Shown here piece by piece: positions 1-44,231 of a stretch of 44,231 nt of DNA. The notes below the pieces were generated by a model. It was given only the letters and a program-made list of their open reading frames with translations, was not told the origin of the DNA and ran no database searches. Source of the DNA: a virus. Within the stretch, counting starts at the first letter, position 1. Each line of letters starts with the position of its first letter. Position numbers and translations under genes: made by a program. The DNA is taken from positions 1 to 44,231 of the IMG/VR virus record IMGVR_UViG_3300031692_000006. One strand, 5' to 3'.

Positions 1-131
1 TTTATTAATTTTTTATCCGGCTTAAACGTTTCTATAAATTCGCCATATTCGGGATTTTCGAAACCCTCCGCCAGTACAACACCTTGTGACTTTCGCAAGG
101 ATATTCGATGGACGCCAACGGTGACGGCCCC
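1..131. repeat. Terminal direct repeat, left copy (pairs with 44101-44231)
   Basis: Bases 1-131 are identical to 44101-44231 except at position 127/44227 (G/A). The repeat lies inside the gp157 gene, which reads through correctly when the copies are merged. It therefore looks like overlap from assembling a circular or circularly permuted molecule, not a mobile repeat. The unit length would be 44,100 bp. Confidence 0.9.
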
Positions 132-419
132 GTGTTCTTGTATGTACGGCAACAGCCACTTTTTAATCCCTTCAATCCGGTTTTCCGCGGTTTTCTTTCG
201 GGCCTGCAATCGTTCAATTTCAGTTTTTGCCAGTAATGAAATCCCGTCCAAGTATTTAATGTAATTGACGAGCTTGCCGAGTTGTTCGATAGATGATGTT
301 CGAGTTTGCACAATGGTTTGTAAATCATCATCGGACAATTCCCCGTCATTCATTTCGGCTTTGGTTTCAATTAATCGGATTAGTTCTTCACACTCATAAA
401 GATTCAGTTTTTCACTCAT
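1..419 (-). CDS. Siphovirus Gp157-like protein, main part (crosses the circular join)
   Basis: The frame opens at ATG 419-417, after a GAGGATC ribosome site, and stays open to base 1. It continues at 44100 and stops at TGA 44030-44028, giving 163 aa when the ends are joined. The protein is a long charged helix (about residues 45-85, with RLQARKK and AENRIEGIKKWL), then HRISLRKS, then a C-terminal FKPDKKLIKES. This order (coiled coil, SLRKS strand, PDKKxIKE) and the length match the Siphovirus Gp157 family. That family is of uncertain role and often lies beside recombination or SSB genes, as it does here. The start overlaps the preceding 412-582 gene by 8 nt, so the two are probably translationally coupled. 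Base 127 (G) differs from its copy at 44227 (A), which changes Ala to Val. Confidence 0.85.
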   Translation of the reverse strand, partial: MSEKLNLYECEELIRLIETKAEMNDGELSDDDLQTIVQTRTSSIEQLGKLVNYIKYLDGISLLAKTEIERLQARKKTAENRIEGIKKWLLPYIQEHGAVTVGVHRISLRKSQGVVLAEGFENPEYGEFIETFKPDKKLI

Positions 420-582
420 TTGATTGATCCTCTTTTTGGGGTTCTGCACTACTTAAATAACTGCGATAATGTCGTCCGCAATCAGGACAAATTACACAAC
501 CATTTCCATCGTCGTCAATATAGGCTTCACAGTTCCTAAATTCGCCCGGCCCGGCAAATCGAAATCCACAAACACATTCCAT
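412..582 (-). CDS. Small zinc-ribbon-like protein
   Basis: A 56-aa protein starting MECVCGFRF. The start at 582 has an AAGGAT box 6 nt upstream; the frame is open further upstream but would run into the preceding gene. It has four well-spaced cysteines (CVC near the N-terminus and CVICPDC in the middle), the pattern of a small zinc-binding ribbon. The C-terminus is acidic. It is the gene before gp157 in the leftward operon and overlaps it by 8 nt. No specific function is recognised. Confidence 0.7.
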   Translation of the reverse strand: MECVCGFRFAGPGEFRNCEAYIDDDGNGCVICPDCGRHYRSYLSSAEPQKEDQSNE

Positions 583-592
583 AAAAATATCC

Positions 593-850
593 TTATTTAA
601 AATATGGTTCAAAAAGTTTGGTGATTGTCGTCCATTCTTCGGCCGTAAATCCATCGTTGGGATCACGGATAAACGTATAAATTGGTTTCTGCCATGTCTG
701 AAAACGTGTCATAGGTACCCACCCGCACCCGATTTGTTGTGTCACCGTATTGATCCACAAAACATATTTGGCACGGGCCTGTTTAATAGGTGGATCGGTG
801 CGATTTGCAATCGCTTCGGCAATCAAACTTTTAATTTTTTCAATATTCAT
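593..850 (-). CDS. Hypothetical early-operon protein
   Basis: An 85-aa protein starting MNIEKIKSLI. The start codon overlaps the stop of the upstream HTH gene (TGATG), which implies translational coupling. It has an amphipathic N-terminal helix and a C-terminal half rich in Trp, Thr and Phe (FTAEEWTTITKLF). I recognise no family. Its place between the HTH gene and gp157 puts it in the early leftward operon. Confidence 0.65.
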   Translation of the reverse strand: MNIEKIKSLIAEAIANRTDPPIKQARAKYVLWINTVTQQIGCGWVPMTRFQTWQKPIYTFIRDPNDGFTAEEWTTITKLFEPYFK

Positions 851-1098
851 CAAGCCACTTGTTCCGTCGATTTAGCCGTTATTTTTTCTTCGCCGTTTTT
901 CAATAGTTCTTCCACCATGGCATCGACTGTTTTTTTATTGTAGTAATGACGCCGACCGATCTTGACCATTTTTAATTTATACTTTGCGATGTAATGGTGA
1001 CGAATTCTGCACCAATGTTCAGGCGTGCGGCCGAGCGCATTGGCGACTTGTTCGGTTGTGTAATTTTCTGCCAATAATCTGTCTAATATGTTTGCCAT
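850..1098 (-). CDS. HTH DNA-binding protein, first gene of the leftward early operon
   Basis: An 82-aa protein. Residues about 14-55 (YTTEQVANALGRTPEHWCRIR, then KMVKIGRRHYYNKKTVDAM) follow the layout of MerR/excisionase-type winged HTH proteins: helix, turn, recognition helix, then a basic hairpin ending in a Y-x-K segment. It is transcribed away from the CI-like repressor across a 200-bp intergenic region holding phased TTGCCA repeats and a TTGC-N7-GCAA palindrome. That is the position of a Cro- or excisionase-like regulator. Which of the two it is cannot be told from sequence. Confidence 0.7.
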   Translation of the reverse strand: MANILDRLLAENYTTEQVANALGRTPEHWCRIRHHYIAKYKLKMVKIGRRHYYNKKTVDAMVEELLKNGEEKITAKSTEQVA

Positions 1099-1108
1099 CG
1101 TAAAACCC

Positions 1109-1137
1109 TTGACATTTAAATTATTATGATGTATTCT
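1109..1137 (+). promoter_or_regulatory. Sigma70-like promoter towards the repressor
   Basis: TTGACA (1109-1114), 17-bp spacer, TATTCT (1132-1137). It would give a leader of about 155 nt before the repressor start at 1299. That leader would run through the phased TTGCCA repeats and the TTGC-N7-GCAA palindrome, so this could be an establishment-type promoter separate from a maintenance promoter nearer the gene. Confidence 0.55.
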
Positions 1138-1173
1138 TGTTAAAGATTGTGTTTAGTTGGTTAACCTTAACAT

Positions 1174-1199
1174 TTGCCATAAGTTGCAAACTCTTGCCA
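1174..1199 (+). promoter_or_regulatory. Operator array: three TTGCCA-type half-sites at exact 10-bp spacing
   Basis: TTGCCA at 1174, TTGCAA at 1184 and TTGCCA at 1194, all in the same orientation and one helical turn apart. The same arrangement recurs at 1838-1863 and 40055-40080, and as the inverse TTGGCA at 40274-40289. This suggests cooperative binding of a regulator on one face of the DNA. Confidence 0.5.
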
Positions 1200-1248
1200 A
1201 CTGCATATAATAATTGCATTAAATTGTGCATTTTGGCAAGCATAAAAA

Positions 1249-1263
1249 TTGCTTTTTTTGCAA
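1249..1263. promoter_or_regulatory. 15-bp palindromic operator TTGC-N7-GCAA (site 1)
   Basis: The sequence is TTGCTTTTTTTGCAA, 50 bp before the repressor ATG. The identical 15-mer occurs at 27203, with close variants at 4272, 26673 and 40033. A -35-like TTGCTT lies in the left half and a weak TAAACT follows after 18 bp, so binding here could autoregulate the repressor. Confidence 0.6.
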
Positions 1264-1298
1264 CTTTATACTTAAACTATGTAAGGGAAAAGGGTTAT

Positions 1299-1712
1299 AT
1301 GAGAAAATTATTTGATAGTAAGGCGTTGGAAAGGGAAGTTGAACAGAGCGGCTACACAAAAACAGACTTAGCGAAAATGATTGGTTGCCATCCGTCTGAG
1401 TTAACGCGATATGTGCGTGGTGAAATTACGCCACGTCCGGCCCGATTAAAAAAGATGGTCGAAATCTTTGGCCCGTCAATTACCGGGCTTTCTGTGAGTT
1501 CCAATAATATGCCACAGGCACAAGGCTTCACGCAAGACGAGCTACGGATTGTGGCTCTTTTTGAGACTCTACCTTATCCGCGGCAGTGTTACATGAGTGG
1601 GTTTTTGCGGGCCCGCGTCGTTTATGGGCCGCATGTTGATGCCGAATTTGCCGCAAATTTAAGCGAACAACTGGCGAATGAATCCCAGCGGATTCAAGAG
1701 CAATCGGTATAG
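1299..1712 (+). CDS. CI-like HTH repressor
   Basis: A 137-aa protein starting MRKLFDSKAL. This start has an AAGGGAAAAGGG ribosome site; an in-frame start at 1137 would extend through the operator and is rejected. Residues about 8-55 form an XRE-type HTH (LEREVEQSGYTKTDLAKMIG, then SELTRYVRGE with basic PRPARLKK). The rest is a short helical domain with no LexA-type Ser/Lys peptidase signature, so it would not self-cleave on RecA induction. It diverges from the leftward early operon and has candidate operators directly upstream, the layout of a lysogeny master repressor. Identification of its binding site is inference. Confidence 0.75.
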   Translation: MRKLFDSKALEREVEQSGYTKTDLAKMIGCHPSELTRYVRGEITPRPARLKKMVEIFGPSITGLSVSSNNMPQAQGFTQDELRIVALFETLPYPRQCYMSGFLRARVVYGPHVDAEFAANLSEQLANESQRIQEQSV

Positions 1713-1797
1713 CCCGAAGTTTTTGAAGGGGAAGGTCTGATAACATCTTGTGAATCTCATTGATAAGCCCGGTTCTTTCGCTTTCCACATTATCCAT
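1528..1797 (-). CDS. Possible small gene convergent with and overlapping the repressor
   Basis: An 89-aa frame starting MDNVESERTGLINEI with a good AAAGGATTTCAC ribosome site. The first 40 residues look like a real amphipathic helical protein (INEIHKMLSDLPLQKLRAI). The C-terminal half is antisense to the last 185 bp of the repressor and has unnatural composition (HAAHKRRG). Either two genes truly overlap tail to tail, or the original gene has lost its end. Phased TTGCCA repeats lie just upstream at 1838-1863, as expected of a regulated promoter region. Confidence 0.35.
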   Translation of the reverse strand: MDNVESERTGLINEIHKMLSDLPLQKLRAIPIALESAGIHSPVVRLNLRQIRHQHAAHKRRGPAKTHSCNTAADKVESQKEPQSVARLA

Positions 1798-1837
1798 TGT
1801 GAAATCCTTTCATTAAAGTAAACCGCGACTTTTTATA

Positions 1838-1863
1838 TTGCCATAAGTTGCCATCAGTTGTCA
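1838..1863 (+). promoter_or_regulatory. Operator array: three TTGCCA-type half-sites, 10-bp phased
   Basis: TTGCCA at 1838, TTGCCA at 1848 and TTGTCA at 1858, in the same orientation with exact 10-bp spacing. The 14-mer TTGCCATAAGTTGC is shared with the array at 1174. The array lies between the integrase stop and the leftward gene starting at 1797. Confidence 0.5.
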
Positions 1864-1871
1864 AGTCTTTT

Positions 1872-3062
1872 TTATCCCAATTTTTGAACGGCCCGCTTTG
1901 CATCGATCAATTTCATCCGCTGGACGGCTTGTTTTGTGTACCGCTTTGTCATGGTAACAGTGGCATGGCCCAACACATTTTTAGCGGTTTCGATACCGTA
2001 CTTCTCGCAAACTTCGGTGCCGAATGTATGGCGTAACTGGTGGGCATGAAATTCGATTTGATCTTTCGGGTGATCGATGTTGTATTGCTTAACGGCCCGG
2101 TTGATATGTTTGGCGAATGACGACGTGCTATAGTAATCCTTTGTATTGTTTCGGCGATTGTCTTTAGGGGGGAAGCAATACGCGGTTTGGCTACGCAACA
2201 GATATTTCGTTAATATCCGTTGGGCTCTTTCACCGATCACGATTTCCCGAACATGATTGAAGCGGATCGTTTTGTGTTGGGGCGGACGATATACCCAGCC
2301 ATCCGGATCACTTCGATCAATATCCCCGACTCGCATCAAACGAATTTCACCGGGGCGGGCACCTGTGTATCGAGCAATCGAAAGCATGTCGGCAATCATT
2401 TCGTCTAAATACGGAAACAGCTTTTGAACCGTTAACCAGTCGGCTGGTTCAACTTCGGCGTGATCAACACTGTTTTCTTCACCCCGCTTTAAAGGCAGAA
2501 TAGCGGCAAGCTGATAATATAATTCAGCCGATTCTATTTCATAATTCGCCGCATAACGGATCATCTGTTTAATGACGTTCACCTTCTTATTGATGGTATT
2601 TCGGCAAACGCCCTTTTCAAAATTCAAATAGTTTCGCCATAATAAAATCCGGTTTGGTTTCAGATCGGCAGTGATCAAAGTAAAGGCGTTGGCGGTCAAG
2701 AATTCAATCAAGTCTTTAATCGCCTTTGTATACAGATATATTTCCCGTTTTTTATTTTCGGCCTGTTTACCGGCAATCTTGCGTTTGTGATCGGTAACAA
2801 ACAATTCCTTCAACTGTGTTAAGGTGCCATCGTAATCAGGCCGATTTGATTCGGATTCTGACTCCGTGTTTTGTTCGGCTTCATCCCAAATACGATTTGC
2901 CAGTGCAATTGCCAGCCGCTTTTCGGTTGTGCTTTTTGTATGGCCGGGTGATACCAGCGGCAACGTCTTTCGGGTATTGGTTCCGGGCAAGGTTACTTTA
3001 TAGTAATATCGCCCCCGTACTAAATTTAACGATCCATGATTGGGCTTATTTTTCCGGGCCAT
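1872..3062 (-). CDS. int: Tyrosine recombinase / phage integrase
   Basis: A 396-aa protein starting at 3062 after an AAGGAGAAATCTA ribosome site. It has an N-terminal arm-binding type domain (about 1-75), a SAM-like core-binding domain (about 80-195) and a C-terminal catalytic domain. The catalytic set is complete: Arg236 in GARPGEIR, Lys264 in QHKTIR, His341 and Arg344 in HQLRH, His366 in LGHATV and the nucleophile Tyr375 in TKRYTK. It would integrate the phage at a site matching the attP core at 4327-4368, which is the 3' end of a tRNA-Arg gene. It is the last gene of a leftward six-gene operon starting at 4185; the other five are small proteins. The attP lies upstream of that operon, not directly beside int. 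Confidence 0.95.
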   Translation of the reverse strand: MARKNKPNHGSLNLVRGRYYYKVTLPGTNTRKTLPLVSPGHTKSTTEKRLAIALANRIWDEAEQNTESESESNRPDYDGTLTQLKELFVTDHKRKIAGKQAENKKREIYLYTKAIKDLIEFLTANAFTLITADLKPNRILLWRNYLNFEKGVCRNTINKKVNVIKQMIRYAANYEIESAELYYQLAAILPLKRGEENSVDHAEVEPADWLTVQKLFPYLDEMIADMLSIARYTGARPGEIRLMRVGDIDRSDPDGWVYRPPQHKTIRFNHVREIVIGERAQRILTKYLLRSQTAYCFPPKDNRRNNTKDYYSTSSFAKHINRAVKQYNIDHPKDQIEFHAHQLRHTFGTEVCEKYGIETAKNVLGHATVTMTKRYTKQAVQRMKLIDAKRAVQKLG

Positions 3063-3073
3063 TAGATTTCTCC

Positions 3074-3298
3074 TTAATCAATAAATTCCGCATCATCAAC
3101 AAATCGGCATAACAGTTTTTTAATTTCGTCTTTTGACATTGTTTCACTATCGCAAAAAAGGTTTCCCTGATCATAGTAAAAAGTCGTTGTGCCAAAACCG
3201 AAATTTTTGATACTCCATGAAAACATGATAGATTCTGTTACTCCCATTCCGTCGTCGGTTCTGACTAAAACAATATCATCGTTTTCAAACCGGGCCAT
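3074..3298 (-). CDS. Hypothetical small acidic protein
   Basis: A 74-aa protein starting MARFENDDIV. The second in-frame ATG (3298) is chosen because AAAGGGGA lies 7 nt before it; the first ATG would touch the ribosome site. It is mostly beta-type sequence with an acidic C-terminus (CRFVDDAEFID). It overlaps the preceding membrane-protein gene by 14 nt and ends 11 nt before integrase. No family is recognised. Confidence 0.6.
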   Translation of the reverse strand: MARFENDDIVLVRTDDGMGVTESIMFSWSIKNFGFGTTTFYYDQGNLFCDSETMSKDEIKKLLCRFVDDAEFID

Positions 3299-3506
3299 GA
3301 TCATTCCCCTTTTCTTGATTCAATTTTTGACGTTTTGTACAACTATAAAATAAAAACATCATAATCCAGCAATAAGACACATTAAGCCATAAGCAAACAA
3401 GTGTTATCCAATTGCGATCTATCAAGTAACAGACCAACGATATAACCCACGTTAAAAAACAAACAATACACGCATTCAAAAGACCTTTTGGCGTTCGTGA
3501 AAACAT
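3285..3506 (-). CDS. Small membrane protein with two transmembrane helices
   Basis: A 73-aa protein with hydrophobic stretches at about residues 9-28 (LLNACIVCFLTWVISLVCYL) and 33-54, separated by a short DRN turn, and a basic C-terminal tail (TKRQKLNQEKG). The ribosome site AAAGGAG is clear. A small two-helix membrane protein expressed with the lysogeny/integration operon could act in superinfection exclusion, but that is only a guess from context. Confidence 0.65.
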   Translation of the reverse strand: MFSRTPKGLLNACIVCFLTWVISLVCYLIDRNWITLVCLWLNVSYCWIMMFLFYSCTKRQKLNQEKGNDHGPV

Positions 3507-3518
3507 AATTATTCTCCT

Positions 3519-3698
3519 TTAATTTTTAGAGCTTTTTACACAACACGGACATAATCCGAATTCTAATTTTTCGGCACGGCATTTGTTCCCGCACAACTTA
3601 CATTTTGATTCCGGGGTACGCCGCTGGGCCTTTTTCTCGAAAGCAATACTCCCCCGTTTCTTTCGTGCCCGATGATTGTCCCTGTGTCCCTTTCCCAT
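3519..3698 (-). CDS. Small basic zinc-ribbon protein
   Basis: A 59-aa protein starting MGKGHRDNHRARKKRG. The 3698 start is favoured because GAAAGGG lies 8 nt upstream. It has a very basic N-terminal third, followed by four cysteine pairs: CKLCGNKC and CPCC. The arrangement suggests a zinc-stabilised nucleic-acid-binding peptide. It lies in the integrase operon. No family is recognised. Confidence 0.6.
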   Translation of the reverse strand: MGKGHRDNHRARKKRGSIAFEKKAQRRTPESKCKLCGNKCRAEKLEFGLCPCCVKSSKN

Positions 3699-3700
3699 GA

Positions 3701-3892
3701 TCACGACCCTTTCTTTTGAGTTAATGGCGCTTGTTCTGTGTTCATGGTCAAATAAACAATTTGCCCATTATTGGCAAAAATGGACATGACAACACGACGA
3801 AAGCTTTCATCGTCTAAATCCAATACGTCCACATTGCCAAATTTACCCTCTTTCGTTTTGGCCCGTACAAAGACCTGTCCTTTTCCGATCAT
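3701..3892 (-). CDS. Hypothetical small protein
   Basis: A 63-aa protein after a strong AAGGAGAAAAAAC ribosome site. It looks like a small alpha/beta fold (GQVFVRAKTKEG, then DLDDESFRRVVMSIF). It is part of the leftward integrase operon, ending 2 nt before the next start. No family is recognised. Confidence 0.6.
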   Translation of the reverse strand: MIGKGQVFVRAKTKEGKFGNVDVLDLDDESFRRVVMSIFANNGQIVYLTMNTEQAPLTQKKGS

Positions 3893-3903
3893 GTTTTTTC
3901 TCC

Positions 3904-4185
3904 TTAAACATTGTCATTATTTTCTTCAATGAATACCGCATTTTCCGGGGCCAGTCCCTTATGCTTCCAATTCCAGAAACAAACCTGAGCGGCAAAGAAG
4001 GCACTTGCTCCGATTCCAGACGAGTAATATCCATCAAGTGAAACAGTAAATTCCCATTGCCGGGGTTTGAAACAACGGAGTGTAACAGTGTATCCGTCGT
4101 GTGATAGACATGTCATTAGCGGGAATATAGTGGTATGATAAAAATACTTCCCGCGATATTGAATCGATTTCTTTATTTTTGGCAC
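3904..4185 (-). CDS. Hypothetical protein, first gene of the integrase operon (GTG start)
   Basis: A 93-aa protein. The start is GTG at 4185, with AAGGAG 8-9 nt upstream and no usable ATG nearby. It is a beta-rich sequence with many aromatic residues (YRGKYFYHTTIFPL, QWEFTVSLDGYY) and an acidic tail. It lies about 35 bp downstream of the promoter at 4224-4252. No family is recognised. Confidence 0.6.
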   Translation of the reverse strand: MPKIKKSIQYRGKYFYHTTIFPLMTCLSHDGYTVTLRCFKPRQWEFTVSLDGYYSSGIGASAFFAAQVCFWNWKHKGLAPENAVFIEENNDNV

Positions 4186-4221
4186 CGTTCTTTTCTCCTT
4201 AGCGATGGCACGACTTTCTCT

Positions 4222-4245
4222 AAAGTGTACAACAAAGTGTACAAC
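4222..4245 (+). repeat. Arm-type integrase site pair (P arm): two tandem 12-bp repeats
   Basis: AAAGTGTACAAC occurs twice in direct tandem (4222-4233 and 4234-4245). A matching pair with the same 12-bp spacing and orientation lies on the other side of the tRNA core at 4526-4548. Paired direct repeats flanking a tRNA-derived core are the known layout of arm-type sites in attP. The repeats also cover the -10 box of the integrase-operon promoter, so integrase binding could repress its own operon. Confidence 0.65.
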
Positions 4246-4252
4246 AAGTCAA
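4224..4252 (-). promoter_or_regulatory. Promoter of the integrase operon
   Basis: On the minus strand: TTGACT (4252-4247), 17-bp spacer, TACACT (4229-4224). The spacer and -10 box are made of the GTGTACAAC arm-type repeats. A TTGC-N7-GCAA-like operator lies 20 bp upstream at 4272-4286. Confidence 0.6.
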
Positions 4253-4271
4253 ATATTGCAACGCATTTTTA

Positions 4272-4286
4272 TTGTATTTTTTGCAA
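4272..4286. promoter_or_regulatory. TTGC-N7-GCAA operator, degenerate (site 2)
   Basis: TTGTATTTTTTGCAA matches the palindrome seen at 1249 and 27203 with one half-site mismatch (T for C). It lies upstream of the integrase-operon promoter. Confidence 0.45.
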
Positions 4287-4326
4287 GGCGTGACCTAAGT
4301 TCTTGTGATTTAAGGAGATAAAAAAT

Positions 4327-4368
4327 CACGCCCGAACGGGATCGAACCGTTGACCGCCGGATTAGAAA
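4327..4368 (-). other. attP: attP core: 3' part of a tRNA-Arg(UCU) gene
   Basis: Read on the minus strand from 4368, the sequence gives an anticodon loop TTTCTAA (anticodon TCT), the 3' anticodon stem TCCGG, a 5-nt variable loop, a perfect T arm (AACGG, TTCGATC, CCGTT), the 3' acceptor strand CGGGCGT and a G discriminator. The 5' half of the tRNA is absent; the sequence upstream does not pair with TCCGG. A tRNA 3' end without its 5' half, beside a tyrosine integrase and between paired direct repeats, is the hallmark of a phage attachment site. Integration here would restore the host tRNA. Confidence 0.85.
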
Positions 4369-4525
4369 TGTGAGTTTGAGAATCGTTCCAAATTCCATTT
4401 TTAAGCCAAAAATACACTTTCCCACTTAAAACCCGTTTTTTAATACGATCCAGACGCCTTTTGATGATCGGGAATAGTTGCCAATAGTTTATAAAAGTTG
4501 CGTATATATGCCACTTTCAGACGGC

Positions 4526-4548
4526 AAGTGTACAACGAATTGTACAAC
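4526..4548 (+). repeat. Arm-type integrase site pair (P' arm)
   Basis: AAGTGTACAAC at 4526-4536 and ATTGTACAAC ending at 4548: two copies 12 bp apart, in the same orientation as the pair at 4222-4245. With the core at 4327-4368 they complete an attP of about 330 bp (4222-4548). Confidence 0.6.
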
Positions 4549-4561
4549 AAATCAAGCGGTT

Positions 4562-4789
4562 TTAAACTTTTTGGATAATCCATATAATGACACCGACAAT
4601 AACACCCCCGGTAATCCCGGAGAAAAAGCTTTTGAACCAGCCCCATTTTGCGGCGGCACATTGATACGAGTGCATCTGTATTTGCGTGGCTACATACTCT
4701 TTCATATAGTCGAAATATTTGTCCGCAACTTTAGAAGCAATCAATTCGGCAAGGGCATCTTGCCCATCATGGCTTTGGTGTGTCGGCAT
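4562..4789 (-). CDS. Small C-terminally anchored membrane protein (holin-like)
   Basis: A 75-aa protein. The N-terminal two thirds are soluble and helical (ALAELIASKVADKYFDYM). The C-terminal segment, residues 56-73 (FSGITGGVIVGVIIWII), is a single glycine-bearing transmembrane helix. It is the last gene of the virion operon, where small phages often keep lysis genes, so a holin or pinholin role is plausible but unproven. It overlaps the upstream gene by 23 nt, and no endolysin is recognisable next to it. Confidence 0.6.
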   Translation of the reverse strand: MPTHQSHDGQDALAELIASKVADKYFDYMKEYVATQIQMHSYQCAAAKWGWFKSFFSGITGGVIVGVIIWIIQKV

Positions 4790-4940
4790 TGGGAGTATCC
4801 TCTATTTTATCATAACGTGCTTTTAATTCGTTATGGATAGACAAGATGTTGTTTCGGCATTGAAACAACTGTTCGTATTGATCGGACATTAACAAGGCTA
4901 ATTTTTCCGATGTTAAATCTTTCATATTGATATTTTCCAT
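4767..4940 (-). CDS. Hypothetical small helical protein
   Basis: A 57-aa protein starting MENINMKDLT. The start at 4940 has AGGAG 4-5 nt upstream; upstream in-frame ATGs lie in the end of the fibre gene. It is one predicted long helix (EKLALLMSDQYEQLFQC) with a polar, proline-rich tail. It sits between a tail-fibre gene and the holin-like gene, so it may be a lysis accessory or chaperone. No family is recognised. Confidence 0.55.
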   Translation of the reverse strand: MENINMKDLTSEKLALLMSDQYEQLFQCRNNILSIHNELKARYDKIEDTPNADTPKP

Positions 4941-4947
4941 GGGACTC

Positions 4948-5922
4948 CTATTCATAAACAATCGTACATGAAGCGTCGCCCGCTGATACGGTTAGTCGAA
5001 GCCCATTATCAAAAACCATGCCGCCAAAGTCAACAGATAAAGGAACAGCCAATGCTCCCGATGCAAGATAAGACCATAGAACCGGCGTTGCCGCACTGGT
5101 ACTGTCCGATAATGTTACCACGGAATTATTTGCCGCACTACCAAAAACAAGAGTATGAATGGCGCCAGGCCCTATTTTAAGTTGTGTTCCGGCGGTTGTG
5201 CCAGAGGCGAAAAAATAAGAATACGGACTCGATTTTAATTCACCTTGCCTTAATATAGCCGCCCCGCCAATATGAATCGTAGAATCTGTTGTACTGCCTG
5301 TGTTATTATTTTCAATTGTGACAGGAACGGATAGGGAAGTTACTAAATTCCCTCCAATGCTATGCAACAGAATATCGTTTATATAAAAGAAAACACCAAA
5401 TTCCCCATATTCGATTTCAAATTTATACTGTGTTGAAACATCGAGAGTAAAGGACGCCCCGTAATGCCCATTAAAACTTCCCGTATTAACAATTGTATCC
5501 GAAGTTGACTTTCTCGTCCCAATACCAAACGTCGTACCATTCAACTGAAAGAAATAACCGTTGTTAGTATCATAAGGGCCAAAGCGTCTGACATTATCCG
5601 CTACGGCGTCAGTCCCTATTTCACCGAACCCCAAAAACCGATTGGGCGCCCCAACGATAAACCGTGCAATTTTATTACTTTCATATTTCGCCGTTCCATT
5701 TGCGGCAGTGCTGGTACTTAATACGATTCCCCCGCTCTGTGTGATTGATCCCCCGTTTGTAACGGTTTCCGTCCAAAAACTCGCATCTTTAGCCGTTCCG
5801 TCAAAACTGGTACCCACTAACCGAACCGCAATATTGGTTGTTAGTGAGCTTACAGGTGACACCCAAACATGACGTTCGTTGTTCTGTTCCCCGGAAATAA
5901 AAATGTTTCGTAATTCTGTCAT
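4948..5922 (-). CDS. Tail fibre / receptor-binding structural protein
   Basis: A 324-aa protein starting MTELRNIFISG. The start ATG overlaps the upstream stop by 4 nt (ATGA) behind GGTGGA. It has low charge and is beta-rich throughout. The middle (about 95-210) has the pattern RFLGFGEIG, then NGYFFQLNGTTF, then RKSTSDT and GSFNG. This is typical of a lectin-like beta-sandwich seen in phage tail fibres and virion surface proteins. The C-terminus carries a further beta domain. With the 123-aa gene before it, it probably forms the adsorption device. Host binding is inferred from fold type and position. Confidence 0.65.
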   Translation of the reverse strand: MTELRNIFISGEQNNERHVWVSPVSSLTTNIAVRLVGTSFDGTAKDASFWTETVTNGGSITQSGGIVLSTSTAANGTAKYESNKIARFIVGAPNRFLGFGEIGTDAVADNVRRFGPYDTNNGYFFQLNGTTFGIGTRKSTSDTIVNTGSFNGHYGASFTLDVSTQYKFEIEYGEFGVFFYINDILLHSIGGNLVTSLSVPVTIENNNTGSTTDSTIHIGGAAILRQGELKSSPYSYFFASGTTAGTQLKIGPGAIHTLVFGSAANNSVVTLSDSTSAATPVLWSYLASGALAVPLSVDFGGMVFDNGLRLTVSAGDASCTIVYE

Positions 5923-6290
5923 AATATCCACCATTCCGTACCGTTAAATTGAATTGTTATTGACTCATGCAATGCCAATGATACCGTTGCCGCTCCATCA
6001 ATCGTATAACCGTTACCGTCAACCGTTGCCGTGTAAGTGTTGTCGATACATTTTAAATTAAAAACTTGTCCAGTAGCAACTAATGACGGCAATGTTGCTG
6101 TTACGTTTACACCCGATGCACTAATAAGAATTGTATAATGTGATAACGTAAGTGTTGCATCGACTGATATGGTCTCAATGGCACAAACCAGTCCCGCCTC
6201 TAAAGAGGTAATTCCCGTAATTGTCAATCCATTAAATGAAGGACTGGCTGTAATCCGTAAATCCTGTGGTATAATGGCGGTAAATTGCAT
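5919..6290 (-). CDS. Small tail fibre / appendage protein
   Basis: A 123-aa beta-rich protein. The C-terminal half (GQVFNLKCIDN, TIDGAATVSLALHES, NGTEWWIL) is the repeat-like module that ends many phage tail fibre proteins (usual form: G-Q-x-F-x-I-K, then T-I-D-G, ending in N-G-x-x-W). It starts at TAATG overlapping the stop of the large ejection protein and overlaps the next fibre gene by 4 nt. It may be an adaptor or trimerisation piece for that fibre. Confidence 0.6.
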   Translation of the reverse strand: MQFTAIIPQDLRITASPSFNGLTITGITSLEAGLVCAIETISVDATLTLSHYTILISASGVNVTATLPSLVATGQVFNLKCIDNTYTATVDGNGYTIDGAATVSLALHESITIQFNGTEWWIL

Positions 6291-9200
6291 TACATTGCCT
6301 TCTTCTTCGAAATTTCCTTTTGAGCTTTCCGGGGATTCCGCTTACTTAGCGAAATCGGGATAATGCCTTGATCGGCTAATCCGGATTGGCGTAATTCAAA
6401 AATCCGCTGGGTTAATTCCGTACCCTCTAATCCGGTCAACTGTTTAGCAACCATTTCCGTCCTTGCAATTTTTTGCGATTCATTGATAATTTTGGTAATT
6501 AACTCCGCCTTTTTATCATCCGGAATATTGGAGTACAAAGGATTTTCGATCAATGTCGTCAATCCTTCTTTTGTGATAGTCCCGGCTCGTTTCCATAACT
6601 CTGTATTTTCTTGCTGGGTTAAAACATCATAACCCTTTGCACCGCCCAATAGATTTGGCGATACTTCCCAACCCTGATCCCACAATCGCCGCAATTCAGT
6701 CACAACCGGCGTCGAAATATCTTTTGACGGCCGCGTGGGATCAATAAGCAATTCAACCGGGTTAGCGGTGGGTTGGCGTTCTTCCCCCAGCACATTAATC
6801 GACGGTTCCAGTTTTTGCCTTAATCCCGGTACACGGGACATAACCTTTTCAGAAATCGTTTCAGTTCGACGTTCTTGTGTATCAGTGGCTTTCGCCACGT
6901 CCGCCAAAATGGTCGGTACAATTGACGAAATCACGCTACCGGCCACAAACGGAGCCGAACGTTTCGGATCGGATAAGGCGTCCACAAACATATTGACGCC
7001 TTGTAAAAATGTTTGTTCTGTAAAAGATTTTGCCGTACCCGATAAGGCCTCTGTCATGGCTTCGGTCGGGCTTCCCACTTCTTCAAAGGCTCGCTGGAAA
7101 TGGCCGCCAATAATCAACAGATTTCCCGCGGGGCCAAAGGTCTGTATTGACCGCCACGCATTCCCGATCTTAACGGTATTCGGCCGACGCCCTTCTAACT
7201 CCCACAACTTACGTTCCTTTTCAGTTGTTGGTTGATCCAACGCAATAAGGCCATGCGTGTATAGATGCGTTCCAATTACCAAAACTGCCGTACCGGTTAA
7301 GCCCCGCCCCAAACCTTGTGAAAATGTCCGTTGATCGAATCGGCCTTTTCCGATGTTTTCAATAACTGTTTTAGCAATCCCAGCCGGAGAGTAATTGACA
7401 ATTTGCATAGCAATCGCCGACGGCGTGCGGCCAAACGGGACAATGATTTCGCCCCCCGGCAATTGTTGGATACCTCTGGCAATATCACCTAATTTCGTCT
7501 TATTAATAAAAACAGCCGTTTCGGCGTCTTTGGTTGCAAAGTCGATCATCTTTTCAGTAGGATTACGGAGCAAATTATCAATATGGTCTTTTGCCGCTTT
7601 CCCCTTCAACCCTAAATTTATGGCCGATACTTTGGCTTGTTCGTATAAAGACCGTAATTTGGCGGCATAATAAAACGGTTGATCGGCGGCACCTAATAAG
7701 CGAAACACGCTATCCGTTCCAGCATTTAAAGCTCTGGCAAGATTCCCCTTTCCAAAAGAAATCTTTTTGTAATCCAGCTTCAACCCAATGTCCCGCTTAC
7801 TGTAACCAGATTTAATATATTCGATCCCTTCTCCCAATCCTTCAATCGTTCCTTTCCCTAAACCTTTGATCGTTGGCGTCACCGTTCGTTTGCCCGTAAA
7901 ATAAGAAACGGTCTTATCAACTATCGACGCCGGGATTTCGCTAACTGATTCAGTGCCTAAGTGGGCCGCATTTGCAAATATATTGAGCCCGTGCGTTCGA
8001 ATGCCGGTCAATAATCCCGCTTTCCAAACAGTCACAATTTTTCGATACAGTGATGTTGGCGTTAAGTCGGCGATATAATTTTGCAACTTTTGGAATTGGA
8101 TATGACGTTCTTTACCCTCCGGCATTTTTTCAATTCTCGCCATTTCGTCCAATATATATTTTGCTTGTTTTGCTGTTAATTCGGGGATTTGTTTTTTTAG
8201 ACCCCCTAAGCCGCCTTTTTTACTGGCGATTTTTTCATTATACCGCTGAATTTCACGGGCCGCAAAACGGACTTGCCCTTCTGGCGTCATGCGGCCTAAG
8301 ATTGATGCGGCTTGTACGGTTCGACCTGCTTCGGTCAGTTTAACTGCAATCATATTTGCAACGTCCGCGGCCTTATCATAGTACATTTGGGCTTCGACTT
8401 TCGACTTTGCCGTTTCTCCTTTTTGTCCGTAATGCTTGATTAACTCACTGGCGGTTGCAACTGCCTTGTCATTTATGCTACTACGGGCCAACTTCTCAGC
8501 CATATCGATATTATCCATCACTAAATTGCGGGCTTTTATAGCTAATGGATCGGTTGCACGCGGAATATATTGACCTTCAATTTTCAATTCCGGCAATACT
8601 TCTTTGACACTGGTAATAAACCCTCTTTCGCGGGATCGTTTTAAATCAGCAGGTGATAACGTTCCCGGTTTGGTGTCTTCATTTTCGGCAAATTGAATTT
8701 GTTCACGGGCCTTTTGAATCGGCGTTTTTACTTCGGTAGCAGGAATTTCTTTGGCTTGTGCTGTTGTTATTTGTTCACCGTAAGCCGTACTCAAATTTGC
8801 AATTTTATCACCAACAGTTTTTAATGCTGAAAATCCCTCTTTTGTTGGGGCACCAACAAATTCATTAACCGCCTTTGCATAATCCGGCAACAGACGTTGT
8901 ATTTCTGCTAATTCGGGAAGCATAGATCGATATTGTGCTATATCCCCGGCAATTGATTCGTAATGCTTTTGAATCAAATCCAATTCAGTTTTGATCGTCT
9001 TGATCTGCGTTCGTTTTTTCCCGGCCCCTGCAACTAAATTATCTGCGTTATTGCGAATTGATGTTAAGCGGGCCGCGAATCCTTTCATATAAACTTTTTG
9101 CTGTATAGCTTCACGGTTGATTGTGGGCGCCTCTTTTGGTGCCTTAAATTTTGCCCCGACTTGTTTCTGTTTCGGCATTTTAAATACTGATTCGGGTTGA

Positions 9201-10543
9201 TTCGATCCGCCCTTATATTCCCCTGCACTAATCAAATCAAAGGCGTTTTGATCGCCGTTAAATCCCCGTTCTAATAATTCATCATACGTGGGAATATTCA
9301 CACCTTGAATATAATCATTCAATTCACGAATAGCGGATTTGTCGCCCGTGTTGGCTTTGGCCAATAATTCATCGTATCGTTTTTGCTGAATATAATTTTT
9401 GACTTCGGCCGATACATCGTTTAACGCCTTTTTAGGCTTAAACTTTTCCTGCATTTCAACATTTGTTAACAAGTCAGTAATTGCTTTGTCCACTTCCACG
9501 TCCGAACGATTTTTTAAGTTCGGGGCCTTTTCCTTTATGGCCTGAATCATTGTTTTTTTATTTTTATATTTCGCCCATGTTTGCTTTGTTAATCCGATCC
9601 CTTCAAACGCAAACGGAATTCCAGCACTGATTAAAATATCAGTTGTATCACCACCCCCCAAATACGTTGCGGTTCCAAATAGTGTACCGGCGGCCGTCCC
9701 TCTGGCAACGGCGGGCGTAAAGCCAGTTCCGGGGATTGCCCGGCCTAATCCGCCTAATGTTAACTGCATAGCCACACCGGCCCCCGGCGTGCCGCCGTTG
9801 GCAAGATTCACGTTTTCCCATACCAACCAGTCCGGCATTGACGGTGCGGCCTGTTTCATTACGGTAATTTGAGTAGTAAACCCGGCAACGCCCGCCGCGG
9901 CGTCGGTGATCTTTTCTGAAAGATTTGTTGCCTCTGGTACGTTGGCCGAAATATCGGTTTGCTGAAAGCTTTTTTGTTCGGCTTCCCCTTTAATCATCAA
10001 AAATTGATCTAATGTTTCTTTTGGACTTAAAGGGGGCCTAATATTTAATTCCCCGTTTTTGTTTTTCAAAAATATACGAAAAGCCCGTTCGTCCAAATTC
10101 TGCATTTCGATTTTCCCCGTTTGCAGAACACGCCGGGGCGTTGCATAAATCATTATTTCTTGTTCGGTAACAGGTTCGCCTGCTTCGGCCCGTCGAAAGA
10201 AATCCTCCCGAAATCCAGTCATCATATTTAGATCGGTTCCAAGCTTGCCAAATTCCGATTTTGTAGCAATGGTATTGACCGTGTTAGCAATCGCTGAATT
10301 ATAATATTGCTTTAAGAATCGATTTGCTAAATTGTTCGTCGGCTGTGGCTGTTGAACGTTTGTAACAGCGTACAAATTTTCCGCTTCATTAATTGGAATA
10401 TCATTATTAACCGAAGTATCATAGACCTGCCCGGCAATTTCTTCATCAAACGCCGTGTCGGCTTCCACCGGGGCCGATGATTGCCACTGTGGAATATTTT
10501 CTTTTTGCGTTTGTGTCGGTGTAGATTGTTCCCATAGTGCCAT
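6290..10543 (-). CDS. Giant internal virion (DNA-ejection) protein
   Basis: A 1417-aa protein, the largest in the genome. It lies after two smaller internal-protein candidates, as the gp14-gp15-gp16 set does in T7-type genomes. The N-terminal half is charged and helical with long coiled-coil stretches (about 330-800). Around residues 830-980 the pattern KAGLLTGIRTHGLNIFANAA, followed by glycine-rich repeats, resembles the large polyvalent protein-associated region LPD38 of phage ejection proteins. I see no lysozyme or transglycosylase catalytic motif. It probably leaves the capsid with the DNA and spans the cell envelope. The start overlaps the upstream gene end by one base. Confidence 0.7.
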   Translation of the reverse strand: MALWEQSTPTQTQKENIPQWQSSAPVEADTAFDEEIAGQVYDTSVNNDIPINEAENLYAVTNVQQPQPTNNLANRFLKQYYNSAIANTVNTIATKSEFGKLGTDLNMMTGFREDFFRRAEAGEPVTEQEIMIYATPRRVLQTGKIEMQNLDERAFRIFLKNKNGELNIRPPLSPKETLDQFLMIKGEAEQKSFQQTDISANVPEATNLSEKITDAAAGVAGFTTQITVMKQAAPSMPDWLVWENVNLANGGTPGAGVAMQLTLGGLGRAIPGTGFTPAVARGTAAGTLFGTATYLGGGDTTDILISAGIPFAFEGIGLTKQTWAKYKNKKTMIQAIKEKAPNLKNRSDVEVDKAITDLLTNVEMQEKFKPKKALNDVSAEVKNYIQQKRYDELLAKANTGDKSAIRELNDYIQGVNIPTYDELLERGFNGDQNAFDLISAGEYKGGSNQPESVFKMPKQKQVGAKFKAPKEAPTINREAIQQKVYMKGFAARLTSIRNNADNLVAGAGKKRTQIKTIKTELDLIQKHYESIAGDIAQYRSMLPELAEIQRLLPDYAKAVNEFVGAPTKEGFSALKTVGDKIANLSTAYGEQITTAQAKEIPATEVKTPIQKAREQIQFAENEDTKPGTLSPADLKRSRERGFITSVKEVLPELKIEGQYIPRATDPLAIKARNLVMDNIDMAEKLARSSINDKAVATASELIKHYGQKGETAKSKVEAQMYYDKAADVANMIAVKLTEAGRTVQAASILGRMTPEGQVRFAAREIQRYNEKIASKKGGLGGLKKQIPELTAKQAKYILDEMARIEKMPEGKERHIQFQKLQNYIADLTPTSLYRKIVTVWKAGLLTGIRTHGLNIFANAAHLGTESVSEIPASIVDKTVSYFTGKRTVTPTIKGLGKGTIEGLGEGIEYIKSGYSKRDIGLKLDYKKISFGKGNLARALNAGTDSVFRLLGAADQPFYYAAKLRSLYEQAKVSAINLGLKGKAAKDHIDNLLRNPTEKMIDFATKDAETAVFINKTKLGDIARGIQQLPGGEIIVPFGRTPSAIAMQIVNYSPAGIAKTVIENIGKGRFDQRTFSQGLGRGLTGTAVLVIGTHLYTHGLIALDQPTTEKERKLWELEGRRPNTVKIGNAWRSIQTFGPAGNLLIIGGHFQRAFEEVGSPTEAMTEALSGTAKSFTEQTFLQGVNMFVDALSDPKRSAPFVAGSVISSIVPTILADVAKATDTQERRTETISEKVMSRVPGLRQKLEPSINVLGEERQPTANPVELLIDPTRPSKDISTPVVTELRRLWDQGWEVSPNLLGGAKGYDVLTQQENTELWKRAGTITKEGLTTLIENPLYSNIPDDKKAELITKIINESQKIARTEMVAKQLTGLEGTELTQRIFELRQSGLADQGIIPISLSKRNPRKAQKEISKKKAM

Positions 10544-11967
10544 TATTTAGTCCTTTCCACACCGTCCGGGCCAACAAATCGCTGTCCGGTTTCCAGTTTC
10601 AACCAATCCTCATCTGACGTAATGCGGACAACATCTTTTTGCGTTGGTGTCGTTTGTCCTTTTGAAGCGGCCAAATACGTCGCCCTCAATTCTTTCGATT
10701 TAACATAAATTTCCTTTTTCGAAGCTTTGGGGTTTTCGGATAAATAATCCGACATTTCTTTATTATACAAATCAATATAGTGCATTTTCTTTTCAAAATC
10801 CGTTTGCGGGCTGAGTAGTTTTGTCAGATCAATAGTCATATTCCCCAAAGAATCAAACGACATAACGTTTGAATCTTTTCCGAGAATCAACCGGGTCGCT
10901 TCAATCGAATAGGATTTCATATCCTGAGCCTGATAGGCTTTGACTTCACGATTTAAGTCATCATAGATCGCCGCATATTGTTTATCATTGATCCCGTTCG
11001 GGCTGGCCAGCGATTCACGGATTTTTGCTTCGGCCTCTGTCCGCGACAATGAACCACGCCAAACATCAATCGCTAAAGTTTTCAATTGCGTTGCTTCAAT
11101 AATGTTTCCCCGTTTATCGACTGGCGATAATGCAATTTTTGCCCACGACTGATAATCTGTATCATTCAATTCATTTCGGCGTTGCATCACGTCGTCGTTT
11201 GATAACGTACCTTTTAACATTAAATCAGTTAATTGCTTGTTTGATTCTTCGGATAATTGATCACTTTTCCGCTTTGAAATACTTAATAGTTTTTGGAGAT
11301 ATTCTTTTTGTTCCGTCTTTAATTCAATTCCTTTCATTTGCGGAATGGTGGTCAACATTTTTTTGGCCAACATTTGATCGGCGCCATTATCTGAGGCAAC
11401 CAAATCGCGGGCTTGTTCAATTAATGAATCTGACAATGCTGATTTTGATAGAGATTGATATTCGGCTTGACTGATTTCCTGACTGGCAAACCGACGATCC
11501 AAAACAGTTTGGTATCCGATCAAGTCACCTTTTGCCAACAACGTTTGGCCCTCAGCTTCAAATTGATCTCGAATATTTCTTTGCAACAATCCTTTATGAC
11601 GTTCGGTTAATGATTGTTGGATCGCGGGCATTCTGGTGTTGCGATAAACTTCTAATGCAGAATTTACACGGGCATTATCATATTCAATGCCGCCAATATC
11701 TTGCTGTAATTTTTCCCAAATTTGCTTATCCGAAATTTCGTCACCCGTTAAAGAGTTTGTCGCTGAATTTACATATTCGGCGATTCGACGTTGGCCCTCT
11801 GAATATTCCAATTCGTCCTTTTGCTGTTGAAGCTTTTTCCCAATTTGAAAAATCGCTTGTCCTGTTTGGGCAATAGCCTCATAAGCGGCTGTTTGCGGGC
11901 GTGCATACGCCGCCGTCGATTGAACATTGACAGGATTATTTGCATATTGTATTTCAAATTTAGCCAT
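10543..11967 (-). CDS. Internal virion protein, long helical (gp15-like position)
   Basis: A 474-aa, almost entirely helical protein with high Gln and charged content (FQIGKKLQQQKDELEYSEGQR near residues 41-61). There is no transmembrane segment and no enzyme motif. It starts at TAATG coupled to the upstream 146-aa gene and ends at the start of the 1417-aa gene. Size, composition and order match the middle protein of the podoviral internal core/ejection apparatus. Homology was not tested. Confidence 0.65.
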   Translation of the reverse strand: MAKFEIQYANNPVNVQSTAAYARPQTAAYEAIAQTGQAIFQIGKKLQQQKDELEYSEGQRRIAEYVNSATNSLTGDEISDKQIWEKLQQDIGGIEYDNARVNSALEVYRNTRMPAIQQSLTERHKGLLQRNIRDQFEAEGQTLLAKGDLIGYQTVLDRRFASQEISQAEYQSLSKSALSDSLIEQARDLVASDNGADQMLAKKMLTTIPQMKGIELKTEQKEYLQKLLSISKRKSDQLSEESNKQLTDLMLKGTLSNDDVMQRRNELNDTDYQSWAKIALSPVDKRGNIIEATQLKTLAIDVWRGSLSRTEAEAKIRESLASPNGINDKQYAAIYDDLNREVKAYQAQDMKSYSIEATRLILGKDSNVMSFDSLGNMTIDLTKLLSPQTDFEKKMHYIDLYNKEMSDYLSENPKASKKEIYVKSKELRATYLAASKGQTTPTQKDVVRITSDEDWLKLETGQRFVGPDGVERTK

Positions 11968-12407
11968 TATAAAAATGCTCCGCCAAATCCAGTTAATAAG
12001 GTAGAACCCGCTTTTATCCGTGATGCACGTCGGGCCGTTTTCCCCTCACGTCGTATCATTTCGCCCTCTGAGCGTAGACCTGCCGCTTGCTGTGTTCCTT
12101 CATAACCAATTTCCAAATTTTGCAATTCATTTTGTTTTGCCTGTTCGCCGAGAATCGCCAACGGGGCACCGGCCGTTGTAACCGCACCCGACGCCCCCAA
12201 TCCGGCCCGAAGCCGACTCATGGTACGGGCAGACTCCTGAGCTTGTTTCCGAGACTGAATTATTGCCCTTTGTTCGGCCGCCTGTGCTTCACGTTCTTTA
12301 ACTTGCTGATTATATTTTGCGACGGCGTTAGCTTCTTCCCCGGCCTGATATTGACCGTAAGCTTGTAATCCAACACCAGCCAATAATAAACCCGTAGCTA
12401 ATCCCAT
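11967..12407 (-). CDS. Small internal virion protein (gp14-like)
   Basis: A 146-aa protein. The N-terminus is hydrophobic and glycine-rich (MGLATGLLLAGVGLQAYGQ), followed by a long Ala/Gln/Glu/Arg helix (residues 25-75) and a second Gly-rich hydrophobic end (STLLTGFGGAFL). This bipolar pattern is typical of T7 gp14-type internal core proteins, which insert in the outer membrane during DNA ejection. It has a TGGAGAATAAC ribosome site and lies directly before the two larger ejection proteins. Confidence 0.65.
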   Translation of the reverse strand: MGLATGLLLAGVGLQAYGQYQAGEEANAVAKYNQQVKEREAQAAEQRAIIQSRKQAQESARTMSRLRAGLGASGAVTTAGAPLAILGEQAKQNELQNLEIGYEGTQQAAGLRSEGEMIRREGKTARRASRIKAGSTLLTGFGGAFL

Positions 12408-12409
12408 AG

Positions 12410-12832
12410 TTATTCTCCATCAAAGTATTTAACAAACATAATCGCGTCCCTGCCTTTGCCTAAAAAATCGTGCATCATATATTCTTCCACAAAACCAGCA
12501 TGGCGAACCGTCCGTAAGCCCTCTGTAAATCCGCGTTCAACCCATGCTTGTAATCGTCGGATATGATGATCCCTGCAAAATATTTCCATATATTCCTTGA
12601 TCACTCGCAACGTCATTACAAGGTGACTTCCAACATATTCCGTTAAATCAATCCATGCCCATGCTGTCGAATCTGTAATTAACCGAAAGCCGCCAACGCC
12701 TAAAATATAATCACCATGATCAAGCGTGTAAATGAAATCAATTTGATCCGATATAACTTTCCCGCTTGACGGGTATAGACTATATTTTTCTACAAATTTT
12801 AAGTCTTCTTCGGTTGATTGTCGAAATTCCAT
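12410..12832 (-). CDS. GNAT-like acetyltransferase-fold virion-cluster protein
   Basis: A 140-aa protein starting MEFRQSTEEDLKFVEK with GGGAGAT before it. The plan is that of a short GNAT fold: an N-terminal FRQSTEEDL strand-helix, ILGVGGFRLI and AWAWIDLTEYVGS in the middle, a long helix, then LRTVRHAGFVEEYMMHDF near the end, where GNATs carry the C-terminal strand pair. The canonical acetyl-CoA loop Q/R-x-x-G-x-G/A is not obvious. T7-like phages carry a comparable GNAT-fold gene (gp13, DUF2833) at the start of the internal-core cluster. A structural role is therefore as likely as catalysis. Confidence 0.55.
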   Translation of the reverse strand: MEFRQSTEEDLKFVEKYSLYPSSGKVISDQIDFIYTLDHGDYILGVGGFRLITDSTAWAWIDLTEYVGSHLVMTLRVIKEYMEIFCRDHHIRRLQAWVERGFTEGLRTVRHAGFVEEYMMHDFLGKGRDAIMFVKYFDGE

Positions 12833-12833
12833 A

Positions 12834-15353
12834 TTATCTCCCGCTTTGTTCAAACCCTGCAACAATCGCTTTAATTGTCATTGGATACGGTTGACTACTG
12901 CTAATAATAATTGGATTTTCAATTGAAAAGCCGCCGGACATTGTAACAGGTATGTCCCCACTATACAAACCGGTGATATAATCTGCGTTTTCAAATCGTT
13001 CATCGTCAAAATTAACAGTTGTCAAATTGCTTGTACTATCACCGTATTGAACACCTTTGGTATTAAGAAAACTTATTTTCAAATCGTGAATGCGTGTCAT
13101 AGCCCCCATGGACGAACCGCTTTGACTGTTAGCTACTATTCTCATCGGTTGCAATAAGGCCGTAAAAGGCAAACCGACGATGGTTTGTGATACCGGTGTT
13201 GTGTTAATCGTAATTGCTCCGGAAGCGACTGTGAAAGTACCATCATAAACGCCGTCAACAAGAGCAACAACGGTTTCGCCTTCTAAATGATCTAATCCCG
13301 AAATCGTTGTAGACGTTCCTGTGTCAATAATAAAACTATCGGCAAAATATGAATCTTCAATTGCTTGCGGAATTCGGGTTTCCATTTTTTCAATATAGAC
13401 ATAATCTGAACCGTTAATTGTTCGTTTAACTGAAATCCATATTTCATCCTCATTGGAGCCCGGTACAACACAAACCGATTGCACGGTGCCGTCAACTGGA
13501 CAGTCAAACCATGCAACAACATTTTGCTCTCTATCATAAACCATACCAATTAATGAACCATCTGTAAGAACACACCACAAAATAGAATCAGGGTTTTTCT
13601 GGTGGGCCATACATACAATACCTGTTTCTGTGATATGTTCTGCTAACGACGACAAATCCGGTGAAACATACTTTTCCTTTTCACCGCTATAAGTCATTTC
13701 CCTAATTTTTCTGCCAACAAAATCAACATACAAAAGGACTTCATTAACAGCAATTGGCTGTATATTTTCACTGCCCCAATTTGATTGACGTTTAACCCCA
13801 AAATTCGTTGGAGAAAGGGGCGTGTCTAATTTGTTTGAAGCCAGCTTCCACTCATCCGCCGCTGTCCCGATTAAAAGAGCTTCAATTGATTCAATCCATC
13901 GGATTTCATTTGTTGAAGGAATAACCACAATAAAAGCATCGTCGTCTTTTACATCATCATCAAACCCCTCATAGTCACCAGTTTTTGAAGGCCAAACCGT
14001 CAAATTTGATTGTGATATAGCAGGTTGTATATAAGTTGGAATTATCCACGTAGCATCAAAATCAAAGCCTACATAAGTTGCTTCAAGCTTCATTTCCGCG
14101 GTCGTATAACCTGTAACACCAGATTTTGCACTGCCTTCAACTGCATCCGCCGTTCCGCTTGTTTCAGTATCCCAATAGCAGGTCGTTAATGTCCCGGAAA
14201 CATAATCACCAATAAAACCTCCGTATTTCGTTGCTGAAGTATTGACATAGCCGGTACTATAGCAATCAGTCCGATTCCCAGCACTTTGACCAACAAGACC
14301 GCCCACATAATAAGTACCCGATACATCATCATTTTTGCAGACATTCCCACGACTGTAACAACTTGTAATCGTTCCCGTATTAATACCGCAAAGCCCACCA
14401 ACATATCCAGTCGTTGCCCCCGATGCGTTAACATCTCCAATGGCCATACATTCGGTAGTTATTCCCGCTGACGATCCCGCAAAGCCGCCACATCTTGTAT
14501 TGTAAGTATCACTTGATATAATCGCCCCTGTTGCATAACAATAAGTAAATGAAGCAGTTAAATTTGAACCGATAAAGCCTCCACAATTTGAGGCTCCACT
14601 TCCAGACGTAACCGCATTATTGGCAATCGAAACAGAGCTTTTACAACTTGTAAAGTGAGAAGCCGTAGAAGAAGCAATTCCACAAAATCCTCCAATTCCT
14701 CCGTTACCGAGCCCCGTCCCGGTTGTGGTAATCGTTCCCCCAGACGAGCAATTTGTAAAATCGCTATTAGCTGATAACCCACAAAATCCACCATAGCCAC
14801 CCGAAAAAACAGGTTTCGTAATAGAAATAGTAACAGACGATGAACAGTTAGTATAGGTTGCAGACGTAGACCATCCCACCAATCCACCATCGTTGCCAGA
14901 ATTTCCAGTAGGCAACGTTAATGTTCCTGAAACATTGACCCCGGAAACAACCGCTTCATTGCCAGACGTTCCGGCAATATTCCCGGCAAACAATCCAATA
15001 ATTGATCGTGAAGAAATATCACAATCAATCATTGTAACATCTTTAAATTCTTTGTCCGGGGCACTTATAGCCCCAAATAATCCACCGTAAGATTCACCGG
15101 CAACGCCGTCACCTTGTCCGCGATTGATATATAAATTACTAAGCGTAAATCCCGCACCGTCAAAACTTCCCGTAAATGGCGATCCTCCCGTCCCTATCGG
15201 TTGAAATCCATAATATTCACCTGTATAGCCGGGTCGTGCATTCGATGTTCTCGAAGCAGAACAATCAATATCATTGGCTAATACACAATCATCCGCAAGA
15301 TGACTGCTCATTGCCTGTAGTTCGGTGTAATTTGTAATCGTATATGTTGCCAT
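12834..15353 (-). CDS. Tail protein C-terminal half with an inserted GLUG beta-helix domain
   Basis: An 839-aa protein. Residues about 50-440 are a GLUG-type repeat domain: about ten GG-[LF]-x-G turns (GGLFG at 90, GGLVG at 156, GGFCG at 188 and 221, GGFIG at 258, GGFAG at 289, GGLCG at 319) with Cys-Tyr-Ser strands between them, as in surface adhesins. From about residue 452 the sequence switches to the C-terminal half of a conserved podoviral tail protein: WPSKTGDYEGF, then EIRWIESIEALLIGT, DEWKL, LLYVDFVGRKIREMTY, DREQNVVAWF and YVYIEKM. The N-terminal half of that protein is the gene just upstream (15355-16530). The ATG follows that gene's TAA by one base with no Shine-Dalgarno, so translation may depend on re-initiation. 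Confidence 0.75.
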   Translation of the reverse strand: MATYTITNYTELQAMSSHLADDCVLANDIDCSASRTSNARPGYTGEYYGFQPIGTGGSPFTGSFDGAGFTLSNLYINRGQGDGVAGESYGGLFGAISAPDKEFKDVTMIDCDISSRSIIGLFAGNIAGTSGNEAVVSGVNVSGTLTLPTGNSGNDGGLVGWSTSATYTNCSSSVTISITKPVFSGGYGGFCGLSANSDFTNCSSGGTITTTGTGLGNGGIGGFCGIASSTASHFTSCKSSVSIANNAVTSGSGASNCGGFIGSNLTASFTYCYATGAIISSDTYNTRCGGFAGSSAGITTECMAIGDVNASGATTGYVGGLCGINTGTITSCYSRGNVCKNDDVSGTYYVGGLVGQSAGNRTDCYSTGYVNTSATKYGGFIGDYVSGTLTTCYWDTETSGTADAVEGSAKSGVTGYTTAEMKLEATYVGFDFDATWIIPTYIQPAISQSNLTVWPSKTGDYEGFDDDVKDDDAFIVVIPSTNEIRWIESIEALLIGTAADEWKLASNKLDTPLSPTNFGVKRQSNWGSENIQPIAVNEVLLYVDFVGRKIREMTYSGEKEKYVSPDLSSLAEHITETGIVCMAHQKNPDSILWCVLTDGSLIGMVYDREQNVVAWFDCPVDGTVQSVCVVPGSNEDEIWISVKRTINGSDYVYIEKMETRIPQAIEDSYFADSFIIDTGTSTTISGLDHLEGETVVALVDGVYDGTFTVASGAITINTTPVSQTIVGLPFTALLQPMRIVANSQSGSSMGAMTRIHDLKISFLNTKGVQYGDSTSNLTTVNFDDERFENADYITGLYSGDIPVTMSGGFSIENPIIISSSQPYPMTIKAIVAGFEQSGR

Positions 15354-15354
15354 A

Positions 15355-16530
15355 TTAAAACGTCAAATTTAATAAATTCGGATAATCATTAATTTGTGTT
15401 GAATCGTCGGCACTTCCCGATGAAGCCCCGGCATAAACACATCGATTTTCAAAGAAGGTAATAGCCGCCGGATAACCCCGAACAGCAGACCACGCCCCTT
15501 CATACCATTTTTGCGTTGTCGAAGTAGACGCCAATTTTGAATAGACTTCAACCGTTGCATTATAAGAATCCCCAATACCAATAATTTTGACAATGCCAGA
15601 TTCTAACGGTTCATCAATTGAAAAATCAGCATAAAGCCCCGCACTGCAATTTGTCGTGTAGAGCCGATGTTCATTTGTGTCGGCTTCTTCTTCATACGAT
15701 TTAGTCACATTTTGATATGCGTTTGAATCTGATTTGTAAGAAAATAATTCTTCCCAATCGCCATTATTTTCGCGTCGTTGCCAAACTAATGTCCCCGTCC
15801 ATGTCCCGCGAGTTAAAAGATTATATGTCCCCTTCCCATGGAATGTTGACGTATAAACAGTCCCCCCTGTCCCTGTTAACGTTTTCCTTTTGACCGTTCG
15901 AGCATGAGATAATTTAAAAAGAGCCCCCGCATGTTCTGATAGAAATATTGGGGTCGAAGCAATCAATGATCCATACTGTCCTTTTTTCGTTACGGTACAT
16001 GATAAAGTTGTCAAATTCGTTGCTTCGGGATCAAGCAAATCATTGCGAGTAAGAAACGGCCCATTGCGAAAATCAATTTTTTCTAATACAAACGTGTAGG
16101 CGTCCGTTCGTTTCAATTTACGGGGTGCATAATTAGGATGAACCAGCCACAATACATCACCGATTTGTTTGTATTGAATTCGAAATAAATCGGCTGTTAC
16201 ATAAGGTGTGTCAATAACAACTTCATTACTGCTTTCATCCAGTAAAACAGAATTTCCGTAATATATCCTAAAATACAAATTTCCCATTTCAATCTTGTAA
16301 ACAACCGATGCACTATAAACAAAAGGGATCATCCGAACTGTTGTTGCGGCACCGTAAGACGAGTCAATATATTTAAGCCCCGGCCTCTTTTCGGCTCCGC
16401 CATATTTCGTAGGGATCATGTTTTCCAAACGACGACACCCGGCCCGGTATTTTTCAATATCAATGCGGGTATCTACTTTAGGTGATAATTCACCGGCATT
16501 AAAGCTTAAAATTGATTCGTTTATACTCAT
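15355..16530 (-). CDS. Tail protein N-terminal half (split gene)
   Basis: A 391-aa protein starting MSINESILSFNAGELSPKVD. The order FNAGELSP, KYRAGCRRLENMIPTKYGG, EKRPGLKYI, TVRMIPFVYS, LVHPNYAPRKLKR, AITFFENRCVYAGA is the usual N-terminal half of a long podoviral tail / stabilisation protein. In its relatives this continues directly into W-S-x-x-G-D-Y-E-N-F and D-A-I. Here it ends shortly after VYAGA, with QINDYPNLLNLTF and a TAA. The continuation is found behind a GLUG domain in the next gene. The start overlaps the upstream stop (ATGA). Confidence 0.75.
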   Translation of the reverse strand: MSINESILSFNAGELSPKVDTRIDIEKYRAGCRRLENMIPTKYGGAEKRPGLKYIDSSYGAATTVRMIPFVYSASVVYKIEMGNLYFRIYYGNSVLLDESSNEVVIDTPYVTADLFRIQYKQIGDVLWLVHPNYAPRKLKRTDAYTFVLEKIDFRNGPFLTRNDLLDPEATNLTTLSCTVTKKGQYGSLIASTPIFLSEHAGALFKLSHARTVKRKTLTGTGGTVYTSTFHGKGTYNLLTRGTWTGTLVWQRRENNGDWEELFSYKSDSNAYQNVTKSYEEEADTNEHRLYTTNCSAGLYADFSIDEPLESGIVKIIGIGDSYNATVEVYSKLASTSTTQKWYEGAWSAVRGYPAAITFFENRCVYAGASSGSADDSTQINDYPNLLNLTF

Positions 16531-16886
16531 AAATTAATTATCCGCGGCTGTAAATTTATCGGCGTTTTTGCCGGAAAATCATTTTTCACTGTTTGTTGTG
16601 CTACAATCAAAGTATCTACATTCGTATCAATAATATCAACTTTGCTTTCAACTGCCGACGATGTAACGTCCGGCAAATATTCGGCTTGAAATAAAACACC
16701 ATTTGAATCGGACACGATACAAATATCCCCGGCACCAATATCGGCATTGGTAGCAGTGTAATAACCAGTGGCCCCAATTTCCGGTAAAGACGTTCCGGGT
16801 GCGGTAACTTCGGTTCCGTCCGGATTATAAACTGCATAAGTCAATGTCTGTCCGGTATAATAACCTAATTTGATTTCGTTGGCCAT
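16527..16886 (-). CDS. Small virion-cluster protein
   Basis: A 119-aa protein. The N-terminal 80 residues are a beta-type domain (LGYYTGQTLTYAVYNPDG, TGYYTATNADI, GDICIVSDSNG) resembling the small fibre/adaptor modules often found beside tail tubular proteins. It then has a helical Val/Asp segment and ends in PRIINL. It starts 4 nt after the tail tubular A-like gene and overlaps the next by 4 nt. The exact role is unknown. Confidence 0.6.
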   Translation of the reverse strand: MANEIKLGYYTGQTLTYAVYNPDGTEVTAPGTSLPEIGATGYYTATNADIGAGDICIVSDSNGVLFQAEYLPDVTSSAVESKVDIIDTNVDTLIVAQQTVKNDFPAKTPINLQPRIINL

Positions 16887-16889
16887 TCA

Positions 16890-17699
16890 TTAGGCTCCGT
16901 ACCGTGCTAAATTCCAATCCATCCGGCCCGTTTGATTGTTTTCCTGAGAACTTACCGACCGGGCACGGGCTTCGGTTGCTTGTAAATCCCTCCAAATTTC
17001 GTCCCTGTCTACTTTTGCCATCGTCCCGGCCAATGGCGGAATTAATTTCCATGCCATTCTTAACAATAACAATTCGGCAAACAGCGGGTCGAAATCAGAC
17101 GGATCGGTCACGGTTTTAACAAAACGAATATTGCACGTTGTATAATTTGTTAAAATTCGATTCCCTTCCCTTGTCCATCGATCATCGCGGGCATCGGTTC
17201 CATCGTCTTCATAAACATCAATTAACCGTAAAAAATTGGTTGGTAATTCATATTGATACGTCCATTCATACGTCGGCGTTGTCACTGCAACCGTTGGATA
17301 CCCTGTTGCACAATCTAAACTATTGGTGCCGTCTGAAATAACTTCACCGTCTGTAAAATCACCCGACAAATAGGCAATAACATAAACTGTATCCGAAGTG
17401 ACCGACAAAACGGTTGCTGTGGTTCCGCTGGTTCCTCCCGTTAATGTTGCTCCAACAGAAAATGAAGCGGGTGCGGGTGAATCATCCAAGGTAAGCGTTT
17501 GAACTTGAACTAACGTTGCTCGATCTGTTAAAAAAGGCCATTCGTAAGATCGTATCAAGGCGTTTAATGTTGGTATCCAATGACGAAATGACACCTTTGC
17601 CTCTTGACTTGTTTGATCGGCCAATGTGATTTGTCCGGCTGAAATGCGATCCAGAATTTGATTAATATAGGTGATTTCCGAAGTCGTTGTAAATGCCAT
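16890..17699 (-). CDS. Tail tubular protein A-like (head-tail adaptor, T7 gp11-like)
   Basis: A 269-aa protein with an AAAGGG ribosome site. It has an N-terminal helical segment ending in ALIRSYEWPFLTDRATL, which matches the conserved R-x-Y-x-W-P-F-L region of podoviral tail tubular A / gp4-type adaptors. The C-terminal part has YELPTNFLRLIDVY and FAELLLLRMAWKLIPPL, then an Arg/Glu helix, as in that family. Between them, at about 75-140, lies a Thr/Ser/Gly-rich beta insertion (TLTGGTSGTTATVLS) that I take to be an added immunoglobulin-like or decoration module. It would form the ring below the portal. Confidence 0.7.
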   Translation of the reverse strand: MAFTTTSEITYINQILDRISAGQITLADQTSQEAKVSFRHWIPTLNALIRSYEWPFLTDRATLVQVQTLTLDDSPAPASFSVGATLTGGTSGTTATVLSVTSDTVYVIAYLSGDFTDGEVISDGTNSLDCATGYPTVAVTTPTYEWTYQYELPTNFLRLIDVYEDDGTDARDDRWTREGNRILTNYTTCNIRFVKTVTDPSDFDPLFAELLLLRMAWKLIPPLAGTMAKVDRDEIWRDLQATEARARSVSSQENNQTGRMDWNLARYGA

Positions 17700-17711
17700 A
17701 ACGAAACCCTT

Positions 17712-17752
17712 TATAAAAAAACCGGGGGCATGGCATCACTCATGCCGCCCGG
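17712..17752 (-). terminator. Rho-independent terminator inside the virion operon
   Basis: On the minus strand, a GC-rich stem (CCGGGCGGCATG / CATGCCCCCGG, one mismatch) is followed by seven T. It lies between the capsid-decoration genes and tail tubular A. It would lower expression of tail genes relative to capsid genes transcribed from the promoter at 20672. Confidence 0.75.
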
Positions 17753-17769
17753 CTGTTAAGGAGGAAAGG

Positions 17770-18150
17770 TTATTTTGCACATGTCTTACCACGCGCCTCA
17801 ATCCAAATTGTTCCGGCCGCTGTTGAATCAATGGCAACCAACGATCCATTTGTACATTGAAGACCAAATCCTTCGGGGGCTTTCCAGACAAAAATCCCAC
17901 AAGCCGCGTTCAAGGGAACTGGCCCAATATGAATCGTTGTTAATGATCCAGCGGCCGCACCTGAACCGATGCTAATATCCATTGCCGCGTCGGTTCGAAT
18001 CAACAAGTGAGTAATGTAATGAGTTTTTCCAGAAACCGCGGCAACCATTGTTTCGGCACCCGTTACGTCTTCGGATTGTAACGATTTATAAAACAGCACA
18101 CCGTCGTCCGGGACTGATACAATACTAAATGTATTGGAAACAATCGCCAT
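17770..18150 (-). CDS. Probable capsid decoration / minor virion protein
   Basis: A 126-aa protein with a TAGGAGTTTTATT ribosome site. It is all-beta and of low charge (FSIVSVPDDGVLFYKSLQ, THYITHLLIRTDAAMDISIG, TIWIEARG) with no enzyme motif. It is expressed with the capsid gene, ahead of the internal terminator, which suggests a high-copy virion component. No family is recognised. Confidence 0.5.
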   Translation of the reverse strand: MAIVSNTFSIVSVPDDGVLFYKSLQSEDVTGAETMVAAVSGKTHYITHLLIRTDAAMDISIGSGAAAGSLTTIHIGPVPLNAACGIFVWKAPEGFGLQCTNGSLVAIDSTAAGTIWIEARGKTCAK

Positions 18151-18160
18151 AATAAAACTC

Positions 18161-18469
18161 CTATGTTAAATGTTGATCGGGATAAAGAGACTGATTGCAA
18201 ATTGCATCGGACGGCGTTGTGCAAGAAACACCCGATCCATCTGCGGCATAGCGTGTCGTCGATCCTTTTTTTGGATAATCTTGTGTTGCCCCATACGACA
18301 AAGGATCGGACGACGATAATGTCGCGTCACTTGCATTGACGGCACAATATTGCTTGACCATTTCGTCGAGATCATCAAACGTGAAACCGGCCTCAGGCGA
18401 TTTAAATGGATTGCGTTTCAGCCAATAAATAAAACCATACAAAGTTTGATCGGCAGTTGCGGCGGCCAT
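18161..18469 (-). CDS. Hypothetical virion-cluster protein
   Basis: A 102-aa protein with AGGAGATAAATT before the start. It has an N-terminal helical part (LYGFIYWLKRNPFKSPEA, DDLDEMVKQYC) and a Ser/Thr-rich C-terminus. It belongs to the capsid group upstream of the terminator at 17712. No family is recognised. Confidence 0.55.
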   Translation of the reverse strand: MAAATADQTLYGFIYWLKRNPFKSPEAGFTFDDLDEMVKQYCAVNASDATLSSSDPLSYGATQDYPKKGSTTRYAADGSGVSCTTPSDAICNQSLYPDQHLT

Positions 18470-18482
18470 AATTTATCTCCTA

Positions 18483-18671
18483 TTATTCAATTAAGTTTCC
18501 ACGCTTATCCCGTGGCCATAGGTTCAACTTTGAAACGCCAAACCCGCGGGCCATGGTTTTTGTTGCATAAGGCGGTTCACCAAAACGGGTTGTATAGCCC
18601 GCTTTGGCGTTCCGCTTTATAACTTCTTCGCGTAAATCCTTATCGGTAACATTTTCTGGTACAATTTCCAT
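18483..18671 (-). CDS. Hypothetical small basic protein
   Basis: A 62-aa Lys/Arg-rich protein (LREEVIKRNAKAGYTTRF, WPRDKRGNLIE). The ribosome site is weak. Short basic proteins in the capsid cluster sometimes act in assembly, but nothing here is diagnostic. Confidence 0.5.
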   Translation of the reverse strand: MEIVPENVTDKDLREEVIKRNAKAGYTTRFGEPPYATKTMARGFGVSKLNLWPRDKRGNLIE

Positions 18672-18675
18672 ACAC

Positions 18676-19497
18676 TTAAACAGAAATTTGGAGCATCACT
18701 AAAGGCATACATCCGGTGCCAACTTCGGTTGCATCAATAATGAATCCGGCCGGTTGATACCCGTTTTCGATTGTAAGAGACGTATTACCATTTACCGATC
18801 CGTCCCCAACAAAAGAAACCATGCGATCATTTGCTGAATCACCGGGGGTTGAATCGGCCCCGCCCGGAACACACCAGCACGGCCCCCATGTTTGAATCCA
18901 GATATTATATCCCGTCGTGGTTGCAATATTGGGCACGCCCATTACGGAAGCAACCTCCGAATCTTTGATCAAATACCGGTAGGGATTCAATGGCAATTCA
19001 CAAGCGACACTCGCGTCGTGGGCAACAGCAAACGGATAGTCCACATAAACCGTGATCGTTCCGCCGCCTGACGGACTGGCGGTATTTCCGATGATTGTCC
19101 GGTTCTCCGTTGTCGTTGCAGAACCATGACCAACAACGATATAAGCCCCGGCCAATTCATCCTCAGCAACGATACCGCCAGCGGCGTATCCTTCGGTTGA
19201 GGCAATGGTGATCGTGGTTTTACGATCCCCGATTGCAATCGCGGCCGGGGTGGCAGAATTGATCAATGTCGAAACGTCAGCACTGGCACCGTTTCGAGCA
19301 CCATAGCCCGCATAAAGGGTTGCAAGCGAATGGGCATATTTGAACACTTTGCCATCCCACGTAATCGACCGGGTGCCATAAACATACCGCTGAGTTGTTT
19401 CGGCCGTGTAGTAAGCAAGATTGTTGTCCCCGGTGTAATCTTGCGGAGCGGCGGGCCACACAATCGGGCTAAAAGATTTGGTTAGTTGTGTACTCAT
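18676..19497 (-). CDS. Major virion protein after the capsid gene (decoration or head fibre candidate)
   Basis: A 273-aa protein with AGGAGAATTTAAA. It is beta-rich, with a signature common in proteins downstream of podoviral capsid genes: an N-terminal LAYYTAETTQRYVYGTRSITWDGKVF, then a central nested beta domain (TTITIASTEGYAAGG to GTITVYVDYPF) and a Trp/Cys-rich IQTWGPCWCVPGG. It is likely a capsid accessory or decoration protein. No catalytic motif is visible. Confidence 0.6.
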   Translation of the reverse strand: MSTQLTKSFSPIVWPAAPQDYTGDNNLAYYTAETTQRYVYGTRSITWDGKVFKYAHSLATLYAGYGARNGASADVSTLINSATPAAIAIGDRKTTITIASTEGYAAGGIVAEDELAGAYIVVGHGSATTTENRTIIGNTASPSGGGTITVYVDYPFAVAHDASVACELPLNPYRYLIKDSEVASVMGVPNIATTTGYNIWIQTWGPCWCVPGGADSTPGDSANDRMVSFVGDGSVNGNTSLTIENGYQPAGFIIDATEVGTGCMPLVMLQISV

Positions 19498-19528
19498 TTT
19501 AAATTCTCCTGAATGAGATTATTTTTGC

Positions 19529-20455
19529 TTATGCACTGGCCTTTAGATTGATCTCAACAACAGCCGGGCCTTCATTACGAACCGCCCCGCAAGACATGGT
19601 TGTGTAAACCTGTACACAATCACTGAGATCATGCCGAATGCTAACGCTTACGCTGGGTTCTTCCTGAGAAGCAAACGTAATAGAATTTTCAGCAAACGCA
19701 TAGCATCGCTGACAATCTGTTTCGGTTCCATCGGTCAACAGACGAGTTGACATCAAGAATTCAAACCCCATAAACGTGTTGATTTGGCCCTGTGCCAATG
19801 CACGGACGGTGTTGTAATCGGCACTTTTAACTTCGGTCGTGTTCAACAACTGATTCAAATTGTACGGATTCGTAACAAAATAACGTTTCCGCATTTCATC
19901 AATTTCTGCATCATCCAGCAGTTGTTTGCACGTCAACAGCTTCGGAATAGTTAAGCCCGTCGCCGTTGTGTCGCTATGTGCCGATCCCGCCGTTACAACT
20001 GAACCGTCACCGGCGATCAATCGCATTTCGCCAACCGCATAATAATTTACCAGCGTGCTTCCCGTGTGACCGGTATAAACATTGCCGCCCAAAGCCGCAA
20101 TAATTTCATCATCAATTGCACGGTTAAGACCGCTGACCTGATTTTGTGCATAGGAACTTTGCGGATCAATCAACATTTTCAGCCGATCTTGTTTGTCGAT
20201 CAAGTCGGCCGGGACTTCATAGTCAACAATCGACAATTTTCGCCTGTCATGCTGGGCGTCGGAAATCGGAGTTGCCCCGTGTCGCGTGGTTCGTTTTTGC
20301 GGGTCTTTTTTCGCCAGCCGTTCAATGTACATGGTGTCACCTGTCATTGATTCCGGCATCACCGTTTTTCGCAAGACAGACTGTTTCTGTTGCGAAAGCA
20401 TGAGAATGTTTGCTTTGAATTGATCTACAAAAGCAACGGGTATTTGAAGACTCAT
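19529..20455 (-). CDS. Major capsid protein
   Basis: A 308-aa protein, start ATG 20455 after AAGGGATACTCAA. The pattern is that of a HK97-fold capsid of the podoviral 'Phage capsid protein 2' type: N-terminal helix, SVLRKTVMPESMTGDTMYIERL, an RRKLSIVDYEVPADLIDKQDRL region, a central AIDDEIIAALGG helix, then RYFVTNPYNLNQLL and a C-terminal sheet ending in AVVEINLKA. It lies just below the scaffold and has its own strong promoter (20672-20644) and a 190-nt leader. This fits the high expression a capsid protein needs. Confidence 0.85.
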   Translation of the reverse strand: MSLQIPVAFVDQFKANILMLSQQKQSVLRKTVMPESMTGDTMYIERLAKKDPQKRTTRHGATPISDAQHDRRKLSIVDYEVPADLIDKQDRLKMLIDPQSSYAQNQVSGLNRAIDDEIIAALGGNVYTGHTGSTLVNYYAVGEMRLIAGDGSVVTAGSAHSDTTATGLTIPKLLTCKQLLDDAEIDEMRKRYFVTNPYNLNQLLNTTEVKSADYNTVRALAQGQINTFMGFEFLMSTRLLTDGTETDCQRCYAFAENSITFASQEEPSVSVSIRHDLSDCVQVYTTMSCGAVRNEGPAVVEINLKASA

Positions 20456-20643
20456 TTGAGTATCCCTTAAAAAGATTTAGTGTTCGATTAATAAAACCTT
20501 TTTTCGGTGATTTGCCCTTATGAGTGCTTCAAAGACCCATAACAGGTTCAACCTGCGTTTTACGTTCGGTCAACGATCTTACTTTCAGATTGCCAACGCG
20601 GGTTCGCAAGGATTTGCCCGTGATTTATTGGATTGTTTATAAA
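20456..20643 (-). promoter_or_regulatory. Structured 5' leader of the capsid gene
   Basis: About 185 nt from the predicted start of transcription to the capsid ATG, with no ORF. It contains a 9-bp direct repeat (GGGCAAATC on the minus strand, at 20611-20619 and 20509-20517) and a hairpin CAGGTTGAACCTG. The length and structure suggest an RNA stabiliser or translational control element. Confidence 0.4.
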
Positions 20644-20672
20644 GTTATATTGGCTTAATTAAAATTTGTCAA
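20644..20672 (-). promoter_or_regulatory. Strong promoter for the capsid gene
   Basis: TTGACA (20672-20667), 17-bp spacer, TATAAC (20649-20644) on the minus strand, with an A/T-rich stretch (AATTTTAATTAA) in the spacer. It lies just after the methyltransferase-like stop codon. Confidence 0.75.
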
Positions 20673-20679
20673 GAAAATT

Positions 20680-21291
20680 TTATCCCCATTGATCAGCCAT
20701 TGCCTCCGCTATGCCTTGATATGTTATGCTTCTTGTTTTCCATCGATCAGGGCCAGGACTTGTCCAGTGCATTCTTTGTGCGTCTTTTTTTGGCAAAGAC
20801 TTCCATGTTTCCTTGACATTATCTGTTTCGACTAAATTCGGCAACCCTTTCAGCCATAAACAGGTAGCTTTTGATTCAGGATGTCCAAACATCCACGGTT
20901 GTAAAATCTGGTCATACTTTCTACCAATTATCTCAACTGCATATTTGTGAGGTATGGGATTCTCAACAGCGATTTTGGGAATATGCCATGTTTCCAGAAT
21001 AAATCTAAAAAATCCTGCCCCCTCCCTCATTTTATGCCACCTATCCATGTTCTTTGTTTTGTCTTTTTTATAAAGCCAAGAGACACCTGAATTTGAGAGA
21101 TAGGTACATGGTGGATGAGCAATCATTAAATCCCAGTTTTCTGACAAAATAAACCCACGAATATCACCCTGGTGATGTGGCCCAAAATTAGATTCACTCG
21201 GAAGCAGATCACAACTAATCGCGTCATGCCCTTTTCGAATAAATGCGTCACGAACAATTCCGCTAAATTCACAAGCAATTAAAATTTTCAT
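20680..21291 (-). CDS. C5-methyltransferase-like protein of phage type
   Basis: A 203-aa protein starting MKILIACEFSGIVRDAFIRKGH. The opening resembles a Rossmann SAM-binding loop (ACEFSGI). HPPCTYLSNSG carries the Pro-Pro-Cys of DNA cytosine methyltransferases and AVENPIPHK the ENx motif. It is short: the target-recognition domain of full C5 enzymes is missing, as in a known group of phage proteins annotated only as methyltransferase-like. It is inserted between scaffold and capsid and coupled by ATGA to the scaffold gene. A modification or anti-restriction role is plausible. Confidence 0.65.
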   Translation of the reverse strand: MKILIACEFSGIVRDAFIRKGHDAISCDLLPSESNFGPHHQGDIRGFILSENWDLMIAHPPCTYLSNSGVSWLYKKDKTKNMDRWHKMREGAGFFRFILETWHIPKIAVENPIPHKYAVEIIGRKYDQILQPWMFGHPESKATCLWLKGLPNLVETDNVKETWKSLPKKDAQRMHWTSPGPDRWKTRSITYQGIAEAMADQWG

Positions 21292-22208
21292 TCTAATATT
21301 TTTCCGTTTGTTTTTTGCGAATACAAGCGATTTATTTCCTCAATTAATCGTTTATGTTCAAGCGGGTTCGTTTTTCCGTCCAAATAATTCGGATTTTTCA
21401 TCATCGCTTGAATTTGCTGATCAATATTCATGTATTTGGCACCGCCGCCTAAAGAAACATCAATCCCGTTTGATTCTGTATGATGCTTATTTTGAATCGT
21501 TGCGATAAAATCGGCCACAAGCGGATCGTTGCCAATTCTTTCCAATAGTTGATCTCTTTCTTCACCCTCTTGCGTGTTTTCCGTAATCGCCGCATTGGCC
21601 AATTGCAAGCGGGCATCATACGCATCACCCCATTTGACCCGCAATTGTTTTTCGGCCTCCTGTGCCATGATCGGCATGGCCCGTTCAAGGGCTTGCTCAT
21701 AAAATGCCATCGGATCGGCCGCAAGGGCCTCATCGGCTTCTTTCATTCGGGCTGCATCGAAAGCGATTATCCCTGCAAATTGCTTTGGGGTTAACCCCAA
21801 TTGATGAAAAGTCGTCCGGGCCTGATTCATCATTTCTTCATCTTGATAATACTGTTGTACTTCTTCGGGTATATCGATCTTGTAACCGTCCGGGGTATCC
21901 GGAACACCGATTGCCCGATAAAAGTTTTTAATTTCGACTTCATTGGAATGTTCGTCCGGGGGAAAAATCCCTTTCCCCTGTCGGCTAATCGTTGCATTTT
22001 GATTGCCAATCATTTTTGCCATATCAGTCGGGGTTTTGATTCCCGAATAGATTTGTGTTAGATGTTGGAATTCAGACGGCACATATTTTTCTTGCCAGCC
22101 ATCTTTGAACGTACCATCCGTATTAATATACGATTCGGTTGCACCATCCATCTGACCAACGGCAACATCACCAGCATTTCCAGCATCAGTTTGAATTTCT
22201 TCGGACAT
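21288..22208 (-). CDS. Capsid scaffolding protein
   Basis: A 306-aa acidic protein, ribosome site AAGGAGTAG. It has a disordered N-terminus (DAGNAGDVAVGQMDG), then AIGVPDTPDGYKIDIPEEV, which recurs in podoviral scaffolds. A long Glu/Ala/Gln helix (about 150-220, AEKQLRVKWGDAYDARLQLA) and a short helix-turn C-terminus (LIEEINRLYSQK) of capsid-interaction type follow. It lies between the portal group and the capsid gene, the usual place. Confidence 0.75.
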   Translation of the reverse strand: MSEEIQTDAGNAGDVAVGQMDGATESYINTDGTFKDGWQEKYVPSEFQHLTQIYSGIKTPTDMAKMIGNQNATISRQGKGIFPPDEHSNEVEIKNFYRAIGVPDTPDGYKIDIPEEVQQYYQDEEMMNQARTTFHQLGLTPKQFAGIIAFDAARMKEADEALAADPMAFYEQALERAMPIMAQEAEKQLRVKWGDAYDARLQLANAAITENTQEGEERDQLLERIGNDPLVADFIATIQNKHHTESNGIDVSLGGGAKYMNIDQQIQAMMKNPNYLDGKTNPLEHKRLIEEINRLYSQKTNGKILE

Positions 22209-22219
22209 TTAACTACTCC

Positions 22220-22483
22220 TTAACTTTCGTTTTCAATTTCAATTACACAATCATCATCTGTATCATTAAACGGCATATTTATTTGACGTTGGATATACCG
22301 ATATACGGCGTTTGCACCTAAATTAAAAAACGTTTGATTGGTTGATTCCGGGCACGCCAAAACTTGCTGGGCGTTCCCTCCGCAAAAAGATTGAATCTTT
22401 TCCAGTACCAACAATCCCCGTTTAGACAAAAACACATCTTTAAAAAGCTGGCTGGTTTCTTTGGGCGTCATTGATTGACTCAT
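22220..22483 (-). CDS. Bbp19-like small phage protein
   Basis: An 87-aa protein. The pattern LFKDVFLSKRGLLVLEKIQSF, then NLGANAVYRYIQRQI (G-A/R-x-x-V-x-x-I), and an acidic tail matches the Bbp19-type proteins that sit between portal and scaffold in podoviral genomes. Function is unknown. It is coupled to the 45-aa gene before it by an ATGA overlap. Confidence 0.6.
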   Translation of the reverse strand: MSQSMTPKETSQLFKDVFLSKRGLLVLEKIQSFCGGNAQQVLACPESTNQTFFNLGANAVYRYIQRQINMPFNDTDDDCVIEIENES

Positions 22484-22617
22484 TTTTTTTCTCTATTTGG
22501 GCACCATCCTGTTTTACGCAAGGTTCCATAAATATAAGCCCTTGCCCGGGCACTGGTGATTGATCCAAATCGCTTTTTAGATTCCGATTTTAATTTTCGT
22601 TCAAGTGCGGCAGGCAT
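22480..22617 (-). CDS. Small basic protein of the portal-scaffold interval
   Basis: A 45-aa frame starting MPAALERKLKSESKK and ending CPNREKK. It starts at TAATG on the portal stop and ends with ATGA on the next start, so it is coupled on both sides. It contains RAYIYGTLRKTGW, a motif (x-A-Y-V/I-Y-G-T-L-R-K-T-G-W) that recurs in tiny phage proteins between portal and scaffold. The role is unknown. Confidence 0.7.
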   Translation of the reverse strand: MPAALERKLKSESKKRFGSITSARARAYIYGTLRKTGWCPNREKK

Positions 22618-24251
22618 TATGCTACTCCCTGTAAAACTTGTTGGGCCGGGCTACCGGGTTCGGGGGCTTGTGATGTATCCTTAATCGCCTTACCGGCGGC
22701 CTGTGCGGCCATCATCATTTTTTGTTGATCTAAATCTTGTTGACGTTTCTTTCGTAAGGCGTCACGTTCTTCGGGGCTATTAAGATCGGACTCACTGACC
22801 CCGAACGTTGTCGCCATGTTTCGCCCGGCACGATCTAAATTAATCGTGTCTACGGTAAAGTTGGGAACGGCTGTTTCCATGGCCATCGCAAACTCAGCAA
22901 ACCGTTGTAACGCATCGGCGTGTTGCTCTTTCAATGCAAGGGCCAATTGTCCTAAGTATTCAACTTTAAATCCGCGTAATTGTTGCGGCGGTTGGGGAAT
23001 ACGATAATTCCGCAACAATAACATCACACTTCTTTCAATCAAAGGTGTTAAGCATTCATTGTAAAATCGTGTCACCGGTAATATCAGTTGACGATACCCC
23101 GATTTAATGCGTTCGGCAATTTCAAGACGGGTACGACGATCCCCGGTTAACTCATCCAACGGAGCAAAGACTTTATCAAAAAAGATATTTCGTAAATCGG
23201 TTTTTGTCATTTCCAAAATGTCTTTTGTGATCGGAAAGTTGCCCTGTAAATTCCGATCCAACGCTTGAATCGAATTGATTTCATTTACAATATTGTTCGC
23301 CCCCGGATAAACTTTAGGGGTTCCATCAAACGAGTACAATGTTTGTCGCGGGGGATTGTTTGCTAAATCACCGCACAACTGTAAAGATCGTTTTTGCTGT
23401 TGAAGCTCTTTATCCGCCGATAAGCCATAAACACCCTGCCCATATCCCCATCTTTCTCCGCTGGTCGTTAACCATCGGCAGATATGATACGGGAACTCTC
23501 TATAGCCTCCTTCTTCAACAACGATCCTTTCTTTTTCGTTAACGCATTTTTTTTCGTATCGATAGTTTAATCGATCATCATAGGCAAGGTTACGATTTGC
23601 TCGCGGTCGAATTCGCCATATAAACCAAAACTTTTCCTGTGATCGTTTAGGATCATTTGCCGCCTCAATAACTTGCGGCCCGGCATTTTCGCGGAATAAC
23701 GATACCGCTTGTTCGGCTGTATATTGCCAGTGGATCAAACATCGGTTCGGCATTCCGCGGGCATCGATTCCAAACCGGAAATTTGATACGTCCCAATCTT
23801 TAAAGTTAAGGCTCAATAAATCATTATTCCATTCTGAATAAATATTACCTGTCCCGAACCCGGCCCATGACATGATTGTTTCATTGACTTCTAAAATGAA
23901 ATTGCACGACGGCTTAAACAATTCCGTGTGTAAAATCTCAGTGACGCGATTTAGATAGGAAATCGATTCCGCGTTAAAATCAGACGCCGATTCTGTTTCC
24001 AGCCGACAAAAATATTGACCCGATGGAAACATGACGGCACTAAGCCCGGCACACATTTTTTGAAACGCAAGCCGTCCGGTTGGATCGATAATCGGTAACG
24101 ATTTATCCTCTCCGGGCGTCCGTTGCACGGTGATACTGCTTTCGCGTTGGAAAAAATGATCGGCCACTTGCTGATACAAACTCATGGTGACGCCGCTATC
24201 AGCTTCTTCCCGTTGCCATTCTCGTATGATTTCGTTTGCTGAATTATCCAT
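22617..24251 (-). CDS. Portal (head-tail connector) protein, T7-like
   Basis: A 544-aa protein. Features of the T7-type head-tail connector family: an N-terminal helical start, PTGRLAFQKMCAGLSAVMFPSG, an acidic/aromatic wing, and a long C-terminal region with LTGDRRTRLEIAERIKSGYRQLILPV (the family's conserved clip/stem helices), FNECLTPLIERSVMLLLR and an Ala/Gln-rich tail. It would form the dodecameric ring through which DNA is packaged by the terminase at 24644. The start follows TTAGGATAATCGA. Confidence 0.9.
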   Translation of the reverse strand: MDNSANEIIREWQREEADSGVTMSLYQQVADHFFQRESSITVQRTPGEDKSLPIIDPTGRLAFQKMCAGLSAVMFPSGQYFCRLETESASDFNAESISYLNRVTEILHTELFKPSCNFILEVNETIMSWAGFGTGNIYSEWNNDLLSLNFKDWDVSNFRFGIDARGMPNRCLIHWQYTAEQAVSLFRENAGPQVIEAANDPKRSQEKFWFIWRIRPRANRNLAYDDRLNYRYEKKCVNEKERIVVEEGGYREFPYHICRWLTTSGERWGYGQGVYGLSADKELQQQKRSLQLCGDLANNPPRQTLYSFDGTPKVYPGANNIVNEINSIQALDRNLQGNFPITKDILEMTKTDLRNIFFDKVFAPLDELTGDRRTRLEIAERIKSGYRQLILPVTRFYNECLTPLIERSVMLLLRNYRIPQPPQQLRGFKVEYLGQLALALKEQHADALQRFAEFAMAMETAVPNFTVDTINLDRAGRNMATTFGVSESDLNSPEERDALRKKRQQDLDQQKMMMAAQAAGKAIKDTSQAPEPGSPAQQVLQGVA

Positions 24252-24255
24252 TCGA

Positions 24256-24435
24256 TTATCCTAAGACCGTTTTTTTTCCGGTATTGGGGGTTAATGCACC
24301 CGTTAAAATCGTTTTCTGATAACCGCTTTGTTTTCGCTGTTTTCGAATCGCATCTTCAGCGGCCGGTTGGGCATCCTGTACAGTGGGAGCCGGGGCCGGG
24401 GGCGGCGGCGGTGTTGGGGCTTTTGGTTTTCCCAT
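24256..24435 (-). CDS. Small proline-rich protein between terminase and portal
   Basis: A 59-aa frame starting MGKPKAPTPPPPPAPAPT and ending GKKTVLG. The middle is Gln/Ala/Arg-rich, then GYQKTILTGAL precedes the KKTVLG end. This build (proline run, helical middle, T-I-L-T-G, terminal K-K-T-x-L-G) is common in tiny phage proteins just upstream of portal genes. The frame lies in a real gap between two packed genes, 2 nt after the preceding gene. Function is unknown. Confidence 0.7.
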   Translation of the reverse strand: MGKPKAPTPPPPPAPAPTVQDAQPAAEDAIRKQRKQSGYQKTILTGALTPNTGKKTVLG

Positions 24436-24437
24436 GG

Positions 24438-24644
24438 TTACGCACCTTTCTTAAAATAGGTTTCAGGAATACGGCCTTGTCGCCTTGACCGCCAAAACCA
24501 TAAAGATTCCTCATACGATAGTCCGCATGATTTCATAATATGACGGACTTTGTGTTTTTCCAATGTTCGCTTTGTCCAATAACGATTTTTGGCCGGTCGT
24601 TTATCCGGTGACTTCGATTTTCTTCCGCGGGGGTTTGTCGCCAT
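24438..24644 (-). CDS. Small basic packaging-cluster protein
   Basis: A 68-aa protein starting MATNPRGRKSKSPDK. The start is at TAATG overlapping the terminase stop; an upstream in-frame start inside the terminase gene is rejected. The N-terminus is very basic, and the middle is helical (WTKRTLEKHKVRHIMKSCG) with a Trp-rich SLWFWRSRR. It could bind DNA in packaging. No family is recognised. Confidence 0.6.
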   Translation of the reverse strand: MATNPRGRKSKSPDKRPAKNRYWTKRTLEKHKVRHIMKSCGLSYEESLWFWRSRRQGRIPETYFKKGA

Positions 24645-26362
24645 TAATAAACTCCTGTATAATCCATAATGCAATCGCGTGTCGGCACATCAAAGCGGGT
24701 ATCCTTTGAACGTCCGATTTTCATCGATGCAACCAAAAAATAGTTTAACGCATTTCGAAAGTGATCATTGCCATTGCCGGTTTTTTTGTATCGATAAACG
24801 ACAATCCGTTTGCGTTTGTCAATTTCTTTATGCTTCACACAATTACAACACTGCTGGGCAAAATCATCAATCAATCGACTTCGACGTGGAAGCACAATTT
24901 GATTATTCACAATCACGCGATGTGTTGTGTCAAAAATTCCCGTCCGGTAAACTTTTACGATCCCCGTTTGATCAATAAAATTAAAATCCTGTAACGGGGA
25001 TTCGGTATATTCACACAAATACACCCGGCACCCATAACGAACGGCGGCCTTTTGAAATTCACGGGCCGCGTCGGCATTCGGCCTTAAATCAGTAACACAC
25101 GATTTTACGCGGTATCGCTGAATCAAATCTAACATTTGGCCAAATCGATTTTGATTTACATCATCCAAAACAAAAACACGAATAACTTTGAAACGATCCT
25201 GTCCGGTTCGAATACCAATCACAATATGTTTACCGTCGTCATTGTCGGCCCCCATGGCACACGGGCCGTTGTGACTGTCCGGCATTCCATCATTTGAACA
25301 ACAGGAATAAACCGCTTCTTTCCGCAATTTCTCATCGGCCGAAGAATAGGCCCGGCCCAACATGAGGCGAATCACATCTCCTACATTGTTTTCCGGGGGG
25401 TATCGAAAACAATGCAAGACGTGGGCCGGGTCTTGATTCTCACTCGTTAAGTAACTCCAATTAAATCCATGCCGACGGCGATTTTCTGGTTTTGTAGCAA
25501 TCCATTTACCGCGTCGTTGTCCAACTGGCTTACCACACTTGACACATCGGATGTAACCGGTAGGCAAGTGATTATCAAGGCGGGCCAGTTTATCGGGGTA
25601 TAGTCCGACACACTTTTCCGGGTCTTCAAAGAATTCAATCTCTGCACACGTCCATCCCCCACAATCACATTTACGAAACCAGTACCGCTGATCAGATTGT
25701 TGCCATAACGAATCGATTCCACGATCTTCATCGGACGGATTGCCGATATATACAATCTGCGACTTACCCCGAATGCCATCAATCCGGGCATTCGATAAGC
25801 GGCCGCGAACCTTGCCGATAATTTCTTCTTCCATTTGATCCACTTCATCCAGCACGGCCTTGTCTACATGAATCCCCGTAGCGGCCACCGACTGACGGCT
25901 TTCACCGTCAGCCGTTGGCATCATGCGTAGACCCCGTAGATATAAATTAGCGTTGCGAATCCGCTTGACATCGGCCGCATCTGTTTTTTTCGTGCCGATT
26001 GTCATATACTGGCCGATTTGCGAACGGTTGAACTGGATTAACGGATTCCAGCGGGTTTTACTGTAATCCATCATGTCACCGTCATTGGGAAAGCCATATA
26101 AAACACCCTGCTTATAGCGTCCATGGATCATCCCATGAAGGCACTCTAAAATCTCTGCATCGGAAACCCCGCACCCGGTTGCCTTCATATAACATTTTTC
26201 GGGGGCATCATCGTGCATAAACGCAACCTGATACTCACGCCCTTCGGTTTCAAACAGTTGCCCGTTAGATAATCGAATCTGCTTCACCTTTGCCCAATAA
26301 GCGGCGTGTGAAGCACACATGACTTCAACCTTCTCAATATCTTGTTCGGTGGGTTCTGTCAT
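24644..26362 (-). CDS. terL: Terminase large subunit
   Basis: A 572-aa protein. ATPase part: a deviant Walker A at 61-68 (ATGCGVSD, lacking the usual Lys-Thr/Ser ending), Walker B KAVLDEVD at 168-175 with acidic pair Asp172-Glu173, and YIGNPS at 205-210 as motif III. A zinc-binding insert follows (CDC at 232-234, CVKC at 273-276). Nuclease part: GADNDDG at 371-377, TDLRPNADA near 424 and C-terminal DHFRNALNY. The deviant Walker A and the central zinc finger resemble GpA-type terminases more than T7 gp19. It packages DNA into proheads through the portal. Confidence 0.85.
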   Translation of the reverse strand: MTEPTEQDIEKVEVMCASHAAYWAKVKQIRLSNGQLFETEGREYQVAFMHDDAPEKCYMKATGCGVSDAEILECLHGMIHGRYKQGVLYGFPNDGDMMDYSKTRWNPLIQFNRSQIGQYMTIGTKKTDAADVKRIRNANLYLRGLRMMPTADGESRQSVAATGIHVDKAVLDEVDQMEEEIIGKVRGRLSNARIDGIRGKSQIVYIGNPSDEDRGIDSLWQQSDQRYWFRKCDCGGWTCAEIEFFEDPEKCVGLYPDKLARLDNHLPTGYIRCVKCGKPVGQRRGKWIATKPENRRRHGFNWSYLTSENQDPAHVLHCFRYPPENNVGDVIRLMLGRAYSSADEKLRKEAVYSCCSNDGMPDSHNGPCAMGADNDDGKHIVIGIRTGQDRFKVIRVFVLDDVNQNRFGQMLDLIQRYRVKSCVTDLRPNADAAREFQKAAVRYGCRVYLCEYTESPLQDFNFIDQTGIVKVYRTGIFDTTHRVIVNNQIVLPRRSRLIDDFAQQCCNCVKHKEIDKRKRIVVYRYKKTGNGNDHFRNALNYFLVASMKIGRSKDTRFDVPTRDCIMDYTGVY

Positions 26363-26371
26363 TGATCCAAA

Positions 26372-26614
26372 CTATTTCTTTCCCCGCATTGCCAGTAAAC
26401 TTTGACGAGCCCGGCGGGCAACGGCCTTTTTCTTCTTTTCAACATCACTGGCCACCCCGGTTGCCGACTCAATCGCTTTTGTCCGGGCCGTCTTTGTTTT
26501 CTCTAATCGCGTAATTTCACGATCCGCATTCTCGATCAATTGCCGCTTTTTTTTGGGAATGGGATTTTTCGGGCCAACTGTTAACAATCTGGCATAATGA
26601 AGAATACCGGGCAT
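26372..26614 (-). CDS. Hypothetical basic coiled-coil protein, first gene of the virion operon
   Basis: An 80-aa protein starting MPGILHYARLL after TAGGAGTCATAAA. It is strongly basic with a coiled-coil middle (NADREITRLEKTKTARTKAI) and a KKKKAVARRARQSLLAMRGKK end. It sits where some genomes carry the small terminase, but lacks an HTH; a better small-terminase candidate lies at 28071-28658. A DNA-binding or packaging accessory role is possible. Confidence 0.6.
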   Translation of the reverse strand: MPGILHYARLLTVGPKNPIPKKKRQLIENADREITRLEKTKTARTKAIESATGVASDVEKKKKAVARRARQSLLAMRGKK

Positions 26615-26658
26615 TTTATGACTCCTAAAAAAATGCAACCTTGTTCACTTGACGCCCT

Positions 26659-26687
26659 ATCATAAAGAGAAATTGCAAAAAATGCAA
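26659..26687 (-). promoter_or_regulatory. Virion-operon promoter overlapping a TTGC-N7-GCAA operator (site 3)
   Basis: On the minus strand: TTGCAT (26687-26682), 17-bp spacer, TATGAT (26664-26659), a near-consensus promoter about 45 bp before the first gene. The palindrome TTGCATTTTTTGCAA (26687-26673) covers the -35 box and the upstream half of the spacer, so a repressor bound there would block RNA polymerase. Confidence 0.7.
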
Positions 26688-26731
26688 AAAATATGCTCGA
26701 TAAAAACAAATAAAAATTGATAAATTAAGGT

Positions 26732-26760
26732 TTGACAAGTTAACGCAATAAAGATACATT
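26732..26760 (+). promoter_or_regulatory. Promoter of the small RNA
   Basis: TTGACA (26732-26737), 17-bp spacer, TACATT (26755-26760), reading away from the virion operon into a structured region with no ORF that ends in a terminator. Confidence 0.65.
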
Positions 26761-26766
26761 ATCCGT

Positions 26767-26923
26767 ACTCGCGGGTGCGGTGATCTAAGCTCCCACTTCC
26801 CCGCGGATACAGGCATGGAGAAATAAACTGTTCTATCCCCAATAGAACAACCTCTAATACGCTCCGTGGCTGGCACGCTGGCCCCTGTTCTACCTCCGGT
26901 CTTACAGGGGCCGGTTTTATTTT
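26767..26923 (+). ncRNA. Probable small regulatory RNA, about 155 nt
   Basis: This is a complete transcription unit without a credible coding frame. The promoter at 26732-26760 is followed by three hairpins. Hairpin 1 pairs CGCGGG near 26770 with CCCGCG near 26800. Hairpin 2 pairs TGTTCTAT (26829-26836) with ATAGAACA (26842-26849) around a CCCCA loop. Hairpin 3 pairs GGCCCCTG (26880-26887) with CAGGGGCC (26905-26912), followed by GGTTTTATTTT as terminator. The exposed C-rich loops (CCCCA, ACCTCCGG) are anti-Shine-Dalgarno-like and could base-pair with AGG/GGGG ribosome sites, which are common in this genome. The target is inference. Confidence 0.6.
26880..26923 (+). terminator. Terminator of the small RNA
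   Basis: An 8-bp perfect stem GGCCCCTG / CAGGGGCC with a 17-nt loop, then GGTTTTATTTT. Confidence 0.8.
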
Positions 26924-27202
26924 GGGGAGAAGTTTGAAATGAAGACACACCAAAGTTTTATCTGGATAACATACCCCAGCATTAAACAAGTAGGGAAAAA
27001 GGCTTTTATATCATAACCCCTATGTACGACCGATTTGGCAATCAGACCTTTCAAGCATCCAGTGGCCGCCTCATGTTGCTCTGTTACCCAAACAACACCC
27101 TTTAGATGAGGCTTTGTCAAAGATCTTTACACCGGCATTTTTCACTTGTTATTGAAACTTCCTGCAATTTATAACTTCATTCAAAAAAATAAAGCATTAA
27201 TT
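26924..27202. other. Intergenic stretch without a supported gene
   Basis: It holds only a 25-codon frame at 26939-27016 with a passable ribosome site, a 67-codon minus-strand frame of doubtful composition, and an inverted repeat GCCTCAT (27067-27073) / ATGAGGC (27107-27113) followed by TTTGTC. The inverted repeat could be a terminator or a structured leader. I do not call a gene here. Confidence 0.4.
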
Positions 27203-27231
27203 TTGCTTTTTTTGCAATTCACAAGTATAAA
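27203..27231 (+). promoter_or_regulatory. Rightward promoter overlapping a perfect TTGC-N7-GCAA operator (site 4)
   Basis: TTGCTT (27203-27208), 17-bp spacer, TATAAA (27226-27231). The operator TTGCTTTTTTTGCAA (27203-27217) includes the whole -35 box and is identical to the one before the repressor gene at 1249. Confidence 0.7.
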
Positions 27232-27261
27232 CAGGTATTAGCAATGTTTAAAAGGCGATTT

Positions 27262-27408
27262 ATGCAAAAACAGCAAGATAATGATAGTGGAAAAACCACT
27301 TTTAAATCAAGCCTGACACCCCAACAGGTCGAAAAACTTCAACAGGCCCGGAGCCTGTTGTTGGAAAAATACAAAAAATGCTTTGTTAAAAAAAAGGAAA
27401 CCCCATGA
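27262..27408 (+). CDS. Small basic helical protein
   Basis: A 48-aa frame starting MQKQQDNDSGKTTF and ending in KKKETP. AAAAGGCGATTT precedes the ATG. It contains an amphipathic helix (LTPQQVEKLQQARSLLLEKY) and a Lys-rich tail. It is coupled to the next gene by ATGA and lies 31 bp after the operator-controlled promoter, so it is the first gene of a small repressor-controlled operon. No family is recognised. Confidence 0.6.
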   Translation: MQKQQDNDSGKTTFKSSLTPQQVEKLQQARSLLLEKYKKCFVKKKETP

Positions 27409-27638
27409 TTGTATGGCACGTTTGCAGTTATAAAAAACTTCAAAGATATAAAAAAACGGGATTTATTGTGCCCCCTGTTAGAGCGTGGGAAAGCCTGCGG
27501 GAAGCCGAACGGTTCAGCATTTCTACCGGAAGAAGGTGTATTTTACGACTTCGGTTTCCCAACAACACGCCTAAATTAGACGGACACAAAAACCTTGCCA
27601 GAGTATTCAATAAACCTGTCCCACTAAACAATTTGTAA
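27405..27638 (+). CDS. Conserved phage protein of unknown function
   Basis: A 77-aa protein: IVWHVCSYKKLQRYKKTGFI, then PPVRAWESLREAERFS and GRRCILRLRFP. The order W-H-V-x-S/T-x-K-K-L, x-P-P-V-R-x-W and R-x-I-L-R-L is shared by small phage proteins and resembles the N-terminal strand-helix of RNA 2'-phosphotransferase/ADP-ribosyltransferase-like folds. The protein is too short for that enzyme, so no activity is claimed. Confidence 0.6.
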   Translation: MIVWHVCSYKKLQRYKKTGFIVPPVRAWESLREAERFSISTGRRCILRLRFPNNTPKLDGHKNLARVFNKPVPLNNL

Positions 27639-27694
27639 GTTGATTATTAGAAATACAAAAAATGTTTTGTTAAGCCCGGAAAGAAAAACAACTT

Positions 27695-27934
27695 ATGTTA
27701 AATATGACAGAACAAGAAGCCCGTGACGTTCAGGAATTAACCAAAGCCCTCACTCATGTTGTGATCGAATATCTCAAAAAGAACAGCATTCAGTCAGATG
27801 ATCACGTTGGGCACTATGAAATGAAATTTCTGGTCGGAGCCGCCATCGCATTAGAATCAACCAAACAGGGATTGTATGATTCCAGTAGCCCTACACCAAT
27901 AGAAGACCTAAATGATCTTTTGTCCGAAAATTGA
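27695..27934 (+). CDS. Hypothetical acidic helical protein
   Basis: A 79-aa acidic, mostly helical protein (EARDVQELTKALTHVVIEYLKK, FLVGAAIALESTKQG). A second Met at residue 4 is an alternative start; GGAAAG lies 12 nt before the first. It is the last gene of the rightward operon that starts at 27262. No family is recognised. Confidence 0.55.
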   Translation: MLNMTEQEARDVQELTKALTHVVIEYLKKNSIQSDDHVGHYEMKFLVGAAIALESTKQGLYDSSSPTPIEDLNDLLSEN

Positions 27935-27969
27935 TTTTGATGGAAGCAGAAGGAGTGATTATTTCAACC

Positions 27970-27994
27970 GGGGGCGGGTTGGGGGGTTATGGGG
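27970..27994 (+). other. G-quadruplex-forming motif
   Basis: Four G-runs of 5, 3, 6 and 4 with loops of 1, 2 and 4 nt fit the canonical G3+N1-7 rule on the plus strand. The motif lies in the gap between a rightward operon and the 3' end of the small-terminase-like gene. It is followed by two copies of GTCCGATAA (in GTGTCCGATAACA and ACGTCCGATAAAA). It may act in termination or mark a packaging or recombination site. Confidence 0.5.
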
Positions 27995-28070
27995 TGTCCG
28001 ATAACAAAAAAAACGTCCGATAAAACGAATGTAACATAGTAATTAATTATAGGACGTTAATCTTGTAAGT

Positions 28071-28658
28071 CTATGTACCGTAAAGATTTATATCATCATC
28101 ATCCGGCAATTCGATCACGTCCGAATTATCCGACACTATATCTTGTGGTATCACTTCCCCTTCGATCACATCATCCGCCCCTTCTGCTAACATCTGGTGT
28201 TCGGCCAACCGAGCCGCTTCGAGCCGCATAGCGGCATTTATGGCGTTATCTGTAGTCGAATCGATGACTTGATGCCTGTCAACTAACAAGCCGTGAAGCT
28301 TTGCCCTATCCATAACCGCTTGACGCATCGTCGATAAGTCACCACCACGCCTTGACTTATCGATAATGAAGTTAAGGTCTTCTGTAGTTCGTTCAAGTAT
28401 TGTAAATTCTCTATTTTTGCTCTTTTCCAGCTCTTGCCGCCGGTATGCCTGCAAAACCCTTTGAAAGCTTGCACTGTTGTATATATGATAGGCATAATAT
28501 TTCGAAGTATCGTTCTTTTTATAACCTGCGGCATGGTAACTACTTAGAATATCCCCTTGTGTTGGCGAATCTGATTTTACAAGATTCTCGAAAAACTTGT
28601 ACTTTTTTTCGTTTAATTTAGAAGCTTTTAGAACATTATTAAAATCGTTATTATCCAT
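28071..28658 (-). CDS. Probable terminase small subunit
   Basis: A 195-aa protein starting MDNNDFNNVLKASK; a start 7 codons upstream has no ribosome site. The N-terminal half is a helical DNA-binding domain (SDSPTQGDILSSYHAAGY with a YYAYHIYNSASFQRVL helix). TTEDLNFIIDKSRRGGDLSTM and AVMDRAKLHGLLVDRHQV follow; the A-K-L-x-G-L-x-V-D-R-x end is characteristic of small terminase subunits. The tail is very acidic (LPDDDDINLYG). It would recognise the packaging site and load the large subunit. It stands alone, 1.5 kb from the virion operon. Confidence 0.65.
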   Translation of the reverse strand: MDNNDFNNVLKASKLNEKKYKFFENLVKSDSPTQGDILSSYHAAGYKKNDTSKYYAYHIYNSASFQRVLQAYRRQELEKSKNREFTILERTTEDLNFIIDKSRRGGDLSTMRQAVMDRAKLHGLLVDRHQVIDSTTDNAINAAMRLEAARLAEHQMLAEGADDVIEGEVIPQDIVSDNSDVIELPDDDDINLYGT

Positions 28659-28727
28659 ACAATCACTATAACCTGTCATATTTATTAAATCAAACGCAAT
28701 TATTCCGGATTATTATTCCGTAGTAGC

Positions 28728-28755
28728 TTGACTATTGATTATTATAGTGTATACT
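28728..28755 (+). promoter_or_regulatory. Promoter of the accessory arm (DUF932 operon)
   Basis: TTGACT (28728-28733), 16-bp spacer, TATACT (28750-28755). It is bracketed by an inverted repeat GTAGTA / TACTAC, a possible operator. The transcript would have a leader of about 65 nt ending in AAGGGGTGAAAACC. Confidence 0.65.
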
Positions 28756-28826
28756 TTACTACAGTTGATAATGATTAATGCAAGGCACTTTGAAAACTAA
28801 ATAACTTTTTTTAAGGGGTGAAAACC

Positions 28827-29720
28827 ATGTTACAAAACAGAACAAGCGAAAGTAGCAACATTTTGACAGTATCAGGTCTTGACTTTGAAGTTGAAAAACG
28901 TCCCCATTTTGTGCAAACATTCACAAGGGACGGTTTCGAGTACAAAGAATCCCGCATGTCAAGCGGCATTTTCAGGACGGATACCGGGGCCGAAATCGGT
29001 GATGTAAGTCATACTTACGAGCCTGCCCAAACCGCCGACGTATTACAGCCTTTTTTAATGGCGGCGAAAGAAGGGTATATGACTTATCGAAATGGCCGGG
29101 CAATTGACGGCGGCCGCCGTTACAGTTTAACGTTTGATATTGGCGGCTTGCGTGAAATTCACGGCGAAAAGTTTCAGCGACAAGTAATTGTCGGCGGGTC
29201 ACACGATGGTTCGTGGTCAACTTTCATCAAGTCGGTGATTATGCGGCAGGTTTGCTCTAACGGTATGTTAGGGCTTGCGAAAACAAATTCGAGTTTTCGC
29301 GTTCGTCATACCACCAATTGGAAAACACGGTATGACGACGTTTTATTGTCGCTTGAAAAGACTGAAAAGTATTTCGTTCAGGCTTTCGAGACGTATAACC
29401 GGCTTTTCGATATTCACTTAACCCGTGAAATCAGAGCTATGTTGACGAAACGATTGCTTGACATGAAAGAAGGTGAAAAAGCCAGCACCCGGAAAGAAAA
29501 TCAATTCACTGAGATTATGAGACTTTCCGAACGCGGCCGGGGTATTCGAGATAATACAGAAATCTTGAATACCGGGGCGGCATGGTATAACGCGGTTGCC
29601 GAATATGTTGACCACTACAGCAACCGCACCGATGCCGAAAAACGTTATGTTTCAGCGTATTTCGGGACGGGTGAAACCCGCAAAGTGAAAGCTTTGGAAT
29701 TGGTTTCGGCCGTTGGGTAG
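28827..29720 (+). CDS. DUF932 phage/plasmid-like protein
   Basis: A 297-aa protein starting MLQNRTSESSN; AAGGGG lies 8 nt before this ATG. It has the landmarks of the DUF932 (phage/plasmid-like TIGR03299) family: an early SRMSSGIFRTDTG and VSHTYEPAQTADVL, the central HDGSWSTFIKSVIMRQVCSNGM with the C-S/T-N-G-M signature, then a long helical region and YNAVAEYVDHY near the end. These proteins are abundant on phages and plasmids, and their biochemical role is not settled. It is first and largest in the rightward accessory operon, which suggests early, high expression. Confidence 0.85.
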   Translation: MLQNRTSESSNILTVSGLDFEVEKRPHFVQTFTRDGFEYKESRMSSGIFRTDTGAEIGDVSHTYEPAQTADVLQPFLMAAKEGYMTYRNGRAIDGGRRYSLTFDIGGLREIHGEKFQRQVIVGGSHDGSWSTFIKSVIMRQVCSNGMLGLAKTNSSFRVRHTTNWKTRYDDVLLSLEKTEKYFVQAFETYNRLFDIHLTREIRAMLTKRLLDMKEGEKASTRKENQFTEIMRLSERGRGIRDNTEILNTGAAWYNAVAEYVDHYSNRTDAEKRYVSAYFGTGETRKVKALELVSAVG

Positions 29721-29764
29721 TCTTTAACGGGACGCCGGGAAAATCCGGCGTCCTATTAAATACT
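29719..29764 (+). repeat. Intergenic hairpin element, copy 1
   Basis: AGTCTTTAACG starts on the stop codon. A 9-bp stem GGACGCCGG / CCGGCGTCC (29730-29738 with 29745-29753, loop GAAAAT) follows, then TATTAAATACT and, 13 nt on, an AAGGGGTAAAAA ribosome site. The same design recurs at 29984 and 30350 with changed but still paired stem bases. There is no T-run, so a processing or mRNA-stability hairpin is more likely than a plain terminator. Confidence 0.65.
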
Positions 29765-29787
29765 AACTTTTTTTTAAGGGGTAAAAA

Positions 29788-29982
29788 ATGGATGATTTTG
29801 AAAAAATGATGCGGCAAATAATTTGTGAAAAGTCTTTTGTGGGGGCATTGCTTTTAATGCAGACCATTGCCAATGAAAAGGCGGAATTATTCGCTGGCAA
29901 GGACATTATGGCGGCAAAAATCTGGCAAGCCTATGCAGACAGAACGGGCGATTTTGCGAATCAGATTCTTGTACAAGTTTAA
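29788..29982 (+). CDS. Hypothetical small protein
   Basis: A 64-aa helical protein (FEKMMRQIICEKSFVGALLL, MAAKIWQAYADRTGDFANQI) with an AAGGGGTAAAAA ribosome site. It is flanked by hairpin elements on both sides. No family is recognised. Confidence 0.6.
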   Translation: MDDFEKMMRQIICEKSFVGALLLMQTIANEKAELFAGKDIMAAKIWQAYADRTGDFANQILVQV

Positions 29983-29983
29983 G

Positions 29984-30028
29984 AGTCTTTAACGAGCGGC
30001 CGGATTATTTCGGCCGCTTATTAAATAC
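29984..30028 (+). repeat. Intergenic hairpin element, copy 2
   Basis: AGTCTTTAACG, then an 8-bp stem AGCGGCCG / CGGCCGCT (29995-30002 with 30011-30018, loop GATTATTT), then TATTAAATAC. The stem differs from copy 1 at both strands yet stays fully paired, which is covariation within one genome. Confidence 0.65.
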
Positions 30029-30057
30029 TTTTGAAAACTATTTTTAAGGGGTAAAAA

Positions 30058-30348
30058 ATGGCAAAAAAATTACGTGAAGGATTGAAAGCGGTTTTAACGT
30101 TTGATGATCCCCCGCAAATCCAAATCGGCGATCAAAAAACATATGATTATCGCGTGTATGTATTAGAAGAAGGCCAGCGGATTATTTGGGGGCCGAATAA
30201 TAAATACTACTCTATCGGGCCGGGATTGTTAGAAGTTGAATTTTATCACGGTATGAAAACATTAGAGGGATATTTGGATTGCGAAAAAATCTGGAGCCAT
30301 GTTCGAAGATTGATGCAACAAGGTTGGGAAACGTTGCGGAATAAATGA
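30058..30348 (+). CDS. Hypothetical protein
   Basis: A 96-aa protein with an AAGGGGTAAAAA ribosome site. It is beta-rich (YDYRVYVLEEGQRIIWGP, YYSIGPGLLEVEFYHG) with a C-terminal helix (WSHVRRLMQQGWETL). It lies between hairpin elements 2 and 3. No family is recognised. Confidence 0.6.
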   Translation: MAKKLREGLKAVLTFDDPPQIQIGDQKTYDYRVYVLEEGQRIIWGPNNKYYSIGPGLLEVEFYHGMKTLEGYLDCEKIWSHVRRLMQQGWETLRNK

Positions 30349-30349
30349 A

Positions 30350-30395
30350 AGTCTTTAACGGGACGCCGATATTGTTCGGCGTCCTATTAAATATT
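30350..30395 (+). repeat. Intergenic hairpin element, copy 3
   Basis: AGTCTTTAACG (30350-30360), a 9-bp stem GGACGCCGA / TCGGCGTCC (30361-30369 with 30376-30384), then TATTAAATATT and an AAGGGGTGAAAC ribosome site. Compared with copy 1 the last base pair is changed from G-C to A-T. Confidence 0.65.
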
Positions 30396-30422
30396 TTCAA
30401 ACAATTAATTAAGGGGTGAAAC

Positions 30423-30728
30423 ATGGAAAATCTTTTTGAAGGTGTCGAAATGGAACATATTAAAGATGACGGATTGTCAATGCACGATTTAGCCGGGTCT
30501 TGTAAAGAATGTATTACAAAACACGGAGCGGAATTTCAGGCGATTTTTGGCGTTCGGTTGACCTTGTTTATGTCAGGTATCCATCTAATTATCGGCTTTG
30601 ATATTGTGGCTTTTGATAAACAGGTTATTTTGTCCGGTGATAAGTGCATGGCCGATACAATTAAAGAAAAATACGGAGATAGGGCGGCAGAATTGATCGT
30701 TTCTATATTGCAATATCCTAAAATTTAA
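30423..30728 (+). CDS. Hypothetical protein
   Basis: A 101-aa protein starting MENLFEGVEMEH. It has a helical N-terminus with CKECITKHG, then two hydrophobic strands (LTLFMSGIHLIIGFDIVAF) and a C-terminal helix. The hydrophobic middle is too broken for a clear transmembrane helix. No family is recognised. Confidence 0.55.
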   Translation: MENLFEGVEMEHIKDDGLSMHDLAGSCKECITKHGAEFQAIFGVRLTLFMSGIHLIIGFDIVAFDKQVILSGDKCMADTIKEKYGDRAAELIVSILQYPKI

Positions 30729-30745
30729 CGAAAGAAGGGTGAAAT

Positions 30746-30976
30746 ATGAGTTATAAACAGGCTATGAAATGGCACAAAAAACACCCAAAAGGTATAAGAA
30801 ATTTATATTTTGGCTTTGATTGTTCAACAAAACCAAAGCCGAAAACCATTGCTGAAATAATAGAATTTTACCCCGAATATCTTGCGTTTCACAAAAAAAA
30901 TAAATCCAAAGAAAAAGGAAATAATGTTTGTTGTTTGTGTGAGTATATAGAATGGCAACTCAAAAACCAGAAATGA
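30746..30976 (+). CDS. Hypothetical small basic protein
   Basis: A 76-aa basic protein with AAGAAGGGTGAAAT before the start. It has aromatic and Lys-rich stretches (MKWHKKHPKGIRNLYFGF) and a late CCLC pair. The next gene repeats the same GAAAGAAGGGTGAA ribosome-site sequence, suggesting duplication of the intergenic signal. No family is recognised. Confidence 0.55.
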   Translation: MSYKQAMKWHKKHPKGIRNLYFGFDCSTKPKPKTIAEIIEFYPEYLAFHKKNKSKEKGNNVCCLCEYIEWQLKNQK

Positions 30977-30990
30977 AAGAAGGGTGAAGC

Positions 30991-31248
30991 ATGAAAAAGA
31001 CTTACAAGCGAATCAGACAGGGCGGAACGGTCGAAACCGTCGCCGCCAACGGGCAAGATCGCATTGCGGCGATCCGTCAAGTGGTAGCGGACAAGCAATA
31101 CGCCAAAATCGACAACTGCATGGCGGATTTATTCACGGCGTCGATTGTGTTGCAAGTGTATGATGCGTTGAATGACGTAAACAAGGCCAAATTCGCGGCG
31201 TGCGAATGGCCCAAAATGGCAAGTATCGCCTTAAAACTTACGAAATAG
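30991..31248 (+). CDS. Hypothetical small basic protein
   Basis: An 85-aa protein with GAAAGAAGGGTGAAGC before the ATG. It has an N-terminal basic strand (YKRIRQGGTVETVAANG) and a helical C-terminal two thirds (ADLFTASIVLQVYDALNDVNKAKF). No family is recognised. Confidence 0.6.
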   Translation: MKKTYKRIRQGGTVETVAANGQDRIAAIRQVVADKQYAKIDNCMADLFTASIVLQVYDALNDVNKAKFAACEWPKMASIALKLTK

Positions 31249-31256
31249 GGGGTATG

Positions 31257-31622
31257 ATGAAAACGACTGATTTAATAGAAGAAGGGTATCGTTTTGACTG
31301 GTTCAATTGCTCTAAAGAATTTCAGGGGAAAACACCAGCCGACAAGGCCCGTATCAAAGCGATTGTTGACCGGGCGGAATGGGTAGAAATTGGAGCCGGT
31401 CTTGACTTGCCAATGATGCCGGGGTTAGGGATTGAAGCGGCAATTAAAGAACACAAAATCCCAAAGGTTAAACGTGTTTCTTACGCTACGCATGATCTTG
31501 CCCCTTATGGATTGTATGGGATTGAGGGGCACTATAAAAACGCCCGTGTCTTGTTGTTTTTTGTGGACGCCGGAACATTTATATCGACCTTGTGCGTGTA
31601 CGAAATGAAAATTCAAAACTAA
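31257..31622 (+). CDS. Hypothetical protein
   Basis: A 121-aa protein starting MKTTDLIEEGYRFDWF after AGGGGGT. An upstream in-frame start inside the previous gene is rejected for lack of a ribosome site. It contains GLDLPMMPGLGIEAAIKEHKIPK and a C-terminal sheet of alternating aromatics (GHYKNARVLLFFVDAGTF). The fold looks alpha/beta; no enzyme motif is evident. Confidence 0.55.
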   Translation: MKTTDLIEEGYRFDWFNCSKEFQGKTPADKARIKAIVDRAEWVEIGAGLDLPMMPGLGIEAAIKEHKIPKVKRVSYATHDLAPYGLYGIEGHYKNARVLLFFVDAGTFISTLCVYEMKIQN

Positions 31623-31648
31623 AAGAAAATTATCTGCGGGGATGAATG

Positions 31649-31876
31649 ATGGAAACAAAACAGCCGATCATTTACAAGTACAAAGTGGGCGATCAAGTTC
31701 ATTACACAAATTCAAACGGCGTGTATTGGGGTATTAAAACGATCATCGGACTGGACGAAAGAAACGGGCCGACTTATTTCATTTCACCAACCGATACACC
31801 ATGGTTTAGTATTGCTGAAAAACAACTAACATTTAAGAAAAGGGGTAAAAAATGTTTACGACCAAAAGAGAATTGA
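31649..31876 (+). CDS. Hypothetical small protein
   Basis: A 75-aa protein starting METKQPIIYKYKVG; the second of two adjacent ATGs is chosen for its spacing from GGGGATG. It is a small beta-barrel-like sequence (KVGDQVHYTNSNGVYWGI, ERNGPTYFI) of the SH3/Tudor-like type often used for binding. It overlaps the next gene by 25 nt. No family is assigned. Confidence 0.55.
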   Translation: METKQPIIYKYKVGDQVHYTNSNGVYWGIKTIIGLDERNGPTYFISPTDTPWFSIAEKQLTFKKRGKKCLRPKEN

Positions 31877-32067
31877 AATTCAAAACACGGGGCGGCATTC
31901 CTTTTGCCGTCCCGGCTGGGACAAAAGTTGAAAAAAATGAAAAATGCTGGACGGGGTTTTATATTTCTCCGTCAGTATTTGAACCCTATTCAATCGAACA
32001 CCATGACGCCACTTATTACGGGTTGGCGGTTATGGCCGATGATGTTCAAGAGGTAACTAAGGAGTAA
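31852..32067 (+). CDS. Hypothetical small protein
   Basis: A 71-aa protein with AAAAGGGGTAAAAA before ATG 31852. It is beta-rich (LKFKTRGGIPFAVPAGTKVEK) with an acidic end. The start lies inside the previous gene's end, so the two are coupled. No family is recognised. Confidence 0.55.
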   Translation: MFTTKRELKFKTRGGIPFAVPAGTKVEKNEKCWTGFYISPSVFEPYSIEHHDATYYGLAVMADDVQEVTKE

Positions 32068-32069
32068 TT

Positions 32070-32342
32070 ATGGCAACGGTACAACTTTTATTAAAAGAAA
32101 AAGACGAAAAGAAATTGTTGGGCCGACGTACCCGTGGACGATCCACGTCGATCATTGCCAACCAGATAATGAAAGCTTTGTTCGCCGGTTACAATCCACC
32201 TGAAAACGTCGTCGAAGAAAAAATGAATCGAGTACAATTCAATATTCCCGATCCGGTTTTGGCCCGGCTGAAAACGATTAGTGAATCGTCCGGATTGTCG
32301 GTTTGTTACCTAATCCGGAACATTTTAGGGCTCGATTATTGA
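32070..32342 (+). CDS. Ribbon-helix-helix-like DNA-binding protein
   Basis: A 90-aa protein with AAGGAGTAATT before the ATG. The C-terminal 45 residues (RVQFNIPDPVLARLKTISES, then LSVCYLIRNILGL) have the strand-helix-helix order of CopG/Arc-type RHH repressors. The basic N-terminus (KKLLGRRTRGRSTS) adds DNA contacts. It is the last gene of this operon, before a new promoter at 32425, and could regulate either. The target is unknown. Confidence 0.55.
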   Translation: MATVQLLLKEKDEKKLLGRRTRGRSTSIIANQIMKALFAGYNPPENVVEEKMNRVQFNIPDPVLARLKTISESSGLSVCYLIRNILGLDY

Positions 32343-32424
32343 TTTTAAATACTTAAAAAAACCCGATTTTTGGCACAAAAAAAGCAGATTAAGCGTGAAT
32401 TTTACGTTTTTTTTGCTTTTTTTA

Positions 32425-32453
32425 TTGCTTGATTTTAAGAATACTCTTATTAT
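32425..32453 (+). promoter_or_regulatory. Promoter of the YkgJ-like gene
   Basis: TTGCTT (32425-32430), 17-bp spacer, TATTAT (32448-32453). An upstream TTGC followed by seven T (32413-32423) resembles half of the TTGC-N7-GCAA operator but lacks the GCAA half. Confidence 0.55.
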
Positions 32454-32490
32454 TGATGATGATAGGGAACAATTGTTTAAGAGGACGTAA

Positions 32491-33129
32491 ATGGATTTCA
32501 AGCGATTTAAACTTACACGGAATGAATTGATGCTTGCGTTACAAGAGCGGCCTTGTGTGAAATGCGGGGCTTGTTGCCGCGGTTACTCAATTGAAATTCA
32601 AGAACAAGATGCAATTCGTGAACCCAATTTATTAAACTATGCAACACCGTGGCAAGATATTCCTGAAAAACAAAATCATTTATTGAAAAAGTCGCCATGG
32701 GTAATTATCACAGACGACAAAAGCCACTGTCCTTTTTTGGATGAAAATTCACGGTGTCGAACATACCCGACACGCCCGCAAATTTGTCGATCCATCATCC
32801 CGACGTATTTAACGTGCCATGCCAGCCGCTTAGAAGAACGCGGCTTAATGATCTCCAATTTTTTACAGGATATTTTGATTCGTTTACAAGGCAATCCGTA
32901 TATTTTAGCGGGTCTTATTTTTGCGATTGATTTTAAGCGAGTTGAAAAAGCCGGGATCATTAAAGGAGTCACAAATAAGAAAATTAGTTTGAAACAATTG
33001 ATCGACTATGATTATTTTCAGTTGTATCGAAAATGCAATTTATCCGGTAAACTAAATCGGGCCGCACGCATTTTAGATTTTCCATTGGCGCCAAACGTGC
33101 GAAAAGATTTAGAAACTATAGAGGTGTGA
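32491..33129 (+). CDS. YkgJ-like cysteine-cluster protein
   Basis: A 212-aa protein with AAGAGGACGTAA. The N-terminal CVKCGACCRG (C-x2-C-x2-CC) followed by CPFLDENSRCRTYPTRPQICR matches the YkgJ/UPF0153 family (C-x2-C-G-x-C-C, then C-x6-C-x-I/T-Y-x-x-R-P-x-x-C). These cysteines are thought to hold a zinc ion or Fe-S cluster. The family function is unsettled; members often sit beside radical or modification enzymes, but none is seen here. A terminator 50 bp downstream makes this a single-gene unit. Confidence 0.75.
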   Translation: MDFKRFKLTRNELMLALQERPCVKCGACCRGYSIEIQEQDAIREPNLLNYATPWQDIPEKQNHLLKKSPWVIITDDKSHCPFLDENSRCRTYPTRPQICRSIIPTYLTCHASRLEERGLMISNFLQDILIRLQGNPYILAGLIFAIDFKRVEKAGIIKGVTNKKISLKQLIDYDYFQLYRKCNLSGKLNRAARILDFPLAPNVRKDLETIEV

Positions 33130-33175
33130 AGTGTGTGTAAGCAAGCTGATTGACAACTTAGATTTTGCACCCGAT

Positions 33176-33213
33176 CCCGCGGGTGGTCGTTTTGTTAATC
33201 CCGCGGGTTTTTT
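33176..33213 (+). terminator. Terminator after the YkgJ-like gene
   Basis: CCCGCGGG (33176-33183) can pair with the second CCCGCGGG (33200-33207) across a 16-nt loop, followed by six T. Confidence 0.65.
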
Positions 33214-33259
33214 CAAACAAAAACAAAATGGTAACATGAAAACGAAAGAGAGGTCAATG

Positions 33260-34906
33260 ATGAAAAAGCAAACAGTAGCATGGTTGACCGCCATTTTTGT
33301 TTGTGCCATTGTGGCACAACTGGCGGGGTGTGGGCCGAACGGGGATCGTCACCCGGAAGACGCCCTTTATATTTATGGCTGGACGAATGGGACGAATGCC
33401 GGGGCTTTTTGTTACGCGGATATACAAGGCAATGTGATTGCAACCGAAGGGCTTGCAATGCCCTACTCTGTGAGTGAACCGGCCTACGTGATTACCGTTA
33501 ACGGCGGCGTCGATTTTGAAGGGGTTGCCGCACCCGGTGAAGAAGATATTGATTGCACGGGCGTCACAGGTGCCGGGGGCTATTGCATGGTAAATGCCCA
33601 TCGAGATCAACGGGAAATAGTGGGGTATAGGGTCTGGCAATATTTGGATATTCACGCCTTAGAAGCGACCGCTGGGACACGAAAACCATCCTTTGCTTAC
33701 GCATCATTGGTAGGTCAGGATAATTACTTCCAAGAATTAGCTTCGATTAGCGGAACGGACGGACAAGTAATTGCACCGGCCGGGGTTGCGATTGTTCCTG
33801 CCGGAACAACAGGCCCGGCTTTCGCCGTGCCCGAAGCGGCGTTAATAAACGGCAATTTTACATCAAGCGAAATTGCCGCCGCAAGCGAAACAACCGTCAA
33901 TCCCCCAACATCGGGGATCGACGTTGTTTCAGTTGATTTGGCAATTCAATCGGGGTATCGGGGACAAGGTTACTCGCACGACGTGAGTAAAGTAATGCCG
34001 ATCAATCTCCAAAGTGCTGATATGTACTTAAAACATGCGAGCCCCTATTTTTACTCGTATATTTTTAAGACCGCCAGCCCGATGCAGATGGACGGCTATA
34101 TCGGACAGGGAATTGTCACAACCGACGCCGTGCCCGATGGCATTTTGACCGATGTATCTGTGATCGCTAATAGTGCCGATGGATATACACACACGGCCCG
34201 GACAAGCTGGTTTTTGCCGGTCGATGATCGGTTGGAAATCTCACAGGAAACATCGGTTGCCGTCTATGATCGGTTTACTCCGTTTGATTCTGAGCCGAAT
34301 ATATGGGATGAGTCACAATATGCGATAACGGTCAAAGATAACTGGTTGGATTTTATTGATCCCAATCTGTATGCCGACCCGAATATTGTGCCCGATCCCA
34401 ACGTATTATTTGATCCGACGAACCCTGATTTATTTAACTTTGATAGTCGATTGAATACGCAAGCACCGAATTTTGAAAGTATAATGATCCCGGAACGGGT
34501 TATAATCGTGCCGATCATTCCAATGAATGCCAGCGATGATACGATTCAAGTTGAATTCGTACCGGACGGACTGGCGTTTGTAATGATGATGAGTGAAGTA
34601 TGGTTGACGGATGATGCAACGTGTGATCTTAACGAGGACGGCATTGTTAACTATCTGGATTGGCAAGCCTTGAATGCGGCTTATCCCAACATGCGAATCC
34701 ATGTTGAGCCGCCCACGCCGCCCACGCCGCCCGTGCTTCCAACCATGGACGAAATCCAATTCGACGACTCCATGACGATCTCAGAATTGTTTATTGTGTA
34801 TCAAAAAATTGGTTTATTAATTGAATGGACAGATGGCGATACCTCAGATTTAGAGGCGTTAAAAGAAGAATGCCTTAATCTGATTGTCGCTAAGCTGTTT
34901 GGATAG
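33260..34906 (+). CDS. Secreted lipoprotein with a dockerin-like repeat (moron candidate)
   Basis: A 548-aa protein starting MKKQTVAWLTAIFVC, ribosome site GAGAGG. It has a clear lipoprotein signal: two Lys, a hydrophobic core and lipobox LAGC with the acylated Cys at about residue 24. The long middle is beta-type, low in charge and rich in Asp-Pro-Asn (DPNLYADPNIVPDPNV). Near the end CDLNEDGIVNYLDWQALNAAY is a dockerin type I / EF-hand-like calcium loop, followed by a Pro-Thr linker (PPTPPTPPV) and a helical end. Such dockerin-tagged secreted proteins are common in Planctomycetota. It would sit on the host surface, and it is flanked by terminators on both sides. A lysogenic conversion or exclusion role is inferred. 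Confidence 0.7.
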   Translation: MKKQTVAWLTAIFVCAIVAQLAGCGPNGDRHPEDALYIYGWTNGTNAGAFCYADIQGNVIATEGLAMPYSVSEPAYVITVNGGVDFEGVAAPGEEDIDCTGVTGAGGYCMVNAHRDQREIVGYRVWQYLDIHALEATAGTRKPSFAYASLVGQDNYFQELASISGTDGQVIAPAGVAIVPAGTTGPAFAVPEAALINGNFTSSEIAAASETTVNPPTSGIDVVSVDLAIQSGYRGQGYSHDVSKVMPINLQSADMYLKHASPYFYSYIFKTASPMQMDGYIGQGIVTTDAVPDGILTDVSVIANSADGYTHTARTSWFLPVDDRLEISQETSVAVYDRFTPFDSEPNIWDESQYAITVKDNWLDFIDPNLYADPNIVPDPNVLFDPTNPDLFNFDSRLNTQAPNFESIMIPERVIIVPIIPMNASDDTIQVEFVPDGLAFVMMMSEVWLTDDATCDLNEDGIVNYLDWQALNAAYPNMRIHVEPPTPPTPPVLPTMDEIQFDDSMTISELFIVYQKIGLLIEWTDGDTSDLEALKEECLNLIVAKLFG

Positions 34907-34930
34907 GATGGTATATGCAGTAAAGGATTG

Positions 34931-35006
34931 CTCCTTCTGCCCCCGCGGGATACAGCCCTGCCCGGTTCACCGCCGGGTTCCTCCTTCTGCCCCGCGGGGG
35001 TCTTTT
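34931..35006 (+). terminator. Compound terminator with a 13-bp direct repeat
   Basis: CTCCTTCTGCCCC occurs at 34931-34943 and again at 34981-34993. A long-range stem pairs CCCCCGCGGG (34940-34949) with CCCGCGGGGG (34991-35000) around an inner CCCGG / CCGGG hairpin, then TCTTTT. It ends the lipoprotein transcript. Confidence 0.6.
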
Positions 35007-35031
35007 AAAAAGTCAATACTATTTCATGTGG

Positions 35032-35080
35032 GCCGTGCGGGCACTCCTTAATCAGTCTAATGCCGTCCGCACGGCTTTTT
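35032..35080 (+). terminator. Hairpin with T-run directly before the pseudopilin (terminator or attenuator)
   Basis: A 9-bp stem GCCGTGCGG (35032-35040) / CCGCACGGC (35067-35075), then five T. The pseudopilin ribosome site begins about 15 nt later and I see no promoter between them. The pseudopilin operon must therefore rely on read-through or a hidden promoter. Confidence 0.6.
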
Positions 35081-35105
35081 CACATATAAAGATCGGAGAG
35101 ATATT

Positions 35106-36020
35106 ATGAAACGAAAAGCATTTACCATCATCGAGTTAATTGTTGTCTTGTCAGTCATTGCCTTATTGGTATCGGCGTTGGCCCCGGCTCTTAACAAAAT
35201 CAAGGAACACGCCCGATCACTGGCCCAGCGGGCACAATTCCGCAATATTGAAATGGGCTTAGAAGGCTGGGCTAATGATCACGATTTTGATTATCCCGAT
35301 TCGAATTTAGAAATCACCGCCAGCGGATCGGTTGTCGGGGCTCAAAAGTTATGCGAGGCCTTATTAGGACGCGATCTACATGGATTCGATCCTAAGAGTT
35401 CATGGAATCCATGGAAAGATCAAAACGACCCGGATATTTACAGCACCACAACAAAGGGACGAATTGAGCCTTATGCCGAAATTACAAAATTACAGGCGTT
35501 TCAATTTGGCCAACTTTGGGCCGATGCAAATCCGGATTCACCCTATCCGGGCAATTGCGATGATCAAGGCAATATCAATTCGGCTTACAAACCTTGTTAT
35601 TTGTTAACCGATCATTTCAAACGGAAATCAATCCGCTTACCGGCCGGGAATTCAGTTCGCATCGGATCACCTATTTTGTATTACAAGGCGAATGATCGTT
35701 TCAAGGCATTGACGACGGCCGCCCCCGCCAGCCAGTCGATTTTCAATTTTACGGATAATGCCCCCTTAATGCAATACGGACAGTTAAACGATGAACCAAA
35801 GAAGCACCCCTTCTACGCGGCTTATACAGCGTCCGGATCACAAAGTAACCCCCGACTATGGGTAGAGGCATTATTGGCCCCGTCCCCGGCTCCTACGGAT
35901 CAAGGCGGGGTTTTAGAGGGCACTCCCTATAACAAAGATTCATTTATTTTGTTGTCGGCCGGGCCGGACGGATTGTACGGAACAAAAGACGATATTTGGA
36001 ACATTTCAGGGAAAAAATGA
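35106..36020 (+). CDS. Type II secretion / type IV pilin-like pseudopilin
   Basis: A 304-aa protein with a GGAGAG ribosome site. The N-terminus MKRKAFTIIELIVVLSVIALL is a textbook prepilin signal: basic leader, A/F-T-x-I-E-L with Glu at +5, then a hydrophobic helix. The body is long for a pseudopilin. It ends in LLSAGPDGLYGTKDDIWN, a GspG-like calcium-loop signature typical of the large pseudopilin families of Planctomycetota and Lentisphaerota. It would be processed by the host prepilin peptidase and inserted in the inner membrane or a pilus. Phage-encoded pilins are unusual. It is first in an operon whose last product is the RAMP-like protein (36017-38307 follow with overlaps). Confidence 0.8.
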   Translation: MKRKAFTIIELIVVLSVIALLVSALAPALNKIKEHARSLAQRAQFRNIEMGLEGWANDHDFDYPDSNLEITASGSVVGAQKLCEALLGRDLHGFDPKSSWNPWKDQNDPDIYSTTTKGRIEPYAEITKLQAFQFGQLWADANPDSPYPGNCDDQGNINSAYKPCYLLTDHFKRKSIRLPAGNSVRIGSPILYYKANDRFKALTTAAPASQSIFNFTDNAPLMQYGQLNDEPKKHPFYAAYTASGSQSNPRLWVEALLAPSPAPTDQGGVLEGTPYNKDSFILLSAGPDGLYGTKDDIWNISGKK

Positions 36021-36403
36021 GGCGACTCGAAAAAATTAAACAGGTCTTGACTGATAAACGATACCCTTTTCACGTTTACAATGAAGGGGAAGACGGATTT
36101 TACTTATCGTTTATCATCACGGATCGTATGTATTGCATAGTTGCTTCATGGGGCATGGGCTGGGATCATGTCTCGTTGCACACTCAAAGAACCGTCATTG
36201 TTGACGGGGAAGAAAAAATTGTGACTATCTTGCCGCTATGGGATGATATGTGTATTGTCCGGGAAATCTTTTTTCACCCCGACGAATGGGTCATGCAATT
36301 GCATCCCCCGATTGATAAAAATATCAGTGTTCATAATGATACCTTACATCTCTGGCGTCCGCAACGCAAACCGATCCCTAAGCCCCCGAAAGAAATGGTA
36401 TGA
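36017..36403 (+). CDS. Conserved phage protein (DUF7694-type)
   Basis: A 128-aa protein. ATG 36017 overlaps the pseudopilin stop (ATGA). It contains YCIVASWGMGWDHVSLH, then DDMCIVREIFFHPDEWVMQLHPP and LHLWRPQ. The blocks SWGMGWDHVS and D-M-C-x-V-x-x-x-F-F-H-P-x-E-x-V-x-Q-x-H-P are shared with small phage proteins classed as DUF7694, of unknown function. It overlaps the next gene by 4 nt. Confidence 0.7.
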   Translation: MRRLEKIKQVLTDKRYPFHVYNEGEDGFYLSFIITDRMYCIVASWGMGWDHVSLHTQRTVIVDGEEKIVTILPLWDDMCIVREIFFHPDEWVMQLHPPIDKNISVHNDTLHLWRPQRKPIPKPPKEMV

Positions 36404-36771
36404 AATACTATATTTTGACGGACGATCACGAAATCATTGAAAAGCCCGACTTTTTTGAATGGGCAAACTGGTTTGAGAAAAACTACGAACATAGTTTGCG
36501 GATTGTCAAACAGGAAACCGTTTGGATATGGTTTTTCCCGAAATTTGTATCGACGGTCTTTTTGGGAATCGATCATAATCTTTTCAGTGAAGAAGTTCCG
36601 ATTTTATTTGAAACAATGGTTTTCGATAATGCCGGAAATGATGAATTGACCAATCGCTATGCAACATGGGAAGAAGCCCAAAAAGGGCATCAAGAAATCG
36701 TCCGCTATCTCAAACGGAAACGATGGCGGCCGTTTTGTAAATTTCAACCTACTAAGGAGAGTACCCATTGA
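36400..36771 (+). CDS. Conserved phage hypothetical protein
   Basis: A 123-aa protein coupled by ATGA. It carries STVFLGIDHNLF, LFETMVFDNAG and RYATWEEAQKGHQEIV. The pattern S-T-V-F-L-G-I-D-H, then L-F-E-T-M-V, then R-Y-x-T-W-x-E-A-x-x-G-H is common to small phage proteins of unknown role. The C-terminus is basic. Confidence 0.65.
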   Translation: MKYYILTDDHEIIEKPDFFEWANWFEKNYEHSLRIVKQETVWIWFFPKFVSTVFLGIDHNLFSEEVPILFETMVFDNAGNDELTNRYATWEEAQKGHQEIVRYLKRKRWRPFCKFQPTKESTH

Positions 36772-37148
36772 CTTACAAAGAATTTGTTTTGAAATATGAA
36801 AATCCGAGCGAGCTATCCGCTTCGGATTTAAGAGAAGGAGCCCATTATCTACGTCCTGTATTTGACTTGTTAGACGCCAAAGCAATGCACTTATTTGCGT
36901 TATTGGTAAAAAAGGCAGAGGAAATAGGAAAAGAGGAAAATTTTTCATTTAAAAAAAACACAGATGCGACTATTGCCGTTCAATTATCGGCTCTTTGCGT
37001 GGCCATGTCCGAACAAGGGAGTCGTGACAAAAAATTCCCGTCACCGACTTCGGAAATGATTCGTTTGGATTATCCGTCCCTTTGTAATATAAAAATCATT
37101 CCAATTAAAGATGAAACAGACAAAATAAATAATCCCAATTTAAATTAG
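36768..37148 (+). CDS. Hypothetical helical protein (TTG start)
   Basis: A 126-aa protein. The start is TTG at 36768, overlapping the previous stop (TTGA), with AAGGAGAG at ideal spacing; no ATG is available. The protein is helical (ALLVKKAEEIGKEENFSF, TIAVQLSALCVAMSEQG). No family is recognised. Confidence 0.55.
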   Translation: MTYKEFVLKYENPSELSASDLREGAHYLRPVFDLLDAKAMHLFALLVKKAEEIGKEENFSFKKNTDATIAVQLSALCVAMSEQGSRDKKFPSPTSEMIRLDYPSLCNIKIIPIKDETDKINNPNLN

Positions 37149-37157
37149 AAAGTAATT

Positions 37158-37661
37158 ATGCTTCCTGTAATCTCTAATCGGTTCCGGTGTAAAATCTGTA
37201 ATGAGCCCGGTTTTGTTTTTATTCGCGTGGTTAAAACAGAAACCGACTTTGATTTAAAATGTGTTTGTATGCGGTGTCGATGTGGTTATATTATCCCACA
37301 GGTGGGTAAACATATCCCCCAATTAGCAGAGACACAAAAAAGTTTTACAGACCTTGAAACCATCATTGATGAAATAGTTTTCAGAGGGGATCGTGTTTTC
37401 TCATTGGCACCGTGTGTCTGTAAGAAATGCGGCAAACCGTCGTTTTCTTATTTACTGGGGGACTTGCACACAAAAACAATAATTTATACGTGCCAGTTTT
37501 GTATTGGTGATCAAGTTGAATATCCGATTAAGGACGATAAAATTATTGAAATTCTTCTTTTGCTTGCCATGTCCGGATATACAATCGGCAACTTTGAAAT
37601 ATTTGTAAATCTTGACGCCTTTTATCATCTGCATTTAATTGAAAAAAAACAAAAACATTAA
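37158..37661 (+). CDS. Zinc-ribbon protein
   Basis: A 167-aa protein with several cysteine pairs: CKIC near residue 12, CVCMRCRCG near 35-43, CVCKKCG near 95-101 and CQFC near 124. This suggests two zinc ribbons. Hydrophobic helices follow (IIEILLLLAMSGYTIGNFEIF). It lies directly before the RAMP-like gene with a 22-nt gap, so a nucleic-acid-related role in the same system is possible. No specific family is recognised. Confidence 0.6.
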   Translation: MLPVISNRFRCKICNEPGFVFIRVVKTETDFDLKCVCMRCRCGYIIPQVGKHIPQLAETQKSFTDLETIIDEIVFRGDRVFSLAPCVCKKCGKPSFSYLLGDLHTKTIIYTCQFCIGDQVEYPIKDDKIIEILLLLAMSGYTIGNFEIFVNLDAFYHLHLIEKKQKH

Positions 37662-37683
37662 TCATTAGAAAGAAAGGGATCGT

Positions 37684-38307
37684 ATGAAAGTTAGACTAAT
37701 CTTGACCGAGTTTCTTTTAGGGACTTTAGCCGGTCAAAAAGAAGTGGCCAAAACCTATATCGCCGGGAAGCACCCTACCGGCGAACCAGTGGCCGATGAA
37801 ATGGAGGAGCTTGAAAAAATGGAAGAACAACTTGAAAATGCTTCCACTATTTTCAGCCGGGACGAAAAAGGCATCCACCTTTGGGATTATCAGATTAAAG
37901 GTTTTTTCAAAGATGCGTGCGGCATGTTGCGGCGGGTTCCTGATACCCGTTCGAGCAAATTAACATCGTACAAAAAAGTGATTGATGGTTTGGTTTTTCC
38001 CGGCCCCCGGAAAATTTATATTCATCACACAGGGGAAACGTCATTTGTTGAACGGCCCTTACGTGCCCAAACGGCACAGGGGGAACGGATCGCACTGGCC
38101 CGCAGTGAAACGGTTCCGGCCGGTTCTTATCTGGACGTGGACATAACCTGTCTTGATCCAAAGTTAGAGCCTTTAGTCATTGAATGGTTAGACTATGGAG
38201 CCTTGCGGGGGCTGGGCCAGTGGCGAAACAGTGGGGCCGGTCGATTTGAATATGAGAGATTAGACCAATCCACTGAAACAAAAAAAACCAAAAAGAAAAA
38301 AGTGTAG
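37684..38307 (+). CDS. RAMP / Cas7-like putative RNA-binding protein
   Basis: A 207-aa protein with AGAAAGAAAGGGATCGT before the ATG. The N-terminal strand (MKVRLILTEFLLGTL) is followed by an acidic insert (35-55), WDYQIKGFFKDACGMLRRV (67-85), which has the position and form of the Cas7/RAMP G-x-L-K-G-x-x-R helix, and SSKLTSYKKVIDGLVF. RPLRAQTAQGERIAL then precedes TVPAGSYLDVDI, similar to the 'P-x-G-x-x-F' strand of RAMPs. A glycine-rich loop (RGLGQW, then RNSGAGRFEYE, 175-191) sits just before the C-terminus. The Lys tail (KKTKKKKV) fits nucleic-acid binding. Homologues occur as unassigned proteins in other phages. No cas gene is nearby. The gene's stop codon is the first unit of the pentamer array. 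The RAMP assignment is by pattern, not by search. Confidence 0.6.
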   Translation: MKVRLILTEFLLGTLAGQKEVAKTYIAGKHPTGEPVADEMEELEKMEEQLENASTIFSRDEKGIHLWDYQIKGFFKDACGMLRRVPDTRSSKLTSYKKVIDGLVFPGPRKIYIHHTGETSFVERPLRAQTAQGERIALARSETVPAGSYLDVDITCLDPKLEPLVIEWLDYGALRGLGQWRNSGAGRFEYERLDQSTETKKTKKKKV

Positions 38308-38775
38308 CAATGGCACAGCATTGCGGGGCGATGGCACGGTATAGTTCTGCCCTGTTTTGCAAAGGCACAGCTTTCCTAAGCACAGCAGTGGCACGGTTGT
38401 GCTTAGCGACGCGAGGCGCCGCATAGCGATACATAGCATAAGATTTTAATAGAAATGTAGCGGCATTGCAAGCCAGAGCTTGGCAATGGTATGGCGGTGC
38501 AACGCAATGGCTTAGTGGTCCATTGCCATACAAAGAAAAGCTGATGCGTAGCAGTGCGAAGCAAAGCCGTGGCATAGTGGTGTAATGTAGTGCAGTGGCA
38601 AAGCGGTGCAAGGCGTTGCGATGGCAAAGCAATGTCAAGCGGAACATGGCATTGTATGGCGAAAGCTTAGCATTTTGTGGCGTGGCAATGGCATAGCTTT
38701 GTGTTGCGATGTAAGGCAGTGGCTCAGTAATGCTTAGTGAAGCAACGGCACAGCATTGCATAGCGATGCCTTGAC
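38305..38775 (+). repeat. Degenerate pentamer array, block A (N-N-G-Y-R units)
   Basis: It can be read by hand as about 90 successive units: roughly 70 of 5 nt and 18 of 6 nt, mean about 5.2. About two thirds end in exactly G-Y-R (mostly GCA or GCG) and most others in G-Y-N; the first two bases of each unit vary. The 6-mers are mainly ATGGCA, GTGGCA or ACGGCA and recur every three to ten units. The array begins at the TAG stop of the RAMP-like gene (TAGCA). There is no longer period and no palindromic repeat, so it is not CRISPR. The open minus-strand frames are a by-product: the complement, R-C-rich every 5 nt, rarely makes stop codons. It is probably transcribed from the upstream operon. 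Confidence 0.8.
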
Positions 38776-38794
38776 AATTTAATAAGCCTACCAA

Positions 38795-38887
38795 TGGGGC
38801 GGCACACGGGCAACTCCTTCTACAAAGATGTGATAGTGAACCTTTGTCACTATCTCATTTCACTTCTGCCCGCCGCCCCAGCTTTTT
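38795..38887 (+). terminator. Nested hairpin separating the two array blocks
   Basis: An outer stem TGGGGCGGC (38795-38803) / GCCGCCCCA (38872-38880) continues with GGGCA (38808-38812) / TGCCC (38867-38871). It encloses an inner 8-bp hairpin GATAGTGA (38832-38839) / TCACTATC (38847-38854). GCTTTTTTA follows. It looks like a large terminator or a structured RNA domain and has no pentamer pattern. Confidence 0.65.
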
Positions 38888-39969
38888 TAAATGCAAATGG
38901 CACAGTTTTGCGTAGTATTGCCAAACATTGCAAAAGTAGTGCATTGCGGAACGAACCATAGCAAAAGCAAAGCACAGTTAAGTTATGCGACGCGAAGGTA
39001 TAGTACAGCATCGGTATGCAATGGCATTGCTGGGTAGTCCGGTGCAAAGGCACAGTGAAGCGGAGCATGGCAAAAGCAATGAGGTGCTTTGCGGCGCCGA
39101 GCACAGCAGTGGCAATGTGATGTATAGTAAGGCATCGTAACGGAATTGCCGCCCCGGGCTGTGCGGGGCATTGTATAGCGAAAGTTTAGCGGAGCTATGT
39201 ATAGCAAAAGCAATGCGGTGCAGGGCTTCGCCGAGGCAAAGCAGTGCAATTCGGAGCAGAGCCGCGGCAATGTGATGTATAGTATAACAAGGCATTGTAG
39301 GGCAATGGCTTTGCATGGCAAACCGGAGCAGTGGCAACGCGTGCCGGTGCATAGTAGCGGCAGAGCGAAGCAGAACAGGGCAAAGGCATAGTATAGCAAG
39401 GCCACGCAAAAGCACAGTGATGCAACCCGGTTCAGAGCAAGGGCAATGAATTGCAGATCAAGGCGATGGTGTAGCAATGCGAGGCAATGTTCAGTTTAAT
39501 AATAGCCGTGGTGTAGCAATGTGAAGCGATGGAAATGTAAAGCAATGTCCGGCAATAGCAATGCGGGGTAATGTGGAGCAGAGCAATTGCATTGCAATGT
39601 GCCGCTAAGCCGAGGCGTTGCAGGGCGGTGCATCGATAAGGTGCTGTAATGTAGAGCAACGCAAAAGCAAAGCATAGCTTAGTTGGCGAAAGCAGAGCGG
39701 TGCATTTCGTCGCGATGGCAGAACGGTACAATGTATATCATAGCAAAAGCAAAGTAACGCGATGTATCTCATAGCTGGGTACCGCAAAGTGACGGCAATG
39801 CGATTCATGTCGTAGCATGGCTATGGCATCGCAAAGCCACGCGAGGCACAGTACAGCAACGGCAATGCAGTGTAACGCAATGTGCCGGAATAGCGACGTA
39901 TTGCACAGCAACGGCATAGTCACGCGACGTATAGCGGTGGCTAAGCAACGCATCGATGCGCTTTGTATC
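38888..39969 (+). repeat. Degenerate pentamer array, block B (N-N-G-Y-R units)
   Basis: About 1.08 kb, by hand about 205 units of the same N-N-G-Y-R type with interspersed 6-mers. Examples are TAGCA, GTGCA, AAGCA, ATGTA and ACGGCA. The pattern is interrupted once by a GC hairpin, GCCCCG (39151-39156) / CGGGGC (39164-39169). It runs to within 12 bp of the terminator at 39981. Units are not copies of each other, so recent tandem duplication does not explain it; the spacing and the G-Y-R positions are what is kept. I see no coding frame I would defend on either strand. Confidence 0.8.
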
Positions 39970-39980
39970 CTTAGTTGACC

Positions 39981-40023
39981 AGGGTAAAGAAGACGACTTT
40001 GTACTTCTTTACCCTTCTTTTTT
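39981..40023 (+). terminator. Strong rho-independent terminator ending the array transcript
   Basis: A perfect 12-bp stem AGGGTAAAGAAG (39981-39992) / CTTCTTTACCCT (40004-40015), an 11-nt loop, then TCTTTTTT. Confidence 0.9.
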
Positions 40024-40032
40024 GCATTAAAT

Positions 40033-40047
40033 TTGCTTTTATTGCAA
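40033..40047. promoter_or_regulatory. TTGC-N7-GCAA operator (site 5)
   Basis: TTGCTTTTATTGCAA, a perfect pair of half-sites. It lies 8 bp before the phased TTGCCA repeats and promoter that open the rightward HTH operon. Confidence 0.6.
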
Positions 40048-40054
40048 TTTTATC

Positions 40055-40083
40055 TTGCCAATCGTTGCGAATTGTTGTATATT
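40055..40083 (+). promoter_or_regulatory. Promoter built on a phased TTGCCA array
   Basis: TTGCCA (40055), TTGCGA (40065) and TTGTAT (40075) stand at exact 10-bp spacing. The first is also a -35 box, 17 bp before the -10 TATATT (40078-40083). A protein binding the repeats would occupy the whole promoter. The transcript would have a leader of about 240 nt. Confidence 0.6.
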
Positions 40084-40240
40084 TAGGCAGTGGTTACGGT
40101 AGGCACTTGAGATATTCCCTTAATACGTCCGAGAAGGCCCTTAGAATCGCCTGTATTGGACGATCAACTTCGATCCCCACCTGTTACCGGCCGATATTAC
40201 AACGCAATAGAACGGATTGTAACTTGTTTAAGGAGATAAA

Positions 40241-40264
40241 TTGAATAAGCCAATTTTCAAATAA
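40241..40264 (+). CDS. Possible leader peptide, 7 codons
   Basis: TTG start after a perfect TTTAAGGAGATAAA ribosome site, coding M-N-K-P-I-F-K, then TAA. The ribosome site is as strong as that of the true gene 85 nt downstream. It may be a translated regulatory leader or the remnant of a lost gene. Confidence 0.3.
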   Translation: MNKPIFK

Positions 40265-40273
40265 TCTTAACGA

Positions 40274-40290
40274 TTGGCAAGAATTGGCAA
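40274..40290 (-). promoter_or_regulatory. Two TTGCCAA half-sites, 10-bp phased
   Basis: TTGGCAA at 40274 and 40284 is the reverse complement of the TTGCCAA seen at 40055 and 1194. It lies between the promoter and the first gene of the HTH operon, so binding could act as a roadblock or loop with the 40055 array. Confidence 0.45.
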
Positions 40291-40328
40291 GAAAAGGGTT
40301 GTATTTTTTAAAGTAAGGAGATAGTTTA

Positions 40329-40571
40329 ATGCGAAAGAGTAAGAGTGTACGCGAAAGATTTATTGAAAGCACCTTGACAGTTGAAGAAGTAAGTACCTTG
40401 TTGGGGATCGGTGTTCGAACGGTTTGGCGTTGGGAATCAATTCAAAAAATGCCAGCTTCAAAAAGTTTTGGCCATTGGAAACGTTGGGATAAACAAGAGA
40501 TCGATGATTGGGTAAATTCCGGGTGTCCGGATCAAAGAGAAATTGATATTAAGAAGAAAGGGGAACAATGA
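40329..40571 (+). CDS. AlpA/excisionase-like HTH protein
   Basis: An 80-aa protein, AAGGAGATAGTTTA before ATG. TLTVEEVSTLLGIGVRTVWRW followed by FGHWKRWDKQEIDDWVNSG is the MerR-superfamily AlpA/excisionase layout: helix-turn-recognition helix with W-R-W, a wing with K-R-W and a terminal helix. It may be a directionality factor or a transcription activator. It is coupled to the next gene by ATGA. Confidence 0.75.
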   Translation: MRKSKSVRERFIESTLTVEEVSTLLGIGVRTVWRWESIQKMPASKSFGHWKRWDKQEIDDWVNSGCPDQREIDIKKKGEQ

Positions 40572-40984
40572 GAAAATCAAAGAAACCTGATTTGAAGGAT
40601 TTTGTTTTTTATGAATGTAAGAAGTGCAAAAAGCTCGCATTGGATTTTATGGGGGCAATCGGCCATGCAAGGAAAAGTCATGGTATCAAAGTTCACAAAG
40701 ATCAAATTTTAAAGTATTTCACGATTGCAGAAAATCCCCCGGCTGAAATGGTTGAGGCCCTTTTGCGAAAACGAAAATATCAACACAACTCTTTAGAGCG
40801 AAAAAGACAAGGCAAGCCAGCATCGGATAAGTCACCCCGCAAAAAGCGGTCAACTAAAAACCAGCCTTCACAAATCCCCAAAGTTCTCGGCGTGCAAGGG
40901 GTACCCGAATTGGTTCCCGATGGTGTTATTTTGACGTTGCAAATTAAGTTTCCGATTGCCTTTGGAATGCCTGAAATTTTGTAA
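40568..40984 (+). CDS. C2H2-type zinc-finger protein
   Basis: A 138-aa protein. Residues 16-41 read Y-E-C-K-K-C, then a 15-residue hydrophobic stretch and HARKSHG. This is a C-x2-C-x14-H-x4-H finger like a classical C2H2 unit, with phage Ros/MucR-like spacing. A basic disordered middle (RKRQGKPASDKSPRKKRS) and a hydrophobic end follow. It is likely DNA- or RNA-binding; the target is unknown. Confidence 0.6.
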   Translation: MRKSKKPDLKDFVFYECKKCKKLALDFMGAIGHARKSHGIKVHKDQILKYFTIAENPPAEMVEALLRKRKYQHNSLERKRQGKPASDKSPRKKRSTKNQPSQIPKVLGVQGVPELVPDGVILTLQIKFPIAFGMPEIL

Positions 40985-41012
40985 TGAAATTTTTGTTTAG
41001 GAGTACAAAGCA

Positions 41013-41291
41013 ATGAAGAAGAAAGCAGATGTAAAACCGATGAACGGATTGAATGAACATCGGCGTATTAGCTGGCGGGACGAACACAACAAAATTTGTA
41101 CCAGTCTGGCCGAAGAAGGATTTTCGTTGCGTGTGATCATGGAGAAATCACGTTTAACACTTCATCAAGTTGTCTATCGTTTGAACAAAAAAGGAATCAG
41201 TCTGAAAAGTTATCGAAATGGTGAAACACCGCGATCACAGGCCCGATTAAGTCACTTCACACTCTCTTACGAAAAAACAAAGACTGGGTAA
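41013..41291 (+). CDS. Small HTH-like protein
   Basis: A 92-aa protein with TTTAGGAGTACAAAGCA. LAEEGFSLRVIMEKSRLTLH then VVYRLNKKGISLKSYR resembles a homeodomain-like HTH with a recognition helix ending in Y-R-L-N-K-K-G, as seen in resolvase-type or GcrA-like small DNA-binding proteins. It is the last gene before a terminator shared with the convergent leftward operon. Confidence 0.55.
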   Translation: MKKKADVKPMNGLNEHRRISWRDEHNKICTSLAEEGFSLRVIMEKSRLTLHQVVYRLNKKGISLKSYRNGETPRSQARLSHFTLSYEKTKTG

Positions 41292-41318
41292 TGCTCGCGC
41301 TTGTTACTGTTTTGGGGT

Positions 41319-41351
41319 AAGGGGGCCGAAACACTGGCCCCCTTATCTTTT
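41319..41351. terminator. Terminator between convergent operons
   Basis: AAGGGGGCC (41319-41327) / GGCCCCCTT (41336-41344), 8-nt loop, followed by ATCTTTT on the plus strand. On the minus strand the stem is followed by only short T stretches, so it is chiefly rightward. Confidence 0.75.
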
Positions 41352-41352
41352 A

Positions 41353-41760
41353 TCAGGCGTTTCGTTTCAGGCCGCCAATGACACCATTTTTACGAATATT
41401 ATCGCCAATCAGGCCCACCAGTCCGGAGCCTAACAGCAATTGGATCAAGCCGGGCCAATCCGCAACACCACCAGACGCCAACGTGGTAATCACGCCGATG
41501 TAAGCCGCTTGATTGGCTTTTTGTTGTTCCAAATCTTTCCCGGCGTTTTCAAATTTCTGCATGACAATTTCATTCTCTTTTTGCCATATCAGGTAATCTT
41601 GTTCTAATTGGGTTGCCGTTACTTCTTTTCCCGGTACAAACGGGCTTTCCGTGACCGGGGTACACCCCACAGCCACCAACCAAATCACTGTGCCGATCAC
41701 CGGGGCAATCACGGTAAATCGGTTCTTTTCAATCCATGACCATATTTCTGACCAGTTCAT
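41353..41760 (-). CDS. Holin-like / phage membrane lipoprotein
   Basis: A 135-aa protein with TTTAGGAGTTTAAAA. The N-terminal helix (VIAPVIGTVIWLVAVGC, about 17-33) ends in a V-A-V-G-C that could be a lipobox. A Gln/Glu-rich helical middle (DLEQQKANQAAYIGVI) and a second hydrophobic stretch (WPGLIQLLLGSGLVGLIG) with a basic end (GGLKRNA) follow. Several phages carry a protein of this build annotated as holin or membrane protein. It is the last gene of the leftward early operon, so an inner-membrane lysis or exclusion role is possible. Confidence 0.55.
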   Translation of the reverse strand: MNWSEIWSWIEKNRFTVIAPVIGTVIWLVAVGCTPVTESPFVPGKEVTATQLEQDYLIWQKENEIVMQKFENAGKDLEQQKANQAAYIGVITTLASGGVADWPGLIQLLLGSGLVGLIGDNIRKNGVIGGLKRNA

Positions 41761-41762
41761 TT

Positions 41763-41918
41763 TTAAACTCCTAAATCAGTTGCCGAATAACAAACGGTAC
41801 TTCCTGCCGTAGACGACCACGGTTCGGCCGTTTCGTTGATTGCCGTCCCGCGAAAGATACCTTGATGATAAACCGGCCGGGGACGGTCAACAGCCTTTAC
41901 CGGTGGTTCGTCTAACAC
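41763..41918 (-). CDS. Possible small gene (GTG start)
   Basis: A 51-aa frame starting GTG 41918 (M-L-D-E-P-P-V-K), overlapping the end of the preceding gene by 7 nt and ending just before the holin-like start. Composition is plausible (PRPVYHQGIFRGTAI, AEPWSSTAGST). The ribosome site is weak, so it may rely on coupling. It fills what would otherwise be a 150-bp gap in a tightly packed operon. Confidence 0.4.
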   Translation of the reverse strand: MLDEPPVKAVDRPRPVYHQGIFRGTAINETAEPWSSTAGSTVCYSATDLGV

Positions 41919-42118
41919 ACAAAAGGGCGAATGAGTACCTTCATTCGATCTTTGGCCACGTTGGCGAATTTGTCCGCATTGTCGATCACAACAGAAATTG
42001 AGGCATTCCGATCATCGGACGCCACAACCGGGGCCGGGCCAAAAATCAATTTTTCAGCTTGCCCGGCTTTTTCTTGTTCGCGTGTTGGTACTTCTAAAAT
42101 TGCAACTTCATACAACAT
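41912..42118 (-). CDS. Conserved small phage protein
   Basis: A 68-aa protein starting MLYEVAILEVPTREQ after AAAGGAAAAACC. The sequence EKLIFGPAPVVASDDRNASI and MKVLIRPF follows a pattern (L-Y-E-V-x-I-L-x-x-P-T, then E-K-L-x-F-G-P-x-P-V-V-A, ending V-L-V/I-R-P-F) found in small phage proteins of unknown function. It looks like a compact alpha/beta structural or adaptor protein. Confidence 0.65.
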   Translation of the reverse strand: MLYEVAILEVPTREQEKAGQAEKLIFGPAPVVASDDRNASISVVIDNADKFANVAKDRMKVLIRPFVC

Positions 42119-42302
42119 GGTTTTTCCTTTCATTAAAAGTTTTGATTTCTAATTTCTCGATTTTATCTTTGTCCCATTGAACACGATCATTTTTCTGGTA
42201 ACACTCTAAACAAATATAAAAAGGCTCGTTAGATTGCCCCACATCAACAAAGGCACCGCGATCCGGGTGATAGTGACAGTGATATTTAGGTTTTTTTGTC
42301 AA
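42108..42302 (-). CDS. Small zinc-finger protein (TTG start)
   Basis: A 64-aa protein with TTG start at 42302; AAGGG lies 7 nt upstream. The N-terminal CHYHPDRGAF and middle CLECYQK give a Cys/His-pair zinc site, and the C-terminus is basic and helical. It overlaps its neighbours on both sides. No specific family is recognised. Confidence 0.55.
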   Translation of the reverse strand: MTKKPKYHCHYHPDRGAFVDVGQSNEPFYICLECYQKNDRVQWDKDKIEKLEIKTFNERKNHVV

Positions 42303-42477
42303 TCTTTTTCCCTTGTAATTTTAATTCAAACCGCTTGTCATACCGTCGCTGTTTTATTTCAATAACATGTGCATACGCATCAACATTATGATCCCTAACA
42401 GCAACATGATAATAAAGATTTAAGGCTTGAAGAATTTCTTCCTGTTCAACAATCATCGTCGCGTTTCCTTGTAACAT
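42286..42477 (-). CDS. Hypothetical small helical protein
   Basis: A 63-aa protein starting at TAATG on the preceding stop. It has helical segments (EEILQALNLYYHVAV, RRYDKRFELKLQGK) and a basic end. It is coupled to the next gene by a 17-nt overlap. No family is recognised. Confidence 0.55.
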   Translation of the reverse strand: MLQGNATMIVEQEEILQALNLYYHVAVRDHNVDAYAHVIEIKQRRYDKRFELKLQGKKIDKKT

Positions 42478-42842
42478 TAAAATTCCCTTTCAGATGAATA
42501 GCCACAGAAACAACGCCCGGTAGAATCTAAATAGCGTTCGCATTGCGGGCACCGCCGCCCCGCCGCTGTCTTTTCTTTTTTTATTTGGGGAAATTCTTGT
42601 TCCCATCGACGCTGATTTAACCACGTTCTAAAATGCGGCCACTCAGGACAAAATACTTTTTGTGATCTTAGCATTCGTTTGTAATTCATTTCCCGCAAAA
42701 TTGCCGGTTCCAATAGTTCGACACAATCGGCCCAATCTTTATGCTTCTTTTTGAAATCTGAAAATTCGGTTTTAAGCCCGCGTTTTGTACCGGGAAATAG
42801 GCCGCGTGCCGTATTGAAAATAGTCAATAAATCTGCCATCAT
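42477..42842 (-). CDS. Replication-associated candidate with a C-terminal zinc ribbon
   Basis: A 121-aa protein. The start overlaps the RuvC-like stop (ATGA), and a second ATG follows directly. FSDFKKKHKDWADCVELLEPAI, then EWPHFRTWLNQRRWEQEFP has the W-P-x-F-x-T-W-L-N-x-R-R-W-E motif that commonly ends phage replication-initiation or DnaC/DnaD-like proteins. CPQCERYLDSTGRCFCG is a C-x2-C-x9-C-x-C zinc ribbon. It is probably a short replisome organiser or helicase-loader relative, and the only replication-type candidate in this genome. Confidence 0.5.
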   Translation of the reverse strand: MMADLLTIFNTARGLFPGTKRGLKTEFSDFKKKHKDWADCVELLEPAILREMNYKRMLRSQKVFCPEWPHFRTWLNQRRWEQEFPQIKKEKTAAGRRCPQCERYLDSTGRCFCGYSSEREF

Positions 42843-43273
42843 AAACCCCGCGTAACCCGTCTGCCATATTCTGCAATTAAAATCGAATCGGCCTTTGCGT
42901 GTGTTACCTTCTCATTGGGAAATAATTGTTGTGCTTTTGCTTTGGTGACGTTCTTATTTCCCCGGCTTAAACAACGCATGGATCGTTGCCATGTTCCGGG
43001 AGTTACAAGTTCGTAAGAGATTTTCAGACAGGTTAACAATCCCAGCCAAAACCCGTAATTCACCCCAAACGAAAAGATTGATTTAGCCCCCTGTCCGGGA
43101 CGTGAAGCGATCCGTTCGATATAAGCTTTTTTGACCGACGGCAAATATTCCTGAAACGCATCAACCATTTCATGCGGAGTGTGTTTGGCATATTCAATTG
43201 TATCAATGATTTGCCCCTGCATGTCAATAAACGTTGCGGCACCGTTGCCGCCGGGATCAATTCCAACAATCAT
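42839..43273 (-). CDS. RuvC-like Holliday junction resolvase
   Basis: A 144-aa RNase-H-fold nuclease. The N-terminal IVGIDPGGNGAATFID holds the first catalytic Asp and the glycine turn. AYIERIAS gives the second-strand Glu, followed by GQGAKSIFSFGVNYGFWLGLL as in phage RuvC-like enzymes. The C-terminal HAKADSILIAEYG gives the last acidic residue. It would resolve branched DNA before packaging or in recombination. It is coupled to csrA (upstream overlap) and to the next gene (ATGA). Confidence 0.8.
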   Translation of the reverse strand: MIVGIDPGGNGAATFIDMQGQIIDTIEYAKHTPHEMVDAFQEYLPSVKKAYIERIASRPGQGAKSIFSFGVNYGFWLGLLTCLKISYELVTPGTWQRSMRCLSRGNKNVTKAKAQQLFPNEKVTHAKADSILIAEYGRRVTRGL

Positions 43274-43446
43274 TTTTCGCCCCTTTCGTGCTTGATAATA
43301 TTGTATACTTCTTCACGATGAACGGGAATTTCACGCGGAGCCTCAATCGCTAATCGGACTTTATGCGGTCGAATCCGCATAACTGTCACCCGGATTTTAT
43401 CCCCGATACAAATTGTTTCATCCAATTGCCGCGTTAAAACCAACAT
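43270..43446 (-). CDS. csrA: CsrA-family RNA-binding translational regulator
   Basis: A 58-aa protein starting MLVLTRQLDETICIGDKI; AGAAAGGATTCTC precedes this ATG, and the frame open upstream is not coding. It spans the whole CsrA fold: MLVLTR (strand 1), IGDKIRVTVMRIRPHKVRLAIEAP (strands 2-4) and IPVHREEVY, containing the Arg that contacts GGA in RNA. CsrA dimers bind A-N-GGA in ribosome sites and alter translation or stability. Its own ribosome site contains AAGGA, so autoregulation is plausible. It is coupled to the RuvC-like gene. Phage-encoded CsrA is uncommon and could redirect host or phage translation. Confidence 0.9.
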   Translation of the reverse strand: MLVLTRQLDETICIGDKIRVTVMRIRPHKVRLAIEAPREIPVHREEVYNIIKHERGEK

Positions 43447-43473
43447 GAGAATCCTTTCTAAAAAATGAATACA

Positions 43474-43508
43474 ACGGGCCGGTAGCCAACAAGGTAGTAC
43501 CGACCCGT
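43474..43508 (-). promoter_or_regulatory. Hairpin in the csrA leader
   Basis: ACGGGCCGGTA (43474-43484) pairs with TACCGACCCGT (43498-43508) with one mismatch. On the minus strand it is followed by TGTATTCATTTTTT and then the csrA ribosome site. It is either an intercistronic terminator after the SSB-like gene or a control hairpin for csrA. Confidence 0.5.
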
Positions 43509-43526
43509 CGCGGGTGATGAAAAAGC

Positions 43527-43889
43527 CTAAAAGGGACAATCATCTTCGGGGGGCGGTGCGGCCTGTCCTTTGGGGGTTCGTACCCGGATACCGCCCGTCA
43601 TTTTCCCGCCGAACATGATAGTGGGATCGTTATACAGAACGATTTTGTGACCGATCCAATCATCAAAATCATCACTGCCAGTGATCACTGAGATCACCTG
43701 ACCGTTTGTTTGATTCAAGACCAGTGGCTTGACTCCGTCATGGAATGTTAAGGCCCATTTCATATCCGGGGCTTGATTTTCCATGGCAACATTGACCTGT
43801 TCGTACCCTCCAATTATGACTAAAATAGCCGGGGTACAATCCTCTTTTGTGAGATACTTACTTTGTTTTAAATCGCTGACTTTCGGCAT
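43527..43889 (-). CDS. SSB-like phage protein
   Basis: A 120-aa protein with AAAGGAATGAATC. It has a beta-rich middle (KPLVLNQTNGQVISVITGSDD, DDWIGHKIVLYNDP) and a proline/acid tail ending in EDDCPF. The acidic D-D-x-P-F tail is the usual partner-recruiting end of single-stranded DNA-binding proteins. The T-N-x-x-x-I-x-x-I-T-G-x-D-D, D-W-I-G-K-x-I-V-L-Y blocks recur in a phage group placed beside recombination genes. It is likely an OB-fold ssDNA-binding protein working with the RuvC-like nuclease and gp157. Confidence 0.7.
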   Translation of the reverse strand: MPKVSDLKQSKYLTKEDCTPAILVIIGGYEQVNVAMENQAPDMKWALTFHDGVKPLVLNQTNGQVISVITGSDDFDDWIGHKIVLYNDPTIMFGGKMTGGIRVRTPKGQAAPPPEDDCPF

Positions 43890-43900
43890 GATTCATTCCT

Positions 43901-44044
43901 TTACTTTACTATGATTGTGTTTTTATCAAGTTCCCACCGTGCCCAACCACAACACGGACAATTCCAATTGTTTTCCATAATTTCACGCATAGGCCCCCGG
44001 TGCCCGCAATGACAGGTGTATGGGGCTTCATCTAATTTGTACAT
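43901..44044 (-). CDS. Small zinc-ribbon protein
   Basis: A 47-aa protein starting MYKLDEAPYTCHCGHRG. The frame is open further upstream, but that part overlaps gp157 by more than 55 bp. It has two Cys pairs (CHCG, CPCCG) 22 residues apart, a classic short zinc ribbon, then WARWELDKNTI. The start overlaps the gp157 stop by 17 nt. No family is recognised. Confidence 0.6.
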   Translation of the reverse strand: MYKLDEAPYTCHCGHRGPMREIMENNWNCPCCGWARWELDKNTIIVK

Positions 44045-44231
44045 GATTTCTGTCTTCAAGGACGGCTCCTTGAACCTCAATTCCATGTTGAATGCTCTCT
44101 TTTATTAATTTTTTATCCGGCTTAAACGTTTCTATAAATTCGCCATATTCGGGATTTTCGAAACCCTCCGCCAGTACAACACCTTGTGACTTTCGCAAGG
44201 ATATTCGATGGACGCCAACGGTGACGACCCC
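44028..44231 (-). CDS. Gp157-like protein, C-terminal part
   Basis: Continuation of the gene at 1-419 across the join. It supplies KESIQHGIEVQGAVLEDRNH and the TGA stop at 44030-44028. The segment 44101-44231 duplicates 1-131. G-I-E-V-x-G-A-x-L is the usual gp157 C-terminal block, which supports joining the ends. Confidence 0.8.
   Translation of the reverse strand, partial: GVVTVGVHRISLRKSQGVVLAEGFENPEYGEFIETFKPDKKLIKESIQHGIEVQGAVLEDRNHVQIR
44101..44231. repeat. Terminal direct repeat, right copy
   Basis: Second copy of 1-131, with A at 44227 where the left copy has G. Confidence 0.9.

Follow-up and report, generated by a model that had tools for sequence, protein, structure and literature searches.

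A podoviral tail nozzle gene (tail tubular protein B) is divided between two adjacent open reading frames (ORFs) in the window, which is the whole 44,231-nucleotide stretch of viral DNA analysed here (IMG/VR record IMGVR_UViG_3300031692_000006). According to their profile matches, both ORFs are complementary halves of one nozzle protein, and related genes are divided at the same few sites. It is fairly probable (about 0.7) that this is a naturally split nozzle with two polypeptides per subunit, in which surface modules can be added to the ends left at the cut sites and probably serve receptor binding.

The first ORF (15355-16530, minus strand, 391 aa, C-terminal end ...DYPNLLNLTF) is the N fragment of the nozzle and covers positions 7-312 of the 712 of phrog_376 (E 1.8e-70). 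The second ORF (12834-15353, minus strand, 839 aa) covers positions 315-709 of 712 (E 2.5e-108). It combines a GLUG beta-helix module of 451 aa (14001-15353, minus strand), which begins at an ATG of its own at 15353, with the C fragment of the nozzle, which extends from TVWPSKTGDYEGF to the stop codon (12834-14000, minus strand). The preliminary description had assigned both ORFs at these positions to one divided podoviral tail protein, and the complementary phrog_376 coverage confirms it. It had also read an INDYPNL motif near the end of the first ORF as an incomplete copy of the GDYExF block. This had to be abandoned: in the alignment with uninterrupted relatives, the motif is the conserved xPQ directly ahead of the TVWxSxTGDYE / TVWxS strand, and YPN/YPQ corresponds to their K/F/Y-PQ.

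Structural comparison gave the same identity. The nozzle profile retrieves 8ck1 'Tail Nozzle' (E 1.5e-145), and a read-through model of both ORFs, with a pLDDT of about 80-95 across most of both nozzle parts, aligns with the Carin-1 nozzle (8ck1_A) with Z 38.6 and rmsd 2.8 over 613 residues (model range 1-1199). The T7 gp12 nozzle, with its propeller, platform and fibre dock, matches the model at Z about 25; in T7 gp12, the N-terminal 45 residues supply three strands of the platform barrel (PMC6702177). The joined chain is thus predicted to have the nozzle fold with propeller and platform, although the fold of a joined chain does not demonstrate that separate chains would assemble. Full-length homology and the same fold are shared by the Carin-1 nozzle and the phrog_376 proteins (BPP-1 bbp13, epsilon15 gp12, phiV10, HTVC010P). 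However, these proteins are one continuous chain without GLUG, and any inserts that they carry keep the reading frame and lie at different sites.

The gene order is also that of a nozzle gene, since the two ORFs follow tail tubular A and precede internal virion proteins, as in Carin-1 and the phrog_376 phages. A tail tubular protein A-like (adaptor) gene (16890-17699, minus strand, phrog_394 E 2.9e-32) is followed by a gene of 119 aa (16527-16886, minus strand) whose stop overlaps the N-fragment start (ATGA). After the second ORF comes a gene (12410-12832, minus strand, phrog_4177 E 1.3e-10) where Pelagibacter phages have the putative acetyltransferase gene that follows tail tubular B, an order that matches L006, and then an internal virion protein gene (11967-12407, minus strand, phrog_418 E 5.6e-26). 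The window also contains an integrase gene. Regarding sequence conservation, the N fragment is 72% identical to that of L065 (dN 0.225 versus dS 2.0) and the C fragment is 73% identical to that of L001 over 388 residues. Synonymous sites are near saturation, yet the nozzle-part proteins are still 52-73% identical, and these values point to strong purifying selection on both halves.

Direct reading of the junction (TAA-T-ATG, 15351-15357, minus strand) shows the N-fragment stop TAA at 15357-15355, one base, and the ATG of the second ORF at 15353-15351. A simple 4-mer rule finds a Shine-Dalgarno-like match at 24 of the 36 listed starts and none upstream of starts 15353 and 16530, both of which are counted among the 36; the second ATG had indeed been described as following the first stop by one base without a ribosome site. 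The same spacing is found in L001, L015, L016, L065, L089 and others, and other spacings occur elsewhere. Translation of the second ORF would most likely proceed by termination-reinitiation at TAA-T-ATG.

In the second ORF, 451 residues precede TVWPSKTGDYEGF, close to the approximately 440 GLUG residues estimated in the preliminary description. This ORF matches Pfam Glug with 33.3 bits (E 4.9e-08), above the cut-off of 20.5. The cut-off is also passed by L015 and L089; L001 remains below it at 15.7 bits and L017 has no Pfam Glug match. Alignments that included whole GLUG-bearing C proteins, or GLUG pieces of relatives, set GLUG opposite other parts, and those rows were dropped. For that reason confidence in the GLUG region of the first model is low, and the module was modelled again alone (AF2 pLDDT 79.7, pTM 0.84), giving repeated short strands whose best PDB match is the IgA1-protease-like 3n6z (E 7.5e-07). 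A beta-helix fold is therefore predicted, in agreement with the adhesin-like character first proposed for this part. The sequence motif and predicted fold are shared with the N-terminal beta-helix of GLUG/IgA1-protease proteins (3n6z, 6xja), but these are bacterial proteins, and no protease domain was found in the window module. GLUG is the fastest-evolving part in the comparison with L001 (40% identity, versus 56% for N and 73% for C), although with L015 the difference is small (GLUG 42% versus C 52%). A receptor-binding role is plausible from the fold and from the lectin-like modules at equivalent ends of related genes.

Relatives were collected as 124 non-duplicate loci with a nozzle match, of which 107 had at least 370 of the 742 profile columns. 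Rows with at least 500 columns were used for the tree, near-copies and fragments were removed by a hand list, and L016, L065 and L066 were added, giving 89 rows, 88 of them with a readable fission label. The nozzle gene is divided into two or three ORFs in 31 of these 88 rows, mostly at two sites (site A in 12, C in 16, D in 6 and E in 1). Four of the 31 are weak (L091, L109, L140 and L141). The tree requires at least nine fission changes, as estimated from a quick LG+G4 search in which several inner branches are unsettled. The window is split at site C, the turn between '...VYAGA..YPN' and 'TVWPSKTGDY'. The split with GLUG is also present in six other contigs (L001, L015, L016, L065, L089 and L017), L016 and L065 being truncated by contig ends. 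One branch (SH-aLRT 98) unites the window with L065, L016, L066, L001, L015 and L089; L066 ends before the junction, and GLUG is found in all six readable rows of this branch, plus L017. Uninterrupted relatives also exist (L042, BPP-1, epsilon15 and Pelagibacter phages), so the protein is not always two proteins among its relatives. On these sequences, the nozzle gene of the clade has been split repeatedly at a few fixed sites, and the splits are conserved. The sampling is biased, as the largest scan was seeded with the window clade and the best 80 of 250 were kept, and the split clade consists of metagenomic contigs only, with no cultured member. A first genome scan found no relative, and a second found one MAG contig (Holophaga) with an intact nozzle.

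In divided genes, GLUG, lectin-like or unknown modules may be attached to either of the new ends, whole genes may occupy the space between the fragments, or nothing may have been added, as read unblinded from Pfam, alignments and by eye. Laminin_G_3 is matched in L071 (1.2e-10), with weaker Pfam matches to Lectin_like (L129), Carb_bind (L119) and M26_N (L044, L087), and pectate-lyase-like tailspike genes lie between the nozzle fragments in L048 and L134. Many modules have no Pfam match, including the ORFs of L017, L085 and L114 and the third ORF of L129, so the receptor-binding reading draws on few modules.

The preliminary description held that a GLUG insertion had split the tail protein. The division into two ORFs, with GLUG leading the second, stands, but the causation is doubtful. 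A GLUG adhesin gene that brought its own start codon could have been inserted into an intact nozzle gene and run in frame into the second half, causing the split, and the position of the insert exactly between conserved blocks would fit this, as would the presence of GLUG throughout the readable window branch. Furthermore, a 10-base direct repeat, AAATTTGACG, flanks the insert in the window, with its upstream copy at 15361-15370 and its downstream copy at the GLUG/nozzle border at 13998-14007 (both minus strand). A shared 10-mer occurs in 408 of 200,000 random 40-nt pairs from the window (0.2%), so chance is an unlikely source. Nevertheless, L001 shares the split but lacks the repeat, which thus probably does not come from a shared ancestor and may be recent or due to chance; its interpretation as a target-site duplication was discarded. 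Moreover, 4 of the 16 site-C splits (L039, L102, L119 and L068) start near TVW with no module in front, none of the 57 undivided rows has an in-frame insert of at least 25 residues at sites A or C, and GLUG-type modules appear at other sites too (L044 and L087 at A, and L054 in frame at E). Insertion as the cause of the split is therefore rather unlikely. Fission could instead be the scar of homing endonucleases or introns, with modules secondary, as in Aeh1 nrdA and Aeromonas phage gene 43 (43A/43B). In these cases one ancestral protein is made as two polypeptides, which reassemble (PMC2988022). However, they are enzymes tied to endonucleases or untranslated inserts, whereas the protein of the window clade belongs to a structural ring, has been divided more than once and at several sites, and has gained surface modules. 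Only one base separates the ORFs in the window, so the split holds no endonuclease gene. Nine sources (147,099 bases) gave no Rfam match at gathering scores, nor did Pfam find a homing endonuclease in nine ORFs inside the splits of relatives, which are one tailspike and small unknown genes. This origin has a small chance of being correct. Endonucleases may since have been lost. One ORF of L017 (3712-4134, minus strand) appeared HNH-like by eye, but Pfam gave only a weak Stc1 match (E 0.0099).

A programmed +1 frameshift would join both ORFs in a single fusion of about 1,230 residues, and the last sense codon and stop of the window read TTT-TAA-T, which would allow the P-site tRNA to pair again after slipping by +1. 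This sequence is not kept among the relatives, which have TTA-TAG-G (L001), TTA-TAA-T (L015), TTC-TAA-T (L016, L065) and ATT-TAA-G (L089). L017 and L119 overlap as TAATG, the second ORF of L039 and L054 is in the same frame behind a stop, site-C gaps range from -1 to 82 nt, and purine-rich Shine-Dalgarno-like stretches were seen by eye at a junction in L054, L085, L087 and L093. With the second start in all three frames among relatives, frameshifting is very unlikely and was rejected as a conserved mechanism. Stop-codon reassignment is not favoured either because the second fragment is mostly in another frame. It is extremely improbable that the gene is dead or that the split reflects an error in sequencing or assembly. 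Among the rows, L141 alone resembles a frameshift error, and the recurrence of the split with GLUG in six other contigs argues against an error in the window. The same split is shared by diverged contigs and by near-identical contigs from different metagenomes. L114 has its split in common with L117, and L045 with L059, so that each of these splits is seen in two contigs, and the strong purifying selection on both halves does not fit a dead gene.

In the preferred reading of a naturally split nozzle, the two polypeptides would together form one subunit of the tail nozzle, which would be a hexameric ring in the virion. The second polypeptide would start with a GLUG beta-helix standing off the nozzle and probably touching the host surface. 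The free ends and the gaps between fragments could accommodate modules of the adhesin, lectin or tailspike type that cannot or do not sit there in frame, and fission would ease module exchange. Tailspike and tail-fibre receptor-binding proteins also have beta-helical surface modules, like that predicted in the window, but they normally have genes of their own and are attached through an N-terminal adapter, whereas this module belongs to the nozzle itself. T7 gp12 differs too, as one chain with receptor binding by separate gp17 fibres.

The nozzle retains the DNA and opens on host contact. A two- or three-chain nozzle with its own adhesin would, if the preferred reading is true, tie receptor contact directly to the DNA gate. 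The recurrent fission of one structural protein at the same few sites shows a route by which phages could gain host-contact modules beyond fibre-gene exchange, and it amounts to a natural test of the positions at which a ring protein tolerates cuts and decoration. Annotation pipelines will break such nozzles up into two or three short tail genes. Open PubMed Central text yielded no paper that deals, by title or abstract start, with a divided nozzle or with GLUG in phage tails; as most subscription papers lie outside it, this is weak evidence of novelty.

A further, more tentative possibility is that the nozzle is an obligate multi-chain ring serving as a plug-in board for receptor modules, where fission at fixed loops replaces in-frame insertion and decorated and bare segments may mix in the six places of the ring. 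In that case each cut would offer a pair of free ends together with room for entire genes, and modules could be swapped without keeping the upstream frame. The N-terminal 60-residue segment occurs twice, bare and with added sequence, in L044, L071, L083, L087 and L134, and it is for these that the mixture of decorated and bare segments is proposed.

The nozzle of this 44,231-base IMG/VR virus record is encoded by two minus-strand ORFs. The first (15355-16530, 391 aa) ends in TAA, and the second (12834-15353, 839 aa) starts with an ATG 1 base past that stop. Both belong to phrog_376 'tail protein' in PHROGs, the first matching profile positions 7-312 and the second 315-709 of 712. The leading 451 residues of the second ORF contain the Pfam Glug motif (E 4.9e-08), and the tail protein sequence is picked up again at TVWPSKTGDYEGF, after this GLUG part. 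Tail tubular A (phrog_394) comes first, followed by a small gene, then the nozzle, a gene in the putative-acetyltransferase position and an internal virion protein; Pelagibacter phages have this order too, and these neighbours are typical of the phrog_376 family. Since it carries an integrase gene (1872-3062; phrog_1, E 9.5e-40), the window probably represents a temperate phage.

Relatives were collected by scans of viral contigs (the largest keeping the best 80 of 250) and the cuts were mapped on a 742-position nozzle profile. Many nozzle genes are divided, at few places only: site A (profile 62-66, past the N-terminal 60 residues), site C (357-372, the window's own), site E (about 528) and site D (about 570-608). 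According to PMC6702177, the N-terminal strands of the T7 protein form part of the platform barrel, and by analogy site A would be the border after these strands. A tree was built from 89 rows, of which 88 have a readable label; 31 of the labelled rows are split (A 12, C 16, D 6, E 1), and at least nine changes of split state are required. One 24-row branch (SH-aLRT 93) holds 21 split rows, two intact ones (L041, L098) and one ended by the contig edge. Three-piece nozzles occur in L017, L039, L085, L119 and L129. Four of the 31 split rows are weak (L091, L109, L140, L141), and the L141 split is probably a frameshift error.

For the window, the preliminary description had considered that a sequencing error might explain the two frames. 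However, the split recurs in the viral contig L001 (54% identical to the window in the first half; junction TAG-G-ATG), in L015, L016, L065 and L089, also with 1 base from stop to ATG, and in L017, where both overlap as TAATG; the L016 and L065 contigs stop within the GLUG part. Nozzle parts are 52-73% identical between relatives in protein, with synonymous sites near saturation. This recurrence in diverged relatives that keep the protein rules out a sequencing error, and from these comparisons the split is judged to be old and under selection. The 16 site-C rows make a conserved programmed frameshift unlikely and speak for separate starts of the two fragments: the distance between stop and start varies between -1 and 82 nt, and each of the three frames is used for the second start. 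A Shine-Dalgarno-like 4-mer, found at 24 of the 36 starts listed, precedes neither nozzle ORF of the window, in agreement with the earlier remark that the second ATG has no ribosome site. Translation of the second ORF is likely coupled to the upstream stop.

The cut was placed by aligning the window with BPP-1, epsilon15, phiV10, Pelagibacter phages and others. Undivided proteins read '...RLVFAA..xxPQ-TVWxSxTGDYExF' in this region and the first ORF of the window ends in '...RCVYAGASSGSADDSTQINDYPNLLNLTF*', so in this alignment its YPN is the xPQ element. The INDYPNL previously taken for a partial duplicate of the GDYExF block is thus not one. A 10-base direct repeat, AAATTTGACG, flanks the GLUG module (15370-15361 and 14007-13998) and codes for NLT on each side; 408 of 200,000 random 40-nt pairs have a 10-mer in common, and the repeat is absent from L001. 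Exact recombination between the two copies would delete the module in frame.

The contents of the sites were assessed with Pfam, alignments and reading by eye. At site C, GLUG precedes the second fragment in the window, L001, L015, L016, L065, L089 and L017, other sequence without Pfam match does so in L085, L114 and L129, the second fragment is bare or almost bare in L039, L102 and L119, and in L068 the first fragment bears a long extension at its end. Site A carries M26_N, a GLUG-type match, in L044 and L087, a Laminin_G_3 domain in L071 (1.2e-10), and weak matches to Lectin_like (L129) and Carb_bind (L119). Some nozzle fragments are separated by whole genes: pectate-lyase-like tailspike genes in L048 (7492-8673) and L134 (8289-9863), ones coding for about 130 aa in L044, L071, L119 and L124, and small genes in L045, L103 and L131. 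In L054 (6908-9484) the same module type occupies another site, with GLUG in frame at E and the nozzle split at C. Two tandem copies of the N-terminal 60-residue segment are encoded in L044 (4212-4529 and 4918-6099), L071 (7810-7995 and 7995-9065), L083 (7800-7991 and 7995-8735), L087 (7808-8002 and 7980-9167) and L134 (7801-7995 and 7992-8213), with the second copy clearly extended in the first four; mixed rings are possible.

The insertion of a module could have caused the split, or the split could have come first. Against the former, bare split forms exist, and intact genes have in-frame inserts of at least 25 residues at about 105, 170-300, 318-331, 527-533 and 570-616, but none at A or C (0 of 57 intact rows). 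For these reasons, a split that preceded the modules is favoured. L067 (7783-11811) has an intact nozzle gene of 1,342 residues with a 582-residue in-frame insert at E, without Pfam match.

Neither the nozzle family nor GLUG helices nor two-chain phage enzymes are new; the pieces of Aeh1 NrdA and gene 43A/B reassemble, as stated in PMC2988022. Searches of open full text turned up no paper on a tail nozzle in pieces, nor on a phage ring protein that has been cut repeatedly at the same sites and bears surface modules at the cut ends. In the most likely reading, the N and C pieces would join into one nozzle subunit, six subunits would build the ring beneath the adaptor, and the GLUG arm would stick out and contact the host surface, much like the fibres of T7. 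A receptor-binding role for the arm fits with the differently built surface modules on equivalent ends, with the tailspike genes in the same gaps and with the faster divergence of GLUG, clear against L001 (40%, versus 56 and 73% for the nozzle parts) and small against L015. In 20 window protein scans, nothing points clearly to a tail fibre or tailspike family, and one weak tail-fibre match (E 0.0077) lies within the tail tubular A-like protein. In L042, an intact relative, a tailspike follows immediately behind the nozzle. The nozzle arm of the window might replace a separate tailspike.

A PDB profile search with the nozzle parts returned 8ck1_A 'Tail Nozzle' (E 1.5e-145) and 9efk_M (E 2.2e-64). 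The joined read-through chain of both ORFs, folded in an alignment with 26 other rows, reached a mean pLDDT of 65.0; values were about 80-95 across most of the two nozzle parts and low in the GLUG part. This model matched 8ck1_A, from the Carin 1 tail (Z 38.6, rmsd 2.8, 613 residues), and T7 gp12 (Z about 25), the model range covering both pieces in each case. Such models represent folds the pieces would be able to make, as a joined chain and not as an assembly of separate chains. Folded alone with five relatives, the GLUG part (pLDDT 79.7, pTM 0.84) resembled IgA1-protease-like 3n6z (E 7.5e-07) and IgA1 protease 6xja (8.9e-04). Among its best fold matches in the viral library are proteins of brown-algal viruses and giant viruses (EsV-1-160, FirrV-1-A51), so helices of the GLUG type may occur across unrelated viruses.

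What the first reader, a model, noticed from the sequence alone, without database searches (positions are those of the whole stretch)
38305..39969. A 1.65-kb non-coding array with a 5-6 nt quasi-period (N-N-G-Y-R units)
Read unit by unit, almost the whole region falls into 5-mers ending in G-Y-R (mostly GCA or GCG), with 6-mers such as ATGGCA or ACGGCA interspersed; the mean is about 5.2 nt over roughly 300 units. The units are not copies of one another: the first two bases vary freely and only spacing and the G-Y-R triplet are kept. That argues for selection on geometry, as for a chain of identical binding pockets. Established parallel: TRAP binds NAG triplets separated by 2-3 nt, the same spacing. 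A second reading is that 2 x 5.2 equals one turn of B-DNA, so a DNA filament is also possible. It takes about 4% of a compact phage genome and is bounded by the RAMP-like stop codon and a strong terminator. I know of no described phage element of this kind.
Basis: partly seen in the sequence, partly recalled or inferred. Interest (0 to 1): 0.95.

Follow-up and report, generated by a model that had tools for sequence, protein, structure and literature searches.

The report
Phage guide-RNA array beside lone RAMP
A bacterial virus carries a long non-coding stretch built from five-letter units next to a gene for a CRISPR-like RNA-binding protein; together they most likely form a simple RNA-guided weapon against rival viruses, of the VIPR kind first described in 2026 but with its own punctuated layout.

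Summary
Lag-5 autocorrelation is 13.6 sd above dinucleotide shuffles, and the strongest lag is 26. The region parses into 321 units of mean 5.18 nt: G-Y-R-N-N pentamers with one hexamer (consensus GCRRNG) every 5-7 units, giving modules of about 26/31/36 nt. The gene that ends where the array begins encodes a 207-aa lone RAMP with the Cas7/Csm3 fold. In 111 of 123 non-redundant relatives from several phyla, a similar array lies within 300 nt of this gene; its hexamer motif reads on the gene's strand in 99 arrays and on the other in none. This matches VIPR (PMC13142463, 2026 preprint): a phage RAMP (Vipr) plus vrRNAs of alternating GGY/NN units that guide it to DNA of competing phages. My detector finds all four vrRNAs of the VIPR phage SUSP1. 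New, or not covered in the text I could read: hexamer punctuation, GYR instead of GGY, a continuous array of hundreds of units, no conserved accessory gene. Target evidence in this family is thin: one convincing 22-nt match.

The parts
37684..38307 (+). vipr-like gene: lone Cas7-fold RAMP, 207 aa, no Pfam or PHROG family
   Evidence: AlphaFold2 pLDDT 85.2, pTM 0.79; all listed PDB fold matches are CRISPR RAMP-type chains or complexes (type VII Cas7, Csm3, Csm4, Cmr, Cas6), best E 1.3e-5 and Z 12.3; 31, 46 and at least 156 relatives found in three searches
38302..38777 (+). array block A: 92 units, G-Y-R-N-N pentamers with hexamers (GCAATG, GCAGTG and similar); first unit overlaps the stop codon of the RAMP gene
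38795..38889 (+). strong hairpin followed by a U tract that interrupts the array (terminator-like, or an inserted palindromic element)
   Evidence: -39.3 kcal/mol, z -5.5 against dinucleotide shuffles; sequence GGGGCGGC...GCCGCCCCAGCTTTTTT
38894..39969 (+). array block B: 206 units with 36 hexamers (GCAAAA, GCGATG, GCAATG, GCAAAG and similar)
39981..40022 (+). intrinsic terminator-like hairpin plus T tract closing the array
   Evidence: -18.7 kcal/mol, z -4.3; sequence

Best explanation
The region is a guide-RNA array for the RAMP protein encoded immediately upstream: a VIPR-type system of a temperate phage. The array is transcribed in the same direction as the gene; copies of the RAMP coat the RNA, one per pentamer, gripping the constant G-Y(-R) and presenting the variable bases. 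Each 5-nt unit reads about 3 nt of target DNA, so a 26-36-nt module (5-7 units closed by a GCRRNG hexamer) specifies roughly 15-22 nt. Bound RNPs would silence genes of competing phages or prophages. Shown here: the periodic array, its module structure, its linkage and strand bias, the RAMP fold, and module turnover in related phages. Shown in the cited preprint for a related type: RNA binding, dsDNA recognition, repression. Inferred for this family: transcription, RNP formation, and the decoding rule.
For: Period and modules. Linkage: array within 300 nt of the gene in 111/123 non-redundant loci (68 3', 32 5', 11 both), hexamer motif on the gene strand 99:0 with 10 ties; in 16 complete or near-complete phage records the array occurs once, beside this gene in the loci of the same phages. 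RAMP fold. Same plan as SUSP1 VIPR: the detector recovers its four vrRNAs; profile alignment of the two protein families runs full length and shares the G-loop G-x-G-x-W-R...GRF (P 3e-4, probability 39%); the SUSP1 protein is PDB 36pp 'SUSP1 Vipr protein'. Information in the variable bases: shared modules keep order with whole-module gain/loss; in four pairs they diverge 3-6% against 18-30% at fourfold sites of the gene. Decoding positions 3-5 contiguously gives the most DNA-like sequence relative to unit-shuffles (z 3-4.3 at order 2-4 with the hexamer), with TAA/TAG depleted in one frame. One L140 module decodes to 22 nt identical to the ribosome-binding site and start of a small gene in phage L158, whose RAMP is 89% identical to L140's; the gene was not found in L140's own 65.6-kb record.
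Against: No target found for the window's own array: one gapped 18-position match in IMG/VR is at chance level at the other positions. Target tests on 1.7-2.5 Mb of related phage DNA, 64 genomes of one genus and 400 of one family are otherwise at noise. The L140 match includes a Shine-Dalgarno/ATG context that recurs in these phages, so its significance is overstated by a random-sequence model, and it did not reappear in the list of the enlarged run, where arrays were re-parsed. No conserved accessory gene, no conserved structured RNA, no excess of terminators after arrays. Profile similarity to known Viprs is weak. Low divergence of shared modules could partly reflect recombination; other pairs show 13-17%.
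Confidence: 0.84

Rival explanations
1. RNA scaffold without guiding: the RAMP polymerises on the array in cis as a TRAP-like filament that regulates its own mRNA, protects RNA or titrates the protein; the variable bases only avoid exact repeats.
For: Geometry is kept across phyla while sequences do not align; array is next to and collinear with the RAMP gene, with a terminator between in only 2 of 32 5'-arrays; few targets found.
Against: Variable bases stay similar in shared modules in several pairs; modules of 5-7 units closed by a fixed hexamer suggest separate messages; the related SUSP1 system is shown in the preprint to be guided (PMC13142463).
Confidence: 0.1
2. DNA element: a phased double-stranded site (2 x 5.2 nt is about one helical turn) bound by a DNA filament or used as a replication/recombination site.
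For: Mean unit 5.18 nt gives 10.36 bp per two units; some of these genes lie near phage replication/recombination genes such as SSB, RecT-like and YqaJ-like.
Against: Motif strand always equals the gene strand, 99:0; the extra base is part of a sequence-specific hexamer; the linked protein has an RNA-binding RAMP fold.
Confidence: 0.03
3. Neutral low-complexity or decaying microsatellite DNA.
For: Simple 5-nt beat, GC-rich units; arrays cannot be aligned between distant phages.
Against: Linked to one gene family in about 90% of 123 loci; module size distribution far from geometric; in four pairs shared modules diverge several-fold less than fourfold sites.
Confidence: 0.02
4. Coding: a minus-strand protein is made.
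For: Open minus-strand frames up to 205 aa overlap the array.
Against: Related arrays differ by 5-nt and whole-module indels, which break frames; arrays of relatives cannot be aligned; long open frames can follow from the periodic composition.
Confidence: 0.01

Closest known systems
VIPR (Viral Interference Programmable Repeat), Vipr + vrRNA; type II of phage SUSP1 (PMC13142463; KT454805)
   Same: Phage-encoded small RAMP with G-loop; adjacent non-coding RNA of pentanucleotide repeats with a constant part and variable NN; array beside the gene, 5' and 3'.
   Different: Here the constant part is G-Y-R rather than GGY; a GCRRNG hexamer every 5-7 units; continuous arrays (up to 206 units per block) instead of separate vrRNAs of 9-16 units with a structured tail; no conserved vap gene; proteins only weakly similar.
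Listonella phage phiHSIC locus (NC_006953)
   Same: Its protein is 31% identical to SUSP1 Vipr and flanking DNA holds GCA-NN type pentamers, an intermediate consensus.
   Different: Short runs, no regular hexamer punctuation.
Cas7/Csm3 backbone subunits of class 1 CRISPR effectors (type VII Cas7, 8yhd; Csm3, 6xn3)
   Same: Fold of the protein (Z 12), G-loop, presumed stacking along a guide RNA.
   Different: No other cas genes among conserved neighbours, no CRISPR repeats, 5-nt rather than 6-nt pitch.
TRAP (trp RNA-binding attenuation protein)
   Same: Regularly spaced short RNA motif bound by identical pockets (own knowledge).
   Different: Unrelated protein fold; about 11 triplets, no variable information-bearing bases (own knowledge).

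Membership tests
VIPR | Small RAMP-fold protein with glycine-rich loop, without other Cas proteins | tested here: met
   (fold); G-loop GLGQWRNSG..GRF near-invariant in 27 relatives; no cas neighbours among recurrent families
VIPR | Homology of the protein to known Vipr proteins | tested here: inconclusive
   Full-length collinear profile alignment with five SUSP1-like proteins, P 3.2e-4 but probability 39%
VIPR | Adjacent RNA of tandem pentamers, constant GGY or a related consensus alternating with variable NN | tested here: met
   At the DNA level: G-Y-R-N-N units; same detector finds SUSP1 vrRNAs
VIPR | Carried mainly by phages and prophages | tested here: met
   Integrase, terminase and head-tail connector in the window; relatives in IMG/VR and in contigs of GTDB genomes
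VIPR | vrRNA is made and binds the protein | not testable with these tools
   needs small-RNA sequencing and pull-down
VIPR | Variable bases specify a DNA target, 3 nt of target per 5-nt unit | tested here: inconclusive
   One convincing 22-nt match, an 18-nt match to L071, target-free signals; other tests at noise
VIPR type II (SUSP1-like) | GGY motif, separate vrRNAs of 9-16 units, neighbouring vap1 gene | tested here: not met
   GYR motif, hexamers, continuous array; no conserved neighbour; so not type II
CRISPR-Cas | Near-identical repeats separating unique spacers, plus cas genes | tested here: not met
TRAP-like attenuation | TRAP-fold protein | tested here: not met
   RAMP fold instead

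The most novel reading that the evidence does not exclude
A VIPR type with its own code: a continuous array punctuated by GCRRNG hexamers, each 26-36-nt module being a separate short guide read as three contiguous target bases per pentamer (no skipped base) plus up to four from the hexamer, working with the RAMP alone and no accessory protein, and spread from Firmicutes to Planctomycetota phages.
Probability: 0.3. Interest if true: 0.78.

Novelty: new variant of a known kind. Interest (0 to 1): 0.62.

Why it matters
RNA guidance by a non-contiguous code in phages was reported only in 2026. This family adds over 100 loci from several phyla with a punctuated array that could hold dozens of guides per phage (about 55 modules in this window), apparently with a single protein. 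If each module is a guide, these are among the most compact multiplexed RNA-guided systems known to me, a natural record of which phages compete, and a direct handle on how RAMP-based guiding preceded CRISPR.

Tried and rejected
(1) Guide-target search with 5-nt target spacing against own genomes and related phages: no signal, and wrong geometry in the light of the preprint; one search also over-masked the target. (2) Skip rules 0-4 and other column choices: only positions 3-5 read contiguously stand out, by a handful of hits. (3) Reading through hexamers with 1-6 wildcards: at best a weak excess at 4. (4) Decoded arrays against GenBank phages, a genus of 64 genomes and a family of 400 genomes: noise. 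(5) Gapped 18-position pattern from the window in IMG/VR: one hit, judged chance. (6) RNA secondary structure of the arrays and terminators after arrays in relatives: no special signal. (7) Rfam, PADLOC, Pfam and PHROGs: no family; NCBIfam only a sub-threshold Csm4 match, E 0.004. (8) Codon register tested by GC slopes: no position behaves like a wobble position, so the stop-codon depletion stays unexplained in detail. (9) The supplement of the preprint (types, figs S16-S19) was not available, so I could not check whether this family is one of its seven types; its 'staggered arrays with overlapping vrRNAs' may be this layout.

Full report
Observation. The 5-nt beat is real and strong: lag-5 identity 0.422 against 0.257 in dinucleotide shuffles (z 13.6), lag 10 z 10.9, but the highest lag is 26 (z 14.0), with 31 and 36 also high. 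A chain model that asks only for G every 5 or 6 nt finds one array in the window, 38302-39969, score 146.8 against at most 9.2 in shuffles. It has 321 units of mean 5.18 nt. A 95-nt hairpin with a U tract at about 38795-38889 divides it into blocks of 92 and 206 units, and a terminator-like hairpin follows at 39981-40022.

Anatomy. Pentamers read G, then C or T (A in some relatives), then mostly A or G, then two nearly free bases. About one unit in six is a hexamer with consensus G-C-R-R-N-G. Across 95 arrays the number of units per module peaks sharply at 5, 6 and 7 (351, 401, 217 cases, where a geometric law predicts 115, 97, 81). Modules are therefore about 26, 31 and 36 nt long, which explains the autocorrelation peaks. 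The hexamer consensus (GCAAAG, GCAATG, GCAACG, GCAAGG the commonest) is shared by phages from different phyla of hosts.

Surroundings. The array begins at the stop codon of a 207-aa gene without Pfam or PHROG assignment. A model built from 27 relatives (pLDDT 85, pTM 0.79) matches CRISPR RAMP-type chains: type VII Cas7 (Foldseek E 1.3e-5, Z 12.3), Csm3, Csm4, Cmr, and lower down Cas6. Relatives: 31 by simple search, 46 in GTDB genomes from Clostridia, Coriobacteriia, Synergistota, Planctomycetota, Verrucomicrobiota and Chloroflexi, and at least 156 in viral contigs. Of 123 non-redundant loci, 111 have an array within 300 nt of the gene: 68 on the 3' side, 32 on the 5' side, 11 on both; some of the rest, such as L020, look like weaker arrays by eye. 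The hexamer motif is on the gene strand in 99 arrays, on the other in none, 10 ties. In 16 complete or near-complete phage records the array occurs once. No neighbour gene is conserved; the frequent ones are general phage genes such as repressors and single-strand binding proteins.

Evolution. Six phages with RAMP genes about 91-93% alike share modules in the same order with whole modules gained or lost. In shared modules of four pairs the variable bases differ by 3-6% while fourfold sites of the RAMP gene differ by 18-30%; in other pairs the variable bases differ by 13-17%. BLAST chooses the similar parts, except in L087/L089 where most of the array aligned, and recombination may contribute. 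Small indels are mostly of 5 nt. This argues that the variable bases carry information and that the array is not coding.

Known system. A literature search found one relevant paper: PMC13142463 (bioRxiv 2026.04.26.720920), which describes VIPR, a phage RAMP (Vipr) with vrRNAs of alternating GGY/NN units. It reports RNA-protein co-purification, dsDNA recognition by the NN bases with one target base skipped (3 nt of target per 5-nt unit), repression, natural targets in competing phages, seven types, and layouts that include 'staggered arrays with overlapping vrRNAs'. I located the SUSP1 locus (KT454805): my detector finds its four vrRNAs and nothing else in the 50 kb searched. Its protein is deposited as PDB 36pp. 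Our family aligns with five SUSP1-like proteins over the full length with weak significance (P 3.2e-4, probability 39%) and shares the glycine loop with WR...GRF.

Decoding. With the known geometry I tested which columns behave as a target. Positions 3-5 of each pentamer read contiguously (with or without the hexamer bases) give the most DNA-like sequence relative to unit-shuffles (best z 4.3); positions 4-5 alone give a smaller gain, and other column choices give less or negative values. TAA and TAG are depleted by about a third in one frame while TAC and TAT are not; the codon register was not confirmed by GC slopes. One L140 module decodes, including its hexamer, to AAGGAGGGCAAACATGACAACG, identical to the ribosome-binding site and start of a 72-aa gene in phage L158, found in one IMG/VR contig. 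L140 and L158 have RAMPs 89% identical. The gene has homologues with 17-20 of 22 matching bases at that site in other close relatives and was not found in L140's own 65.6-kb record. The random-model E of about 2e-7 for this module compares with about 5e-4 for the best of three shuffled sets, but the Shine-Dalgarno context inflates it. A module shared by the L087 group gives an exact 18-nt match in L071. All other searches were at noise, including the window's own modules.

Conclusion. The best reading is a VIPR-type guide array, working with the upstream RAMP against competing phages: fold, linkage, strand and module structure are shown; transcription, RNP formation and targeting are inferred from the published relative. 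It is not type II. It may be one of the other published types, whose details I could not read; hexamer punctuation, GYR motif, continuous array and lack of a conserved accessory gene are the distinguishing features.

Noticed in passing
window 38795-38889: A strong palindromic hairpin with a U tract sits inside the array; it may be a terminator separating two transcripts or an inserted palindromic element.
   Followed up: partly
window 33131-36020: The phage carries a prepilin-like protein with an N-terminal methylation motif (PF07963) and a 591-aa lipoprotein-like protein with a dockerin-like DLNEDGIVNYLDW stretch; such cargo hints at a planctomycete host (inference).
   Followed up: partly
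L010 and L012: Two phages about 93% identical overall have identical RAMP genes and identical aligned array (0/73 fourfold differences, 232 nt), as if the whole module had been exchanged recently.
   Followed up: partly
L028 5640-6230 and L029: Phages 99.9% identical outside the array differ by about 330 nt of array; whole modules are missing in L029 (or collapsed in assembly).
   Followed up: partly
L031 5001-5954: A relative of the RAMP with a C-terminal extension (322 aa) and no detectable array nearby.
   Followed up: no
GU169904.1 91679-92260: A record named Staphylococcus phage SA1 holds a Vipr gene 98.5% identical to those of E. coli Felixounavirus-like phages; the host label is probably wrong.
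   Followed up: no
L353 27615-29235 (phage SUSP1): The four SUSP1 vrRNAs show no hexamer punctuation, unlike the arrays of the present family.
   Followed up: yes
L121 and L124, just 3' of the RAMP gene: Arrays short or scored only as a C chain (108 nt), with about 80-98-nt direct repeats elsewhere in the same loci.
   Followed up: no
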